Part shown: one piece after another, positions 1 through 64,000 of the stretch
Layout of the letters: every line of letters starts with the position of its first letter
Numbering within the stretch: the first letter of the stretch is position 1
Source of the DNA: Apostichopus japonicus
Lineage: Eukaryota; Echinodermata; Holothuroidea; Aspidochirotida; Stichopodidae
Assembly: GCF_037975245.1 (NCBI RefSeq)
Contig: NC_092577.1
Span: forward strand, 16,010,013-16,074,012
Direction of reading: 5' to 3'
Length of the DNA: 64,000 nt
Made by a program: the position numbers and the translations under genes
Notes under the pieces: generated by a model
Seen by the model: the letters and a program-made list of their open reading frames with translations, nothing else
What the model was told of the DNA's origin: nothing
Database searches by the model: none

Positions 1-1500
1 GGATTTCGTCAAAATGACGTCACAGGGGGTAATCGACGCCCAGGAGCCCAAATCTGCAACTCCCAGGTCCATATCTGCTTCCGTTCGGGAGATACGTGGT
101 CCCAGAGGACCCAATAGAAATACGTGTTCTTCATACGTACAAAAGTTGGAAAAACCCCTCTTGTCAACCCCCCTCCTGTCCTCTCTGAGGTACCCATCGA
201 ATTGAAATGAAATTTTGATGTGTAGTAGAAGACACCCTCGTCTCTGTCATACATCAATTTAGTGTAATTATCTGACCGGAAAAGGCTCTTTGTATATATG
301 ATTTCTATCTGCGTCAAAATAGGTGTTTTTGTCTTGAAAAGTTAAAAAAGTACCTCTTTTCGGTACCCCTTCCTTTCCACCGAGGGTATGTGAAGGGGCT
401 GAATTTTGGTAATGTGGGAGACGAGAGTCGTAGCTACGTGTAGACAACTCATACGGTAGCATTAATTTTCGGGAAGGGGGTATAGTGTATACGTTTTAGA
501 GGTCCCCCCAAAAATAGGTGTTTGTCACCTGTGTTGTAAACGTTTTTTTCGAAATCCCGACTTTGATACTTTTGAGCGTTACCATGGTTTTTGGATCAGT
601 CCGATTTCCCCCATATTTTCACGGTACCACTGCTAGGGTGTCCCCTTTCCAAAATAGGATGAAACTTGTAGGTGCGTTTCTTCTCCGGGGTGGTGGGGGG
701 TAATTTTGAACAAATCCGAAAAGGTCATAATAATTAGTGTTACTATGTACGGGAAAATCACGACCCTTCTACTTTGGAGCGTTACCATGGTTACTGGGGT
801 GGTCCGACTACGGCCATCTTTTCGGGGTACCATCGCTAAGGCGTCTCCTCCCCACATTTGAATAAAACTTGTAGGTGGGTCTCTTCTCCGGGGTGGTAGG
901 GGGTTCAGTTTTGAAAAAATCCGAAAAGGTCATAATAATGAATGTTATACTATGTACGGGAAAATCACGACCCTTCTAATTTGGAGCGTTACCATGGTTA
1001 CTGGGGTGGTCCGATTACGGCCATCTTTTCAGGGTACCACCGCTAGGGTGTCCCCTTTCCAAAATAGAATGAAATTCATAGGTGTGTCACTTCTCCTGGG
1101 TGGTAGGGGGGTCATTTTGAGAAAAAGTACAAACAGTCAGCAAAAAACTATCCGCAGCGTGCGCCTTGGAACGCCCGGAAGGCATTAAATTACCCCACCA
1201 CTCCCCACGCCTCCGAACCGCCAAAATAATCTCAGATTCATCATCAGCGACACAAGAAAGACCGGAACAGGTGTATTTCGTTCGTTTTTGGAGACACCCA
1301 CTTGGGCTCGTTGAATTTTTGTTATGTGGGAGACGAGAGTCGTAGCTACGTGTAAATAACTCATACGGTGGCATTAATCTTCGGGAAGGGGATATAGTCT
1401 ATACGTTTTTGAGTCCCCCCCCCCAAATAGCTGTTTTTCACCGGTAGTAGCTATGATAACCCTAAACAAGGACGCCAGAGCCGACGTCAACATTTGAAAG
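1..1500. repeat. Composite dispersed repeat, copy A
   Basis: The first 530 bases match 5111-5640 at high identity, including GACGTCACAGGGGGTAAT near the start and GAGACGAGAGTCGTAGCTAC near 420. They are followed by a 205-bp tandem block and then by 1140-1500, which matches pieces of 7870-8060 and 8450-8650. The open frames here are short, differ between copies and show no protein pattern, so I treat the block as noncoding repeat. The left end is cut by the window edge. I do not recognise the family. Confidence 0.75.
541..1140. repeat. About 205-bp tandem repeat, three units
   Basis: Three head-to-tail units share GAGCGTTACCATGGTT at about 574, 777 and 984 (spacing 203 and 207 bp). Each unit also has a GGTACCA(C/T)(C/T)GCTA motif and a G-rich stretch reading CTCCGGGGTGGT. 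A second block of the same unit lies at 7100-7880. The unit is longer than a typical nucleosomal satellite and is part of the larger composite repeat. Confidence 0.8.
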
Positions 1501-1564
1501 AAGACAGACACAGAAATGTTGAAGTTACTTCTTCTACTCAACTACGAAAGACTGAAATGAAATG

Positions 1565-1745
1565 TAACTCGTTAACTCCCACACCCCCCTGTAAAAACTG
1601 TACTCCCCACACCCCCCATGTAAAAACTTTACTGCCCACACACCCCCTGTTAAAACTTTACTCCCCGCACCCCCATGTAAAGACTGTACTCCCCACACCC
1701 CCATGTAAAAACTTTACTCCACACACATACCACACACCCGTCCCC
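1565..1745. repeat. About 30-bp C-rich minisatellite
   Basis: About five imperfect units of the form CCCCATGTAAAAACTTTACT, each followed by CCCCACAC. The array lies between composite repeat copy A and the decayed recombinase-like gene, and no coding role is seen. Confidence 0.75.
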
Positions 1746-1849
1746 AATGCTGTCTCATAAAAAGTATCATGTTGTTTACTTTAGCTTATTAATTCGATAT
1801 ACAAGTTTTTGGCGGATTCCGTCCACTGGTTTTTTTTAGGAACACGAAC

Positions 1850-4402
1850 TTAGTGGTCGCGTGCTCGTCCAAAGTCTCGTTCACCTGTCTGGTCGTCGGG
1901 GTCGACTTCGAGGCCAAAAAATTGCAAAAAAAAAGTCGCAGTAGTCTCGTCATTGTGTGTCCAAACTGTCTCGTCCTCAGGGGTCTTTTCTGTCCTATGC
2001 CTAATGCCAGTCCACATCCGACTGCTTTCCGTCCCGTCTGTCGTCGTCGATTGCTTGTCGGTGTCCTGCAAGAAAGCAAAACAAAGAAAAAACATAACCA
2101 TAAGATCTCTGATTCCTCTGATTTCTTATGAAGGGTTATTTACCTGGTCAGTCTTTGTCATAGTTCCCGCGCGTGGAAACTTAACGCCACTGGGTCCTGG
2201 CCCGTATGTCGGCGTTTTGCTCTGTGCAATAACAAAGAAAAAAAACACGTTGTAACACGTTTGATTATGGTACCTTCTGTGTGGTTGAAAACGAAATTTT
2301 AGGTTATAACTCGTACCTTCTCAGTCTATCTTATGACCTCGGCAGCCGCGACGGCGTTCTGGCTCACCAGATAATATTTTTTGGTACTTTTTCTGTGTGG
2401 GTCATGTGGGAGGCCAATGTTTTCAGTCACTCTGGTTGTTCTTCAAAGCACTGAAAAATAAGTCACATAAAGCCATTAACACCGGTTTAGAATGTTAACG
2501 CTAAGAAAGAAATATAATACCAAAAAAAAAAAATTCTATTTCAATAGATCATTTTTTCCTACCTTGGAGACTATCGTTTTTCTCAGGAGTGTGGTTGAAA
2601 TGTGGCTTTTAAGGCCAGCGTTCAACCAACACGAACTTATGCATTTGGGTTACCCTCTTTGATAAAATCGGGGCGCCGGTGGTGTAGGACAACCACATCG
2701 GTCCCATGACCTTCTCCCACTGGTTTATGGGTATTCTACCTCTGTGGGAGAATTGAAGCAAAAAGAAAAAAAAACGGTGATCAGTTTGTTACGAAGCTTG
2801 CAAATTGTGGTGCCGATGACATATTACAATAGGACATGGCGTTACCTTATCTCCTCCACGTAAAAAGTAAGGTCCATGTACAACTCGCCATTGAGAGCGA
2901 GGGTTGCTGCCCCGTATGTGGTGGCGGTCTTATGATCAGACACCAACATCGTCCACACGTCGTCTCCCATTGAATTCCTCTGACGCCGAGCCCGGATGAG
3001 GTTTTCAACCGTCATGTTTGCAACGGCTGAGGCCCTCTGCCTGTTCGCCAGGATCACCTCCAGCATTAAATAATTTCTGACCTCGTTGTGGACGTTCTGA
3101 TCTATCTCTCCCTCTCTGTCAGTGATTCGCAGCTGCGCCTGAACGCTTTTGCGATAGGCGGATTTATTGGACGTGTGTAAAATAAAACGGAAGGTAAATT
3201 ATAAATAAATTTGATTCGCATTCGATTGTGTGAGATCGAAGACATCGACAAGTAATATTCTCCCCTCTTTTATTACTTAGAGCGATGTCTGAGCTATCTA
3301 TTAGAAACTCCTCCGCCTCCATCCGACCCTCTCTCATCTTCCTCTTTTTATACACAGAGAATGATCCCAGCAAGGCAATTCTCTGCCTCTTCGAATGTGT
3401 CACTTTAAATTATTTTCTCCAGCCGCAGCCACTTGGCAACCTTCAGGAATGAAAAAATGCAGGCAGCAACGGTACCCGGCTGCTGTGCTCGTTGCTCCGG
3501 CATCTTGGCGAAAATCTCGTTTATGTGTTACCTTTGTAAAAACTGGGCAATCGTCCCATCACCGAATTGATCCATTCGTGTGACTTTCCTCACGTGCTCG
3601 GCGGAGTTTTCGGCATCTAACGAGTCGCCTTCTCGCCCCCGGAGCCATTTCTTGTACTTTGAGGTGTGAGTACGTATCATGCCCCCTTTGCTCCCTCCTT
3701 TTCTCCGGCTCTTCGTTCTCGTCCTCGTACTCCTTGTCGTCCCCTTTCTCCTCCACAGTCTCCAGTCTCCTCCTCGTCCATCTCCTCCTCCCTCGCAACT
3801 TCTTTCTCCTCCACAATCTCCTCCACAATCTCCTCCTCGTCCATCTCCTCCTTCTTCTCCTCCTCCTCCTCCCTCGCAACTTCTTCCTCCTCCTGCACCT
3901 CCTCCTCTCTCTCCGCCTCTTTCGGTGCCAAGGACTTGACATTCTTTTTTACCTTTTTTCGTGGGTCAGGGTTCGGGTGGGTGGTGGTGTTGATTTCTTC
4001 CTCATCTGAGTCAACAGATGAGGTCACCGGCAGGTCTTTCATCCTGCGGCGAATCCTCTTGCGCTCTTTCTTTGGTACATGTTGGTGGACCCTGTACATA
4101 TGTTTTGTCACGTCCCCTCTGTACACCAGGCAGATTGGGCATTGCTTCAATCCGACCTGGTTGTGGAAATCCCGTGCCTCTCTCTCCTTCTTCTGCACCG
4201 CAACCATATGGTTTTTTTTTTTTTTTTTTTTTTTTTTTTGGTGGGCCTGGCGAATATGCCTCGGTAACTTGACAAATGACTTCTGGCACGTGGGGCACTC
4301 CTTTGCGGTGGGATTCCTATTGAGCCTCTCCGGCCTCCCTGCATCCTCTACAGATGAATCAGACATTCTGTGTAGAAAATGTTGGAAAAAATGAATCCAC
4401 AA
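1850..4402 (-). pseudogene. Decayed zinc-finger / tyrosine-recombinase-like / SANT-like gene
   Basis: Read on the minus strand, pieces in different frames line up as one protein. Two C2H2 fingers come first (CPTCQKSFVKLPRHIRQAH, about 4285-4230; CPICLVYRGDVTKHMYRVH, about 4145-4090), then an acidic low-complexity stretch and a core-binding-like segment (YKKWLRGREGDSLDAENSAE, about 3655-3600). Next come a segment with PGTVAA (about 3470), a segment with NRQRASAVANMTVENL (about 3045-3000) and HKTATTYGAA (2930-2900), then TLLRKTIVSK (about 2580) and KYYLVSQNAVAAAEVIR (about 2370-2330). An exon with EDETVWTHNDETT (about 1990-1950) ends at 1850. Plausible splice sites join these: donors AAG|GTAACG at 2848, AAG|GTAGG near 2560 and AAG|GTACG near 2320; acceptors ending CCCACAG, TTTTCAG and CTTGCAG. 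The order fits phage-integrase or Crypton-type tyrosine recombinases, and KYY would hold the nucleophile; this is inference. Several frameshifts and in-frame stops show that it is not functional as assembled. Retained introns argue against a processed copy. Confidence 0.65.
4212..4239. repeat. T28 homopolymer inside zinc-finger coding region
   Basis: A run of 28 T lies between the two C2H2 fingers of the minus-strand recombinase-like pseudogene, where it reads as a lysine run directly after the first finger. It may have grown from a short AAA/AAG-rich lysine stretch, and slippage here could explain a frame change. Confidence 0.9.
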
Positions 4403-4829
4403 AACTGTTTTTTATGATAATTAAATTGTATTTAATTTTATGTTAATTGTATTTAAATCGGCTATTTGTGCCTAATATGTAAACGGTGATCAAAACAAAA
4501 TGGTTCTTAAAATGCTCCGTAGACTCGTCACGTGACCACGTTACAGGTTAATGACCTCGTGTGTTAGTCAGTAAACCTAAAACCTAACCTAACCTTTACC
4601 CTATCCCTAACTGAACGTGACCATTAATCATCCGTTTAAATAGTGAAAAATTATCTCTTTGTTTTAAACTATACTAGTACCTACCTCAATCTTCAGAAGT
4701 TCCGGTTCAAAGCAAGGGTGATTGAATGTTTTCTGGATGGTTTTAATCTGCGTGTGGTTGATAGCGAGGTGTTTGCTTCAATGGTGGCCTTGAATGGACA
4801 TAATTTACTCACGCTAAAGGGCCCGAAAA

Positions 4830-7015
4830 ATGGATTTCGTCACAGGGGGTAATCGATGCCAAGGATCCCAAATCTGCAACTCCCAGCTCCCTATCTGCTT
4901 CCGTTCCCCACCCCTTGGGCTCCTGCCCCCCTCCCAATGGTTTTTGGGCCCCACGCCCCCACACAACACCCAATTCCAAAATTAACTTCAGATTCGTGAT
5001 CAGCGGGTCGAGAACAACCAGAAAAGATACACATTGCCCGTCTTTGCGACAAAAATTAGTTTCACCCCAAAAAACCATAACCCCTTACGGTTTTTACCGA
5101 AATTGCCCAAAAATGGATTTCGTCAAAATGACGTCACAGGGGGTAATCGATGCCCAGGAGCCCAAATCTGCAACTCCCAGGTCCACATCTGCTTCCGTTC
5201 GGAAGATACGTGGTCCCAGAGGACCCGATAGAAATACGTGTTCTTCATACCTGCAAAAGTTGGAAAACCCCCTCTTGTCACCCCCCCCCCTCCTGTCCTC
5301 TCTGAAGAACCCATCGATATGAAATTTTGACGTGTAGTAGAAGACACCCTCGTCTTTGTCATACATCAATTTAGTGTAATTATCTGACCGGAAAAGGCTC
5401 TTTGTCTATATGCTTTCTACTTGCGCCAAAAATAGGTGTTTTTGTCTTGAAAAGTTAAAAAAGTACCTCTTTTCGGTACCCCTACCTTTCCACCGAGGGT
5501 ATGTGACGGGGCTGAATTTTGGTTATGCGGGAGACGAGAGTCGTAGCTACGTGTAGGCAACTCATACGGTAGCATTAATTTTCGGGAAGGGGGTATAGTC
5601 TATACGTTTTTGAGGTCCTCCCCAAAAATAGGTGCTTTTCACCGGTAGTAGCTATGATAACCCTAAACAAGGACGCCAGCGCCGACGTCAACATTTGAGC
5701 AGCTTTTTTACCACCTTAGGTCAAATGGAAATCAGGCAAAGTTATAATCGATGGATAGCCCTATCTGTGGCCTTTTATCACCGGATGTCCCATTCCCACC
5801 GGGTCCCCCGCTTTGGATGTAGCGTGACGTCACATCGACCCACTTTTCGACATGTCTCTACCCATATCTCAACAACGGAACATTCGATCGTTTCCAAAAT
5901 AGCACCAATGGATTCGGCATGTCCGAAACTATCGGGAACAATATTTTCATGTATTTTGCAAGTTTTCTAATTTCTGACGTCATCGGGTGATAGCGCTATT
6001 TTCGGCGAAAAATTCAAATTCACCCAATATGCTCCAAATTTCAGATTTAGGTAGAACTAATAATTAGAAATTATGTAAACGTCGTTTGAATTTTTTTAGA
6101 TTTGTTTTTAGTATTTTCTGATTAATATTTTATTTTGTCAAACATTGATGATTTTTTTTTAAATTCCCAAAATCGATAGAACATGTCCTGACATATTTTT
6201 GCTGCTATTCAAAACCGGAACTTATTTTGTACAGAATCAAGTGATAAGTCTTCGGTGTGAGTTACATGTTGATAGCTCATTCCTCCCGTCTCAGAAACGG
6301 ACCCCTAGGTAAAGCGCCCTCATTCAGAAAGTAAACGACTTGAAAGAAGTTTAAGATAATTACGTGATAGTCCACATCGAGTTACATCACGACACCAATT
6401 TGTGTCCCGAAAAACCATATCGTGTACACACAGGAATCGAATATGCTAACCCTAAGCTAACCCTAGGGGTTGGGGTTAACTTTGAGCGGCAGCCATCTTG
6501 GATTGGTATGACCTTAGGTCAAAAAAAACTTTATGACCATTTTTGGTGGTGCGAGTAATCATATCCAATAAAAATATAAAAAAATTGATGATTTGAATTT
6601 TTGACCTCTGATTGACCTTTGACCGAAATTTTTCAGGTGACCATTCCTTATCACCTCACACGTCATCGTTGCAAGTTTCGTGGAAATCGGTCGCTATCGC
6701 GATCTTTGACCTTTTGTGGAAGGAAAGACAGTTTTGACCTTTGACCCTCTATAACACATGAACCGGAAGTGACATATACTTGCCCTTTGCATATGTCAGT
6801 GCCTTATTGACCCTTAACAATCACACGAAATTTGGAGGTCAGAGGTGAAAGTTTACGATTTTCGACCTTAACCCTAGGGGTAGTCATTTTTCAAAAAAAA
6901 GTAGTAAACTAGTATAGTAAATCACTTGAATTTTATAGCTTTAATAAAAAGTCATGTGACCCAAACTGACCGGAAGTGTTGGTGGGATTACAGTGACAAC
7001 AGTTCAGCCCTTTGA
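4830..7015. repeat. Composite dispersed repeat, copy B
   Basis: The segment matches 8040-10130 over most of its length: CACACAACACCCAATTCC near 4960, GTAGTAGCTATGATA near 5645, CTCCCGTCTCAGAAACGG near 6280, GCAGCCATCTTGGATTGG near 6485 and ATGAACCGGAAGTGACATAT near 6760. From 5111 it also matches copy A. Offsets to copy C vary from about 2950 to 3130 bp, so the copies have independent indels. Short open frames are not conserved between copies. It is rich in GACCTTTGACC words. Confidence 0.8.
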
Positions 7016-7099
7016 CGAAATATCGGCTCCCTGTAACCCCCACTTTTGGAGATAGACCCCAAAAAATGGACACTCGGAACCTGGAAATGGACACTCGGG

Positions 7100-7880
7100 A
7101 CTCAGGCACCTACAACACTAAATTCTGGAAATACCTACTTTATACTTTGGGGCGTTACCATGGTTACAAGGTCAGTCCGATTTATCCCATCTTTTCAGGG
7201 TACCACCGCTGGGGTGTCCTCTTGCTAAAATATTATGAAACTTGTAGGTGCGTTTCTTCCCCGGGGTGATAGGGGGGTCAATTTGAAAAAATAAATCCCA
7301 AAAATGTCGACCATCCTACTTTTGAGCGTTACCATGGTTACTAGGTCAGTCCGAATTACCCAATCTTTTCAGTGTACCACCGCTAGGGTGTCCCCTTTCC
7401 AATATTAGAATAAAACTCCTAGGTTTGTCACTTCTCCGGGGTGGTAGGGGGGTCATTTTGAATTAATTCCGAATAGGTCATAATAATTAGTGTTATTATG
7501 CACGGGAAAATCCCGACCCTTCTACTCTGGAGCGTTACCATGGTTACTGGGGTGGTCCGATTACGGCCATCTTTTGAGGGTACCACCGCTAGGGTGTCCC
7601 CTTCCCACATTTGAATACAACTTGTAGGTGGGTCTCTTCTCTGGGGTGGTAGGGGGGTCAATTTGGACAAAATCCGAAAAGGTCATAATAATTAGTGTTA
7701 CTATGCACGGGAAAATCCCGACCCTTCTACTCGGGAGCGTTACCATGGTTACTGGGGTTGTCCGATTACGGCCATCTTTTGAGGGTACCACCGCTAGGGT
7801 GTCTCCTTTCCAAAAAAGAATGAAACTCCTAGGTGTGTCACTTCTCCGGGATGGTAGGGGGTCATTTTGAGAAAAAGTAC
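7100..7880. repeat. About 205-bp tandem repeat, four units
   Basis: Units begin at about 7150, 7324, 7530 and 7735, each with GCGTTACCATGGTTAC and a GGTACCACCGCT motif. The first unit is shorter and more diverged, and the last three are spaced 205-206 bp. This is the same family as 541-1140, placed between composite copies B and C. Confidence 0.85.
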
Positions 7881-8039
7881 AAACAGTCAGCAAAAAACTC
7901 TCCGTGCGCCATGGAACGCCCGGAAGGCACTTAATTCCCCCACCAACCCCCACGTCTCCGAACCGCCAAAATAATCTCAGATTCATCATCAGTGCCCCAA
8001 GAAGCACATGAACAGGCGTATTTCGTTCGTTTATGGAGA

Positions 8040-10130
8040 CACCCACTTGGGCTCGTGCCCCCCTTCCAATGGGTTTTGGCCCTCATGCCCCCACACAACA
8101 CCCAATTCCAAAATTAACTTCAGATTCGTAATCAGCGTGTCGAGAACAACCAGAAAAGATACACACTGCCCGTCTTTGCGACAAAAATGATTTTCACCCC
8201 AAAAAACCATACCCTATTTTCAGCCCCCCTCTCTCGTCCTTTCTGAAACACCCATCGTCATCAAAATTACACGTGGAGTAGAAGACACCCCGTCTTTCTC
8301 ATACATTAATTCCGTGTTATTATCTGACCGGAAAGGTTTTTTGTTTATATAATTTTTCTATTTGCGCCAAAAATAGATCTTTTTGTCTTGAAAAGTTAAA
8401 AAAGTACCTCTTTTCGGTACCCCTTCCTTTCCACCGAGGGCATGTGACAGGTCTGATTTTTTGTTATCTGGGAGACGAGAGTCGTAGCTACGTGTAGATA
8501 ACTGATACGGTAGCATTAAACTTCGAGAAGGGGGTATAGTCTATACGTTTTGGACACCCCCCCCCCAAAAAAAATAGGTGTTTTTCACCGGTAGTAGCTA
8601 TGATAGCCCTAAACAAGGACGCCAGCGCCGACGTCAACATTTGAGTAGGTTTTTTACCACCTTAGGTCAAACGAAATTAGCCAAAGTTATAATCGATGGC
8701 TAGCCCTATCTGAGACCTTTTATCACCGGATGTCCCATTCCCACCGGATCCCCGGTTTTGATGTAGCGTGACGTCACATCGACCCACTTTTCGACATGTC
8801 TCTACCCATATCTCAACAACGGAACATTCGATCGTTTCCAAAATAGCACCAATGGAGTCGGCATGTCCGAAACTATCGGAAACAATATTTACATGTATTT
8901 CGCGAAATGCGAAAATGTATTTTCTGCGAAAAATTCAAATTCATCCAATTTGCTCTAAATTTCAGATTTAGGTAGAACTAATAATTAGAAATAATATAAA
9001 CGTCATTTGAATCAATTCCGGTCTTTATTTTTTGGTGATTTTTTTCTGACATATTTTCTCAGTAATATTTTATTTTGGCAGCCATTTTGTCAAACATTGA
9101 TGAAAATTTTGTAAATTCACAGAATCAATAGAACATGTCCTGACATATTTTTGCTGTTACTTAAAATGCAATCAATTATCTGGTTTTGTAATAATCGACA
9201 ATATTGCGTTTGGTTAAAAAAGGGTCAAAACCGGAACTTATTTTGTACAGACTGAAATGATAAGTCTTCGGTGTGAGTTACAGGTCGATAGCTCATTCCT
9301 CCCGTCTCAGAAACGGATCCCTAGGTAAAACTTTAAAGCGCCCTCATTCAGAAAGTAAACGACTTGAAACAAGTTTCAGATAATCACGTGATAGTATGCA
9401 TCGAGTTACATGAAGACACCAATTTGTGTCCCGAAAAACCACATCGTGCACACACAGGAGTCGAATATGCTAACCCTAGCTAACCCTAGGGGTTGGGGTT
9501 AACTTTCAGTGGCAGCCATCTTGGATTGGTCGTCCGACTTATCATATCCAATAAAAAAATTATGAACTAAATTTTTTACCTGTGATTGACCTTTCACCCG
9601 ATGACCTCATGGCCGAAATTTTTCCGCTGACCATTCCTTATGACCTCACACGTCATTGTTGCAAGTTTCGTGGAAATCGGTCACTCTCACGATTTCGGAG
9701 ATTTATTTGAAGGAACGACATTTTTTACCTTTGACCCCCCATAAGACATGAACCGGAAGTGACATATACTTGCCCTTTGCATATGTCAGTGCCCTGTTGA
9801 CCCTTAACATCCACAAGAAATTTGAAGGTCAAAGGTCAAAGTTTACGATTTTCGACCATAACCCCAGGGGTGGTCATCTACCCAAATAAAATCCAGAGGT
9901 AGTATACCAACTAACTTGTGACCCAAACTGACCGGAAGTGTTGGTGGGTGTACAGTGACAACAGTTCAGCCCTATTTGGCCCCCTGTGACCCCCACTTTT
10001 GGAAATGAACCAAAAAAATGCACACTCGGGACCTGGAAATGGACGGTCGGGACCTAGGCACCTATTACATAAAACAATTTTTAGGTCACTTCCGGTCAAC
10101 TTTTTGGAAATTGTTTTCACCTTGGGTCAC
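8040..10130. repeat. Composite dispersed repeat, copy C
   Basis: This is a duplicate of copy B in the same orientation, beginning with the shared CACACAACACCCAATTCC region and ending near GACCTAGGCACCTATTACAT. The shared features include GCTAACCCTAGGGGTTGGGG and GCAGCCATCTTGGATTGG. No gene is seen. Copies B and C together form a tandem arrangement of about 3 kb with the 205-bp array between them. Confidence 0.8.
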
Positions 10131-12209
10131 TCTACGCCCCGAGATGAGCAACGAAATAAAACAGAGAACAAGCAAATTTCCTTTTTCACTATAATTTCAC
10201 TTTGTGTGGTGAACTTTGCCTTGGCAGTCATCAGGATGGGAAAGGATATAATTTGTCCGAATGAAGGAAATGCTCATGATCAGAGATTGTAAGTTTTTGT
10301 TGTTGTAAATTACTAGAAAAAAATGTATTTGGGATGATGTGGCCATATTTCAGGAAAATTGAGTATTTTACTTCGAGTGCTGTATCAGTCCACACCCGGG
10401 AGTGTGGTAGTTTTTTGGGGTATTTAATAGTGAATATTGTATTTAGAAGGATGTAAGCTTTCTTTCAGGAAAATTGATGAAAGGGAGTCTTATTTTAGCA
10501 ATGCTTGGAATTAACTAGGAATGGTATCGTGTCGTCCAGGGGAGGTTTAATCTGTCATCTTCTTGCACCTCGAATAGAGTGGATAAGTATTTGTCTTTTG
10601 AGTCATCAGGCTTGGAAAAGTATTTTACTTTTGAATGAACAAAGTGCTCGGAAAGTGAACGGGTGGTGTTATGTCAGCCATCTTCACTATGAATCACACC
10701 TTAGCCAGAAGGCGGCTTAAAAACAATTGTTAAGATCCTCTTACCTTAACTATGTGTCTAAGTGAACTGCCTTAACTATGTGTCAAGTGAACTTGTTTAA
10801 TTCAGTTAAAAAAGAGCAAATCTACCATGACTTTATTGTATGAATAAAACCTGCTTTATTCATGGCATTTTATTGTTAGTGAACAATTGCAGCAGAATTG
10901 CTTACTTGTTAACTATGTTAAATGCTGTTTGTTATAAAAAGTGATTTGAATTGAAATTGATTGAATATGTACCATCTGCTATAAAATGAAATCAATTCAC
11001 ACCAACAGCAGCATAGGAAGATGTTTAATTTTGCAGGGCAGAACCCCATTTTCACTGAAAATTTCATAAAGCTAATGATAAAATTTCAAGTTATGGGGGG
11101 GGGGGGTAGTGCACAGCCCCACCGTATTCCACACCACTGCACACCACGATCTGTTCTCTTTATGAGTGTATTAGGGAACTAAAATTATGTGACTTCCCTT
11201 GCAAAGTTTTGCATCTGCTTAAATCATTAAACAAACCTTCAAATAACATTAATGTAACATGAGAGTAACCAAATGAAACAAATCCTAATAAATTCCTGTA
11301 TTTATAATTTATTTATGGAAGCACCAAATAACTTACATCAAAGCATTTTTAAAATCTTTATTTAAAGCAAGTCCATGTTACAACGTACTCAGTCCAACTT
11401 TTCTTTACAAACAAAGATGTGGATGAAGTTTTGAAGATTATTTGAAATTTCCTTCCTTTTTGTTCTCTACCATATATACCCAATCCTTTCAAATGATTAA
11501 AATGCTCTTAATTAATTAACTGGGCAATTAATTAGTAGGATTTTTAATAATTAATGCTTTTTAGATAATTAACTAGTTAACAATGTTTTTTAACTAATTA
11601 ATGTAATTAACCAATTGGTTAATTAGGTAACATATTTTAGCAGTCAGAATTCATTTATGATTTCATTCAAGGTCTGGAAAAAAAATTGTCAACTCCCATG
11701 AAACTTGCAGTGTTAGTGTACTTTCTCACTTCAGTAAAACAGTAGTAGTGGAACTGGTATATGGGTTTAAGTATGGCAATGTAACTCCCTTTTCCATGAA
11801 TTTTTTTCTCGCTTAACCACAGCCATGCGTGGGGATAAAGCAATTTGTGATTAGCAACTCCTAATTCATCATTCTGTGATAAATTTAGCCCCTCCCTCGA
11901 TCAGTTGCACGGAAATTGAAAACAGCACATAAATGCCCTATGTACCATGGCCTACATGTACGGTGGAAGATTGAGGGGTATGATTTATATGTTGCTTTGA
12001 AATGACATTACGGTAACTAGACCATCGTCATGCGGTGAATTGAGTCAATTAACCTTAATGTTCGTACCAGTTAAAAGTGATGAAGGTCACTAGTACTAGC
12101 TTGGGGAAGTTCATCCTCATGGTGAAGTGTCATCAAGTACATTGTTTTATATTCTTTACTCTTCTTGTTCTTTATCTTTTGTAAATGTATCTTAACTTTA
12201 ACAGTGTGC
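10131..12209. other. No gene recognised; AT-rich
   Basis: No open frame here resembles a protein I know. Notable are a G12 run at 11095-11106 and a stretch at 11505-11640 made of interleaved TTAATTAA-like words. The last 30 bases adjoin the 3' end of the Tx1-like LINE. Confidence 0.6.
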
Positions 12210-12255
12210 TTTTTACGTGACCCGCCATGCGGGATACAAAACGTCACGGCCAAAC
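12209..12255 (-). other. 3' terminal hairpin of Tx1-like LINE
   Basis: On the plus strand the sequence TTTTTACGTGACCCGCCATG continues as CGGGATACAAAACGTCACGG. An inner perfect stem CCCGC/GCGGG encloses CAT, and an outer GTGAC/GTCAC pair encloses it. The same terminus, slightly changed, is at 59331-59375. It may be the RNA structure recognised by the element's own reverse transcriptase; that is inference. Confidence 0.6.
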
Positions 12256-12370
12256 GGCACTACCGAACCATCCCATTCTGACAAACGAAACTAAGGTCTA
12301 GCGAGCCAAAAAAACATACGCCCGCCGACCTGCAGAGACAAAACGCCCAACCCCCTCCCCACTCAAACAT

Positions 12371-13162
12371 TCAAAAACGTACAGAAGGACGACCCGCACG
12401 CAGCGAAACGAAAAACCCCTCCCCAGCACACCAGCGTCCAAAAAAGGCAGCCCCAGATAAACGGCGAAAATCGCCTTCAATCTGAAGGCGAATGTCAGAC
12501 TTCACCGCCTCCAGGACTGCCTGCCAACTGGCAAATTTCCCCCTAAAAATCAAATTACATCTATTCCGCCAAACATGTTTTTTTACAATAGAGCAAACAA
12601 AAATGATGCGGTGCAACACAGCTACCGAACAAACTGGAGGGTCTACCCGATATAAAATAAAGCCCTGCCCTACCGACCATGAACGGTCTCCCGTAACACG
12701 GTCGGTCCAGGTCTGGAACCACTCCCATAAGTTGACTACAAAGTAACAATGCCAAAAAACATGAGCAGTACTCTCTAAGCTGTCACAGCCGGTCCTAGGG
12801 CACAGTCCATCACCCAATCGCCAATGATATCTTTTTAGGTTGGTCACCAAGGCACCGTGTGCAACTCTCCATGCAAGATCACGGAGCCTGCAACCATTCA
12901 GCCTTGAATGCACCGAACGCCATACTTCTGCAGAATGACGTCCCTGGACAAAAGTTGCATTCAAGGCCTTATCCCTCAACGAACTGTGAACGAGGGCCGG
13001 CTGTGACAGGTCAACAGGGGGCAACTCAATCAGCGCGGAGCAGATGACACGCACCGCCCTGTTTGGAGTACTACTATGCGGTTCTCTGTTGCTAAACAGC
13101 GCCGGGACCCATCGACGCAGGTGCAAACCGCCCCAAAAACGTACAAAATATGAACAAGGCAA
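12371..13162 (-). pseudogene. Tx1-like ORF2 C-terminal part (zf-RVT region)
   Basis: The open frame of about 264 codons continues the reverse transcriptase cut at 17293. It contains WRVAHGALVTNLKRYHWRLG, then CPRTGCDSLESTAHVFWHC, which fits the cysteine/histidine zinc-binding domain (zf-RVT) found after the reverse transcriptase of plant and animal L1/Tx1-type LINEs, and then a Trp-rich segment with VWRNRCNLIFRG. The frame ends at about 12371 and about 160 bp of 3' region follow. It is cut off from its N-terminal half by the transposon at 13167-17290, so it cannot make the full protein. A near copy lies on the minus strand at 59680-60504. Confidence 0.85.
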
Positions 13163-15155
13163 CCCTTAGGCCATCAGCTGAAGCTCAAAATGTGGCTGTA
13201 AAATCAGTTTCGTTCCAGCAACACCGGGTCTAGACTTTTAATGCATTTTTGGGTAGTTTAATGCATCACAAACATTATATCAAAAGTTCTCCAAAAAATT
13301 TCCTGCAGTATTTTTGTAAGAAACCCTTGAAATTGGGTATGTTATGTAGACATTACGTGCTACGATGCTATGTATTAGGAACACATGTGCTAACGTTAGA
13401 TTTGGTACAGTGGTGCATACATACCACTCTTTTCTTATATGTTAAATTACGACTGATATATTTTTTTGGTATAATAGTTGGGTCAGGGTTACAAGAATGG
13501 TGGAAGAGGATTCTGGTCTAAGGGTCAGTGAGGGTTGTTTTCAGGCATTACAATTTGTGCCCCCCCCCCCCTCCATTTTCGCCAAAATGGTAAAAAATCA
13601 CATTTTCAACTTTGAAATATGAAATACAATTTTTGCACATTATAACTTAAGGGTTTTAATTATAAAAATGTACCACTTTTAATAAACTCAGATGTAATGC
13701 TTTGTAATAAATCAAATATTTTTAGATTTTCCCCCTATGTTATGAATGCATTTCGTCTGTGCATGTATGCGTAAATATACACATATAATGAAAAGTTCCT
13801 CTCCATAATTGTTACACTCCCCATCCAAACTGTTTTACAAATGCGACCCCCTCCCCCTCTACTTTACATGTAGCTAAATCCCTAGTTACAATGAGATGTA
13901 CCAATGCCCCTAGACCAGTGAGCTATTTCTTTTGTATAAATCAATATATATGTTGGCACACTAAGACGTCATGGCATATCGTAGATGTGAAATAAAGTTA
14001 TAGTCGGTATATATCCGTTACATTAGTACTCTTTCTACAGTCTTCTGCAAAACTAGGTACTTTCTCCTTGTTACTGAAACGACATGTTTATAATTCGTAT
14101 TCCTGCAAAAAGAGTTTCCAAGGGAGTTAACGTATAAAAGAAAAGATCGACAAGGTTTCGAATGGTATTTTGAATAATAATAGTTCTATATTCTACAAAT
14201 AATATGAATAATAAAGGTGAATGGTACAAATAAGTGAATAACGAAGACAGTTAACTTAAGCCCCAGATAGAAAGAAATAATGTATCTATTAAGACTGGGT
14301 CGATACACTCAATGGTGTAGTAGAGCTGGGCCTTTGCGATGATTCAAGATACAGGTTCTTCATCAAAAGGCGCGGCGCGGAATTAATAAGTGATTAAAAG
14401 TTCATCCAAGGACAGCTGACTAGTCTTAACAGTATCCACTTCAATTCACTGCATGGAAGTCAGATATGGTATGGAAAAGGGAAAGTCTATTCCGTAGTAG
14501 AGGTGAAGATAATTAGATGAAATAAAAGTCACTAAAGACTTGAATATCCTACAGTCAAAACTTGAACAGATGCACAGAACATATTAACAATATGAATAAA
14601 ACAGGTAACGAAATGTTACGGCAAACAATAAAGAACCGTGATATTGGAACAGGGTCAGGGGTGATGGTTCCCCAACAACAGTATATAAAACTTTGACTGG
14701 TTTCAGGACGCGGTATTTGCGTCATCGTCATCAGTAAATGTAGTTGTGAATATGCAAGAGGTAAAGCATGCCCATTACACCCTCCTTCCCCCTCCCCTCC
14801 CCTCTCAAAAAAAAGTGTGATTTGAAGAAAATGTGGATATTTATTAAAGGTGTCTGATAGGTAGGGTAATCTACGTAAAACTACTAATAGCTAAAATGAA
14901 TATATGAATAAGATCATGTTTTCTGGTTCCTTTAAACTCTGGGGAACAAAATAATGACAACATGACTTTGAAAAGTTAACCCTCTTCACAAACTTCAAAC
15001 TTGATTAAAATTTCAGACTAAGATATCAAGATTTAACACCATCACAGTTCATCCTCCAAATCATCTTCCCCTGCATCAACAATCTCAACATCTTCTTGGA
15101 AGTTGCTGCAATTTCTATATTTACATAGGTCTGTACACGGTAGTTGTGCATTCAT

Positions 15156-15485
15156 TCAGGAACATCTTCCTTTAAGACATTTGCCGACTCTACAGCTACT
15201 GCTGACACACTGAAGCAAAACATCTGGGTCAGGTGGCTTCGTCATCCAAGTGATTATAAGGTCATCATTTTCAAGTTTCCATCCATGTCCCTCTGGTGAG
15301 AGTGCATCAATCCTTTGCTGCAATGCCCTACTGTGAATAGCAGCCTGGTTGGTGCAGCGCTTAACATGCTGGATCAGAGCATCTTTTGTTGGTGGTAAAC
15401 TCTGCTCTGAGGAGGAGATGAACAGAACACCTTGTACCATGAAATTGGATATTTTTGAGTCTGACATTTTATGATGGGGTACCAA
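15156..15485 (-). pseudogene. Transposon protein C-terminal Cys-rich exon
   Basis: The frame of 109 codons has LPPTKDALIQHVKRCTNQAA, then EGHGWKLENDDLIITWMT, then CVSSSCRVGKCLKGRC. A block of LPPTxxALxxHxxR, GW and a closing CxC...C.GxCxxxxC cluster is the usual C-terminal signature of this Cys-rich transposon protein type (established pattern, from memory). The exon lies inside the 4.1-kb transposon in the same orientation as the N-terminal pieces. The region expected between it and 15690 was not found, so the copy is probably internally deleted. Confidence 0.55.
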
Positions 15486-15620
15486 TATAATTACAATTCA
15501 GCTAGAAATATGTTGCAAATTACTTTAATAATTTCAATGGAAAGATTAACCTGATATTGCATATCAAAGCGTTTACAGAATTTTGTAATTTTCCTTGGGG
15601 GAGGACCCCCATATTCCAAA

Positions 15621-15639
15621 AGTCCTAGATCCACCCCTG
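15621..15639 (-). repeat. hAT-type terminal inverted repeat, solitary
   Basis: The reverse complement reads CAGGGGTGGATCTAGGACT, a typical animal hAT/MITE end, and is followed by a G/C-rich stretch. No opposite end was found nearby, so this may be the remnant of a MITE that entered the 4.1-kb transposon. Confidence 0.5.
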
Positions 15640-15689
15640 AACACTCAATGAACCACACATTGGAGAGAGAGTACTTTACCTTTCAAGAT

Positions 15690-15850
15690 CTGTATGTCTT
15701 CCTTGTCAAGAATTGTATCTAGTTTCTTCAACATAGAGAGTGGTACCTCACTTCAATGGCAACACGGTCTTTTCCTCTAATATTCATAAAATCTGTGCTC
15801 ATCTTTTTTCCGCTCTGCTGCTTGTCGAAGCAATACCTTAATAAAATGAA
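15690..15850 (-). pseudogene. Transposon protein internal exon fragment (YHxxC)
   Basis: Two overlapping frames together give AAERKKDEHRFYE followed by RGKDRVAIEVRYHSLC. The pattern of a charged helix, then a DxVAxEVxYHxxC motif, matches the second conserved block I know from the same transposon-linked protein type. A frameshift separates the two halves and a stop follows the cysteine. A donor-like AAAG|GTAAAG is at about 15680. Confidence 0.4.
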
Positions 15851-16507
15851 ATAAAAAAAGCAAATTGTTTTGCATTTTCTGTTGATCAAAATGTAAGTTT
15901 GAACAAATAACAACTAAGACAATTTTATTTATATACCATGTCATCTGCTCATCTTCTATGGACAAACAAAGACACATTCAAATTTTGCAAACCAGTGTCA
16001 TGCAAAAAAGAATTAAAACAGGCTTTATTTGACAAAGTACATTATCTCTTAATGTTATGGTATAAATTATACAATGGTAGATTATATCTGTTACTAATAA
16101 TAAAGGAGACAGATACTTGTTTATTTTGGTAAAGCTAGACAGGCTGACCATAAGACCTTGCAAACCTAACCTTATTGCACCTTTGTTACACTTATTTTTC
16201 TAACTAATATAATAATCTCTATCATTCAAATAAAGGGCCACAGTAAGAAAACTATGAAGCCTGTATTTAACACTTAGGCTAGTGCCCAGATGGAGAATTT
16301 GAAACAAATTTCCGTTCCTACCACCATATAACAAAACAAATCAGATGACCATGCCACTAATTATATTATGTTCAGGTCCAACACTGTGCCCTTTGACTTG
16401 GATTATATCCCTTAAGAGCTACTGATCTTGCATTATGCAACTTCTCTTAACACTTCAACTATGCCACAGAAGTACAAGTAGAGTCGTGTAGTATGCTTAG
16501 GCTTACC

Positions 16508-16986
16508 TCCATCGAAAGTCTCTGCCTGCTGCAGCTTGTCCCATTTGCAACGCCTAGTAATGTATTGTTTCTTTTCCCACATATAATAAATTGAACAGGC
16601 AATACACCAGAGCTTCTGCTTGGTTTCCTCGATCTTTTCCGTCAATTCTTCGTTTAAAATCATATGGGGTCTCCTCTGGAACTGTCCGTTTTCTTGCAAT
16701 AATGTGCTTGCTATCAATGAACCGCCTGTAACACTTATCGTGGAACCCCATCATACTATGCTGTTGAACACACGCTTGATCGTAGTAGGCCATGGAGTAA
16801 TCAGTAGTACGGCGATATCCTGTCTCCGCCGCTGAGATTAAGCCAATCTTTAGCGCAGGAAGTAACTTTAGTCCATCGTTTATTCGTCTGTGCCTTGAAT
16901 GCTTCAAATTTTACAGATTCAATGTGCACTGAGCACTGTAGATTTCCGTGTGTCGGAGACTGACTAGCGCCCGTGGGAGCCGCCAT
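16508..16986 (-). pseudogene. Transposon protein exon 1 (N-terminal HxxCY region)
   Basis: An ATG at 16986 opens the frame MAAPTGASQSPTHGNLQCSV. It continues with a segment containing RWTKVTSCAKDWLNL, then after a frame change GFHDKCYRRFIDSKHI, and after another change KLWCIACSIYY. The exon ends at GATGGAG|GTAAGCC, a good donor at about 16508. HxxCYxxFT and CxxC elements in this order recur in large uncharacterised transposon-linked proteins of cnidarians and echinoderms, as I recall them. At least two frameshifts break it. The start codon lies in AACATGGCGGC, only 304 bp inside the transposon's right end. Confidence 0.5.
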
Positions 16987-17293
16987 GTTTGTTGTTTTCT
17001 ACAAAGATTGCACACAGAACTCATGGCTCATTGGACAATTCATATCACATGGTACAGATATCTCACTGGCGCACAACTTTTGAACGTAAAACGGCAAGTT
17101 TCTTAACATACGCAATAAAAAATATAGTTCGATCTTTCGAGCGGAATTGCAAAAAAACTGCAGGAAAGTACATGGAGAACTTTTGGATCATTAATCTTAA
17201 TTAATTTATGTATTCAATGCTGTAGAGAAATTTTAGACCCGCAGTTGCTGGAACGAAACAAGCGAATTTCGACCTTCAGCTGATGGCCTACCT

Positions 17294-19266
17294 GGGTCAG
17301 TTACCGCTACAAACAATTGCTTAAATAACAAACAAGTTAACTTACTTCCCAGATGAACCACCCCTAGTCCCCACTTCTCCAGTTTTTGGTACAATATCGC
17401 CCTCTTGACAAGCTCTGTACCACCAGACCATATGAATGAAAAAATCGCCCTCTCCAACCGCACCAGGACGCGACGCGGAATTGGGTACACCGCGCCCGGG
17501 TACCACAAGATGGGCGAAACGAAACGATTAATAACGGTGACTTTCCCCAAGATCGAAAGCCAGCGGGTGCCAAAGGTTTCGAGTCTGCTCTCAAATACCT
17601 CAGCCCTCTCGCTCCAGGTGACATCACAAGGTGCATCGTAGCCGAACCATATACCATTAATTTTGATATTCTGATCCGACCACGACGCACCGAATGGTAA
17701 GTCTCTGTATCTGCAGCTACCAAGACGAAGGCCCTTTGTCTTTTCTGGATTCAACTTCGCCCCGGTAGCTCTCTCAAAAATAGATAAATCCTGCGAGAGT
17801 GCGCGAAAGGAGCCCAGACTCGAAACAACACATGTCACGTCATCTGCATATTGAGCGCATTTCACTTTGGCACCCCCTGGCACAACGAATGGAACAAGTC
17901 TGGAGTCCCTTTTCAAAAGACGAGAGAGGGACTCGCTAAACAAAACATAAAGTAATGGAGACAGAGGGTACTCCTGGCGCACCCCCCTCTCTACGTTAAA
18001 AACCTCCGAACAAAACCCATTTACGATAACAGAACTGAAACTTTGTTCATACAAAACAGAAATCCATTTACGAAAAATTGGGTGCAACTGAAACGTCTCC
18101 AATACATTCATTAAAAAACCGCGATCCACCATGTCAAAGGCCTTCTGCTGGTCCAGAGACACCAATGCACATGGCAGATCACGCTCAATAACAAAGTCGG
18201 TCAAGTCGCGCATCAACCACAAGTTCTGCTGGATGCAATGACCCTTCACTGCACAAGTCTGGAGATCACCCACAAGACGCGGCATAGCCAGTGCAAGGCG
18301 GTTGCACAAAGCCTTAGCCAGCAACCTGTAGTCCACATTTAACAAGGTGATCGGACGCTTGTTACGGGGATCCAAGGGGTCCCCAGACTTGGGCAGCAAA
18401 GTAATCATGCCCAGACGTTGACTTTGGTTTAACAGTCCGTTTTGGAAGGCGTCCTCGAAGACGGCTCTGATGTCGGGTCCTATTATTGCCCAGAAGGTTC
18501 GGTAGAACTCCCTCGGAAGCCCGTCCGAACCCGGGGACTTGCCATTCTTCATCTTCGAAAGCGCCTTCCAAAGCTCAACAGTGGTTATTTCGCCCCCCAA
18601 AATATGATTGACATCGTGGGGAACGGTTTTTGAGATTCCCCTCAATAAATCGGCCTGTGCCGACAAGTCGACATTGCCACGCGTAAACAAACTCGAATAA
18701 TACTCTTTATATACGCGGACAATGCCGTGAGGGTCACTAACCACGGTCCCATCAGTAGCGCGCACAGACGGGACGCGTCTGTCACCTGCCGATGAGCTAA
18801 CGGACTGGTAAAACCTCAGTGAAGGGCGCTCCTCGGCTTCCACCGCTTCGACACGGGCCCTAACGCGGGCACCGTGGTACTTTTCATCGAGATAAGTCTG
18901 CAAAGCGATGACAGCCAAAGGGTCGCCAAACTTCACCTCCGCGCACAGCTTCGAGAATTTTTCTCTTCGACGCCGTGCGCGGGTCACGCAATACTGAATT
19001 GCGTAGCGTTTGATGCGCAACTTGACATCATCCCACCATTGGGATGTAGAAGCAAAGGCCGGCTTCAATGTTTGCCATCCTTTGTACCTGGTCTCGAAAC
19101 CCTGGCGGAACTCTGCCTCGCCAAAAATCCGACAGTTAAGCTTCCATAGGCCCCGCCCGATGGGGAAAATGGAAGGCAAAACAAAACGTGCTACTACAGT
19201 GTCATGGTCAGAGAGCGGACAGCTCAGCGTCTCGCAACCCGAAAATGTAAAACTTACGGGCGCATA
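17294..19266 (-). pseudogene. Tx1-like ORF2 reverse transcriptase part
   Basis: The frame continues that of the endonuclease after one in-frame TGA at about 19267-19269. Residue order after the stop: the end of the endonuclease with LSDHDTVVARF, a connector with basic RARRRREK, then the reverse transcriptase with KNGKSPGSDGLPREFY (about residue 240), LPKSGDPLDPRNKRPITLLN, LVSLDQQKAFDMVDRGFL and AQYADDVTCV (YADD at 17840-17851). It then runs to FKQLFVAVTDPG, where the 4.1-kb transposon interrupts it. The reverse transcriptase would copy the element's RNA at a nicked chromosomal site. The catalytic aspartates look intact, which suggests a fairly young copy apart from the stop and the insertion. 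Confidence 0.9.
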
Positions 19267-19890
19267 CACTCAATCTATCCTGGAGGCATCTTCTCCGTTG
19301 AGCCTCACCCACGTATATGCCGTACTACACGGGTGCATATGCCTCCAGACATCGGCTAAAAGGTGTGCCGAAGTGAATCTGTCCAGCTCTGTGATCCCAG
19401 CGTCAGGACTAGCAGACACAGAAGCCCCGAGTCTGTCAAGACCCGAGTCTGGGACACAGTTAAAGTCTCCGACCATGACACATGGTGCACTACCAGGAAC
19501 AAAGGAAGGCAGCGTGTTAAAAAATTCTCGTCTAGCAGAAGGCCGATTGGGAGCGTACACATTGCAAAGGGAGATGTTACCCTGTGGATACTTGAATAGA
19601 ATGCAAACCAATCGGCCCTCGTGATCCGTCTCCACCCTAGTGGCACAACCCGCCTGACGAGGTGACAGAAGGATGACAGTGCCACAGGATGAAGACGAAC
19701 CAAACGAAGCATGCAGCCCACCACCCCACTCATAAGCCCACAGAGGGACATCTTCTTCCAAAATATGTGTTTCTTGCAGGCAAACGCAGTCGACCTCCAT
19801 TGAAATACAATATTGGAAAATGCGACTGCGCTTGCGATGATCCCTCATGCCATTCACGTTGAAAGTAGCAACTGAAAAAGTATGGGCCAT
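19267..19890 (-). pseudogene. Tx1-like ORF2 endonuclease part
   Basis: The ATG at 19890 (MAHTFSVATFNVNGMRDHRK) is chosen because copy 2 has the same ATG at 61459. The apurinic-endonuclease-like fold is marked by NVNGMR, CVCLQETHILE, NVYAPNRPS and VMVGDFNCVPDSGLD. The ORF stops at ASRID-TGA, directly before the segment with the closing SDH motif, which continues in the same frame. The enzyme would nick target DNA for target-primed reverse transcription. The TGA removes the C-terminal catalytic His unless it is read through; the same TGA is present in copy 2. Confidence 0.85.
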
Positions 19891-19910
19891 GAGAGTGCAA
19901 TGAGGCAAAA

Positions 19911-20752
19911 CTACGCGGACGACGATTCTGTAAGCTTCGAGCGAGCTCTAGACGACATATCGTCGTCCGAGTCGTCACTTGAGGCCGACCTTTTTAGAGA
20001 GGGTTCCCCCATCTCGTCGTACCAGCTCGTTCCAGTGGCACGTTTCGGCTCGACGATCACCGAGTCTCCGGAGTCGCTGTCAGACAGAGCCTCCGGAGAC
20101 CCGGTGACTACCGAATCCCCGGAGTCGCCGTCAGACACCCCGGTTCCCCCTCCTTGCGTGGAGCTTCCTTCGAGGTAGTAGGTGCGCCAGAACTTGGCGC
20201 CTTTGCCTGACCCCCACTCTTTGTCATAAAGACATAAGAGGAGGGACAAGCGCTAAAGACATGTCCCTCCTTCCCACAGAGTGAGCACACAACTTCGCTT
20301 GGGCAAGCAGAGGTATCATGCCCAAGACGAAGGCAGCGCCCACACTTTTTGTTTGGGCAGCCCTTGGCTTCGTGCCCGGTCTCCCCACACCTGAAGCAGG
20401 TACGGGGTTGACCGGGGTAACGCACGTGGGCTTTATGCCCGGCAATAAAAAGGAAGGAGGGAATGTCTTGCTTGAGGTCGATTCGAACCTTTCGGTGACC
20501 GTTCAACACCCCAGGGGCCTGTGCGTAGGAGCACATTTTAATAGCCTTGACAGCCCCAAACCGTCCTAAAACAGTTGCGACAAGCTCCTGACGCACCTCT
20601 AGGCCTACGTGGATGACAGTTACCCATACGGAATGTTCGTATGGAGTAACTGTCAAACCTTCAACCCCACTCAGCAACGTGACACCCTTCTGCCGGGTCA
20701 CGTCACTGGTAAAGGTCAAGTTAACAATTTTGGAATCACGGCGCGATGCCAT
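19911..20752 (-). pseudogene. Tx1-like ORF1, Gag-like with three CCHC knuckles, deleted
   Basis: It starts at ATG 20752 (MASRRDSKIV) and carries CFRCGETGHEAKGC, CGRCLRLGHDTSAC and CSLCGKEGHVFSAC, three consecutive CX2CX4HX4C knuckles expected of an RNA-binding LINE ORF1. Compared with copy 2 (59034 onward) it lacks 132 bp after LTFT, between short similar words, and also lacks a proline/serine-rich part near 20165. After 20170 the reading frame changes into an acidic serine-rich tail with SSDDSDDDMSSRARSKLTES, which ends at about 19911. The product would bind element RNA; this copy is probably inactive. Confidence 0.8.
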
Positions 20753-20952
20753 GATACCGAAGGTGGCTAGGACACAGAGGAGTAAAAAAAAAAAAACAGG
20801 TTGGTGAAACTACAAACGATATACGAGCTGAGGAAAACACGCGAACACAAGCTATCACACCCGCCTTGCGGGAAGTATAGCACAGTACAGTAACAGCTGT
20901 AATAGATGAAGAGCGAGAGCGAAAAACACGTCCGCACTCCACGAAAGCCAAC

Positions 20953-23513
20953 TGTTTACACGTGGTTCTGCTTGGTTAGGCCTGTAAGCTCGTTCTAAGT
21001 TATGACCTGAGAATGTTTTGTCAAATGTTATGTACGGATGCCCTTTAGTGCCGAAAGTTTTACTACTTAAATGTTACATATTATTTCAGTTGGGCTTATT
21101 TGTCAGGTTTTTTTTTTTTTTTGGGTTTTTTGGGGGGGGAGGGGGGGGACTGGTAACCATGTTGTCGCATGATTTTCTTACTATTAAGTATGCTTTATGC
21201 TACTAGTAACTGTCAAGTTTTGGAGGGAAATTTGAATCCTCCGTAGGCTAGGGAGTTGTTGTGTTTTGCGCTCCAACAAGTCCACCGTAGTTTGCTTTTG
21301 TGTGTATATATGTAGGGCAAGGATCAGCGCTACGCATAGGTGCGTTACGTAATTTAAGTCTTGTTACGTAATTGTCTTATAGTCTGGATTTCCGGCTGGC
21401 AGTAATTTACTTCCTGCTTTGTATAGCGCGAAGACGTTGGTATCAAAAGGGGTAGGATAGTGAAAGAACAAAGGTATGCGCGGGTGTAGTGTCTTATGGA
21501 GCCACACCAGAGAAAAGTTGGGTACGGTCCGTCGCAGACCTTTGTCATGTAACGTGTCTTTTCCCCAACGGTCTGACTGCCTTAGTTTTCGCAACAGCTA
21601 GAAAGCTGCCTCGTTGCCAAAGTCACTTTCAAGGGCTATATATACTATCTGAGCAAGGGCTTCGGAGTATAGCGAAGGTAGATTACAGCTTTATTAGGAG
21701 GAGTTTCTGCCTGATGTCGAGACGCCAGACGCTTGTCGAGACCGGTTTCCTGTTGTGTGTTGAGAGCCATTTTACCATGTAAATGGTGAGTTACACGTTT
21801 TCTTTTCCCTTAAAGAGTGAAATACTGTATTAGGAATATGTAGTAGCAATAAATATTATTGTGTGTACTGACTGACACAGGCTTGTTTTTGGTCATCCCT
21901 GAAATGGGGTGCATTGGTATGTTAATTAGGGTCGTGATTCGGGTCCACAGACTGATTCACTGTGTTTTTAATATACGTTGGCCGAAGTAGAGTAATAAAT
22001 ATCATCTGTATTGCATCCTGTAGGAGTATTGTATTTAGGGGGTATTATACAGATATTAGTGATAGAGAAGTAATGTACGTTGGGAGTACTGCTCTTTAAA
22101 TCCCTTATATATGAATCGTTTTCGAGCTGGAACGTCAAAGTCAAAATTAGACGATTGGACGTTCAGGCTTGAAACCGTATTTTGACAGTTTTGACAAGTA
22201 TCACATCGTGATTTAGTGTTTGATGTTGTTTTCAGGCATTTAACTTTGGGCTGGGACACGAGTGACGTCGCTCGCTCGATTATTGGTCTCCATTTCACGC
22301 TCGGGGCACGAGGACGGGTGAACATCGAGACGTTGCCGGTTCTCCTTGGAGGTTTGAAACTGTATTGGCGAACCGTGAATTATTGTGTGTTGAGAGCCAT
22401 TTTTGACTTGACACACTTGACTTTGTCATAATTGGCAGATGTTTTAATTGTTCAACGAACTGACAGATACCTGAACTTGTAGACGCTCCTGAACAGTTCA
22501 ATAGCTCGATGCATTTTCAACAAATGATTAGACGAAAGATATATTTACGTTGTTATGCATGTGATATTTTGGGAATTTAAGCTGACTTGCCATTGAACGT
22601 TGTTCCATAACCTAGTGTCTTTTAACAACTAAAAGGGAAGCCTAAATTAAGAAATAAGAATTAGAAATAAGAAAATAAAGAGAATAATAAAATAAGAGAT
22701 TAATATTATAAGAGTGCAAGAATTGATTGAGACATAAGTTAAATGATAAGGGCGCGGCGTATATTTTAGTAAGATAATTGAAGGTATATTTGAATGTCGG
22801 AATATTGTAATTTGTGATGCATCACACTAATAGGTTAATTGTTTAAAGTAATTAAACGTACAGCAAAGACAATAAAATATCTTTATTGTGTGTTTTTGTT
22901 TTGGTTGTAGAAGGGCTCTAGTATACGAGAGAGATAAGGTATCACCCTTCCAAGGTGTCAAAGTTGGTTAATCCGTGACAGTAACACTGTATTCTTGCTT
23001 TTTTTCTTTCACAAATCATACACAGTTGTTGAATTTTGCATATTATCAATAAAAGAAAGACGATATTGCAGCAACGTGTCAGACACCTTTTTTTTCTATT
23101 AGTGAAATCCCTATGTTCCGACGTCTCTATATGTTGTGACAAATACAAACAATTCTGAGCCATTTTTGGGCTTTCAACAAAGAAGTAGTTATATGAACCC
23201 AATATTTTTTGTGGGCAAATTTTGTTCGCAAGTAAATTTTTTTAACAGACAAGTACTTTTCAACGTTAATGCAAGCTCTGATCTCAACTCTGCATCATAA
23301 CAGCATGTAGGGGCCTAGAGTAGATGGATTGAACTTGTTTGTATTTCATACATTAGTCCAGACGTGCACTCCGAAAATTCAATGTAACCGACGAGTGCCT
23401 GGTGTAGGACAATATGTCATTCATTTGTAAACACTGATGCCTGCCTATCAAACAAACGTACCCTTCCTGCACAGTATATCGGACCTGCACTTGATCTTAA
23501 GTGTTATGAATAT
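20953..23513. other. No gene recognised; mixed repeats, possible solo LTR
   Basis: A T-run followed by G-runs lies at 21108-21148. Between about 21230 and 21890 there is a TATATATAC box (about 21638) and an AATAAA signal (21849), which could be a solo LTR, but no TG...CA ends or target duplication could be fixed. The word GTGTGTTGAGAGCCATTTT occurs twice (about 21755 and 22385), so part of this region is duplicated. No open frame shows a protein family. Confidence 0.4.
23115..23146 (+). repeat. Solitary end of TTCCGACG inverted-repeat MITE
   Basis: GTTCCGACGTCTCTATATGT followed by TGTGACAAATAC matches the left end of the complete MITE at 52468-52987. No inverted partner was found downstream. 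Confidence 0.65.
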
Positions 23514-23694
23514 TCTTGTGATAATTTTCCATTTCGAGGGGAATGGTGATGCACACCCGACGATGATCACACAGTCATAGTCCCGATGCAAGGGGACTGG
23601 GGCTGAGAGCGGATCAGTCGTTTGGTAGTTTGGTTTTCGTGCCCAGGTTCTTTCCTGGGTGACTTTTTGTTAAAAAGTATCTTGTGATAATTTT
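23514..23694. mobile_element. 151-bp insertion flanked by 15-bp direct repeats
   Basis: TCTTGTGATAATTTT occurs at 23514-23528 and again at 23680-23694 and encloses 151 bp (23529-23679). The insert contains a perfect hairpin CCCAGG-TTCTTT-CCTGGG followed by TTTTT, and ends in TTAAAAAGTA. Perfect 15-bp duplications are typical of insertion by LINE machinery, so this is probably a SINE or a retrocopy of a small RNA. I do not recognise the sequence as tRNA, 5S, U1-U6, U11 or U12. Confidence 0.6.
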
Positions 23695-24014
23695 GTACTG
23701 CCAGGAAAGTCAGGATGAGGATCCTTCCTTATGAGTGTGATGTTTGTTGGTAATTTTACTGTGAATCTGTGATATTGAGTATGAAGCATATCAGATATGA
23801 TAAGTATGAGAGGAAAGTACAGTTTTGTAAGTGTTAATTGCATCTGGATTGTAGCCAAAAATATGTACATGCAGGTTCCTTTCAGTCTTGTACTTGGTAT
23901 GAAGATGAGTAAAAGATTTAAAAAAAAAAGAATGCGAAAGAAGTGAAATGTTGTGATTGAACTTACTGTGATACTGGACTTTAATTTCAAAAGGTACCAT
24001 TGACGTTTGGGTAA

Positions 24015-24285
24015 TAGACCGTGCCCAAGGATCGGCTGTGACAGCTAAGAGAGTACTGCCCATGTTTTCTTGGTATTGTTCGTCTGTTTTAAGCTTATGG
24101 GTGTGGTTTCAGTCATGGACCGACCGACCGTGTCCTGTTGCTGTGTTGCACCGTATAATTTGTGTCTGTGCTATCTTGGAAAAACTTATTTGGAGGAATA
24201 GATGCAATATAGTTTTTAGGGAAAATGTGTCAGTTAGCAGGCAGTCTTGGAGGAGGCGGTCAGGTGTGACATTCGCAAATCATTT
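24015..24285 (+). pseudogene. Old Tx1-like ORF2 C-terminal fragment
   Basis: Translation of the plus strand gives GCDS-stop-ESTAHVF, a WFQSWTDR-like segment, then VAVLHRIICVCAILEKLIWR and NRCNIVFRE. These match the zf-RVT end of the Tx1-like ORF2 at 12371-13162, with an internal deletion after WTDR. It carries an in-frame stop and is more diverged than the two large copies, so it is an older relic. Confidence 0.75.
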
Positions 24286-24298
24286 ATAATATGTAATG

Positions 24299-24562
24299 AC
24301 GATGCCGGGCGGAGTGTATAGCCTAGTGGTTAACGCCGGCGTCTCCCAGTCATGAGATCCCCGGTTCGATTCCCCGCCGACAGCAATGTGTGTCGTCTGG
24401 CAAGGGTGTTGTTCAATAACAACTTCCCGACATGGACGTTAAATGGATGTGTGCCGAGAGATTGGCTTCGGTCAGCTTGCGAGTCTATAAGCCTCCATGG
24501 CTTCTTTCGCGAGTTCCTGCTTGCGGGAAGATCACATATACATACATACATACATACGATGC
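24299..24562 (+). mobile_element. tRNA-derived SINE with ATAC tail
   Basis: Polymerase III box A (TAGCCTAGTGG, 24319-24329) and box B (GGTTCGATTCC, 24363-24373) have tRNA-like spacing. An unrelated body of about 165 bp follows, ending in a (CATA)n tail. ACGATGC flanks both sides (24299-24305 and 24556-24562) as a likely 7-bp target duplication. The tRNA-like part does not fold into a clean cloverleaf and has no acceptor partner, so it is a SINE rather than a tRNA gene. Confidence 0.75.
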
Positions 24563-25198
24563 GATGTCATATGATTACAAATACATGTAACTACCAGTTT
24601 AATTAGTGGGTAACTACATGTTTTGCGCCCGTCTTCATCCTGCATTTCATGACTTTATTCAGCAGTAATGGGTCTGCTCTGTTGGGAAGGGTTGAAACAT
24701 CCAAACAAAGTGGTACAATAATGGTAGGACCAAAGTACTGCACATGTTATTTAAATGAAAAGCGCTCCAACATATTGTTACAAAACTCTTGAACATTTTC
24801 CAATGGATCGAAGCATCACATTTGCTTGCATACTTCTTTCAATTGACTGCTGTCAATCGATAAGTTATTTTGCTACAAAAAGTGAAGTGTGCAACAGCAA
24901 ATGTAAAGATGATATATTCGGGAGATGAGGGGGGGGGGGGGGTTCTCGGAGGTCTACTATGTTCATTAAGGTGACAAGTTAGTCTGGTATATACATACTC
25001 CAATGTCGTATACAACAGATAAACTGAGTTTACATCAAATAAACCACAAAATAGATAATATATGCTATACAGGTATCCTGACAAGGTAACATGAATATTC
25101 AACGAAGTTAAACCGCCTCTGCATAACTTCCAGATTTTATCAGAGATAAGATGCGTGTAGCGCTCACTTTGGTTTTAGTCCCTGAATAAAAATAGATC

Positions 25199-25420
25199 AT
25201 GGAGTTCCTTTTGCAATTTCTCTTGGCTTCATTGCCTATTTTATCGTTGGGTTTTCATATCATAAGGGAAAGAAGAAGGGCAATAACACGGCACACCAGG
25301 AAAAGGAGACAAATTGCTACATATATGCGTCAGAGGAAGAGACGTCAACGCCAAGATGAGAAAAAGGTGTTTAGATTCAATAAGGTTAGACACAGAACAC
25401 AAAGAAGTCTAGTGAGATAA
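25199..25420 (+). CDS. Hypothetical small protein, membrane-like N-terminus and basic tail
   Basis: The ATG at 25199 opens 73 codons: a hydrophobic stretch (FLLQFLLASLPILSLGF, residues 3-19), then a very basic region with RERRRAITRHTRKRRQIATY and KRRQRQDEKK. I do not recognise it. It might be a signal-anchor protein with an arginine-rich tail, or the first exon of a gene continuing at 25591. It could also be a chance frame. Confidence 0.25.
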   Translation: MEFLLQFLLASLPILSLGFHIIRERRRAITRHTRKRRQIATYMRQRKRRQRQDEKKVFRFNKVRHRTQRSLVR

Positions 25421-25590
25421 CATGAAGAAATTAGGGTTAAACGTTTAAAAGCAAGAACTGAGAGAACAATATAGTTCACACAGAAATGAATGTGTTTGGG
25501 GAGTAGTAAATGGGATGATATGCAAGTATATTAGGTGAATATGCATCCTTGCCTGTGTCTCACATATTGTTTGTTGTTTTCTTTTCACAG

Positions 25591-25763
25591 GAAGACCTTG
25601 AGCGCTTTGGTATTGAACCACTGAATGATGGTAATGACATAGAAGATGAAAATGCCAACATTGTAAATATTCCAGACAACAACTTGTTGAGTGAAGAAGA
25701 AAGAACAGCAACTATGCCAGCACTTGCAAATGATACTTTTGCTAATGATACTGACAAATTTAG
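25591..25763 (+). CDS. Candidate acidic exon, unknown protein
   Basis: A strong acceptor (pyrimidine-rich TTTTCTTTTCACAG, ending at 25590) opens a frame with EDLERFGIEPLNDGNDIEDE and NIPDNNLLSEEERTATM, closed by a donor-like TTTAG|GTACTT at about 25763. The composition is acidic and the frame stays open throughout. Partner exons are not identified; the basic frame at 25199-25420 is one possibility. The function is unknown. Confidence 0.35.
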
Positions 25764-25888
25764 GTACTTTAATGCAGTTGTACAATATATGCATGCTATT
25801 TTAGAGCAGCAATCATTTTATTTTGTCCTCATGCAGAATAACTGCCATTTTCATGTGCTATGCTTGGGGCAGGTTGCATCCCACTTGT

Positions 25889-26240
25889 TTTGGATTCCTT
25901 GCTCAAAGCAAAGGAACTCACTTACGTATTCACTTTGGCATGTGCGTGTGTGTAACACTTTGCCTTGTATGCATTATCATATACTTTGGTTGGTGGGTAG
26001 ACCTCAGCAGATGAACCTTATTGATTTTGGTGCTCATATCAGTAGTATTAATTAGGGTCACTGAGTCAAATGTTAAATTTTCAAATTGGAGTAACTCATG
26101 AAAGTTGAAGTGCAATGTTGTTATTGGAAGACTACACTTGCTGATGACAGTTGCAATTGATATCATGCACACTAAAGAGTAGGTGGGGCTATAATTTTTT
26201 TAGTAACTGTAGTGAGGTGAAGTTTTGAATATTCAGAGCT
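25889..26240 (+). repeat. Short copy of GGTTCCTTGCT-ended repeat
   Basis: GATTCCTTGCTCAAAGCAAAG at the left matches the left end of the 2.5-kb repeat at 34147, followed by a GTGTGTGTAA stretch, a CTTGTATGCA word and the phrase TTGATTTTGGTGCTCATATC. The right end carries TTGCAATTGATATCATGC, as in the long copy near 36220. It lacks most of the AGGTCA-rich middle. Confidence 0.7.
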
Positions 26241-26247
26241 TGGTAGT

Positions 26248-26345
26248 CAGTGGCGTAGCTATGATTTTTTAGTGGGGGTCATGGGAGGCTGTTCTTTCTT
26301 GTGGGGGGGGGGGCGGAGGTTAGTATCTAAGCGGAGCGCCACCTT
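26248..26345 (+). repeat. hAT-like MITE end
   Basis: CAGTGGCGTAGCTATGATTT is a common start of animal hAT-type MITEs, here followed by a G11 run (26303-26313) and AGCGGAGCGCCACC. The opposite end was not located. Confidence 0.4.
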
Positions 26346-26829
26346 GGTTGGCGCGGAGCGTACAGAGAAAATTTGAGATTTCAGCACCCCCCAGATCGCA
26401 GGAGATGGCACCTGTGAGGCAAAATAGCAACCAAAAAGATGTGCAACTTTGGTGACAGAAATGCCAAAAAGGTTTTTTCTCTTTCATGCTGACTGGCCTT
26501 GCCAACTCAGCCAGACTTTTAACTTGAGGGAAGTTGGCATCATATGTCGTTTGAAGGTGTCAAGGCCTTTCTCCCAACTCAAACCCCTGTGGGCTACCGG
26601 TAGGTTTGCAGGATATGCCCACATGTGGACTTAAATAGCATTAGAGAAAGGGGATGGAAGACTAACACGCATCGATGTTTCGGTAATGGTCCACATTGGT
26701 GGCTCGGTGCTAATTAGGCCATTTATTGGGTTTCTTGAGTCAGCTGTCATCAGAATGTGGGTTTTTCTGCCAATCGATGACCGATAACATGTATTGGTAT
26801 GTAAATTACTTCTTCATATATCTAGCAAC

Positions 26830-26975
26830 ACTCTAAAACCATATGAGTGGATTTCATTCCATTTAACTCTATTCGAGTTAACCCTCAATCCTAATATGAG
26901 TGAATATAACTCTATTAGGAGTTGACATTTACTCCAATGGAGTGGAAATTCACTCTTATACCGGAATGCGCTCAG
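26830..26975. repeat. Cluster of ACTC...GAGT dyads
   Basis: Several short dyads lie close together: AACTCTATTCGAGTTAA, AACTCTATTAGGAGTT, ACTCCAATGGAGT, and half words ACTCTAAAACCATATGAGT and ATGAGTGAATATAACTC. No protein is encoded. The cluster might be a small foldback element or a transposon end with repeated binding sites. Confidence 0.4.
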
Positions 26976-28887
26976 TGAAATTCACGTATGTTTTTATAGG
27001 AAAAAGAAAGTTGGGGGCATATGCTACAGATAACGCCTGGCTGCAGGTGATTATGATCACGACACCTCAGCCCTATCCGGACTGTTGTTAATGTCCAGAC
27101 TACGGGGGCCAGTGCTGCCTGGAGCTTGTGCCCATCCGAACTCTCTGATTACTCGGACTACCTCCTACCTAGCCAAGCGGATTCAATTAGTCCTGCCTAG
27201 AGAAGGAACCAACATGCTGTACATGGAGTTTGAATCTGACGAACAAGAAGGGTCATAATTCTCCAATATGGATATTGTAGTATTGTTAATAGACTGATGA
27301 AACATTGAACTTGAGCTCATAACCATTGTATGTTAATGTAACAATTTTCAACTGTCAGATTTGATAAGCAGTGCCAAAACTATTTCCCAATTGTGGGGCG
27401 GTGTTTTTTTTCCATACCAATTGGCCATGCGGAGCATCACGCACATATTGACGACAATTCATACCAAGTCTTTGCTATGACCAGCCTGAGATTTAAACCT
27501 GTGGCTGCTACTGACAACTTTAAATTCTGCTTTTGTACTAATAAACAAAAATAGAACAATGCTATAGTAGTTAGTAGTTCCTCATAATTATACACAAAAC
27601 AATATCCATGCACTTGCAACCTCAAATTTATTATGTATACATATAAACATATTTTCACAGACAGATGAAGATAAAAAGAACTGATTATGCCAAATAGTAT
27701 CAGTGATGAGCCACCCCCCCCCCCCATTTTCATCAACATGAAACACTAGCAATGTACTTGCAACCTTAATTCAGTTACATATTATCAGTATATAATCAAG
27801 ATATTTCCAACAATACACTTATTTCTGCCAAAATGATGGCATTGTCTACACTCCAATTATACACAAAACAATAAGTTCAAGATACTGTTGTTTTTGTCAC
27901 AGATAAGGTGGAGGTTTTAGACCGCAAAAACGACCTACTTGTTTTTGGTTCCTCTCCAAAATTCTCTGCTCCCTCTATTCTGTTATTAGTTTTGCTATTA
28001 CATGAATCTTCACTTGTGAAAACAAAAGATAAACTATTTCCACTGAACCTTCATGCTTTGCCTAACAAACTACATTCAATTATTCCCAGACAGCCACACA
28101 AATGACAATCGGTAAACTGATGATCTTGCCAAATTTCAGGCAACAACATTCCTCATTGTTAATGTTAAGGAATGTCCAAGACATAAAAAAAACTAAGAAA
28201 GACCCTGTTCACTTGATGTATCTTACAAAGTAATGTGCTGCTCTGCATGTCCTTAGTCCATGGCCAAAACAGCGAAGCTCACGATAAACAAAATAGTTGT
28301 TAAATTGGTACTTGCCTATATTATATCCCCTATGCAGTGATAACCACTAGTTGGTGTTTGCATAGTACCAGACAAGACAAGAAGACAAGACAAGGACTAA
28401 TGGGAGGGATTGGGGCCCTCAAAATGACTAAATCAACATTTAACTTTCATTGGACTGTAGACCCTCACAATCTTACTAGGGGATTGGAAGCAAAGGGCTA
28501 AATTACTATAAAAAACAAGTAACATGTTGACATTTTCAATACAGAGTCGGGTAAAGCTACCCGTACAACTTCAGAACATGTACTCTACTACTCTTTGTAT
28601 AGTAGGCTAGTAGCAGTATATTGAGGTCAAGAAACAAAGTCAAAGGAAATATGCATCAGCATCATGGGCAATTATTTTTATGTGGAATTACAGACTGCAC
28701 CACACATATGACATAGTGCTAGTCAGCTTGTGCAAAATTGAATCTCCTTTCTACTCAGGTAAGATATAGAAGCTCACCAAAAAATATGCACATTATGGTT
28801 CAGTAGCCACAGTATGCTGCCGATACGCGATTGCTACCTAATGACTGTAGACTCTCGCTTGGGGAGACTATGGCCAATAGCCAGGAT
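26976..28887. other. No gene recognised
   Basis: Frames are short and show no family pattern. A C-run lies at about 27714-27725, and (A)CAAGACAAG words repeat at about 28372-28395. The right edge adjoins the 3' end of the hAT-like gene; the hAT element's own terminal repeat was not found here. Confidence 0.5.
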
Positions 28888-29680
28888 CTAGACCAGCTTT
28901 ATTCTCCTGTTGTTATGCACAGAAGCAAACTTCTCCACAAACAGCTCCATGTTCAGACCTTCTGCCCTGACCTTCTCTATGGACAACATGCCCAGGTCAC
29001 TAAGACGATCGTGACCCATGGAGTTCCGCAGGTACGTCTTGATGAGCTTCATCGCCGAGAAACTCCTCTCGCATGAGGCTGATGTGACTGGAATCACTGC
29101 TGTAATTTTCGTTAGCCGATACAGTTCGAAAAATGCACCTTGGTACGGCTCCAGGAAATGAGCAACCCTTGCATGGTTGTTGGCACCATCTCCCCTTTTG
29201 TAGACTTTCTTTCAATGAGCCGCTTTACCTCGTGGACCTCATGCTTCAGGTCCTCCAGGGTAATCTTGTAAGTCTCCTGGATAACCTTCAGGCTCTCTAG
29301 ATCCAGAAAGTTCTCGCTTGTAGGAGTCAGCGCATCAATCCCCTTCATCAGCCCTTGGTTTTTGTCGCTCAACCTTCGCTGTAGCTCCTGGAGCATCCGG
29401 TCAAGAACTGGGAACACGAAGTTGATCTTCAAGTCGGCTTTGGTGGTTGCCTGATCCCGCTGACCGGTGGCTTCGAGAACATGGTAATCATCCATGTGGC
29501 GCGATGGTCGTGTTGCCCGCCTCGTTCTGGGAGGCGTCATGTCATCGAGACCCTCTTCACTCGTCCGCATGACCTGTAACTGCTGGATGACGACCGCTGA
29601 CAAGTTACTCGCTGCAGAGGGGTCCTGGTCATCACGCTGGAACATGCTGGAGAACGACTTAAGTCTTCTGTAACAAAGCT

Positions 29681-29958
29681 GTGTGCGCTTTTTACGTGCG
29701 AAGAAAACGGACACGGACCAAAGGTCAACAGAACCAAAAACAATCCCAGTCTGTAAAACAACAACCGAAACCCACAAACACAAATCTCGCACTAACGCAG
29801 CGTTTAACGCGACGCGAAAAGGACACGGACCCAAAGGCCAACAGAAGCAAAAGAAATAAAACACTACAAACCGGCTCCAAAAGCCAATGTGACACCAGTG
29901 CTTTTTACGTGCGAAGAAAAACGGACACGGACCAAAGGTCAACAAAACCAAAAACAAT
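29681..29958 (-). mobile_element. LINE-tail fragment inserted in the hAT-like exon 3, internally duplicated
   Basis: Two copies of GCTTTTTACGTGCGAAGAAA, each followed by GGACACGGACCAAAGGTCAA (about 29688 and 29899), surround a related GCGACGCGAAAAGGACACGG stretch at about 29811. GCTTTTTACGTG is also the 3' end of the Tx1-like LINE at 12210 and 59331, but the hairpin is missing here, so this may be a related family. AACAAAG lies on both sides (29672-29678 and 29973-29979), a possible duplicated target or chance. Confidence 0.5.
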
Positions 29959-30635
29959 CAGGACTAGCCTTGCAACAAAGTTCTCATCCAACTGGGCGAG
30001 TAGGCCTCTGGCATCCACTGCCCGTTCTCCACGACCTTCACTCAGCAGATGCAGCAAGGGAAGCACTGCTGGTAGCCTTGCCTGGAGCACCTGGCAGGCA
30101 TCAACCCTGCATGCCCATCTTGTGTCGCTCAGTCGTTTGAGCTCTCTGGCCTGCTCTCATGGGAACATCTTTCGCTGTATTTCCAGCCACTTCTGGTGGA
30201 TATACGAACCCGACACATACACGTATAGCTGCTGCAGTAAGGCGAAAAAATGTCTTGCTTCCTTGACAGACTTGCATGCATCCACGATGACAAGTTTCAG
30301 TCTATGGGCATAGCAAGCACTTGGGTCGGTGATTGGTGATTGAGCGTGTAGCAACAGCTCTCACACTTCTGAATTTTTACGTTTTTCGCTGTTACTAGTG
30401 TGTTTTTGATCCGGAGTTTTTTACCAGTTGCTGTTTGTTACTTCTAGAACCTACTGGACATTCATATGTGGCATCTTTGGTTGGATTTTGTGAGTTTTTC
30501 TGGTCATCATCTCCCCTGTTTTTCAACCCTGACTATATATAGTGCACCATAGTAGCCACAGACATTCCAACAGAGCCATTAGCTAGCTCATCCATGCATA
30601 TCATCTAAGCTTTTGTAAGGATATTGGAATTCAAC

Positions 30636-31987
30636 CATGGCACTAGTTCAACTCTTTATGCTGTATGGATTAGGTCTGCTGTTTGGAACTCAAAGTAATC
30701 AGCTTGGTGTATTGTCCTATTTATACAATGGAATCAGCTGTGTTCATAGACCTTTGGTAAGTCAATCAATAACTCAGAAACATGTTGTGGGCAAGGGCAT
30801 TACCCTGTACTCCCAACTCATCAGTAACTTTTCATGATCGCTTTCTCATCGCCGGTGATATAAATCCCAATCTCGGTCCTCAATGTGACAATAACAATGA
30901 TATTACCAGAGCAAATGTTTCAAGTGCTATCCCATCAGCCAGCACACAAACTAAGTTGCCCATCACATACAGTCGGGAGGCTCTTCTGAATATGAATGGT
31001 TCTCATCGTTTGCCCACTGAAGTTTGGCAGAACTGAAAAGATCTTAAATTAAATGCAAACCGTCCCACTCGTCGTAAGAAAAGGCGTCGTAGCCACAACA
31101 ACAAAACTTCTAGTGTATCCGCATCTGCCACCATTAGATCTAAAGGTGATGACTCTGATACTCGTCATGATGTGTTGAATGCTGGCTACCCGAAGACGGA
31201 TGCTAACTCAGCGCCAAGTTCACCAACTTTAACCGACAATAATTGTGATAATGACATTTATGACTGTTTTCGTACCAAAGGCTTTCACTGTATTCACTTG
31301 AATGCTAGATCCCTCACTCCTAAAATGTCTGAGGTTAGGCTGATTGCCTGTGAAACTAAACCTATTGTTTTTGGCATCAGCGAGAGTTGGATTGATGACT
31401 CTGTTACCAACTGTGAAATTTAAATTCCCGGCTTTTCGGTGATTCGCAATGACCGTAACAGACATGGAGGAGATGTCTGTATTTATGTGAGATCTAGTCT
31501 AGCTTTTAATCCCAGGCCAGATTTACATGAGCCAAATATTGAAGCAGTTTGGGTAGAGATTCTTCTACCAATGTCAAAACCCGTTATTATTGGTATTTGT
31601 TTTCGGTCTCAAACCCATCTAGAATCTGATTTCACCAATAAGTTGGAGCATGTTCTGACTAAACTTCCTAATGACTTTGATGTTATAGTTATCGGTGATA
31701 TTAACATGTGTAGTATCAAGGCAGATGATAAGTATAAGAACTACCAAAATATTTTGAATATGTCTGGTTTCAAACAGTTGATATATACTCCTACAAGAGT
31801 CACTGACACATCATCCTCAGCCATTGATCATGTTTTATGTAACAATATGAAAAAAATCCAGCAATATGGGGTCATACCATATGGTATAAGCGACCATTAC
31901 ATTGTTTATTGTACAAGGGGTAACATCAAAACCAAGTTTGATTCCCATACAGGGATTCAGATTAGGTCCCTAAAAAAAGTACAATAA
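30636..31987 (+). pseudogene. L2-like ORF N-terminal part and endonuclease
   Basis: From ATG 30636 (MALVQLFMLYG), with a frame change, then GDINPNLGPQ (about 30855), YSREALLNMNGSHRLPTEVW, and the endonuclease with HCIHLNARSLTPKM, FGISESWIDDS, IPGFSVIRND, VIVIGDINMC and YGISDHYIVY. GDxNPxxGP and YSRExLL before the endonuclease are usual for CR1/L2 ORF2 proteins. Stop codons at about 31034 and 31421 interrupt it. The enzyme would nick the target for reverse transcription. Confidence 0.8.
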
Positions 31988-32009
31988 GGAATATTTTGTT
32001 GATGAGCTG

Positions 32010-34125
32010 AAAAAGGTTGACTGGTCTTCTGTTTATATGTCTGATAATGTTGACGAATCGTGGGTATGTTTCCGGGGTATATTTACCACTGTTCTTGATT
32101 CTGTGGCTCCAGTTAAGGAAGTTAGGATCAAAAATCAGTCTGATCCCTGGATTTCAGCTGAGATTCTCGAGAGTATTCGTGAACGGGACAGTTGGTTACG
32201 TAGGTCCCGGGGGGATACCCACTGATCTGAAAATTACCAAATGTACCGTAAGATGCGCAACAAAGTTCATAATGACATAAGAAACGCCAAACGTCATTAG
32301 AGGATTGAAAAAATAGACGAATACAAAGACAAGCCTAAAGAGTTATGGAAACATCTCAAGACTCTTGGCTACCAATCAAAGTCTAATACATCATCAAATA
32401 CTGTTTTAGATGTGAATGGCGAAAAATGCCATGATAAAAAGGATGTTGCTGATCATTTCAATCATTTTTTTACTCATGTTGCATCAGATCTTGTGAATCA
32501 ACTTCCAAAGCAAGAGTTTAACTCGTACGATGTGGACTCACCTGTTTTTAAAAATCAGTATAAGAGTGTTGTTCCAGATTTTTTACAGCTTGAAGAAATT
32601 AATGAGGAATTTGTCCTGAATGAGATCCATAGTCTTCACATAAGTAAAAGTACTGGTCTCGATGGTATCCCGGGGCGTTTTATTAAAGATGCTGCTGAGG
32701 TTATTACAGGCCCCATCACACATATTATTAATGCTTCTTTAAGATGTGGTGTTGTTCCTAATGACATGAAAATCGCAAAAGTCATTCCTCTTCATAAAAA
32801 GAAGAGTAAGCTTGAAGCTGGAAACTATAGACCAGTGAGCATCCTCTCTGTTGTGTCAAAATTCTTAGAGAAAGCTGTTTTCCATCAACTGAACGATTAT
32901 CTGGTTAACAATAATCTCATTTACCAATTCCAATCTGGTTTTAGAGGATCATATTCAACCGACACTTACCTTATTCATCTGCAAGATCATATCAGGAAAC
33001 AAACTGCCGCTGGTAATTATACCGGCATGATCTTATTGGATATCCAGAAGGCGTTCGACAGTGTAGACCATCAAATTTTGTGTAATAAGCTGTCCGCAAT
33101 AAGCTGTCCGCAATAATGTAATAAGCTGTCCGCAATGGGTGTCCACAGTACATCAATTGACTGGTTCCAATCTTATCTTTCTGGTAGACGGCAAGTTGTT
33201 AGCATAAATAGAGTTGAATCTGGGCCCCGTTTTATTTGTTTGCTATGTAAATGATATGCCAAACTCCATCAATTGCTTGCTTTTACAATATGCCGATGAC
33301 AGTGCTTTAATTTACTCTGACAAAGATCCTAACAATATTTAAAAAAATCTTTCATCTAACCTGGAGAGTGGCAATAAATGGCTCATTGAAAAACAAATTG
33401 TCGTTACACATGGGTAAGACCGAGTTGATTTTGTTTGGGACGAAACGTAAACTTGGTCAGTATACTGACTTCTCAATCATTTGTGATGGTCAACTGATTA
33501 AGGCCAAACATTGTTTACCTCGGTCTGGAGTTAAACCAATACCTTGATGGCGAACAAGTTGTTCTTGGCATTATTAGTAAAACAAATTCTCGACTCAAAT
33601 TCCTCTACAGGCAAGCTAATTATTTTAATCAAAATGTGAAAAAGACCATCTGTACAGCCCTTGTTCTTTGTCTGTTTGATTATTCCATCTCATCTTGGTA
33701 TGGAGGTATTTCTAAGTACCACGCTCGTAGATTACAATGTGCCCAGAACAAAGTTATCAGATTCATTCTGGGTAAAGATTTTTATTACCACATTAACCAT
33801 GCTGACTTTAAAACTCTTGGTATTTTGAACATCAACACTAGGGCTGAACAGCTTCGTCTTAATCATGTTTTTAATGTTTTCCATGGTACCTCTCCAGTCT
33901 ATATGAGGGAGAGTTTTATTAGAGTAAATAGTGTTCATAGCCATAACACAAGAGGTAGTAGTTTTAATTTTCAACTTCCCAAAATTAAAACGCACTGTGC
34001 TGGGTCTTTTTATTACAATGCAATTAAAAACTGGAACAGGCTACCTGAAAACATAAATCCATCCTGCTGAAATACAATTTTCAAAAAGATGCCAAAGCCT
34101 ACCTTTTAAATCATATGAATGTCTA
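32010..34125 (+). pseudogene. L2-like reverse transcriptase, with internal deletion and duplication
   Basis: Segments in several frames include NHFFTHVASDL, KSTGLDGIPGRF, KVIPLHKKK, NYRPVSILSVVSKFLEKAVF, FQSGFRGSYSTDTYL, LLDIQKAFDSVDHQIL and LLQYADDSALIY (about 33280). GVPQGSxLGP, normally between the two, is missing: VES runs directly into VLFVCYVNDMP near 33228. A tandem duplication of AATAAGCTGTCCGC (about 33086-33132) adds a stop just before. The C-terminus with FILGKDFYYHINHADFKTLG and NWNRLPENINPSC is preserved. Confidence 0.85.
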
Positions 34126-34146
34126 GCTTGTTAATATCTTTCTTTT

Positions 34147-36651
34147 TGGTTCCTTGCTAAAAGCAAAGGAACCTATGTATTCAGGTTGGCGTGTGTGTGT
34201 GTATGTGTGTGTGTATGTGTGTGTGTGACGCTTTGGCTTGTATGCACGATAACTCAACAGGGATTGACTGATCATGATCAAACTTGGTGGGTGGGTGGCC
34301 CATAGTGAGTAGATGAACCCTATTGTTTTTGGTGCCCACAAAGGTCACCAAAGGTCAGTTATGGTCCAAAAACCCAAAATACTAAAACTGCAATAACTCC
34401 CAGTGCCAATGTGCGACAAGGTTGATATTTTGGGACAAGTTGTGAACTGGTTAGGGGAACATTTTAAAACTTAACGGTCATGTGATCTGAGGTCACCAAA
34501 GGTCAATTAATGTTAAAAAACTAGTATTTTTGCGATAACTTGAGAACGAATTGTCCGTTAGGGTTGGTAGTTGCTTCAGTGTAATCCAATTGTCGACCCA
34601 CATCTGGGTGACCCTTGACCTCAATTTGACCTCTGGTGACCTTTTCATGTTTTGGGGATTTTGAGTTTCGATGCTATTTTCAGATGTCAAAGGTACCTTC
34701 CGATCATAAATATCGATAGGTTGACCCCCGTGTGACCTTTGTGTGCGAACTTATATGGGGTCAAAGTTTTCGGTCGTAGTTAGGATGGCTGTACAGACTT
34801 GTCGTGTTGATTTTTGGAATCAGCAGATCAAACTACATTTGAAACAAAGGTCAAAAGGTCAAAGGTCGGATTAGAAAAAATGTGCTTAGTTTGGTAGAAA
34901 ACGGCGAAAAAGAAAATGTTTGGTTTTGATGCTACATTTTGATATCAAAGGTACCTTCCGATCAAAAATGTCAATGGGTTGACACCCGGGTGACCTTTGT
35001 GTGTAAAGTTATACAAGGTCAAAGTTAATTTTCAGACATTTAATGCAATAACTCCCAGTACCAAGGTGTAACAAGGTTGATATTTTGGGACAAGTTGCAA
35101 ATGGTATAGAGGAATATTTTCAAACTTAACGGTCATGTGATCCGAGGTCATCAAAGGTCAATTAATGTTAAAAAAATAGTATTTTGGGTGAGAAAATGGG
35201 CAAAGAAAAAAATGTTTGAATTTGTACAGTTTTGATGCTATATTCACATCTCACCAATCAAAAATGTCAATAGGTTTACCCCAGGTGACCTTTGTGTGTG
35301 AAGTTATATGAGGTCAAAGTAAATTTTCAGACATTTAGTGCAATAATTCCCAGTTCCTAGGTGTGACACGGTTGATATTTTGGGACAAGTTGCAAATGGT
35401 ATAGGGGAATATTTTCAAACTTAACGGTCATGTGATCCGAGGTCACCAAAGGTCAATTAATGATAACAAACTAGTATTTTTGCGATAACTTGAGAACGAA
35501 TGGTCCGTTAGGGTTGGGAGTTGCTTCAATTTAATCCAATTGTCGACCCGCATCTGGGTGACCCTTGACCTCAATTTGACCTCTGGTGACCTTTTCATGT
35601 TTTGGGGATTTTGACAGTTTCCATGCTATTTTCAGATGTCAAAGGTACCTTCCGATCATAAATGTCAATGGGTTGATCCCCGTGTGACCTTCGTGTGCGG
35701 AGTTATACGAGGTGAAAGTTAATTTTCAGACATTTAATGCAATAACTCTGTTTCAAGGTGTGACACGGTTGATATTTTGGGACAAGTTGCAAATGGTATA
35801 GGGGAATATTTTCAAACGTAACGGTCATGTGATCCGAGGTCACCAAAGGTCAATTAATGATAAAAAAAACTAGTATTTTTGTGATAACTTGAGAACGAAC
35901 TGTCCGTTAAGGTTGGGAGTTGCTTCAATGTAATCCAGTGGGTGACCCTTGACCTCAATTTGACCACTGGTGACCTTTTTTGTTTCGATGCTATTTTCAG
36001 ATGTCAAAGGTACCTTCTGATCATAAATGTCAATAGGTTGACCCCCGTGTGACCTTCGTGTGCGAAGTTATACGAGGTCAAAGTTTAAAAATATTAATGA
36101 GGTCACTGGTCAAACGTGAAAAACTCCCAAGTTGCAATAACTTGGCTACTATTTATTGGAATTTCGTCAAACTTGGTATGATGATATTGGTAGATAGTCT
36201 CCACACACTGATGTGTGTTGCAATTGATATCATGCATGTTTATAAGGGGGGGGGGGGCTAGCATTATTTCGTTATGAAAAGTTTGTATGCACAATAACTC
36301 AACAAGGGAATGACCAATCATTACCATACTCGGTGAGTGGGTGGCCCATAGTAAGTAGATTAACCCTGTTGATTTTGGTGCTCATTCATGAATATTAATG
36401 AGGTCATGGGGTCAAACGTGAAATACTCCAAATTGCAATTACTTGGCTACTATTACTAGTCGGAATTTCGTCAAACTTGGTATGATGATAATGGTAGATA
36501 GTCTTCACACACTGATGTGTGTTGCAATTGATATCAGGGCTTAGCATTACTTTGGCAACAAAAGTTTGTGAGCATAAATTACTGTTGTTGTATTAGGGCT
36601 TTGTTAGAAATTTCCCTATGAATGGAACTAATGAACAGCAGCAAGGAACCA
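34147..36651 (+). repeat. 2.5-kb AGGTCA-rich repeat with GGTTCCTTGCT inverted ends
   Basis: The left end TGGTTCCTTGCT (34147) is the inverse of the right end AGCAAGGAACCA (36640-36651). A (GT)n stretch near 34190-34226 follows the left end. The interior consists of diverged units of about 300-400 bp holding GGTCACCAAAGGTCAATTAA (about 34491, 35146, 35440 and 35838) and many AGGTCA/TGACCT words. There is no coding sequence. No clear target duplication is seen, but the flanks join into the L2-like 3' untranslated region. Other copies lie at 25889, 41400 and 54770. Confidence 0.75.
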
Positions 36652-37538
36652 TGAAATGTTTTCATTCTGGTTTACAGTGTTTGTATGCATGTTTTAGATG
36701 TTTTAATAGTTTATTTCTTATCTTTTGTATTTTATTGGTTATAAGGACCCCTTTGGAAATAAGCTTTAAGCTTAAAGGGTTATCCTTGGCATGTTATCTT
36801 CTTTTTGATGCATTTAAGTATATTCCCTTGTTATATTTTAAATCTTTATCTTTATGTGCAATTTTTGGTTTGTATGCAGATGAAGATTGATATCTTGCCG
36901 AATAAAATCAAATCAAATCAGCAATGCACATACTCTGCTGAAGGAGCAATCTCTTGGACTCGCTTCGCCACACCAGACAAGGCTCCACTCATCACTGCTG
37001 CCCCATCATAGCCCTGACCAACAACATTCTTCCTGTAGTCGAGGCCATATCCGCCCAACAGCTGAATGATGGTCTCACACAGAGAGGCAGCATCCAGGCC
37101 ATCCGTGTCTTTAAAGCAGGGGAAGCTCTCCTTGATTTTCCCACCATGGAAGTACCTCCCAACTAGTGACAGTTGCTCCGTTTTCCGGTCATCCCTGGTC
37201 TCATCAACCAGAATGGAGAACTGCTCAGCCTCCAACATCTCTGGCAAGATCTCGTCGCGGACCATTAGGGCTAGGGTTGCCAACATCTCATTCTGGATCT
37301 CAGGACTCGTATACTTGGCATTCCGAGGATCCTCTTCCAGACGCTTCCTGATGATGTCATCATGGCCACTGACCAACCGCAGCAAACGTTTCAGATTACC
37401 AACATTGTCGGAAGTAGCGTCTTCCCGGTGGCCTCGCTGGGCAATGTTCTGCATCCCTGTAACGAGGAGGATTTCACCAACTGTCTTGATGAAGTGCCGG
37501 TTCTCCCGGACTTCTTTCTTGTGCTGGTCACACAGTAG

Positions 37539-38988
37539 CTGTTGAACAGAACCGATTTGCATGGAAAAGAAAATATATATACACGTTATTAGAATTGGCA
37601 AATTGAAGGGAGCTCTTCCAGATGGACAAAATGATTCCCTTGTTGAATGGAATATGTACGCAATAAGGAGACTATGAAAGTATGAGCAATGAAAAGAGGC
37701 AGACAGTGCTCCGGTTATGGAGGTCTTGAGACCAACGTTGAACTAACAATCAATCATGAATGCAGTTCAAGGTCGACAAATTTGTTTTTGCTGTCATTAT
37801 ATAGCGATTAACAATATCAAACTTTCTTGTATTGAGCAGGTGATAAGAACAGGACATTCTTCTTGACTGGGCAAGCAGGGGTCGACATGAGGGACCAGAG
37901 ACCAGGGGTTACTTTTCAGTTTGTGGATTCTGGCACTGGACCAGGGATTATTTTGGTAGGACCAGGGGCTTTGATCACTTCCTCGTGTTCTGCATCGAGG
38001 AGTACCACAGCTTCCAATGAGAAAGTCAACCCCAGAGGCTATAAAACCTGGCTCACATGCATTATTACATACACAACAGTGTTAGTCTGCTCTCAAAACA
38101 TTAAAAAAGTGCATGGTGCATCTCTTACTCCAGTGTGATCAACTGGAGAACTCTGGGCGATCTGCCCCCAGAAATAGCCCCTGGTGTATAAAATTTCATC
38201 AGGACCAGGGGTTATTGATACATTTCAGGGGGCTTATCGCCCCTGGGCCCCGCTTATCAAGAACCCCGTGGGCAAGGATACCCCCAGAAATTATCCCATG
38301 GAATCTGGTAATAGTCTACTATTCCCAATTGAATTTGTTGGGTACATTTTCCAGTTAAGTTTGTCAGTAGGGGGTACCAGGCAGCTGGTGCGTGTGTTCT
38401 GGTACCTGTGGCTGAACTACCTCAGTCTAAGATGATCAGATGACCTGTGGGATTTTTTTACACAACACTGTACTATGCCTGAGAATTGATTTAGGTGTAA
38501 TATATACCGTATCTACACTACAAGTTTGGATAACCCGGCTGAAAAACTTCCTCCAAGCTGTTGGACATGACATTTTTCAAGCAAAGGGGCAACCTTGCCA
38601 GACCATTTTAGGGTCTACCAAACTATTTGTGTATAGAAAACACAGAGTGGAACTGCAATCCATGGTGAGGCTAGGAAGTGAACACAATCTCTATTTTATG
38701 TGCCCTTTTCAATACGACACTCTGGGTCTGGGGGGGGGGGGGACTGGGTACTACCGTACTGCATCATTTTACTGACACCGAGCGAGATCAGCAATGTGGC
38801 AACAGGTCCCCGTTAAGTATTCCAAGTTCCCTCAAAGACCAAAATAAAATATCAGTCTCCTGAAGTCATGGGTAGGTGCTCTGGAAATTGAGCTAACTGA
38901 GATGAGTGTAACCACTTTCTCAAGTGTATCCAGCACCGACACATGTCTGCGGCAATTTCAATTAATAAATTATTATCCTTCAACTAAC
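37539..38988 (-). other. Intron 2 of the hAT-like gene; no gene seen
   Basis: The donor is AAAAG|GTTAGT, and the acceptor before exon 3 is a weaker TTCAACAG. The intron holds repeated ACCAGGGGTTA words (37895-38220) and a G13 run (38730-38742), which suggests a small repeat insertion of unknown type. Confidence 0.55.
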
Positions 38989-39341
38989 CTTTTGACTAGC
39001 TTTGAATGACGACCAGGTAACCATCGCGTTGACATGGTAGTCTGCAGCATGGTGCTTTGCGAACTTCCCCTTCTTCCCTTGAGCCTTCTTCCAGTTGTAA
39101 AATCCACCACTGGTGAAGGTTTCCTCAGCATGTATGTTCTGGTCAAGGAAGTGGCGACAGGCGAAGCAGAAGGCAGCATCGGAACTCTGAGAATATTCCA
39201 ACCGAGGGTGCACTTGGTACCATGCTGCCTGGAACGCCCGCTTGTGGTCCTGATGCCTGGCGGGATATGAAATCTTTGGCTGTGTTGGACCATCCGATGG
39301 AGTCTGTGAAATGTCATCGGGACCAGGTGGCTTTATGTATT
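38989..39341 (-). pseudogene. hAT-like transposase exon 2 (TTF-type zinc finger)
   Basis: It starts after the acceptor TTTTGTATTTCACAG with YIKPPGPDDISQTPSDG and ends at CAAAAG|GTTAGT. It contains RHQDHKRAFQAAWYQVHPRL, DAAFCFACRHFL and the helper motif W-x-F-KASQK. Cys and His positions fit a TTF zinc finger that binds transposon ends. The frame is fully open and in phase with exons 1 and 3. Confidence 0.75.
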
Positions 39342-41027
39342 CTGTGAAATACAAAAGCAGGAAGTTGTAAAGAAAGGGCTAGGGTTATAAGATGGATGTT
39401 TCCACGGTCCGCCTCGATGTTCAATCATCGTCTTCAACTAGCAGTGCTTAAATTACCTTTCCCAGTTTATTTTTTTATTCGATTGCTACGGGTTCAGGAA
39501 TCCAATTAGGGCTCATTAAAGGTCATATACATATGACTTCAGTAAATATTTTACCTTAGGTATAGTACACTAAGGTAATATAAGCTACATTTCGGAATTC
39601 AAGCGAAAAGTGTGCGAAAATGAGCAGCAACTGGTATTGCGCAACACGCATTGTGACGTCATGGGGTGGACCGCGGGAACCTCTGTAACACAAAGCCAAA
39701 AATGGGATCTAAATAGAAACGTACAGAATTGTTCATAGAATAATCTCATCCATTTCTTTTTAAATATCACTTTCCGTCTTTCTATTATCAAGGTGCAAAA
39801 TCTCAGCATTTAGTGTGTACAGTCTATGGGCAACCTCCGCACCGTGCCCCCATGACGTCATCGATTCCCAAAAGTAAATTGAAATAACTCAGCGATGCAA
39901 CATGCTAGAATCTTAAAATTTGGGGTGTGAGGTTTTCACGTGCCCTCTTTCCACTTATGCTAGTTTGAATCTATTACATGACCTTTGGCCTTTAAGGAAC
40001 CCTGGCTGTTTTGATCGTGGATGAGCACCAGCGAAAACTCCCCTAGTGCTCAGATGACATCAAGGCAGGGGTGTAATTAATCCCAACCTGCTCCTGGGCC
40101 CCCCGTTTCACGTCCCCATTTGACGGGACAATCGGTGAACTCCAGAAACCCACAAGTCCGCTGCGTTACAGCGGAATCAAGGAAATCATGACCTCGCCCA
40201 TCACAACTGCAAGCTGAGGTGTATGCTGGAGTCAAACTCGGAATGTTTGCATGCAAAGCGTCACTGATACTGCTCTGCCACCATTCCGCCCAAAAGTGTT
40301 CAGAAGTTCTCAAAGTGCCCATTTTCACAATTAGAATTGCCTTTGTCTGTCGGGGCTGGTCGTAGAGCAGCAGAATTATAACAAATAGCTAGCGAATTTT
40401 GATCTATTGAATGCCTCAGAGGCTTTTTTTTGGCAGTGCTCTTCAACAAGGCATGTCTCATAGATGGACTCACTCGCACCACCCACGGGGACATGTCAGA
40501 GGACTTGAGCACCGTATGTGGTTGACCCTACTGGGTAGTCTTCTGGGAGACACGATGATGTGACACATAATCACTGCTTTAGAAGAGAAGATAAGGAAGC
40601 AGCTGGCTTCATGTCTCCTTGATCTTAGGTTTTCAACAGGCATTGTTCGATGACATAGTGTATAGGCTAGATAGAGTTGTACGCCTCAATTTTGAACCAT
40701 AAATGCCCACACCCTTTTTTCCAATTGTGGAGAATTTCACTGTTCTCACCTACAATACTGCCAATACAGAGCATTACGCTTACAACAGCATACGGGCACG
40801 CCTTAGCAGTAGGCTGATAGTTTGGGATTGGTCTAAATTACAAAACAAATAAATTATTATAGCTTATTATTGCAGTCATTTATCTCACGAGGGATCTTTT
40901 GAGAGAATCCCCACTCTTCCTACACTAGGTTACATGACCGGACGCAGACGTGAAAGACACAGAGCAGATTGTCACAGGATATTGTGGCATCCACTATCCA
41001 ACAATAGTTAAAATGTACAGTAGTTAC
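39342..41027 (-). other. Intron 1 of the hAT-like gene; no gene seen
   Basis: It is bounded by in-phase splice sites. At about 40066 CAGGGGTGTAATTAATCCC resembles an hAT-type end, but no partner was found. No open frame resembles a protein. Confidence 0.5.
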
Positions 41028-41242
41028 CTTCTCGCTCTACGATAGGGCCGAGTGGTTCTTCATCTGACAGGTCTTCTTCACTCGAATCTCTGTTGTCACC
41101 ATCTAGACTACTTTCATCGTCCTCGATCTGGAATGATGTCCCTGGCAAATCATATGTGGCTGTACAGATCTTCTTATGCTGTTCATTCTCTCTTGCAGGT
41201 GGCTCCTCACTCTGACGTTTTCTCATGGCAGAGAACATGGAT
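41028..41242 (-). pseudogene. hAT-like transposase exon 1
   Basis: A frame from about ATG 41238 (MFSAMRKRQSEEPPARENEQ) runs through the acidic stretch DDESSLDGDNRDSSEEDLSD to a GAGAAG|GTAACT donor at 41028. Its one-base overhang pairs with the two bases at the start of exon 2 to give Glu. The start is uncertain because the frame is open further upstream. The acidic leader resembles those before TTF fingers in this family. Confidence 0.6.
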
Positions 41243-41399
41243 CGTAAATCTAACAAGAGCCCAAGGGCACTGCGGTTCCTTGCGTAGGGGTATATGACAA
41301 TACACATAATATTATCATAGCAAGATTGGGCTCAAATAGTCCAAATAATTGTGGTCCTACTTGTACGCATAAAATAACCAACACTTTTGTGATCACAAA

Positions 41400-41960
41400 T
41401 GTGATCAGATTTTTGATCGGAAGGCACTTTTGAGATCTGCATGTGACGTCAAAATTGTAAGAAATATAAAGTCACCTACAAGCGGGTCTACAGATGTGAT
41501 AACATTGGTGACCTCAGATAACCGTTTAGTTTGAAAATGTTCTACCACCCCATTCACAACTTGTCCCAAAATATCAACTGTATCACACCTTGGCACTAAG
41601 AGTTATTGCATTAAATGTCTAAAAATTAACTTTGAACTTGAATACATAACTTCACACCAAAAGGTCACCCGGAGGTCAGCCAATTGACATTTTTGATCAG
41701 TGAAATGTGAATACAGCATCAGAACTATTATAAAACTTAAATCATTTTTTCTTTGCCCATTCATGCCCATTTCTCCCCCAAAATACTAGTTTTTTTAACA
41801 TTAATTGACCCTTGGTGACTTTGAATCAAATGACCGTTAGGTTTTAAAATATTTCCCTATACCATTCGCAACTTGTCCCAAAATATCATTCATGTCACAC
41901 CTTGGCACTGGGAGTTATTGAATTAAATGTCTGAAAATTAACTTTTGTCAAATTACTGAA
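41400..41960 (-). repeat. Internal fragment of the AGGTCA-rich repeat
   Basis: In inverse orientation it contains CTTGTCCCAAAATATCA twice, CACACCTTGGCACTGGGAGT and TTAATTGACC words, matching the interior of 34147-36651. Neither terminal repeat is present. Confidence 0.7.
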
Positions 41961-42354
41961 AAAAGACAAATACTCAGATATCTTAAATACATTGATATTG
42001 TTTATTTTTTTCAAATAGTAGATATAAACTGTACGGTCGTTTTGTAAAATATATGAACTTAAACTTCTCAACTATGGTGGCTCCTTCAAGAAAGCTGTCC
42101 GTTTTATCGGTTGGGAGGGTCAGCTATTGTAACTCATCTTTATTGAGTATGGTGAACTGTATGTTCTTTGGTCCATTTCTGCGCTCACGATTGCTGAAGT
42201 TATGAGCCTAATTTATGGCTCATGAATCTGCAATGAAAAGATTATAGAAACAAATATTATCTTAATTCATTTGAATACCTGCAGTCTCTGAAAAAATCAT
42301 TAACTAATGACCTATTGTGTTTTTCATTAAATTGCTCTTTTAGGTTTGCTGCAA

Positions 42355-42455
42355 CTATGAAAATCTGGTTTCATGACAATATAACCACATCAATTATTAT
42401 AATTCCCGATTATAATGTTATTCGTAATGATAGGACTGGCAACGGGGTGGGCAGC
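42355..42455 (+). pseudogene. L2-like endonuclease scrap
   Basis: The plus strand translates as IWFHDNITTSIIIIPDYNV followed by IRNDRTGNGVG, which lines up with SESWIDDSVTNCEI-IPGFSV and IRNDRNRHGGD of the L2-like endonuclease at 31380. It is short and isolated. Confidence 0.55.
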
Positions 42456-42689
42456 TGGCCTCTGTAAACAAGTTTTCAAGTTTGCTTTGATTACTGGAGA
42501 AGTTAAATTTTGTAAATTTGATTGTCATCGATATGCATGGACTTGGATTTAAAGGCACTGAAGACTCGTCCAAACTGCGTGCGGACATCTGAAAAAGTTA
42601 ACATTCTGTTGCTTGCAAGTGAAGTTTTGTTTGTGTCGCTACAAAATGCAGACAATAATGAAACGTGATACCTTGTTATCTTTAGCTGG

Positions 42690-43260
42690 ATGTTGTTCTA
42701 GTTTGTTAAATTTTGGTTCAAATTTGCAAGGTTATTCAAATTTGGTTTCAGTTTCATCAATTTTGTTCAATTTTGTACAGAAATTAAAAATTTGGTTCAA
42801 ATTTGTTCATAACATTGTCAAGGTTATTCGAATTGGTTGAAATTTTTTTCACGATTTGTTCAACCTTCTTCAAATTTCGCTCCAGTTTCTTCCACTTTTG
42901 TTCAAATATTGTTCAAATTTAATTAAAGTTTGTTCAAATTTGGTTGACATTTATTAAAATTTGGAAAAAATATTTGGAAGAAATCTCAAAATATGTTCAA
43001 GTTTGTTCAAGTTTTGTTAAGATTTGTTCAAATTGTGTTCAAGTTTGTTCATGAATGTTCAAATTTTGTTCTGGTTTTTTACATATTTGTTAAAATTTGC
43101 AAGATTAATGAAATGTGATTTCAGTTTCATAAATTTTGTTCCATTTTTTAAAGAAATATCATCAATTTTGTTTCACTTTTCAAAGAAATATAAAAGTTTC
43201 TTAAGTTACTTCAAAATTTGGTTCAAATTTGCTTAAATTTTGTTCAAAGTTGAGCACATA
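42690..43260. repeat. GTTCAAATTTG low-complexity array
   Basis: Many imperfect repeats of TTGTTCAAATTTG and close variants form an AT-rich array just beyond the 3' side of the Helentron coding region. Such simple arrays often lie in or next to rolling-circle transposons, so it may mark the element's end; this is inference. Confidence 0.65.
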
Positions 43261-43285
43261 AGACATATGGTACACATATTTTGGT

Positions 43286-44024
43286 TTAACTTGTGTTTTC
43301 ATGGAAGTTTTGCAGAGAAATCCAAGTTGCTTTGTGATCACTGTAATAGCTCTCAAGGACTCCACTACCAATTGTTTTACTTGTAGGAATATTTGTGTAG
43401 ATATGATCTAAACATGAGTTATAGTCTGTTGTAGGAGTAAGTATGATTTGTTTGTATTTGAATGTTCTTGTTAATAAAGAGAGAAGGCTGTTTTTTTCTG
43501 GTGTGTTTTGGAGTACATCAACATTCAAATCACCAATAATCAATGTTTGTTGTGAATGATCTTGTGAATGATCTTGTGACTTTGTCACATAGACTTAGAA
43601 AGTTATTCAATGCATCATGGAATTGTTGCATGGGAACCTTTTTAGACTTGTAAATTAGTGCAATTTGAATAGTTCCAGCACATGTGTCTTTGGTTGTCAA
43701 GGAGATTTCAATATTATTTGTATTCAGAGTATGTTCAGTCAGTGTTGTGATATTATTCTTAGTGTAGATTACAGTGCCATATGGGGAATTTGAGACAGGA
43801 GCATGAGATGGGATGTTTTTGAATAGTGTAAATCCTTCAATGTACAGCTCATCATTTGTTACTGCTTCTGATAAATGGCATTCAGTGAATAGTAGAATAT
43901 CAGCAGATGTGATTGTGCTGTCATGAATAATGTCAGACATGTGTCTCCTCAGTGATCTTACATTTTGATGAATGATGGTGGTGCTGTCCGTACTTTCAAA
44001 TGCATGGCTGCATATTTTCAACAC
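43286..44024 (-). pseudogene. Helentron C-terminal AP-type endonuclease
   Basis: Two overlapping frames make one endonuclease/exonuclease/phosphatase-like domain: IIHQNVRSLRRHMSDIIHDS, SADILLFTECHLSE and YGTVIYTKNNI in the first; LIIGDLNVDVL, DYNSCLDHIYTN and ESYYSDHKATWIS in the second. GDLN and SDH are the usual catalytic motifs. The frame change lies at about 43580, next to a 12-bp tandem duplication (GAATGATCTTGT twice). The domain follows the helicase directly, as expected of Helentrons, and is distinct from the LINE endonucleases in this window. Confidence 0.8.
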
Positions 44025-46620
44025 CTATCTCTTTCATTGTATCTCCTTGACATCTATGGACTGTCTTTGCAGTTGCTGGTCTGAGGGGAAATTGTTTCCG
44101 CATAACTTCTGCATTTTTGTTGCGACCAATCCTGAACTGTCGACTACTTCTTGATATTGGTGTCCATGTTGAAGCAAGCTTTCAATGATACAGTTCTCTT
44201 TTAGAGTGTCGACATGCTTTACCTACAATAATGTCATCGAACTGTACCCATATAGTGTGAATGTTCTGATCATGTACATTCTCTATATACTTCATTGAGA
44301 CAGAGGTCAATTCGTTGGTCAATGCCCAAGGAGAGTTCAGTGAATAATCCCATCGTCTTTTGAGGGTTGTTCGGTATGCAAGTCAGTATTTTCTGTTTGA
44401 CTGTGTTTGGGACATCACCTACGACAATGTCTTGAGATCTAATTGTGAGCTTTAGAGTGTCTAGTTTTGAAAAAAATTCATCATTGTGTGCATTCACTCT
44501 TAGGTTTGTCTGATAAACATGTGTAACATTTGATGGAACATTGTCGGCTGTAAACTGTCTATTGTTCAGCAGCGTGAAATCATTATCTCTTTGTCTATTT
44601 TCTCTTAGTCGGTTCAAAAGTTCAGCAAAACTCTGGTCATCTTTTTGTCGCATGATTTCAGTTAGTTCAAAGGCCATAAAATGATCTCTCAATAAATTAG
44701 ATGCAAGTGGACCATAATCATGAGTTAGATCATTAAATATCCATCCATCAAACACTGGCTTGAGTTGAAAGAGATCACCAACAGCAATAATGCTAACACC
44801 TCCAAATATGTTCTTGCTACCCATAATTTGTTGCAGTCTTTTATCTATGTATGTAAACATTCCATTACCAACCATAGATATTTCATCAATGAAAATGATT
44901 TTCAAATTTTGGAACTTCACTCGAAGTGAGTTTAACTTGTCTGATGTTAATGCCTTGTAATGAAATCCTTGACTAGCTGGAATGAGTAGAGCACTGTGAA
45001 TGGTACTGCCTTTAATACCATAAGCTGCTTTGCTTGTTGGTGCCATTAGAAGAATGTGAGTATCATCTGGATCACTTCCAGGTTGGCTAGAATAGTATTT
45101 CAAAAGTGCATTGTAGAGAGCTTTCAATACTTGAGATTTTCCTACACCAGCTCCGCCAGTGAGAAATGTGTACAGTGGTTCTTGTTTTGTTTTGCACCAA
45201 TGCAGTACATAGTAGAAGTCTTTCTGTTGTTTCTTGAGGCTGCGTACTAGAGTTCTGTATTCAGAATCAGGCAAGCGAGGTTTTTGCAATTCTTCTATGT
45301 TTGCACTATTGACTGCAATCCCAATGTCTTGTCCAATATCGTACAATTCAGGTGATTCATTGGAAGGGATTTTCACTTGTTGTTTATCCTTTTCGTCTCG
45401 ATGAGCCTTTTCCATATGTTCTGTATTTGGTGCAATCTCATCATACATCTCAGGGTCTTCATTTTCAATATCATCTATTGCCTGGTCAATGATATCTCCA
45501 CTGTGGTTATATTCTGCTTCCTTGTCTTTAATCTTGGATTCAACCTGAAGGTATCGTTCTTGGTACGTATCACATGACTCTATGATATTATTCTCAGATT
45601 TCCAAGGAAAAAACAACATCAGTTGCTCTCTGTAGTACTTTTCTGCATCATTTTCCTTGTTAAACCGAACATATCTGATGATCTTGGCTTTGTTTCTTTT
45701 TCTAAAGTTTAATGCACCAACAGTATAGCATTTCACCTCACCAGTATCCTGCATATCATTGTCATCAGCATTATCATGTGATTCATAGTCATGGGTAGTG
45801 CTGTCTTTGTTCAATTTGATAGAAGGGTCATCATCATTTTCATCTAATTCATAATCATTGTTAGTGCTCTCATTGCTGTTGTTGTTACTAGTGATATTGA
45901 ACCAAGCTGCAAAGTCTGCAAGGCAATAATGTTGTAGTGCTTTAGGTCGGACAGCATACTTCCTGATAAGTCCCATACATTCAATATCTGTAGAGTAATC
46001 TGGCAACTGTTGAATATATTCCAATGGTTTGATCAGGATTGTTCGATCTTCTAATGGTGAGGTATTTCTAAACACAAACTGCCTGGAGGCTTTTCTGAGT
46101 GACATTTGTAAAACCAAGTACACTGCTTCTTGAGCACTCATTTCAACATGATTAAGGAATTTGTTTCCAATGTGTCGTACTTGCTGTTTGATGTCCATGT
46201 TCCCTTCTCTTGCTTCTGATGTTGCACGCTGCATAAGGTTACTCATACCTCTTTGTCCTTTGCTAATGTAAGATACAATGTACATGGCACATGCATATGG
46301 GTCCAGCACATATTGAATATCCATATTAGCTCTCCAAGTATCTAGCAAGACTTTATTGTAACCATTAATCCTGACTTCAGATGGTGATCTTTTGAGAAAG
46401 ATTTTGTCTGATGTTATGGATGAACGTATAGCAAGAATGTAATCTCTTTCTGTGCTTTGTCAACATATCTTCAAATGTGTCAGTAATGTCTTCAGCAAGT
46501 TTCAAATCATCCATGTAAGCCTTTATGCACTTGTACAATTCTGTAGTTTTGTCATTGCCTTTAACTTCCAATGGTGTTAGAATCATGGTTCTAGGCATTG
46601 GTGGGATAGGAAACCCAAAG
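44010..46620 (-). pseudogene. Helentron Rep tyrosine region and PIF1-like helicase
   Basis: Starting from CRFGFPIPPMPRT (about 46620), with a frameshift near 46450, the protein continues KRSPSEVRINGYN and DIQYVLDPYACAMYIVSYIS with the paired tyrosines of YIVSYISK. Then come an acidic linker and the helicase: Walker A GGAGVGKS, Walker B IIFIDEISMV, GDLFQLKPV and LTEIMRQKDDQSFAELLNRL. The main open frame spans 46348-44270. After a frameshift at about 44285 it goes on with IHTIWVQFDDIIVGK, a stop, and the last helicase motif ATAKTVHRCQGDTM (about 44090-44040). The helicase would unwind donor DNA 5' to 3'. The motif V region looks shortened. Confidence 0.85.
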
Positions 46621-46640
46621 CGGCAAACACCTTGTCTCTT

Positions 46641-47273
46641 TTACCTGCATGTCTTTGCATGGCTGTGAGATTGCAAGTTAACAGTTTGGTTGACTGTGTC
46701 AGGTATGTTACATGTGACAAATTGATCAATAAATGATGCTACTTCTGTAGGAGCTGCATTTTCATATAAAGGTGCATCTTTGACCCAAACTAGCATGTGA
46801 ATGTGTGGGGAACCTCTCTGTTGGAACTCAACTCTGTAGAAATGATCAATGATCTCACCAATTGGATGATATGAACTACACAGGAAATTATTCAAGAACC
46901 TACGAAACATGTAATCAAAGTGACGTGCACATGTGACAGGGTCACTCTGGATAAGGTCAGATTTCTCATTCCAATTCATGTTTAAGAGTTCTTCATCTGT
47001 GAAATGTTTGTTTTTGACTGTTCTTCCAAGGATTTTGAGTAGGTGAAGCCACCTTGTTTCAGCAGCAGAGAATGATAGAAACCATGTTGGGATTCCAAGT
47101 TGTCGAATCATTGCAAACAGTTCTTTCTTGAACTTTTCCCAATAGGGAGGGGATCCTCTTAATGTTCGGAATACTCTAAATCCTTCATCTAGGGTCAAGA
47201 TTTGCTTGATACTTTCATTTGTTTTGAAATGTTGAGCAGTTAATTTCTTCCCTTGTGTTTTTTTCTTTCGCAT
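46641..47273 (-). pseudogene. Helentron Rep, Helitron_like_N part with HUH motif
   Basis: The frame of about 210 codons contains FRTLRGSPPYWEKFKKELFA, LGIPTWFLSFSAAETRW, the Rep core CARHFDYMFRRFLNNFL and QQRGSPHIHMLVWV, whose HIH is the HUH metal-binding motif. After HSHAKTC it shifts frame and continues as CRFGFPIPPMPRTMIL in the next piece. In an intact element this domain would nick and join single-stranded DNA during rolling-circle transposition. It follows the OTU frame after only 8 bases. Confidence 0.85.
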
Positions 47274-47281
47274 ACTAAGTG

Positions 47282-48964
47282 TTACTTTCTGCTGTATTTG
47301 GCTGATTTGTAACTTTTTGATTTTGTAGAATATGTTTTGGACAGATTTGGCAAATCTTCTATCTTTGTTGTTCTATCATTTTGTTTTGTGTCTTTCATCC
47401 GTTTGATGTTTTGTATCTTTTCATTTTGAGAGTACTCCTCATTTTGTTTTGTGTCTTTCATCCGTTTGATGTTTTGTATCTTTTCATTTTGAGAGTACTC
47501 CTCATTTTGTCTTGTGTCTTTCATCCGTTTGATGTTTTTTTTCCTCTCATTTTGAGAGTACTCCTCATTTTGTTTTGTGTCTTTCATCCGTTTGATGTTT
47601 TGTATCTTTTCATTTTGAGAGTACTCCTCATTTTGTCTTGTGTCTTTCATCCGTTTGATGTTTTGTTTCTTTTCCTTTTGAGAGAACTCCTCATTTTGTC
47701 TTGTGTCTTTCACTCTTTTGATGTTCTGCATCTTTTCATTTTGAGAGTACTCCTTATTTTGTCTTGTGTCTTTCATCCGTTTGATGTTTTGTTTCTTTTC
47801 CTTTTGAGAGTACTCCTCATTTTGTCTTGTGTCTTTCATTCGTTTCCTGTTCTGTACTTTTTCATTTTGAGTGTACACAAAATCTGTCCTCTTGGTTTTC
47901 ATTCTTTTTATATTCTTTTGCATTTGTTCTTGACAGTACATCTTGTATTGTCTTGAAGTTCTTTGGTAAATAATGTCTTTTTTCCTTTCTTGTTCTCTGT
48001 ATGCACTGTTAGTTGCTCTAAGTTTTTGCATTCGTTTAGTACTGTTGGAACAGCTACTACTGGGAGGTAATTTAGTGTTCACTTTCTGTTTCTGTTCATC
48101 TTTATTTTGTTGCCACAAGTTTTGTCTGTTCAGTTCTTCTTGTACACGATCTCTTGTTGTTTTTGGTTGTGCAGATTCAAGGTTCTGTGCTACTAGACAG
48201 AGATCAGTATTATTAAGTCCATACACAACATCAAAGTGACTTCTATTTGTGTTTTGTATGTAAATTGCACGTTTATTTGTATCTATTCTTTCTGAGAGAC
48301 TACCACATGCTGGAAATCGTAGCCATTTCCATTCACTACCAGATACAGCATATGTATAAATGTCAGTTTGTAAAAGTTTTGCAGCAGTCATTATTTCCAC
48401 TTCAGTAGCCCACACTGAATCATCTGACATATGGGATGTTTGAATATAATCCTGAACAGATTTACTAGTAGATGGTAGGTCACATTCCAGAAGAGATTGC
48501 ACTATTAAGTGTCTTAGGATATGATGATTATTTTCAGACTTTGTTATTATGAATGACAAAGATCGAAAGAAACAATTCCCATCACCTACTATTCTCCAAA
48601 TATTACATGGTCTTGCAGTATTAGTATACAATATTGGACTGCAAATATTTGGGAAATTTGGATAAGAACTGGTATGAATTTGCTCGTTATTGTCTGTTAT
48701 GAACTGCTTTAATATAGCAATCTTTCCATCACGCCATAAGTCATCTGGAGGGAAGAAAGTAAATGTGTCATGAGTGTGTATACTTTGCAAGTTAATATCA
48801 GTAATGTTCGATTGACCAACTGAATGTTGCTCAACTGCTTTTTCAGAGAGAGTTTTATTTGCATATTGTTGTGACTGGCATGTTTGGTTCGATGTTAAAT
48901 TTTGCTTTGATTCTCTTCTTGCCTTGTTTCGCTGTCTGTAACTTAATTTTTTTGTTCGTGGCAT
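47282..48964 (-). CDS. OTU cysteine protease with 20-residue repeats (Helentron N-terminal region)
   Basis: Full frame of 560 codons from ATG 48964. A basic leader (RQRNKARRESKQN) precedes the OTU domain: VGDGNCFFRSLSF carries the catalytic Asp and Cys, and NRSHFDVVYG the catalytic His (residues about 120-250). After a linker come eight copies of a 20-residue repeat of the type NIKRMKDTRQNEEYSQNEK (47385-47870) and a lysine-rich end. OTU domains remove ubiquitin from proteins; inside Helentrons their use is unknown. The frame is open and may be complete, but in intact elements this region is normally fused to the Rep, so the end at 47282 is probably a break. Confidence 0.8.
   Translation of the reverse strand: MPRTKKLSYRQRNKARRESKQNLTSNQTCQSQQYANKTLSEKAVEQHSVGQSNITDINLQSIHTHDTFTFFPPDDLWRDGKIAILKQFITDNNEQIHTSSYPNFPNICSPILYTNTARPCNIWRIVGDGNCFFRSLSFIITKSENNHHILRHLIVQSLLECDLPSTSKSVQDYIQTSHMSDDSVWATEVEIMTAAKLLQTDIYTYAVSGSEWKWLRFPACGSLSERIDTNKRAIYIQNTNRSHFDVVYGLNNTDLCLVAQNLESAQPKTTRDRVQEELNRQNLWQQNKDEQKQKVNTKLPPSSSCSNSTKRMQKLRATNSAYREQERKKDIIYQRTSRQYKMYCQEQMQKNIKRMKTKRTDFVYTQNEKVQNRKRMKDTRQNEEYSQKEKKQNIKRMKDTRQNKEYSQNEKMQNIKRVKDTRQNEEFSQKEKKQNIKRMKDTRQNEEYSQNEKIQNIKRMKDTKQNEEYSQNERKKNIKRMKDTRQNEEYSQNEKIQNIKRMKDTKQNEEYSQNEKIQNIKRMKDTKQNDRTTKIEDLPNLSKTYSTKSKSYKSAKYSRK
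47385..47870 (-). repeat. 60-bp coding tandem repeat, eight units
   Basis: Head-to-tail 60-bp units read as 20 residues each on the minus strand, with KRMKDT (once KRVKDT) in each. They end a few bases before the C-terminus of the OTU protein. The units differ at few positions, which suggests recent unequal exchange or slippage. Confidence 0.9.
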
Positions 48965-50440
48965 GACAGAATATTGTGGAAAACAGTTTGTTTTGTTTCA
49001 ATAGTTTCAACAGTTCCTTTTGGACAACAGTTTTTGTGGGATATTAGTGCAGAGTGATTGACTGTAAATGCTGTTCTGGATTTTTGATATCTATCACAAG
49101 CACTTGATCAGTGTGTTAATTTTCTTGGAATGTTTTTTATTGCAATGCTTGGAATTCAAGTACTTTTTGTATCCCTGTGAAATTCTACTTAATATTGTTA
49201 AGTGCTTTTTGAGTGCTTTAAATTGTTTTCTGTAAAAGTACTTGTTGAGTTGTCCGTAATTTTGAGCAATTTTCCGGGTTTTTGCTGAGTATTTTATTTG
49301 CAGTATTTTCAGTGCTTGATGTAACGCTTTGTTAGCTTTTTATAGAGGTTCTTTTGTTTTTTAGTACTTTTGATATTGTTAGCTCCTTTCAGTGCTTTCC
49401 AGCAATTTTCAGCTCCTTTCAGTGCTTTTCGGCTCTTTTCAGTGTTTTTCAGCAATTTTCAGCTCTTTTCAGTGCTTTTCAGCAATTTTCAGTCCTTTAC
49501 CAATTTTCAGCTCCTTTCAGTGCTTTTTAGCAATTTTCAGCTCTTTTCAGTGCTTTCCAGCAATTTTCAGTGCTTTACAGAATTTTTTAGCTCTTTCAGC
49601 ATTTGTTACATATATTTTTGGTGAGTATTTGATTTGGAGTATTTTCAGTGCTTTATATTATGCTTTGTTAGTAATTTATAGCAGTTCTTGTACTGTTGAT
49701 GTTTTATAGCTCTTTTCAGCAATTGGTATTTTTTTGCAGCATTTTTTATGTTCCTCAGTACTTTGCAGCACTTTTTATGCATTAATTTTGAGGAGTTTCC
49801 AGGTTTTGGTGAGTATTTTAATGGAGTATTTTCAGTGCTTGATATTATGCTTTGTTAGTAATTTGTAGCGTTTTTTTTGCTGTTTTAGTACTTTCACTAT
49901 TTATCGCTCTTTTCGGTGCTTTACAGCAATTTTTAGCCCTTTCCAGCAATTTCTATATGTCCTTCAGTATTTTGTTGCACTTTTTATGCATGCAACAATA
50001 CTTTGTTATGCCTTTTATGTACCTTGCAGTACTTGTGGTACTTTTCTTCAGTATCTCACAGTACTTGTGCGTTTTTGGTACACTTCAGTCCTTTATGCTT
50101 GTCCAAGTACTTTACAGTACTTGTTATGCTTTGTTCAGTACTTTCTATGCTTCTTTTCAGTATCTCCTAGTCCTTTCTTATGCTCATTTTTTGGAAATTT
50201 GTAGTCCTGTAAATTTTCTGCTTCAATATTGTGGTTGCTTTTCTAGTATATATATGTGGTTTGAATATGGTATTGTTTTGCAGAAATGTTGTATTGTCAG
50301 TACTGTGCTTAATACTACTTTAAGATACTAGTTTTCAATAATTTCTTTATATTGTGTTAACAATTCTAAAAACCAGTAAAAAACATATCAATTATATCCA
50401 CCTTAACAGTTGATACTTACAATGCTGTATGACTTGTTCA
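48965..50440. repeat. TTTTCAGxxCTTTTCAG low-complexity region upstream of the Helentron
   Basis: At 49375-49600 an array of 20-30-bp units is built from CAGCAATTTTCAGCTCCTTT and GTGCTTTTCAG. Looser AGTACTTT/GTGCTTT words run from 49020 to 50330. No coding capacity is credible. It lies 5' of the OTU frame and may be the element's upstream region. Confidence 0.65.
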
Positions 50441-50504
50441 GATATCAGTGGGTCCAGCAAGAACTAGAAGAGAATGAAAAAAAATATATATGAATATTTG
50501 GGTA

Positions 50505-50612
50505 GCAAAATTGTTTAGAATTTTTATGAGTACCAGACCTGAGTGGGGGTTGAAATGGCAAGGGAAAAATCTGAGAGGACAAATGCCCCCTCCCCCTGTA
50601 GCGCCACCACTG
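50505..50612 (-). repeat. hAT-like MITE end, copy 1
   Basis: The reverse complement starts CAGTGGTGGCGCTACAGGGG and continues through a segment containing GTCCTCTCAGATTTTTCCC to CAGGTCTGGTACTCAT. A similar segment lies at 51275-51360. CAGTGGTGGCGCTA is a usual hAT-MITE start. Confidence 0.5.
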
Positions 50613-51274
50613 TATCTCACTATTTCCATGGATAAAGAAGTTAAGTCATGTCATCAGTACCCTGTGTGTGAAACGTCTAGGTGCTATGTCGGAGGAGCTA
50701 TATATATTGCCTATATATATTATTAAGTGGAAAATGGAAAGGATATAAGTTTTTATTGCAGCTTGGTATTTAGTCATGTTTACCTTGTCTGTGGTTAAGT
50801 ATCAAATTCATAAAGTCACCATAAAAATTATGTTCATATATTTACTATAGGTGATCTGTCAAAAATTGATACAAACATTCAAATAACCAAAGAAAGTAAT
50901 ACCAGTCAAAAGTCACCCAGATGCAGGTCAACTATTGGATTGCAATAGCCAACTCCCAACCTTAATGTCCATCCATGCATGCATTCTATCACTCATCACT
51001 GCTGATAATAATCTGAAGTGGAGACTGCTGCTTGACCTCTCAAGTACAAAAGTTGGCAAATTGTCCAAAAGCCAAGTTCAATGTTTGGATAAAGCATGAG
51101 GTATCTCACCAGTGGCAACAGCAGCCTAAATAAGCCAGGAAGGAGTTTTGGGGGGGGGAGGGGCAACCGGGGGGGACAAAATAGATTCTTGGGAGGTGTA
51201 AACATGTATCAAATGGGGACAACTGTAAAATATCTAACCTCTGAAAATATTGCAATTTGAAACCTGATTACAGA

Positions 51275-51360
51275 AATTGTAATGAGTACCAGATCTGAGT
51301 GGGATTGGTAAGTGGGTTGAAAGGGCAAGGGGAAAAATCTGAGGGGACAAACGACCCCTC
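51275..51360 (-). repeat. hAT-like MITE segment, copy 2
   Basis: ATGAGTACCAGATCTGAGTG and GGAAAAATCTGAGGGGACAAA match the segment at 50505-50612, but the CAGTGG end is lost. Confidence 0.5.
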
Positions 51361-51389
51361 TTCCTGAAGGCTGAAGCTGAAGTAGATAT

Positions 51390-52467
51390 TTTTGGTGACA
51401 ATAACATTAGTCAAGTCATGGGGTCAAACATCCACATTTTAAAATTGTAATAACTGTGCAATTGATATTAAGAATTTATTCAAATTTGACTTAATACCAA
51501 ATGAGCAGATGATTGATTATGATCATTTTTGGCCTTGTTTACAGCTAAGGTCATAATTATAGAGCAACCCAAGGCCTTTTTATACCAGTTAGAGACACTG
51601 GATATATATGAATTTTGATAATTGATTGAATTGTTTGTTCAATTTATTGTTGACAAAAATTGAAGGGGGGTGAGTTGGGGGATATGGCTAATCTATAAAC
51701 GTGGTCAGTAGATATGTCCTGGTGTAGTAGATGATGCGTATTATGTTTAGTTCTTATATCATCTATATTATGGCCCCTAGAATCAAACATCAAAATGTTA
51801 TAAATTGCAAATTTGCTATGTTAAGTATTAAAGTTGCCTACAAGTCCATAATTTAAATGGCAGAATTTGATGTTGTTGAATAAAAGGGTTTATGTTGATG
51901 AGAGAACCAGATTGTAATCTGCCGCATAATGTGAAACATAGCCAGCTTGGTGACCATACAGTAGTTATTGTTAACATGGTTATTTTGCAGAGACTACTGG
52001 TCTAAAGTTAAATGAACATGAATGTTGTGCTTAAACTTTGGAATTTTAAATGATGGAACATTTATACCATTGACAATAACTGATATATTTGAGAGTACAT
52101 AATTGCTACTGACACATCTGTGTGGTTGTTTTGAAGATGAAATAAGAATATCAAGCTACAATATTGCTATCCCCATATTATTTCTACTTGTACTATAAAC
52201 TTGCTAAGTTTCTTGAAATCCCTGATTAAATACTAATTGTCTTCATACAATATTTAGAAAAGATACAGAACTCAGAATAGTGCAGTGTGACATAAACCAG
52301 GTATAGTAGTAACTTGTTTGATAATTGTACAGACCTGCAGCTACACTACAACCTGAGTACAATCCTGCATCCTTTGGATACATGTCTCCTGTGTGATTAG
52401 CCATAAACATTTTGAGATAAATGGTATTAACTATCATGTTTGCTTTTTATTAACTACTTGACTTTGA
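51390..52467. other. No gene recognised; fragment of AGGTCA-family repeat at left
   Basis: AGTCATGGGGTCAAACATCC and GTGCAATTGATATTA near 51410-51475 recall the terminal part of the 2.5-kb repeat at 36360-36540. The rest is AT-rich sequence without a recognisable gene. Confidence 0.45.
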
Positions 52468-52987
52468 GTTCCGACGTCTCTATATGTTCCGACAATACAA
52501 AATAATTTTTGGACTTTCTTTTTTTTCACCAACATTTTTTCGGACCCAGTTTTTTCAGACCCAAATTTTGTTTGACCAACATGTTTCAGGACATTTTATC
52601 GGACCAAAATTGTTTTGGACCAAATTATTTTCTTTACACTACAATTTTTTTTGGACCAAAAATTTTCGAACCAAATTTTTTTTGGAAAACATGATTTCGG
52701 GCCAACTTTTTTGGACCAAGATGATTTTGGACCCAATTTTTTTTTGGACCAACATGATTTGGGACCAAATTTTATTGGACCAACATGATTTCGGACCAAA
52801 TTTTGTAAAGAAATTGGTCTGAAAAATGGGGGTCCAAAAAAAAATTGGGTCGCAACAAATTTATTCCCAAAAAATTGGTCCCCAGAAATTTGGGTTACAA
52901 AACTACTTCTCTTGGTAAAACCAAAGTTGTGGATAACAAAAATTGCCCTGAATTTTTTTTTTTGTCACAACATAGAGACGTCGGAAC
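52468..52987. mobile_element. 520-bp MITE with TTCCGACG inverted ends and GGACCAA minisatellite
   Basis: The left end GTTCCGACGTCTCTATATGT and the right end ACATAGAGACGTCGGAAC are inverted copies. The right-side inner bases (GTCACA) show that the ancestral end also contained TGTGAC, as in the solitary end at 23115. The interior is an AT-rich array of TTTTTGGACCAA and ACATGATTTCGGACC words, partly in opposite orientation on the right half (52829-52900). No coding sequence is present. A target duplication is not evident. Confidence 0.75.
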
Positions 52988-54769
52988 AGAGAGAATTTGG
53001 AACATGTTGGAACATGGAACATACATTTATCATATTAAATGCAAAACAAAGGTATTACCTTACTGCAGCGACCCTGAACAAGTTGAAGGATGAAGTTGAA
53101 ATGAACTTAAGTGGACTGTTGATTGTCCCGTGGACTGTACTGAAGGCTGTATTATCAGTCTGTGTCACTTTCTGAAGTCACCAGCATAAATTCCTGAAAA
53201 TGAAATTCAATTACGATTTTCTTTCAGCACTGATCAAAAAAGGCAAAATCAATAGCTATAAGACAGTCTTACTAAGAGTAAGAAAGTAAAATTGAACAAA
53301 ATGTTCATGTTGGAAGAACTACCTGAATGCAGTGCAATGCCTATGTGTTGCCGGGTATGGGGGGTGGATGTGCCCTCTCCAGAAACATTGTGCCTCCTCC
53401 CCCCAGATGGGATGTGGAGTGTTAAAAAAAGTATTCAAACCAAAATTTCTAAAACACAATCAATCATTTCAAGTTGCAAAATATAGCACAAGATTGCATC
53501 TAATGACCCTTCATTTCTCAAAAATTTCTCCAAGTGAAAGGGTTAATTGCTATTTTTTGTATAATGTTTTATCTGCTTCAATTAAAAATGTAATTCCAGA
53601 CAGATTAATAACCCCAAAAAATAAGACAATTCTTGAACGTAAAGTTAGCACCAGATTGAATTCGAACCCTTAATTTATAAAAGAAATCTCAAAGTGAAAG
53701 GATTAATTTCCATATTTATTCTTTTATCTGTCTCAATTAAAACGAAACTTCAGACAGAATAAAAATAACACAATTCTTGAACATAACTCATAATTGAAAG
53801 TTCTTGAAGCCCATCTATATTCATTATGAAAAAATTGGAAAAGAATTGTTTACATGCTCCATGGAACAGTATGGTTAGTTGCATACTTCTAGACTAACCT
53901 AGTACTAATGTTACTAGTACTTCTAAAAACTTGTAAATTGGTTGAATATACTGGCCCTGGTTCCTGCCAGCACTGTATTACTAAATTACAAATTAATACT
54001 TGAACTGAAAGCCTAACAAAGGATTTTAACACTAATAGTACTAGGCTAGCATTCTTGACTAGCTGGATATACTTCAAAGTTTGTTTAGTCACAAATCCTG
54101 ATTCCATTCCAAACTTATCCAGTATCCAGTAATAAATTTACATTAATTTACATTAAATGCAAAACAAAGGTACATACCTTACTGCAGTGAAACGGAACAA
54201 GCTGAAGTTGAATTGAAGTATTAACAAAGTACTTGAAGAAGACTGTCCTGTAGGCTGAATGCTTTGTTATCAATGTAGTATTGTTGAGTCTGGCTCTTTC
54301 TGAAGTTAGCAGCAGAGTGATCACCTGTTGTTCGATACTACTCTGTAAGTACAACTTACTAACTCCCAATCAGGTCACCCAGGGATTTGGTAGTTAGGAC
54401 TCCCTGGTACAAGGGACACCAGCATCTTCTCACTCAACACAGACTCAAATTTAAAACCCAACCAATCTATCATTAGACTCCTTATAATTGATGATAATAG
54501 TTTCTGCATTATACCCTATCAAAGGGTCAAATTGGTCCAGTACACAATCAAGATAGGTGTTTGTATAAAACGCCTGTGAAAGTATGATTAATGATTATGG
54601 GAAAGTTGAGTAAGTCATGTATGGTACCTTTTAAGGGGGGGGGGGGTAATATATTGGCCTGTAGTATGGAACTTCATTGGAGGTGTAACAAGAGGAAATA
54701 TTTTTACTGACCATGTTTATATGCATATAGGTATTGCAACTGTTATCAATGTTAGTAGCCTTATGCTAT
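52988..54769. repeat. No gene; two small duplications
   Basis: TTAAATGCAAAACAAAGGTA and about 150 following bases occur at 53034 and again, diverged, at 54152. A second, tandem duplication has units at about 53490-53650 and 53651-53790, each with ATTCTTGAAC near the end and AGTGAAAGG(G/A)TTAATT inside. A G12 run is at 54635-54646. No protein family is seen. Confidence 0.6.
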
Positions 54770-57455
54770 TTTTAAAAATGTGCCCCTATTTGTTTCAAAA
54801 CTTGTCCCAATACATCAGCCATGTTGGACTTTGTCAACTAAAAAATTAACATCTGTCAGTGGGCATTTTTCTGTCAATTAATAAATTAACATATTAGTGG
54901 GCATTGTTTGCCCATTAGTGACCTTAAATGACCTGACAGTTTTTATCAAAAATGTTCCCCTCGATGATGTGCACTCTATCCTAAAATTGTTAAGTGTTCT
55001 AACAATGTTATTGCTTAAAAGGTATTAAAAGTAACCTTTGGACCCTCGTAACTTGAGAACCTGGTGTCCGATTGAAGCAGGAATTACCGTTAAATTTGAA
55101 AATATTCCCCTATACCATTTGCAACTTGTCCAAAAATATCAACCATGTCACACCTTGGCAATGGGGGTTATTGCAATAGATGTCTGAAAATTAACTTTGA
55201 CCTTGTATAACTTCACACACGAAGGTCACACGGGGGTCAACCCATTGATATTTATGATCAAAAGGTACCTTTGACATCTGGAAATAGCATCGAAACTGTC
55301 AAAATCCCCAAAAGAAGTTAAGGTCACCAGAGGTCAAATTGATGTCAAAGATCACCCAGATGCGGGTCGACAATTGGATTAAATTGAAGCAACTCCCAAC
55401 CCTAACGGACATTTCGTTCTCAAGGTATCGCCCAAAAAAATTGCTTTTTATCATTAATTGACCTTTCATGACCTCGGATCACATGACCGTTAAGTTTGAA
55501 AATATTCCCCTATACCATCTGCAACTTGTCCCAAAATATCAACCGTGACACACCCTGGCACTGGGAGTTATTGCACTAAATGTCTGAAGATTAACTTTGA
55601 CCTCATATAACTGAACCCACAAAGGTCCCCTTGGGTCAACTCATTGACATTTTTGATCCGTGTGACGTGAATATAGCATCAAACTATAAAATTTCAAACA
55701 TTTCTTTCTTTGCCCATTTTCTCCCCCCAAAATACTACCTTTTTAACATTAATTGACCTTTGGTGACCTCGGATCACATGACCGTTAAGTTTGAAAATAT
55801 TCCCCTATACCATTTGCAACTTGTCCAAAAATATCAACCATGTCACACCTTGGCAATGGGGGTTATTGCAATAAATGTCTGAAAATTAACTTTGACCTTG
55901 TATAACTTCACACACGAAGGTCAAACAGGGGTCAACCGATTGACATTTATGATCAGAAGGTACCTTTGACATCTGAAAATAGCATCGAAACTGTAAAAAT
56001 CCCCAAAAGAAGTTAAGGTCACCAGAGGTCAAATTGATGTGAAAGGTCACCCAGATGCGGGTCGACAATTGGATTACATTGAAGCAACTCCCAACCCTAA
56101 CGGACATTTCGTTCTCAAGGTATCGCAAAAAAAATAGTTTGTTATCATTAATTGACCTTTGGTGACCTCGGATCACATGACCGTTAAGTTTGAAAATATT
56201 CCCCTATACCATTTGCAACTTGTCTCAAAATATCAACTGTGTAACACCTTGGCACTGGGAGTTATTGCACTAAATGTCTGAAAATTAACTTTGACCTGAT
56301 ATAACTGAACCCACAAAGGTCACCTTGGGTCAACTCATTGACATTTTTGATTGATGAGACCTAAATAGAGCATCAAACTATACAAATTGAAACATTTTTT
56401 TCTTTGCCCATTTTCTACCCCAAAATTCTACTTTTTTAACATTAATTGACCTTTGGTGACCTCGGATCACATGACCGTTAAGTTTGAAAATATTCCCCTA
56501 TACCATTTGCAACTTGTCCAAAAATATCAACCATGTCACACCTTGGAATTGGGAGTTGTTGCATTAAATGTCTGAAAATTAACTTTGACCTCGTATAACT
56601 TCGCACACGAAGGTGACACAGGTGTCAACCGATTGACATTTTTGACCGGAAGGTACCTTTCATATCCAAATCTAGCATCAAAACCAAACGTTTTCTTTTT
56701 TGCTCGTTTCCTCCCAAAATAAGCACATTTTGTCTAATGTGACCTTTGACCTTGGTTTCAGATGTAGTTTAATCTCCTGATTCCAAAAAACAAAACGACA
56801 AGTCTGTACAACCATCCTAACTCCGATCGAAAAACTATGACCCCATATAACTTTGCACATAAAGGTCACACAGGGTCAACCTATTGACATTTATGATCAG
56901 AAGGTACCTTTGACATCTGAAAATAGCATGAAAACTGTAAAAATCCCAAAAACACGAAAAGGTCACCAGAGGTCAAATTGAGGTCAAGGGTCACCCAGAT
57001 GCGGGTCGACAAGTGGATTACATTGAGGCAACTCCCAACCCTAACAGACATTTAGTTCTCAAGTTATTGCAAAAATACTAGTTTTTTATCATTAATTGAC
57101 CTTTGGTGACCTCGCATCACATGACCGTTAAGTTTGAAAATGTTCCTGTAACCAGTTCACAGCTTGTCCCAAAAAATCAATCTTGTCGCACATTGGCACT
57201 GGGAGTTATTGCAGTTTTAATATTTTCGGTTTTTGGACCATAACTGACCTTTGGTGACCTTTATGGGCACCAAAAACAATAGGGCACACCTTCTCCATAT
57301 GGCGGATCTATAGTCCAAGTTTGGCCGCAATCCAACATTCCCTTATTGAGATAGAGCGTACCCAAGCAAGTGTCACAGACGCACACACACATACACACAC
57401 ACATACACGCCAACCTGACTACATAGGTTCCTTTGGCTAAAGCAAGGAACCAAAA
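54770..57455 (-). repeat. Second long copy of the AGGTCA-rich repeat, inverted
   Basis: This is the reverse-orientation counterpart of 34147-36651. It has repeated TTAATTGACCTTTGGTGACC, CACATGACCGTTAAGTTTGA, CCCCTATACCATTTGCAACT and GAAGGTACCTTTGACATCTG words over several units, a (CA)n stretch at about 57380-57415, and the end AGCAAGGAACCA at about 57441-57453. The opposite end could not be identified, so the left border is approximate. It is noncoding. Confidence 0.75.
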
Positions 57456-58846
57456 ATGGGTCACTATAGTAAGCGGAGAAGAGCCAAGAAGGCCTCTATT
57501 CTTCATCCTACCCAAGGCCATGGCTGAAGATGACCGAAGGCCAGGGGAGTGTACCCCAGGGACTCTCCTAGTCAAGTGCCTCCATGATCAAAATAAATTT
57601 CTCACTGCTATGGTACTGCTAGTATTAGTATCGTAGGGTACCCATTGAGTGTGCATACCAGTCGAGTGCGCACCTACTCCACCTGGAATGACTATTATCA
57701 CCTTAGCAATGTGTTCAAATGTTAACACTGAATGCTTCAGGATACATGTCGGCCAAAAAACTTTGATTAAATTGAGCTATTTCAGCTATATCTCAGTCTC
57801 CTCGCGCCGCAGATCGGACAACCTCCTCAATAATAACTTATGACGTGCGCCATCAACTTTTCTCGCTCGAAAAAGGCAAGGAAAAGATGCTGCATGTTTC
57901 CACCTTTATTTACAAAATATAATATCAGGTGAATAATATATACAAGTGGGTTCTCGAACCGCTAGTCTCGCCTATTTCGTGATCAGTGTTTTTTCTGTTG
58001 CAATATCTATTATATTCCAACCATTTCAATGTAGTGGGCAGGGAAAGAAGAGATTTGCTTGTTGGCTGATAATAACTTTGATATCTAAAGCATCAGAAAG
58101 GATGTAGGTTGCTGGCCACTAACTGCGCCACATATGGAAGAGAGGGTTTGATGAGATTGAAGTTGATTACCATTAAAAGCAACAGAAAGGCTATAGGACC
58201 GTACCCACAGAATTGATTGAACATCAGTGGAACTTCGAAAATGTGCATAAATTATGCAAATTAGTCATTATATGGCCTGTAGTGACCCCAACGCTACTGC
58301 AATATTTCTGGGGACTGAAGATAGACCATAACCACGAAGTTTCGTGAAAATCCGACAAACTTTGAAAATTAATTAGCATATTTGTTCTCTGGACTGAAGG
58401 TAGACCATATCCAGCGAGTTTCGAGAAAATCCGACGAACTTTAAAAAATTGCACAAATTATGCAAATTAGACTAATTAATTAACATATTTTAGGCCGGAA
58501 ATCTTCACCGTCTCTGATCAGACTGATGGCAACAGTTGTGGAGTATTTGTGCTGATGGTAATTATATTAAGTCTAATCACTTCAAGTACTCGTTATCCTG
58601 TACCTATATGCTAAGCTAAATCATCATAGCTCATACGGTTCTTGCGTAATCCTGCTAACAAGCTGAAACAATAAATGACCAAAAATAGGCTACTTACCTA
58701 ACTCAATGAAGGTCTTTTGTGCCCAAAATCTAATCAGTTCATGTACACCCAACCCCGCTGCTACACACAAAATCTCGTCGCCATTCGCCTCCTGGTTCGA
58801 GAGTAATCCTGCTAACAAGAAAACGTGACACACACACACGGACTTC
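57456..58846. other. No gene recognised; about 100-bp duplication
   Basis: At 58290-58450 two units share GGACTGAAG(A/G)TAGACCATA followed by AGTTTCG(T/A)GAAAATCCGAC. TTATGCAAATTAG occurs on both sides (about 58251 and 58458), an arrangement of unclear meaning. The rest shows no gene. Confidence 0.5.
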
Positions 58847-59330
58847 GTTGGCTTTCGTGGAGTGTTTTTCGCTCTCGCTCTACATCTGATAACAGCTATT
58901 TTTTCACTGTACTGTGCTATACTTCCCGCCAGGCGGGTGTGCGCGCCAGTTCGTATATCGTTATCGTATTTTATCCAAACTGTCTTTAGTTTGTTTCTGT
59001 TACTCCTCTGTGGCCCAGCCACCTTCGGTATCATGGCATCGCGCCGTGATTCCAAAATTGTTAAGTTAACCTTCACCGGTGAACAAGCGGTTCCACCGGT
59101 GCAAGTTTTTAGTATTTTAAAGAGTAAGGGTGTTGTTGTGACTGGAGAGGTTGATGCTCTGCAAGCTCTCCAGGGTCGTAATACGTATGATGTACGTTTT
59201 ACCAGTGACTTGACCCGGCAGAAGGGTGTCACGTTGCTGAGTGGGGTTGATGGTTTGACAGTTACTCCATACGAACATTCCGTATGGGTAACTGTCATCC
59301 ACGTAGGACTAGAGGTGCGTCAGGAACTTG

Positions 59331-60610
59331 TGCTTTTTACGTGATCCGCCGTGCGGGATACAAAACGTCACGGCCAAACGGCACTACCGAACCATCCCAT
59401 TCTGACAAACGAAACTCGGTCAAAGCGAGCCAAAACAAAAACATACGCCCGCCCACCCGCAGAGACAAAACGCCCAACCCCCAACACTCAAACATCCAAA
59501 AAACTACAAAAGGACGACCCGCACGCAGCGAAACGAAAAACCCCTCCCCAGCACACCAGCGTCCAAAGAAGGCAGCCCCAGATAAACGGCGAAAATCGCC
59601 TTCAATTTGAAGGCGAATGTCAGACTTCACCGCCTCCAGGACTGCCTGCCAACTGCCAAATTTCCCCCTAAAAACCACATTACATCGATTCCGCCAAACA
59701 TTTTTTTGGACAATAGAGCAAACAAAAATGATGCGGTGCAACACAGCAACCGAACAAACTTGAGGGTCTACCCCATATAAAATAAAGCCCTGCCCTACCG
59801 ACCATGAACGGTCTCCCGTAACACGGTCGGTCCAGGTCTGGAACCACTCCCATAAGTTTACTACAAAGCAACAATGCCAAAAAACGAGCGGTACTCTCTA
59901 AGCTGTCACAGCCGGTCCTAGGGCACAGTCCATCACCCAATCGCCAATGATATCTTTTTAGGTTGGTCACCAAGGCACCGTGTGCAATTCTCCATGCGAG
60001 ATCACGGAGCCTGCAACCATTCAGCCTTGAATGCACCGAACGCCATACTTCGGCAGAATGACGTCCCTGGACAAAAGTTGCATTCAAGGCCCTATCCCGC
60101 AACAAACTGTGAATGAGGGCCGGCTGTGACATGACAACAGGGGGCAACTCAATCAGAGTGGAGCAAATGACACGCACCACCCTGTTTGGAGTACTACTAT
60201 GCGGTTCTCTGTTGCTAAACAGCGCCGGGACCCATCGACGCAGGTGCAAACCGCCCCAAAAACGTACAAAATATGAGCAAGGCAACCCTGGGTCAGTTAC
60301 CGCTACAAACAACTGCTTAAATAACAAAAAGGTCAATTTACTTCCCAGATCAACCACCCCTAACCCACCCTTTTCCAGTTTTTGGTACATTACCGCCCTT
60401 TTGACAAGCTCTGTACCGCCCGACCAAATAAATGAAAATATCGCTCTCTCCAACCGCACCAGGACGCGACGCGGAATTGGATACACCGCGCCCGGGTACC
60501 ACAAGATGGGCGAAACAAAACGATTAACTACGGTGACTTTCCCTAGGATCGAAAGCCAGCGGGTGCCAAAGGTTTCGAGCCTGCTCTCAAGTACCTCAGC
60601 CCTCTCGTTC
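59331..60610 (-). mobile_element. 5'-truncated Tx1-like LINE inserted in ORF1 of copy 2
   Basis: CAGGAACTTG at 59321-59330 and 60611-60620 is a perfect 10-bp target duplication. Copy 1 ORF1 has the single uninterrupted form TCAGGAGCTTGTCGC (minus strand, about 20575-20590). The insert is the last 1280 bp of the same LINE family in opposite orientation: the end of the reverse transcriptase, the zf-RVT region (60504-59680) and the 3' hairpin end. Truncation at the 5' end with a target duplication is the mark of target-primed reverse transcription. Confidence 0.9.
59680..60504 (-). pseudogene. Tx1-like ORF2 C-terminal part in the inserted fragment
   Basis: An open frame of 274 codons with WYPGAVYPIPRRVLVRLERA, SFIWSGGTELVKRAVMYQKL, FKQLFVAVTDPGLPCSYFV and CPRTGCDSLEST. 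A frame change in the zinc-binding part (near 59888) follows. It spans without interruption the place where the 4.1-kb transposon entered copy 1, so it serves as the empty site. It is a dead-on-arrival 5'-truncated copy. Confidence 0.85.
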
Positions 60611-61458
60611 CAGGAACTTGTCGCAAACTGTTTTAGGTCGGTTTGGGGCTGTCAAGGCTATGAAAATGTGCTCCTACGCACAGGCCCCTGGGTGTTGAAC
60701 GGGCACCGACAGGTTCGGATCGACCTCAAGCAGGACATTCCCTCCTTCCTTTTTATTGCCGGGCATAAAGCTCACGTGCGTTACCCCGGTCAGCCCCGTA
60801 CCTGCTTCAGGTGTGGAGAGACCAGACCGAGCACGAAGCCAAGGGCGGCCCGAACAAAAAGTGTGGGCGCCGCCTTCGTGTTGGGCATGATACCTCTGCT
60901 TGCCCAAGCGAAGTTGTGTGCTCACTCTGTGGGAAGGAGGGCATGTGTTCGCGCTTGTCCCTCCTCTTATGTCTTTATGACAAAGAGTGGGGGTGAAGCA
61001 AAGGCGCCAAGTTCTGGCGCACCTACTGCCTCGGAGGAAGCTCCACGCAAGGAGGGGGAACCGGGTGAGGATTCACCTTCCGCACCTGGTTCACCCTCCC
61101 CCGTAGTTGCAGACCCCAACCCCGTGCCCGCACCGAGAAAGTCTTCACCAGATTCCCCCATCAACTCGTCCAGTTCCGTCCCCAGTCCGCCGCCGGTATC
61201 GCCAGATCCGGAGACTGTCCGACGGCGACTCCGGGGACTCGGTAGTCATCGGGTCTCCGGAGGCTCTGTCTGACAGCGACTCCGGAGACTGATCGTAGAG
61301 CCCAAACGTGCCACAGGGACGAGCTGGTACGACGAGATGGGGGAACCCTCTCTAAAAAGGTCGGCCTCAAGTGACGACTCCGACGACGATATGTCGTCTA
61401 CAGCTCGCTTGAAGCTTACAGAATCGTCGTCGGCGTAGTTTTGCCTCATTGCCCTCTC

Positions 61459-62404
61459 ATGGCCTATACATTTTCAGTTGTCTTTTTCAACGTGAATGGC
61501 ATGAGGGATCATCGCAAGCGCAGTCGCATTTTCCAATATTGTATTTCAATGGAGGTCGACTGCGTTTGCCTGCAAGAAACATATTTTGGAAGATGTCCCT
61601 CTATGGGCTTATGAGTGGGGTGGTGGGCTGCATGCTTCGTTTGGTTCGTCTTCATCCTGTGGCACTGTCATCCTTCTGTCACCTCGTCAGTAGGGTTGTG
61701 CCACTAGGGTGGAGACGGATCACGACGGCCGATTGGTTTGCATTCTATTCAAGTATCCACAGGGTAACATCTCCCTTTGCAATGTGTACGCTCCCAATCG
61801 GCCTTTTGCTAGACGATAATTTTTTAACACGCTGCCTTCCTTTGTTCCTGGTAGTGCACCATGTGTCATGGTCGGAGACTAACTGTGTCCCAGACTCTGG
61901 TCTTGACAGACTCGGGGCTTCTGTGTGTGCTAGTCCTGACGCTGGGATCACAGAATTGGACAGATTCACTTCGGCACACCTTTTAGCCGATGTCTGGAGG
62001 CATATGCACCCGTGTAGTACGGTGTATACGTGGGTGAGGCCTAACGGAGATGTGCCTCCAGGATAGATTGAGTGTATGCGCCCGTAAGTTTTAAATTTTC
62101 GGGTTGCGAGACGCTCAGCTGTCCGCTTTCTGACCATGACACTGTAGTAGCACGTTTTGTTTTGCCTTCCATTTTCCCGATCGGGCGAGGCCTATGGAAT
62201 CCTAACTGTAGGATTCTTGGCGAGGCAGAGTTCCGCCAGGGTTTCGAGACCAGATACAAAGGATGGCAAACATTGAAGCCGGCCTTTGCTTCTACATCCC
62301 AATGGTGGGATGATGTCAAGTTGCGCATCAAACGCTACGCAATTCAGTATTGCGTGACCCGCGCACGGCGTCGAAGAGAAAAAATCTCGAAGCGGTGCGC
62401 GGAG
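61459..62404 (+). pseudogene. Tx1-like ORF2 endonuclease and connector, copy 2
   Basis: It starts at ATG 61459 (MAYTFSVVFFNVNGMRDHRK) and runs through CVCLQET, where small deletions change frame. Later pieces include GNISLCNVYAPNRP, TNCVPDSGLDRLGA and HLLADVWRHMHPCST. The in-frame context GGATAGATTGAGTGTATGCG at about 62061 has the same TGA as copy 1. The connector with CPLSDHDTVVARFVLPSIFP continues to RRRREK and then stops matching at 62404. Several frameshifts show it is inactive. Confidence 0.75.
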
Positions 62405-63624
62405 TCTGAGCAGTATTTCAGTGATTAAATGTAATCTATAGTGTGAGTATTTGACAGAATAGATCCTATTAATACAGGGAAAAGCAATTGGTGTGACAAT
62501 TATTATAAGCTGCATTCACAACAAATGCTAAGGACCACGATAGGCTTCCTGTAATCTAAGTAATATGTTAGAATTTACTCAACATGGGTCTACAAATTAC
62601 CTCGGCAGACCACTTACCTGCTTTCTTTTCAATTTCAGAATGTTTGCTTTTGTCACCAGATGAAATGTGTAAATGAGATATTACTTTGATCAGAATTTCT
62701 TACACTAGAGTTGTTCCATTTTCCTTTGTTCGGATGGAGCAAAATAGGGGTTAATTCAAACTAAGTAAGAGTCAGTGTCACTATTTTGGCAATTTGTCAA
62801 TTAAAGAAATTCATGCTGGATCTACCAGCTGCCAAATAACTTACTACAGTGGTCATGACCATTGGAACACTCACATACAATTCAGTAATTGTTGTAATGT
62901 TAATGCAACATTACAAAAACAGTAGACTTGAGACCAGACTCAAGTCCACATTCCAGTATAAAAGCACCAAATTCTGAAAACACTAATTAAACAAATAATC
63001 TCATGTCTTTTACACCATTTGGCTTTGTTTAATTGTGTGACTTTTAACTTACTGTTGTTGTGTTGGACAGCACAAAAAGAATGTTAACGTGAAGTTTTTG
63101 CATCTTTTCCTCTTTTTTGCTGCAGGTGCTGTTGTGGCAACACTGAGGTTTCTAAAGATGGATCGTCTCTCAAAAACTTTACATGGGAACAAAATAAAAC
63201 GGATTTTATCAGTTTCCATACAGCAATATTTTCTTTAATAATTTCATTGAAAAAAAAATTACTTTCACTGCATGGTGCATTGCCCTCAGATGAACTGAAA
63301 CTATCTCATCTGTATCTTAAATGTGCCTGCTTAGGAACATGCAGGCCCTTCACAAAGATAATGAACTTAAGGACAATTTCTGTCTCAATCATCACAACCT
63401 TTAAGTTGCTAGCATACATAATGCAACACGGAAGCCTACTTGCAATGGAAGTGAATTGCAAAGAGTACTTAAATGACTAAGTTATTGCTAAATTGTGTAA
63501 ATTTTGTATTATAAGGTAGGGATAAAAGCAGATTGTATGATTCAATTTACACAAAATAGAATGCATGTTCTATGCTTCAAAGCACTAGATGTTCAGGTGG
63601 ACAAAATATGAATTATTCATTTAC
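62405..63624. other. No gene recognised
   Basis: Sequence after the break in the Tx1 copy is AT-rich without family patterns. The frame at 63247-63480 (77 codons) has no recognisable motif. If the exon at 63625 is real, part of this stretch is intron. Confidence 0.4.
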
Positions 63625-63759
63625 CTGGTTGACTGCTGGCATTTGAAATGCCTAAGGCTGCCCTACATCTACTTAGTAACTGGCATTGTTTCCCAACACT
63701 TGCAAGGCCCAAGTTTGCCAGATCTGTGCGGGATAGTTCCAGGACCCCCCGGGTGATAT
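63625..63759 (-). CDS. Candidate host exon with SAM-like helix pattern
   Basis: A 135-bp minus-strand exon between the acceptor GTTTCTTTTAG and the donor CAACCAG|GTAAATG, both of good quality, with equal phase at both ends. It encodes ITRGVLELSRTDLANLGLAS followed by VGKQCQLLSRCRAALGI. The pattern LxxLxxxDLxxLGLxxVGxxxxLLxxC resembles the C-terminal half of a SAM (protein-interaction) domain. No neighbouring exon is identified within the window on either side. It is the best candidate for a non-transposon gene here. Confidence 0.45.
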
Positions 63760-64000
63760 CTAAAAGAAACACAAAAACACAGTCATTGAATCCATCTGAA
63801 AGCAGCAATGTTAAATCAAAGAATTATTCGAGAAAATTTGTATCTCTCAATCCTTTGAGTCATGCCCTGATTAAATATCTGCTGTATTAATTGCCCCAAT
63901 AATAGCACCAAGAAAAGTTTTCTGATTACTATCTACCAGCCTTGGGTAAAATGACCTCAGAAGGGCTAATGAAGCAGACCTTTAAACAGTCATACTTATA

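Follow-up and report, generated by a model that had tools for sequence, protein, structure and literature searches.

What kind of mobile element occupies positions 13167 to 17290 of this stretch of the Apostichopus japonicus genome (NC_092577.1), and is it able to make a protein of its own? The window referred to here is the whole 64,000-nucleotide stretch that was analysed, and positions are counted from its first letter. In the initial annotation the interval was read as a DNA transposon with inverted ends and a CCT duplication, confirmed by an empty site within the same window and carrying a gene for an unusual Cys/His-rich protein. The interval is a complete transposon copy of 4,124 bp. 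It is recognised as a complete insertion because its ends are inverted, CCT stands directly beside both ends, and a paralogous LINE reads through the site. The features on which this rests are as follows.

13164–13166, no strand: left target-site duplication CCT
13167–13319, plus strand: left terminal inverted repeat, exact over 17 nt, 92% over 25 nt and weaker to about 13319
17147–17290, minus strand: right terminal inverted repeat
17291–17293, no strand: right target-site duplication CCT
60281–60296, plus strand: empty site GGCAACCCTGGGTCAG in the paralogous LINE

The terminal 17-mer, TAGGCCATCAGCTGAAG, is present without mismatch at 13167–13183 on the plus strand and at 17274–17290 on the minus strand. 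Two matches to it were found in none of 100 shuffled sequences, and the chance expectation is 0.08 with up to 3 mismatches allowed. The inverted repeat of the window copy holds 92% identity over 25 nt. A longer, imperfect inverted repeat of about 150–160 columns is seen at 68–72% when the end of a sister copy is compared with the opposite end of the window copy, and within an 8,354 bp relative described below it reaches 73% over 164 columns. The intact junction GGCAACCCTGGGTCAG occurs once in the window, within the sister LINE, and the joined flanks of the element align with 59329–60614 in a single alignment of 1,291 columns at 93.9% identity that crosses the junction. Its coordinates are 60281–60296, where the initial annotation had 60283–60297.

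The genome, searched as 672 Mb in 35 contigs, has 232 exact occurrences of the terminal 17-mer (112 forward and 120 reverse), while the reversed control pattern has none. With at most two ends per element, this means at least 116 copies or fragments. Among the 100 end positions listed there are 39 pairs less than 15 kb apart and 22 unpaired ends. Most of the listed pairs (33 of 39) span 4,042–4,146 bp; the remainder are of 1,401, 3,835, 4,591 (twice), 7,701 and 11,624 bp. Of 267 candidates found with the initial 300 bp of the element, the 40 that score best are 98–100% identical to it, and nine copies of the main type, including the window copy, share 97.8–99.1% mutual identity. Two copies, L004 and L018, are somewhat more distant, at 96.2–97.1% to the other copies compared. 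The family of 4.1 kb elements is large and young.

An exact 3 bp target-site duplication was found in 34 of 35 copies (14 of 15 and 20 of 20 in two sets), the copies checked being 32 of the 39 listed pairs together with the window copy, L014 and L018, and none of the 22 unpaired ends. The duplicated triplets vary widely and include CCT, CCG, TCA, CAC, GTA and ATG. The sole exception is the copy L002/L003, which has flanks of CCA and TTT and a nested retroelement inside. The initial annotation would have counted ends that lack the protein against its reading. The 1.4 kb copy L011 is such a case; it has a 3 bp duplication, and copies of this kind are expected of deletion derivatives.

The Cys/His-rich protein described as the cargo is present in the window copy only as broken pieces. 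FHDKCY, CIAC, RYHSLC, LPPTKDALIQH and the Cys cluster can all be read from the minus strand, and the pieces that contain them are interrupted by stops, so that there is no intact gene. The interior of the element is arranged as follows.

14068–14793, no strand: stretch of about 726 bp found in the multi-copy 4.1 kb elements, not in L014 or the old copy L019
15042–15432, minus strand: 3' remnant of the putative transposase gene, with the LPPTxxALxxH block and Cys cluster and an in-frame stop at 15153–15155
15439–15603, no strand: deletion junction, at which about 5.1 kb of L014 (L014:3779–8865) is gone
15728–15913, minus strand: remnant with the YHxxC Cys/His module (..VAIEVRYHSLC)
16433–16998, minus strand: 5' coding remnant in several frames, with MAAPTGASQ.., FHDKCYRRF (HxxCY) and CIAC (CxxC)

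No functional protein can come from the window copy, since an internal deletion has left only pieces of both ends of the gene. Pfam returned just two weak, chance-level matches for these protein pieces. The stop within the Cys cluster is present in 7 of the 7 main-type copies whose fragment was read, L009 and L012 having no match to the motif used for reading it, and is not present in L004 or L018. Because this stop is common to these copies, the main type has spread in a state unable to make the full protein.

A longer relative with the same ends shows what has been lost. The element L014, with L024, on contig C16 is 8,354 bp long, has terminal 17-mers identical to those of the window copy and is flanked by a TAT duplication. 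Three blocks of it align with the window element, at 83.5, 84.1 and 89.2% identity, and they surround a coding piece of 5.1 kb, which is the piece deleted from the window copy and which holds most of a core resembling the Pfam domain DUF6589 together with the nuclease reading frame. Most of a 1,164-codon frame lies within this piece, and the frame has an in-frame stop near its end. L014 is not the direct parent of the 4.1 kb family, since block identities of 84–89% are too distant for this.

The search for a parent was extended to the rest of the genome. With the LPPT piece as query, 150 matches were scored of 303 candidates, and there are long open frames among them, one being the frame in L014. 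The 726 bp stretch gave 195 candidates, of which 40 were scored; those whose positions were compared sit inside paired ends, for example at C7:4554738, C12:11976400 and C4:18633268. For 2.5 kb of the L014 coding sequence the genome offers no further copy, the other matches among the 8 candidates, all of which were scored, being of 64–74% identity over no more than 449 bp. A query of 116 aa from the nuclease found L014 and then, over longer stretches, nothing above 55% (93 matches, with 135 of 135 candidates scored); a few short matches of 32–36 aa have 58–69%. No full-length direct parent of the 4.1 kb family was found in the assembly, in which gaps and withheld stretches limit the search.

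The same type of protein is found between complete ends in two other families. In L020/L021 the open frame is 1,572 codons from stop to stop, the copies are 99.98% identical, the ends are TAGACTATGGGGC and TAGACGGTGGGGC, and the duplications are GGA and ACA. In L022/L023 the frame is 1,551 codons from stop to stop at 99.8–99.9% identity, with ends TAGTCAGTGGGCCG and duplications TAG and ATG. All four copies of these two families thus have 3 bp duplications. There are in total three families with three different end sequences, all of the form TAG...CTA with 3 bp duplications, and one type of protein. Between the ends of L014, L020 and L022 there is no frame of more than 181 codons other than the long one. 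An automatic search for ends beginning with TA and flanked by a 3 bp duplication recovered the ends of the L014, L020 and L022 elements. It found nothing in L015 and L016, and in L017 no more than two 11-of-14 matches. With the reversed control, the L022 element and L016 each had a single match of 11 of 14.

An alignment of eight sequences (A1) shows the architecture of this protein. Cys/His modules at the N-terminus are followed by a core with DNxD, DQxxY and DxxxE. The next region has VDG, VTDxYP..SIKxxERxRR, HEEADTR, SPDTDV and TGCDSxSxFxGKGK, after which come the LPPT block and, last, a tail rich in Cys. This tail matches the Pfam Tesmin/TSO1 CXC domain above the cut-off in L015 (E 1.8e-5) and L016 (E 3.3e-7) and below it in L107; no match to this domain was found in L020, L022, L029 or L106. 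The core matches DUF6589 (PF20231), a domain to which Pfam gives no function; the match is weak, is seen in 5 of 7 members and has E 0.0017 at best, and the families with proven ends score under the Pfam cut-off. Searched with the DUF6589 model, this genome has 9 places, 8 of them above the cut-off, and 14 control genomes have none. Two frames fetched from among these 9 places, L106 (1,882 codons) and L107 (1,822 codons), match the model with E 1.4e-14 and E 8e-6 respectively. The latter corresponds to 25.2 bits against a cut-off of 27, and to 29.5 bits in the genome-wide model search. Both share the nuclease motifs and the Cys-rich tail, and are known here from their frames rather than from element ends.

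In the long frames submitted to Pfam (L014–L017, L020, L022, L029, L106 and L107) there is no known transposase domain and no helicase. The residues D471, D637 and E883, in the numbering of L020, are kept in an eight-row alignment (A4) with two exceptions: L015 is truncated at the first of them, and in L030 the last is displaced by one position. From this alignment they are a candidate D-D-E triad, and we infer that DUF6589 is the transposase core. When viral contigs were scanned with A4, 3 pattern matches and no relative were found.

The AcademX nuclease is of the XPG type, and an XPG-like nuclease was the feature that the initial annotation had looked to for support of its Academ guess. A region of this kind is found in the individual longer relatives, and is absent from the window copy. 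It was aligned in 21 sequences, including 13 of 20 extra loci, five of the 13 having in-frame stops written as X; L037, L040, L044, L047, L050, L051 and L052 fell below the length or score limits and were left out. Where a letter is present, the acidic residues are highly conserved: D24 in 16 of 16, D69 in 17 of 18, E170 in 20 of 20, E171 in 20 of 21, D173 in 20 of 21, D197 in 21 of 21, D199 in 19 of 20 and D256 in 20 of 21. L106 and L107 have Glu in place of the first of these Asp residues. The order and rough spacing of the acids match those of the FEN1 active site (D34, D86, E158, E160, D179, D181 and D233).

Comparison of this region by hhalign with a FEN1 alignment gave a score of 47.9 (Prob 83.9, P 7.7e-6). 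The FEN1 alignment was made from 21 of 53 archaeal loci, picked for spread, with stops written as X in L077, L087 and L096, and from one human FEN1 sequence. D69, E171, D197, D199 and D256 are paired with D86, E160, D179, D181 and D233 of FEN1; a gap places E170 one column off E158, and only the global and relaxed runs align D24 with D34. None of 200 column shuffles reached 47.9 (mean 15.8, sd 2.9, maximum 27.7), reversed profiles scored 18.6 and 17.9, and five slices of the neighbouring domain scored 17.0 or less. A HMMER profile of eight nuclease-region sequences found no PDB entry with E≤10. When the same region of the eight members was run against Pfam, no XPG model came up, and the matches were weak and unrelated, with E 0.0043 at best. 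The assignment therefore stands on the profile-profile comparison and the order of the motifs, and by these the region is identified as a remote homologue of XPG/FEN1.

According to a paper of 2023, AcademX elements have duplications of 3–4 bp and AcademH elements of 9–10 bp, lengths seemingly related to the nuclease and the helicase (PMC10045372). Both of the traits that this paper gives for AcademX, the 3 bp duplication and the nuclease, are present here, and the window element is on these grounds very probably a non-autonomous, internally deleted AcademX copy, an assignment made from described traits. The Academ guess of the initial annotation, made from the duplication length, is thus supported. 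The likeness to AcademX extends to the terminal inverted repeats and to a large protein in the relatives with a nuclease, and the core of this protein may be of the DDE type as well. The window copy differs in being deleted and non-coding, and no difference was seen that excludes AcademX. Nothing in the element is categorically new; it has an end sequence of its own and forms its own family. Academ elements are described as common in bivalves and scarce among other molluscs (PMC10294476).

AcademH was rejected, since the duplications are of 3 bp rather than the 9–10 bp given in PMC10045372, and Pfam found no helicase in the long frames scanned. Kolobok, for which PMC9587614 gives a TTAA duplication, was likewise rejected, as the duplications here are of 3 bp and of many sequences.

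It is improbable, given the evidence above, that these elements form a superfamily of their own, which resembles AcademX in its workings (DDE core with XPG-like nuclease, 3 bp duplication, TAG...CTA ends) and is not a member of it by descent. Such a reading draws on the judgement of membership by described traits and on a DUF6589 core for which Pfam gives no function and whose name was not found in a limited search of the literature. Against it, both described AcademX traits are present and no third, distinguishing trait was seen.

PIF/Harbinger elements have a 3 bp duplication of TWA type and a Harbinger DDE transposase. This superfamily was rejected because the duplicated triplets are varied (CCT, CCG, TCA, CAC) and no Harbinger domain was found by Pfam in the frames scanned. 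Zator, which has a DDE transposase of its own, also makes a 3 bp duplication (PMC10045372), and by this length, on which it was compared, it fits. That the element belongs to one of these two, with the Cys-rich protein as a captured passenger, is very unlikely indeed: the 3 bp length agrees with both, whereas the triplets are of many sequences, one protein type lies inside three families with different ends, no known transposase domain was found by Pfam in the long frames scanned, and L014, L020 and L022 have no second frame of more than 181 codons between their ends.

For the AcademX reading, a mechanism can be proposed. A complete AcademX protein, acting in trans, would recognise the TAGGCC ends and mobilise the window element; the parts likely to bind DNA are its Cys/His modules or its Cys-rich tail. 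The DDE-type core would cut and join the DNA, and the XPG/FEN1-like nuclease may cleave the other strand or remove a flap. The 3 bp duplications would then result from insertion where the target is cut in a staggered way. The source protein may derive from a parent absent from the assembly.

A tentative picture, to which we give somewhat less than even weight, is that of a recent burst of many closely similar AcademX deletion derivatives whose full-length parent is missing from the assembly. Their enzyme would have come either from a parent that is lost or polymorphic or from a relative, diverged but able to recognise these ends. In this picture DUF6589 is the AcademX transposase core and shares one polypeptide with an XPG/FEN1-like nuclease and a tail rich in Cys, and the nuclease is a second catalytic part that sets the short duplication. 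An explicit chain now leads to complete transposon ends with 3 bp duplications from an unlabelled type of protein, with its DUF6589-like core, nuclease, LPPT block and Cys-rich tail. This would help to avoid mistaking such frames for host genes. It also makes testable the relation, suggested in PMC10045372, of the AcademX nuclease to duplications of 3–4 bp, as against the 9–10 bp of AcademH.

The transposon of the window splits a LINE, and sequence alignment places pieces resembling this LINE at window positions 59329–60614 and 62071–62404. The two parts of the interrupted element are:

12371–13165, minus strand, left part of the LINE
17233–19269, minus strand, right part of the LINE, containing a 678-codon frame labelled reverse-transcriptase-like by eye

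Another copy of the transposon family (L002/L003, C11:12252772–12264395) is itself interrupted by a nested insertion, which was assigned by eye as LTR-retroelement-like and contains a frame at least 1,394 codons long. There is a 5 bp overlap at the break point. The outer flanks of this copy differ, with CCA at one end and TTT at the other, and perhaps reflect a rearrangement.

Two copies on contig C8, L004 (C8:33933941) and C8:34895864, lie approximately 1 Mb from each other. Both are 4,591 bp and their scores in the search with the LPPT piece are identical; possibly they represent one segmental duplication, rather than two separate insertions. Elsewhere on this contig, a long Academ-type element, that of L023, has copies of a 36 bp segment on both sides (C8:36034700–36046200; L023, L027): on the right they are spaced at intervals of approximately 245 bp, and on the left there are two, in reversed orientation.

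Two loci encode DUF6589 proteins that are longer, at 1,822–1,882 codons:

C2:21639300–21646700, L106
C13:2868500–2876000, L107

The nuclease motifs and the Cys-rich tail of these proteins are the same as in the Academ-type long proteins, however their N-terminal part is unlike that of the latter. Together they perhaps form a second lineage.

In an old deletion derivative, an open frame of 267 codons (L019:3030–3830, minus strand) has a CHSLCY module followed immediately by the LPPT block and the Cys-rich tail, with neither the transposase core nor the nuclease. Speculatively, a product of this kind could bind transposon ends without cutting, as a possible repressor.
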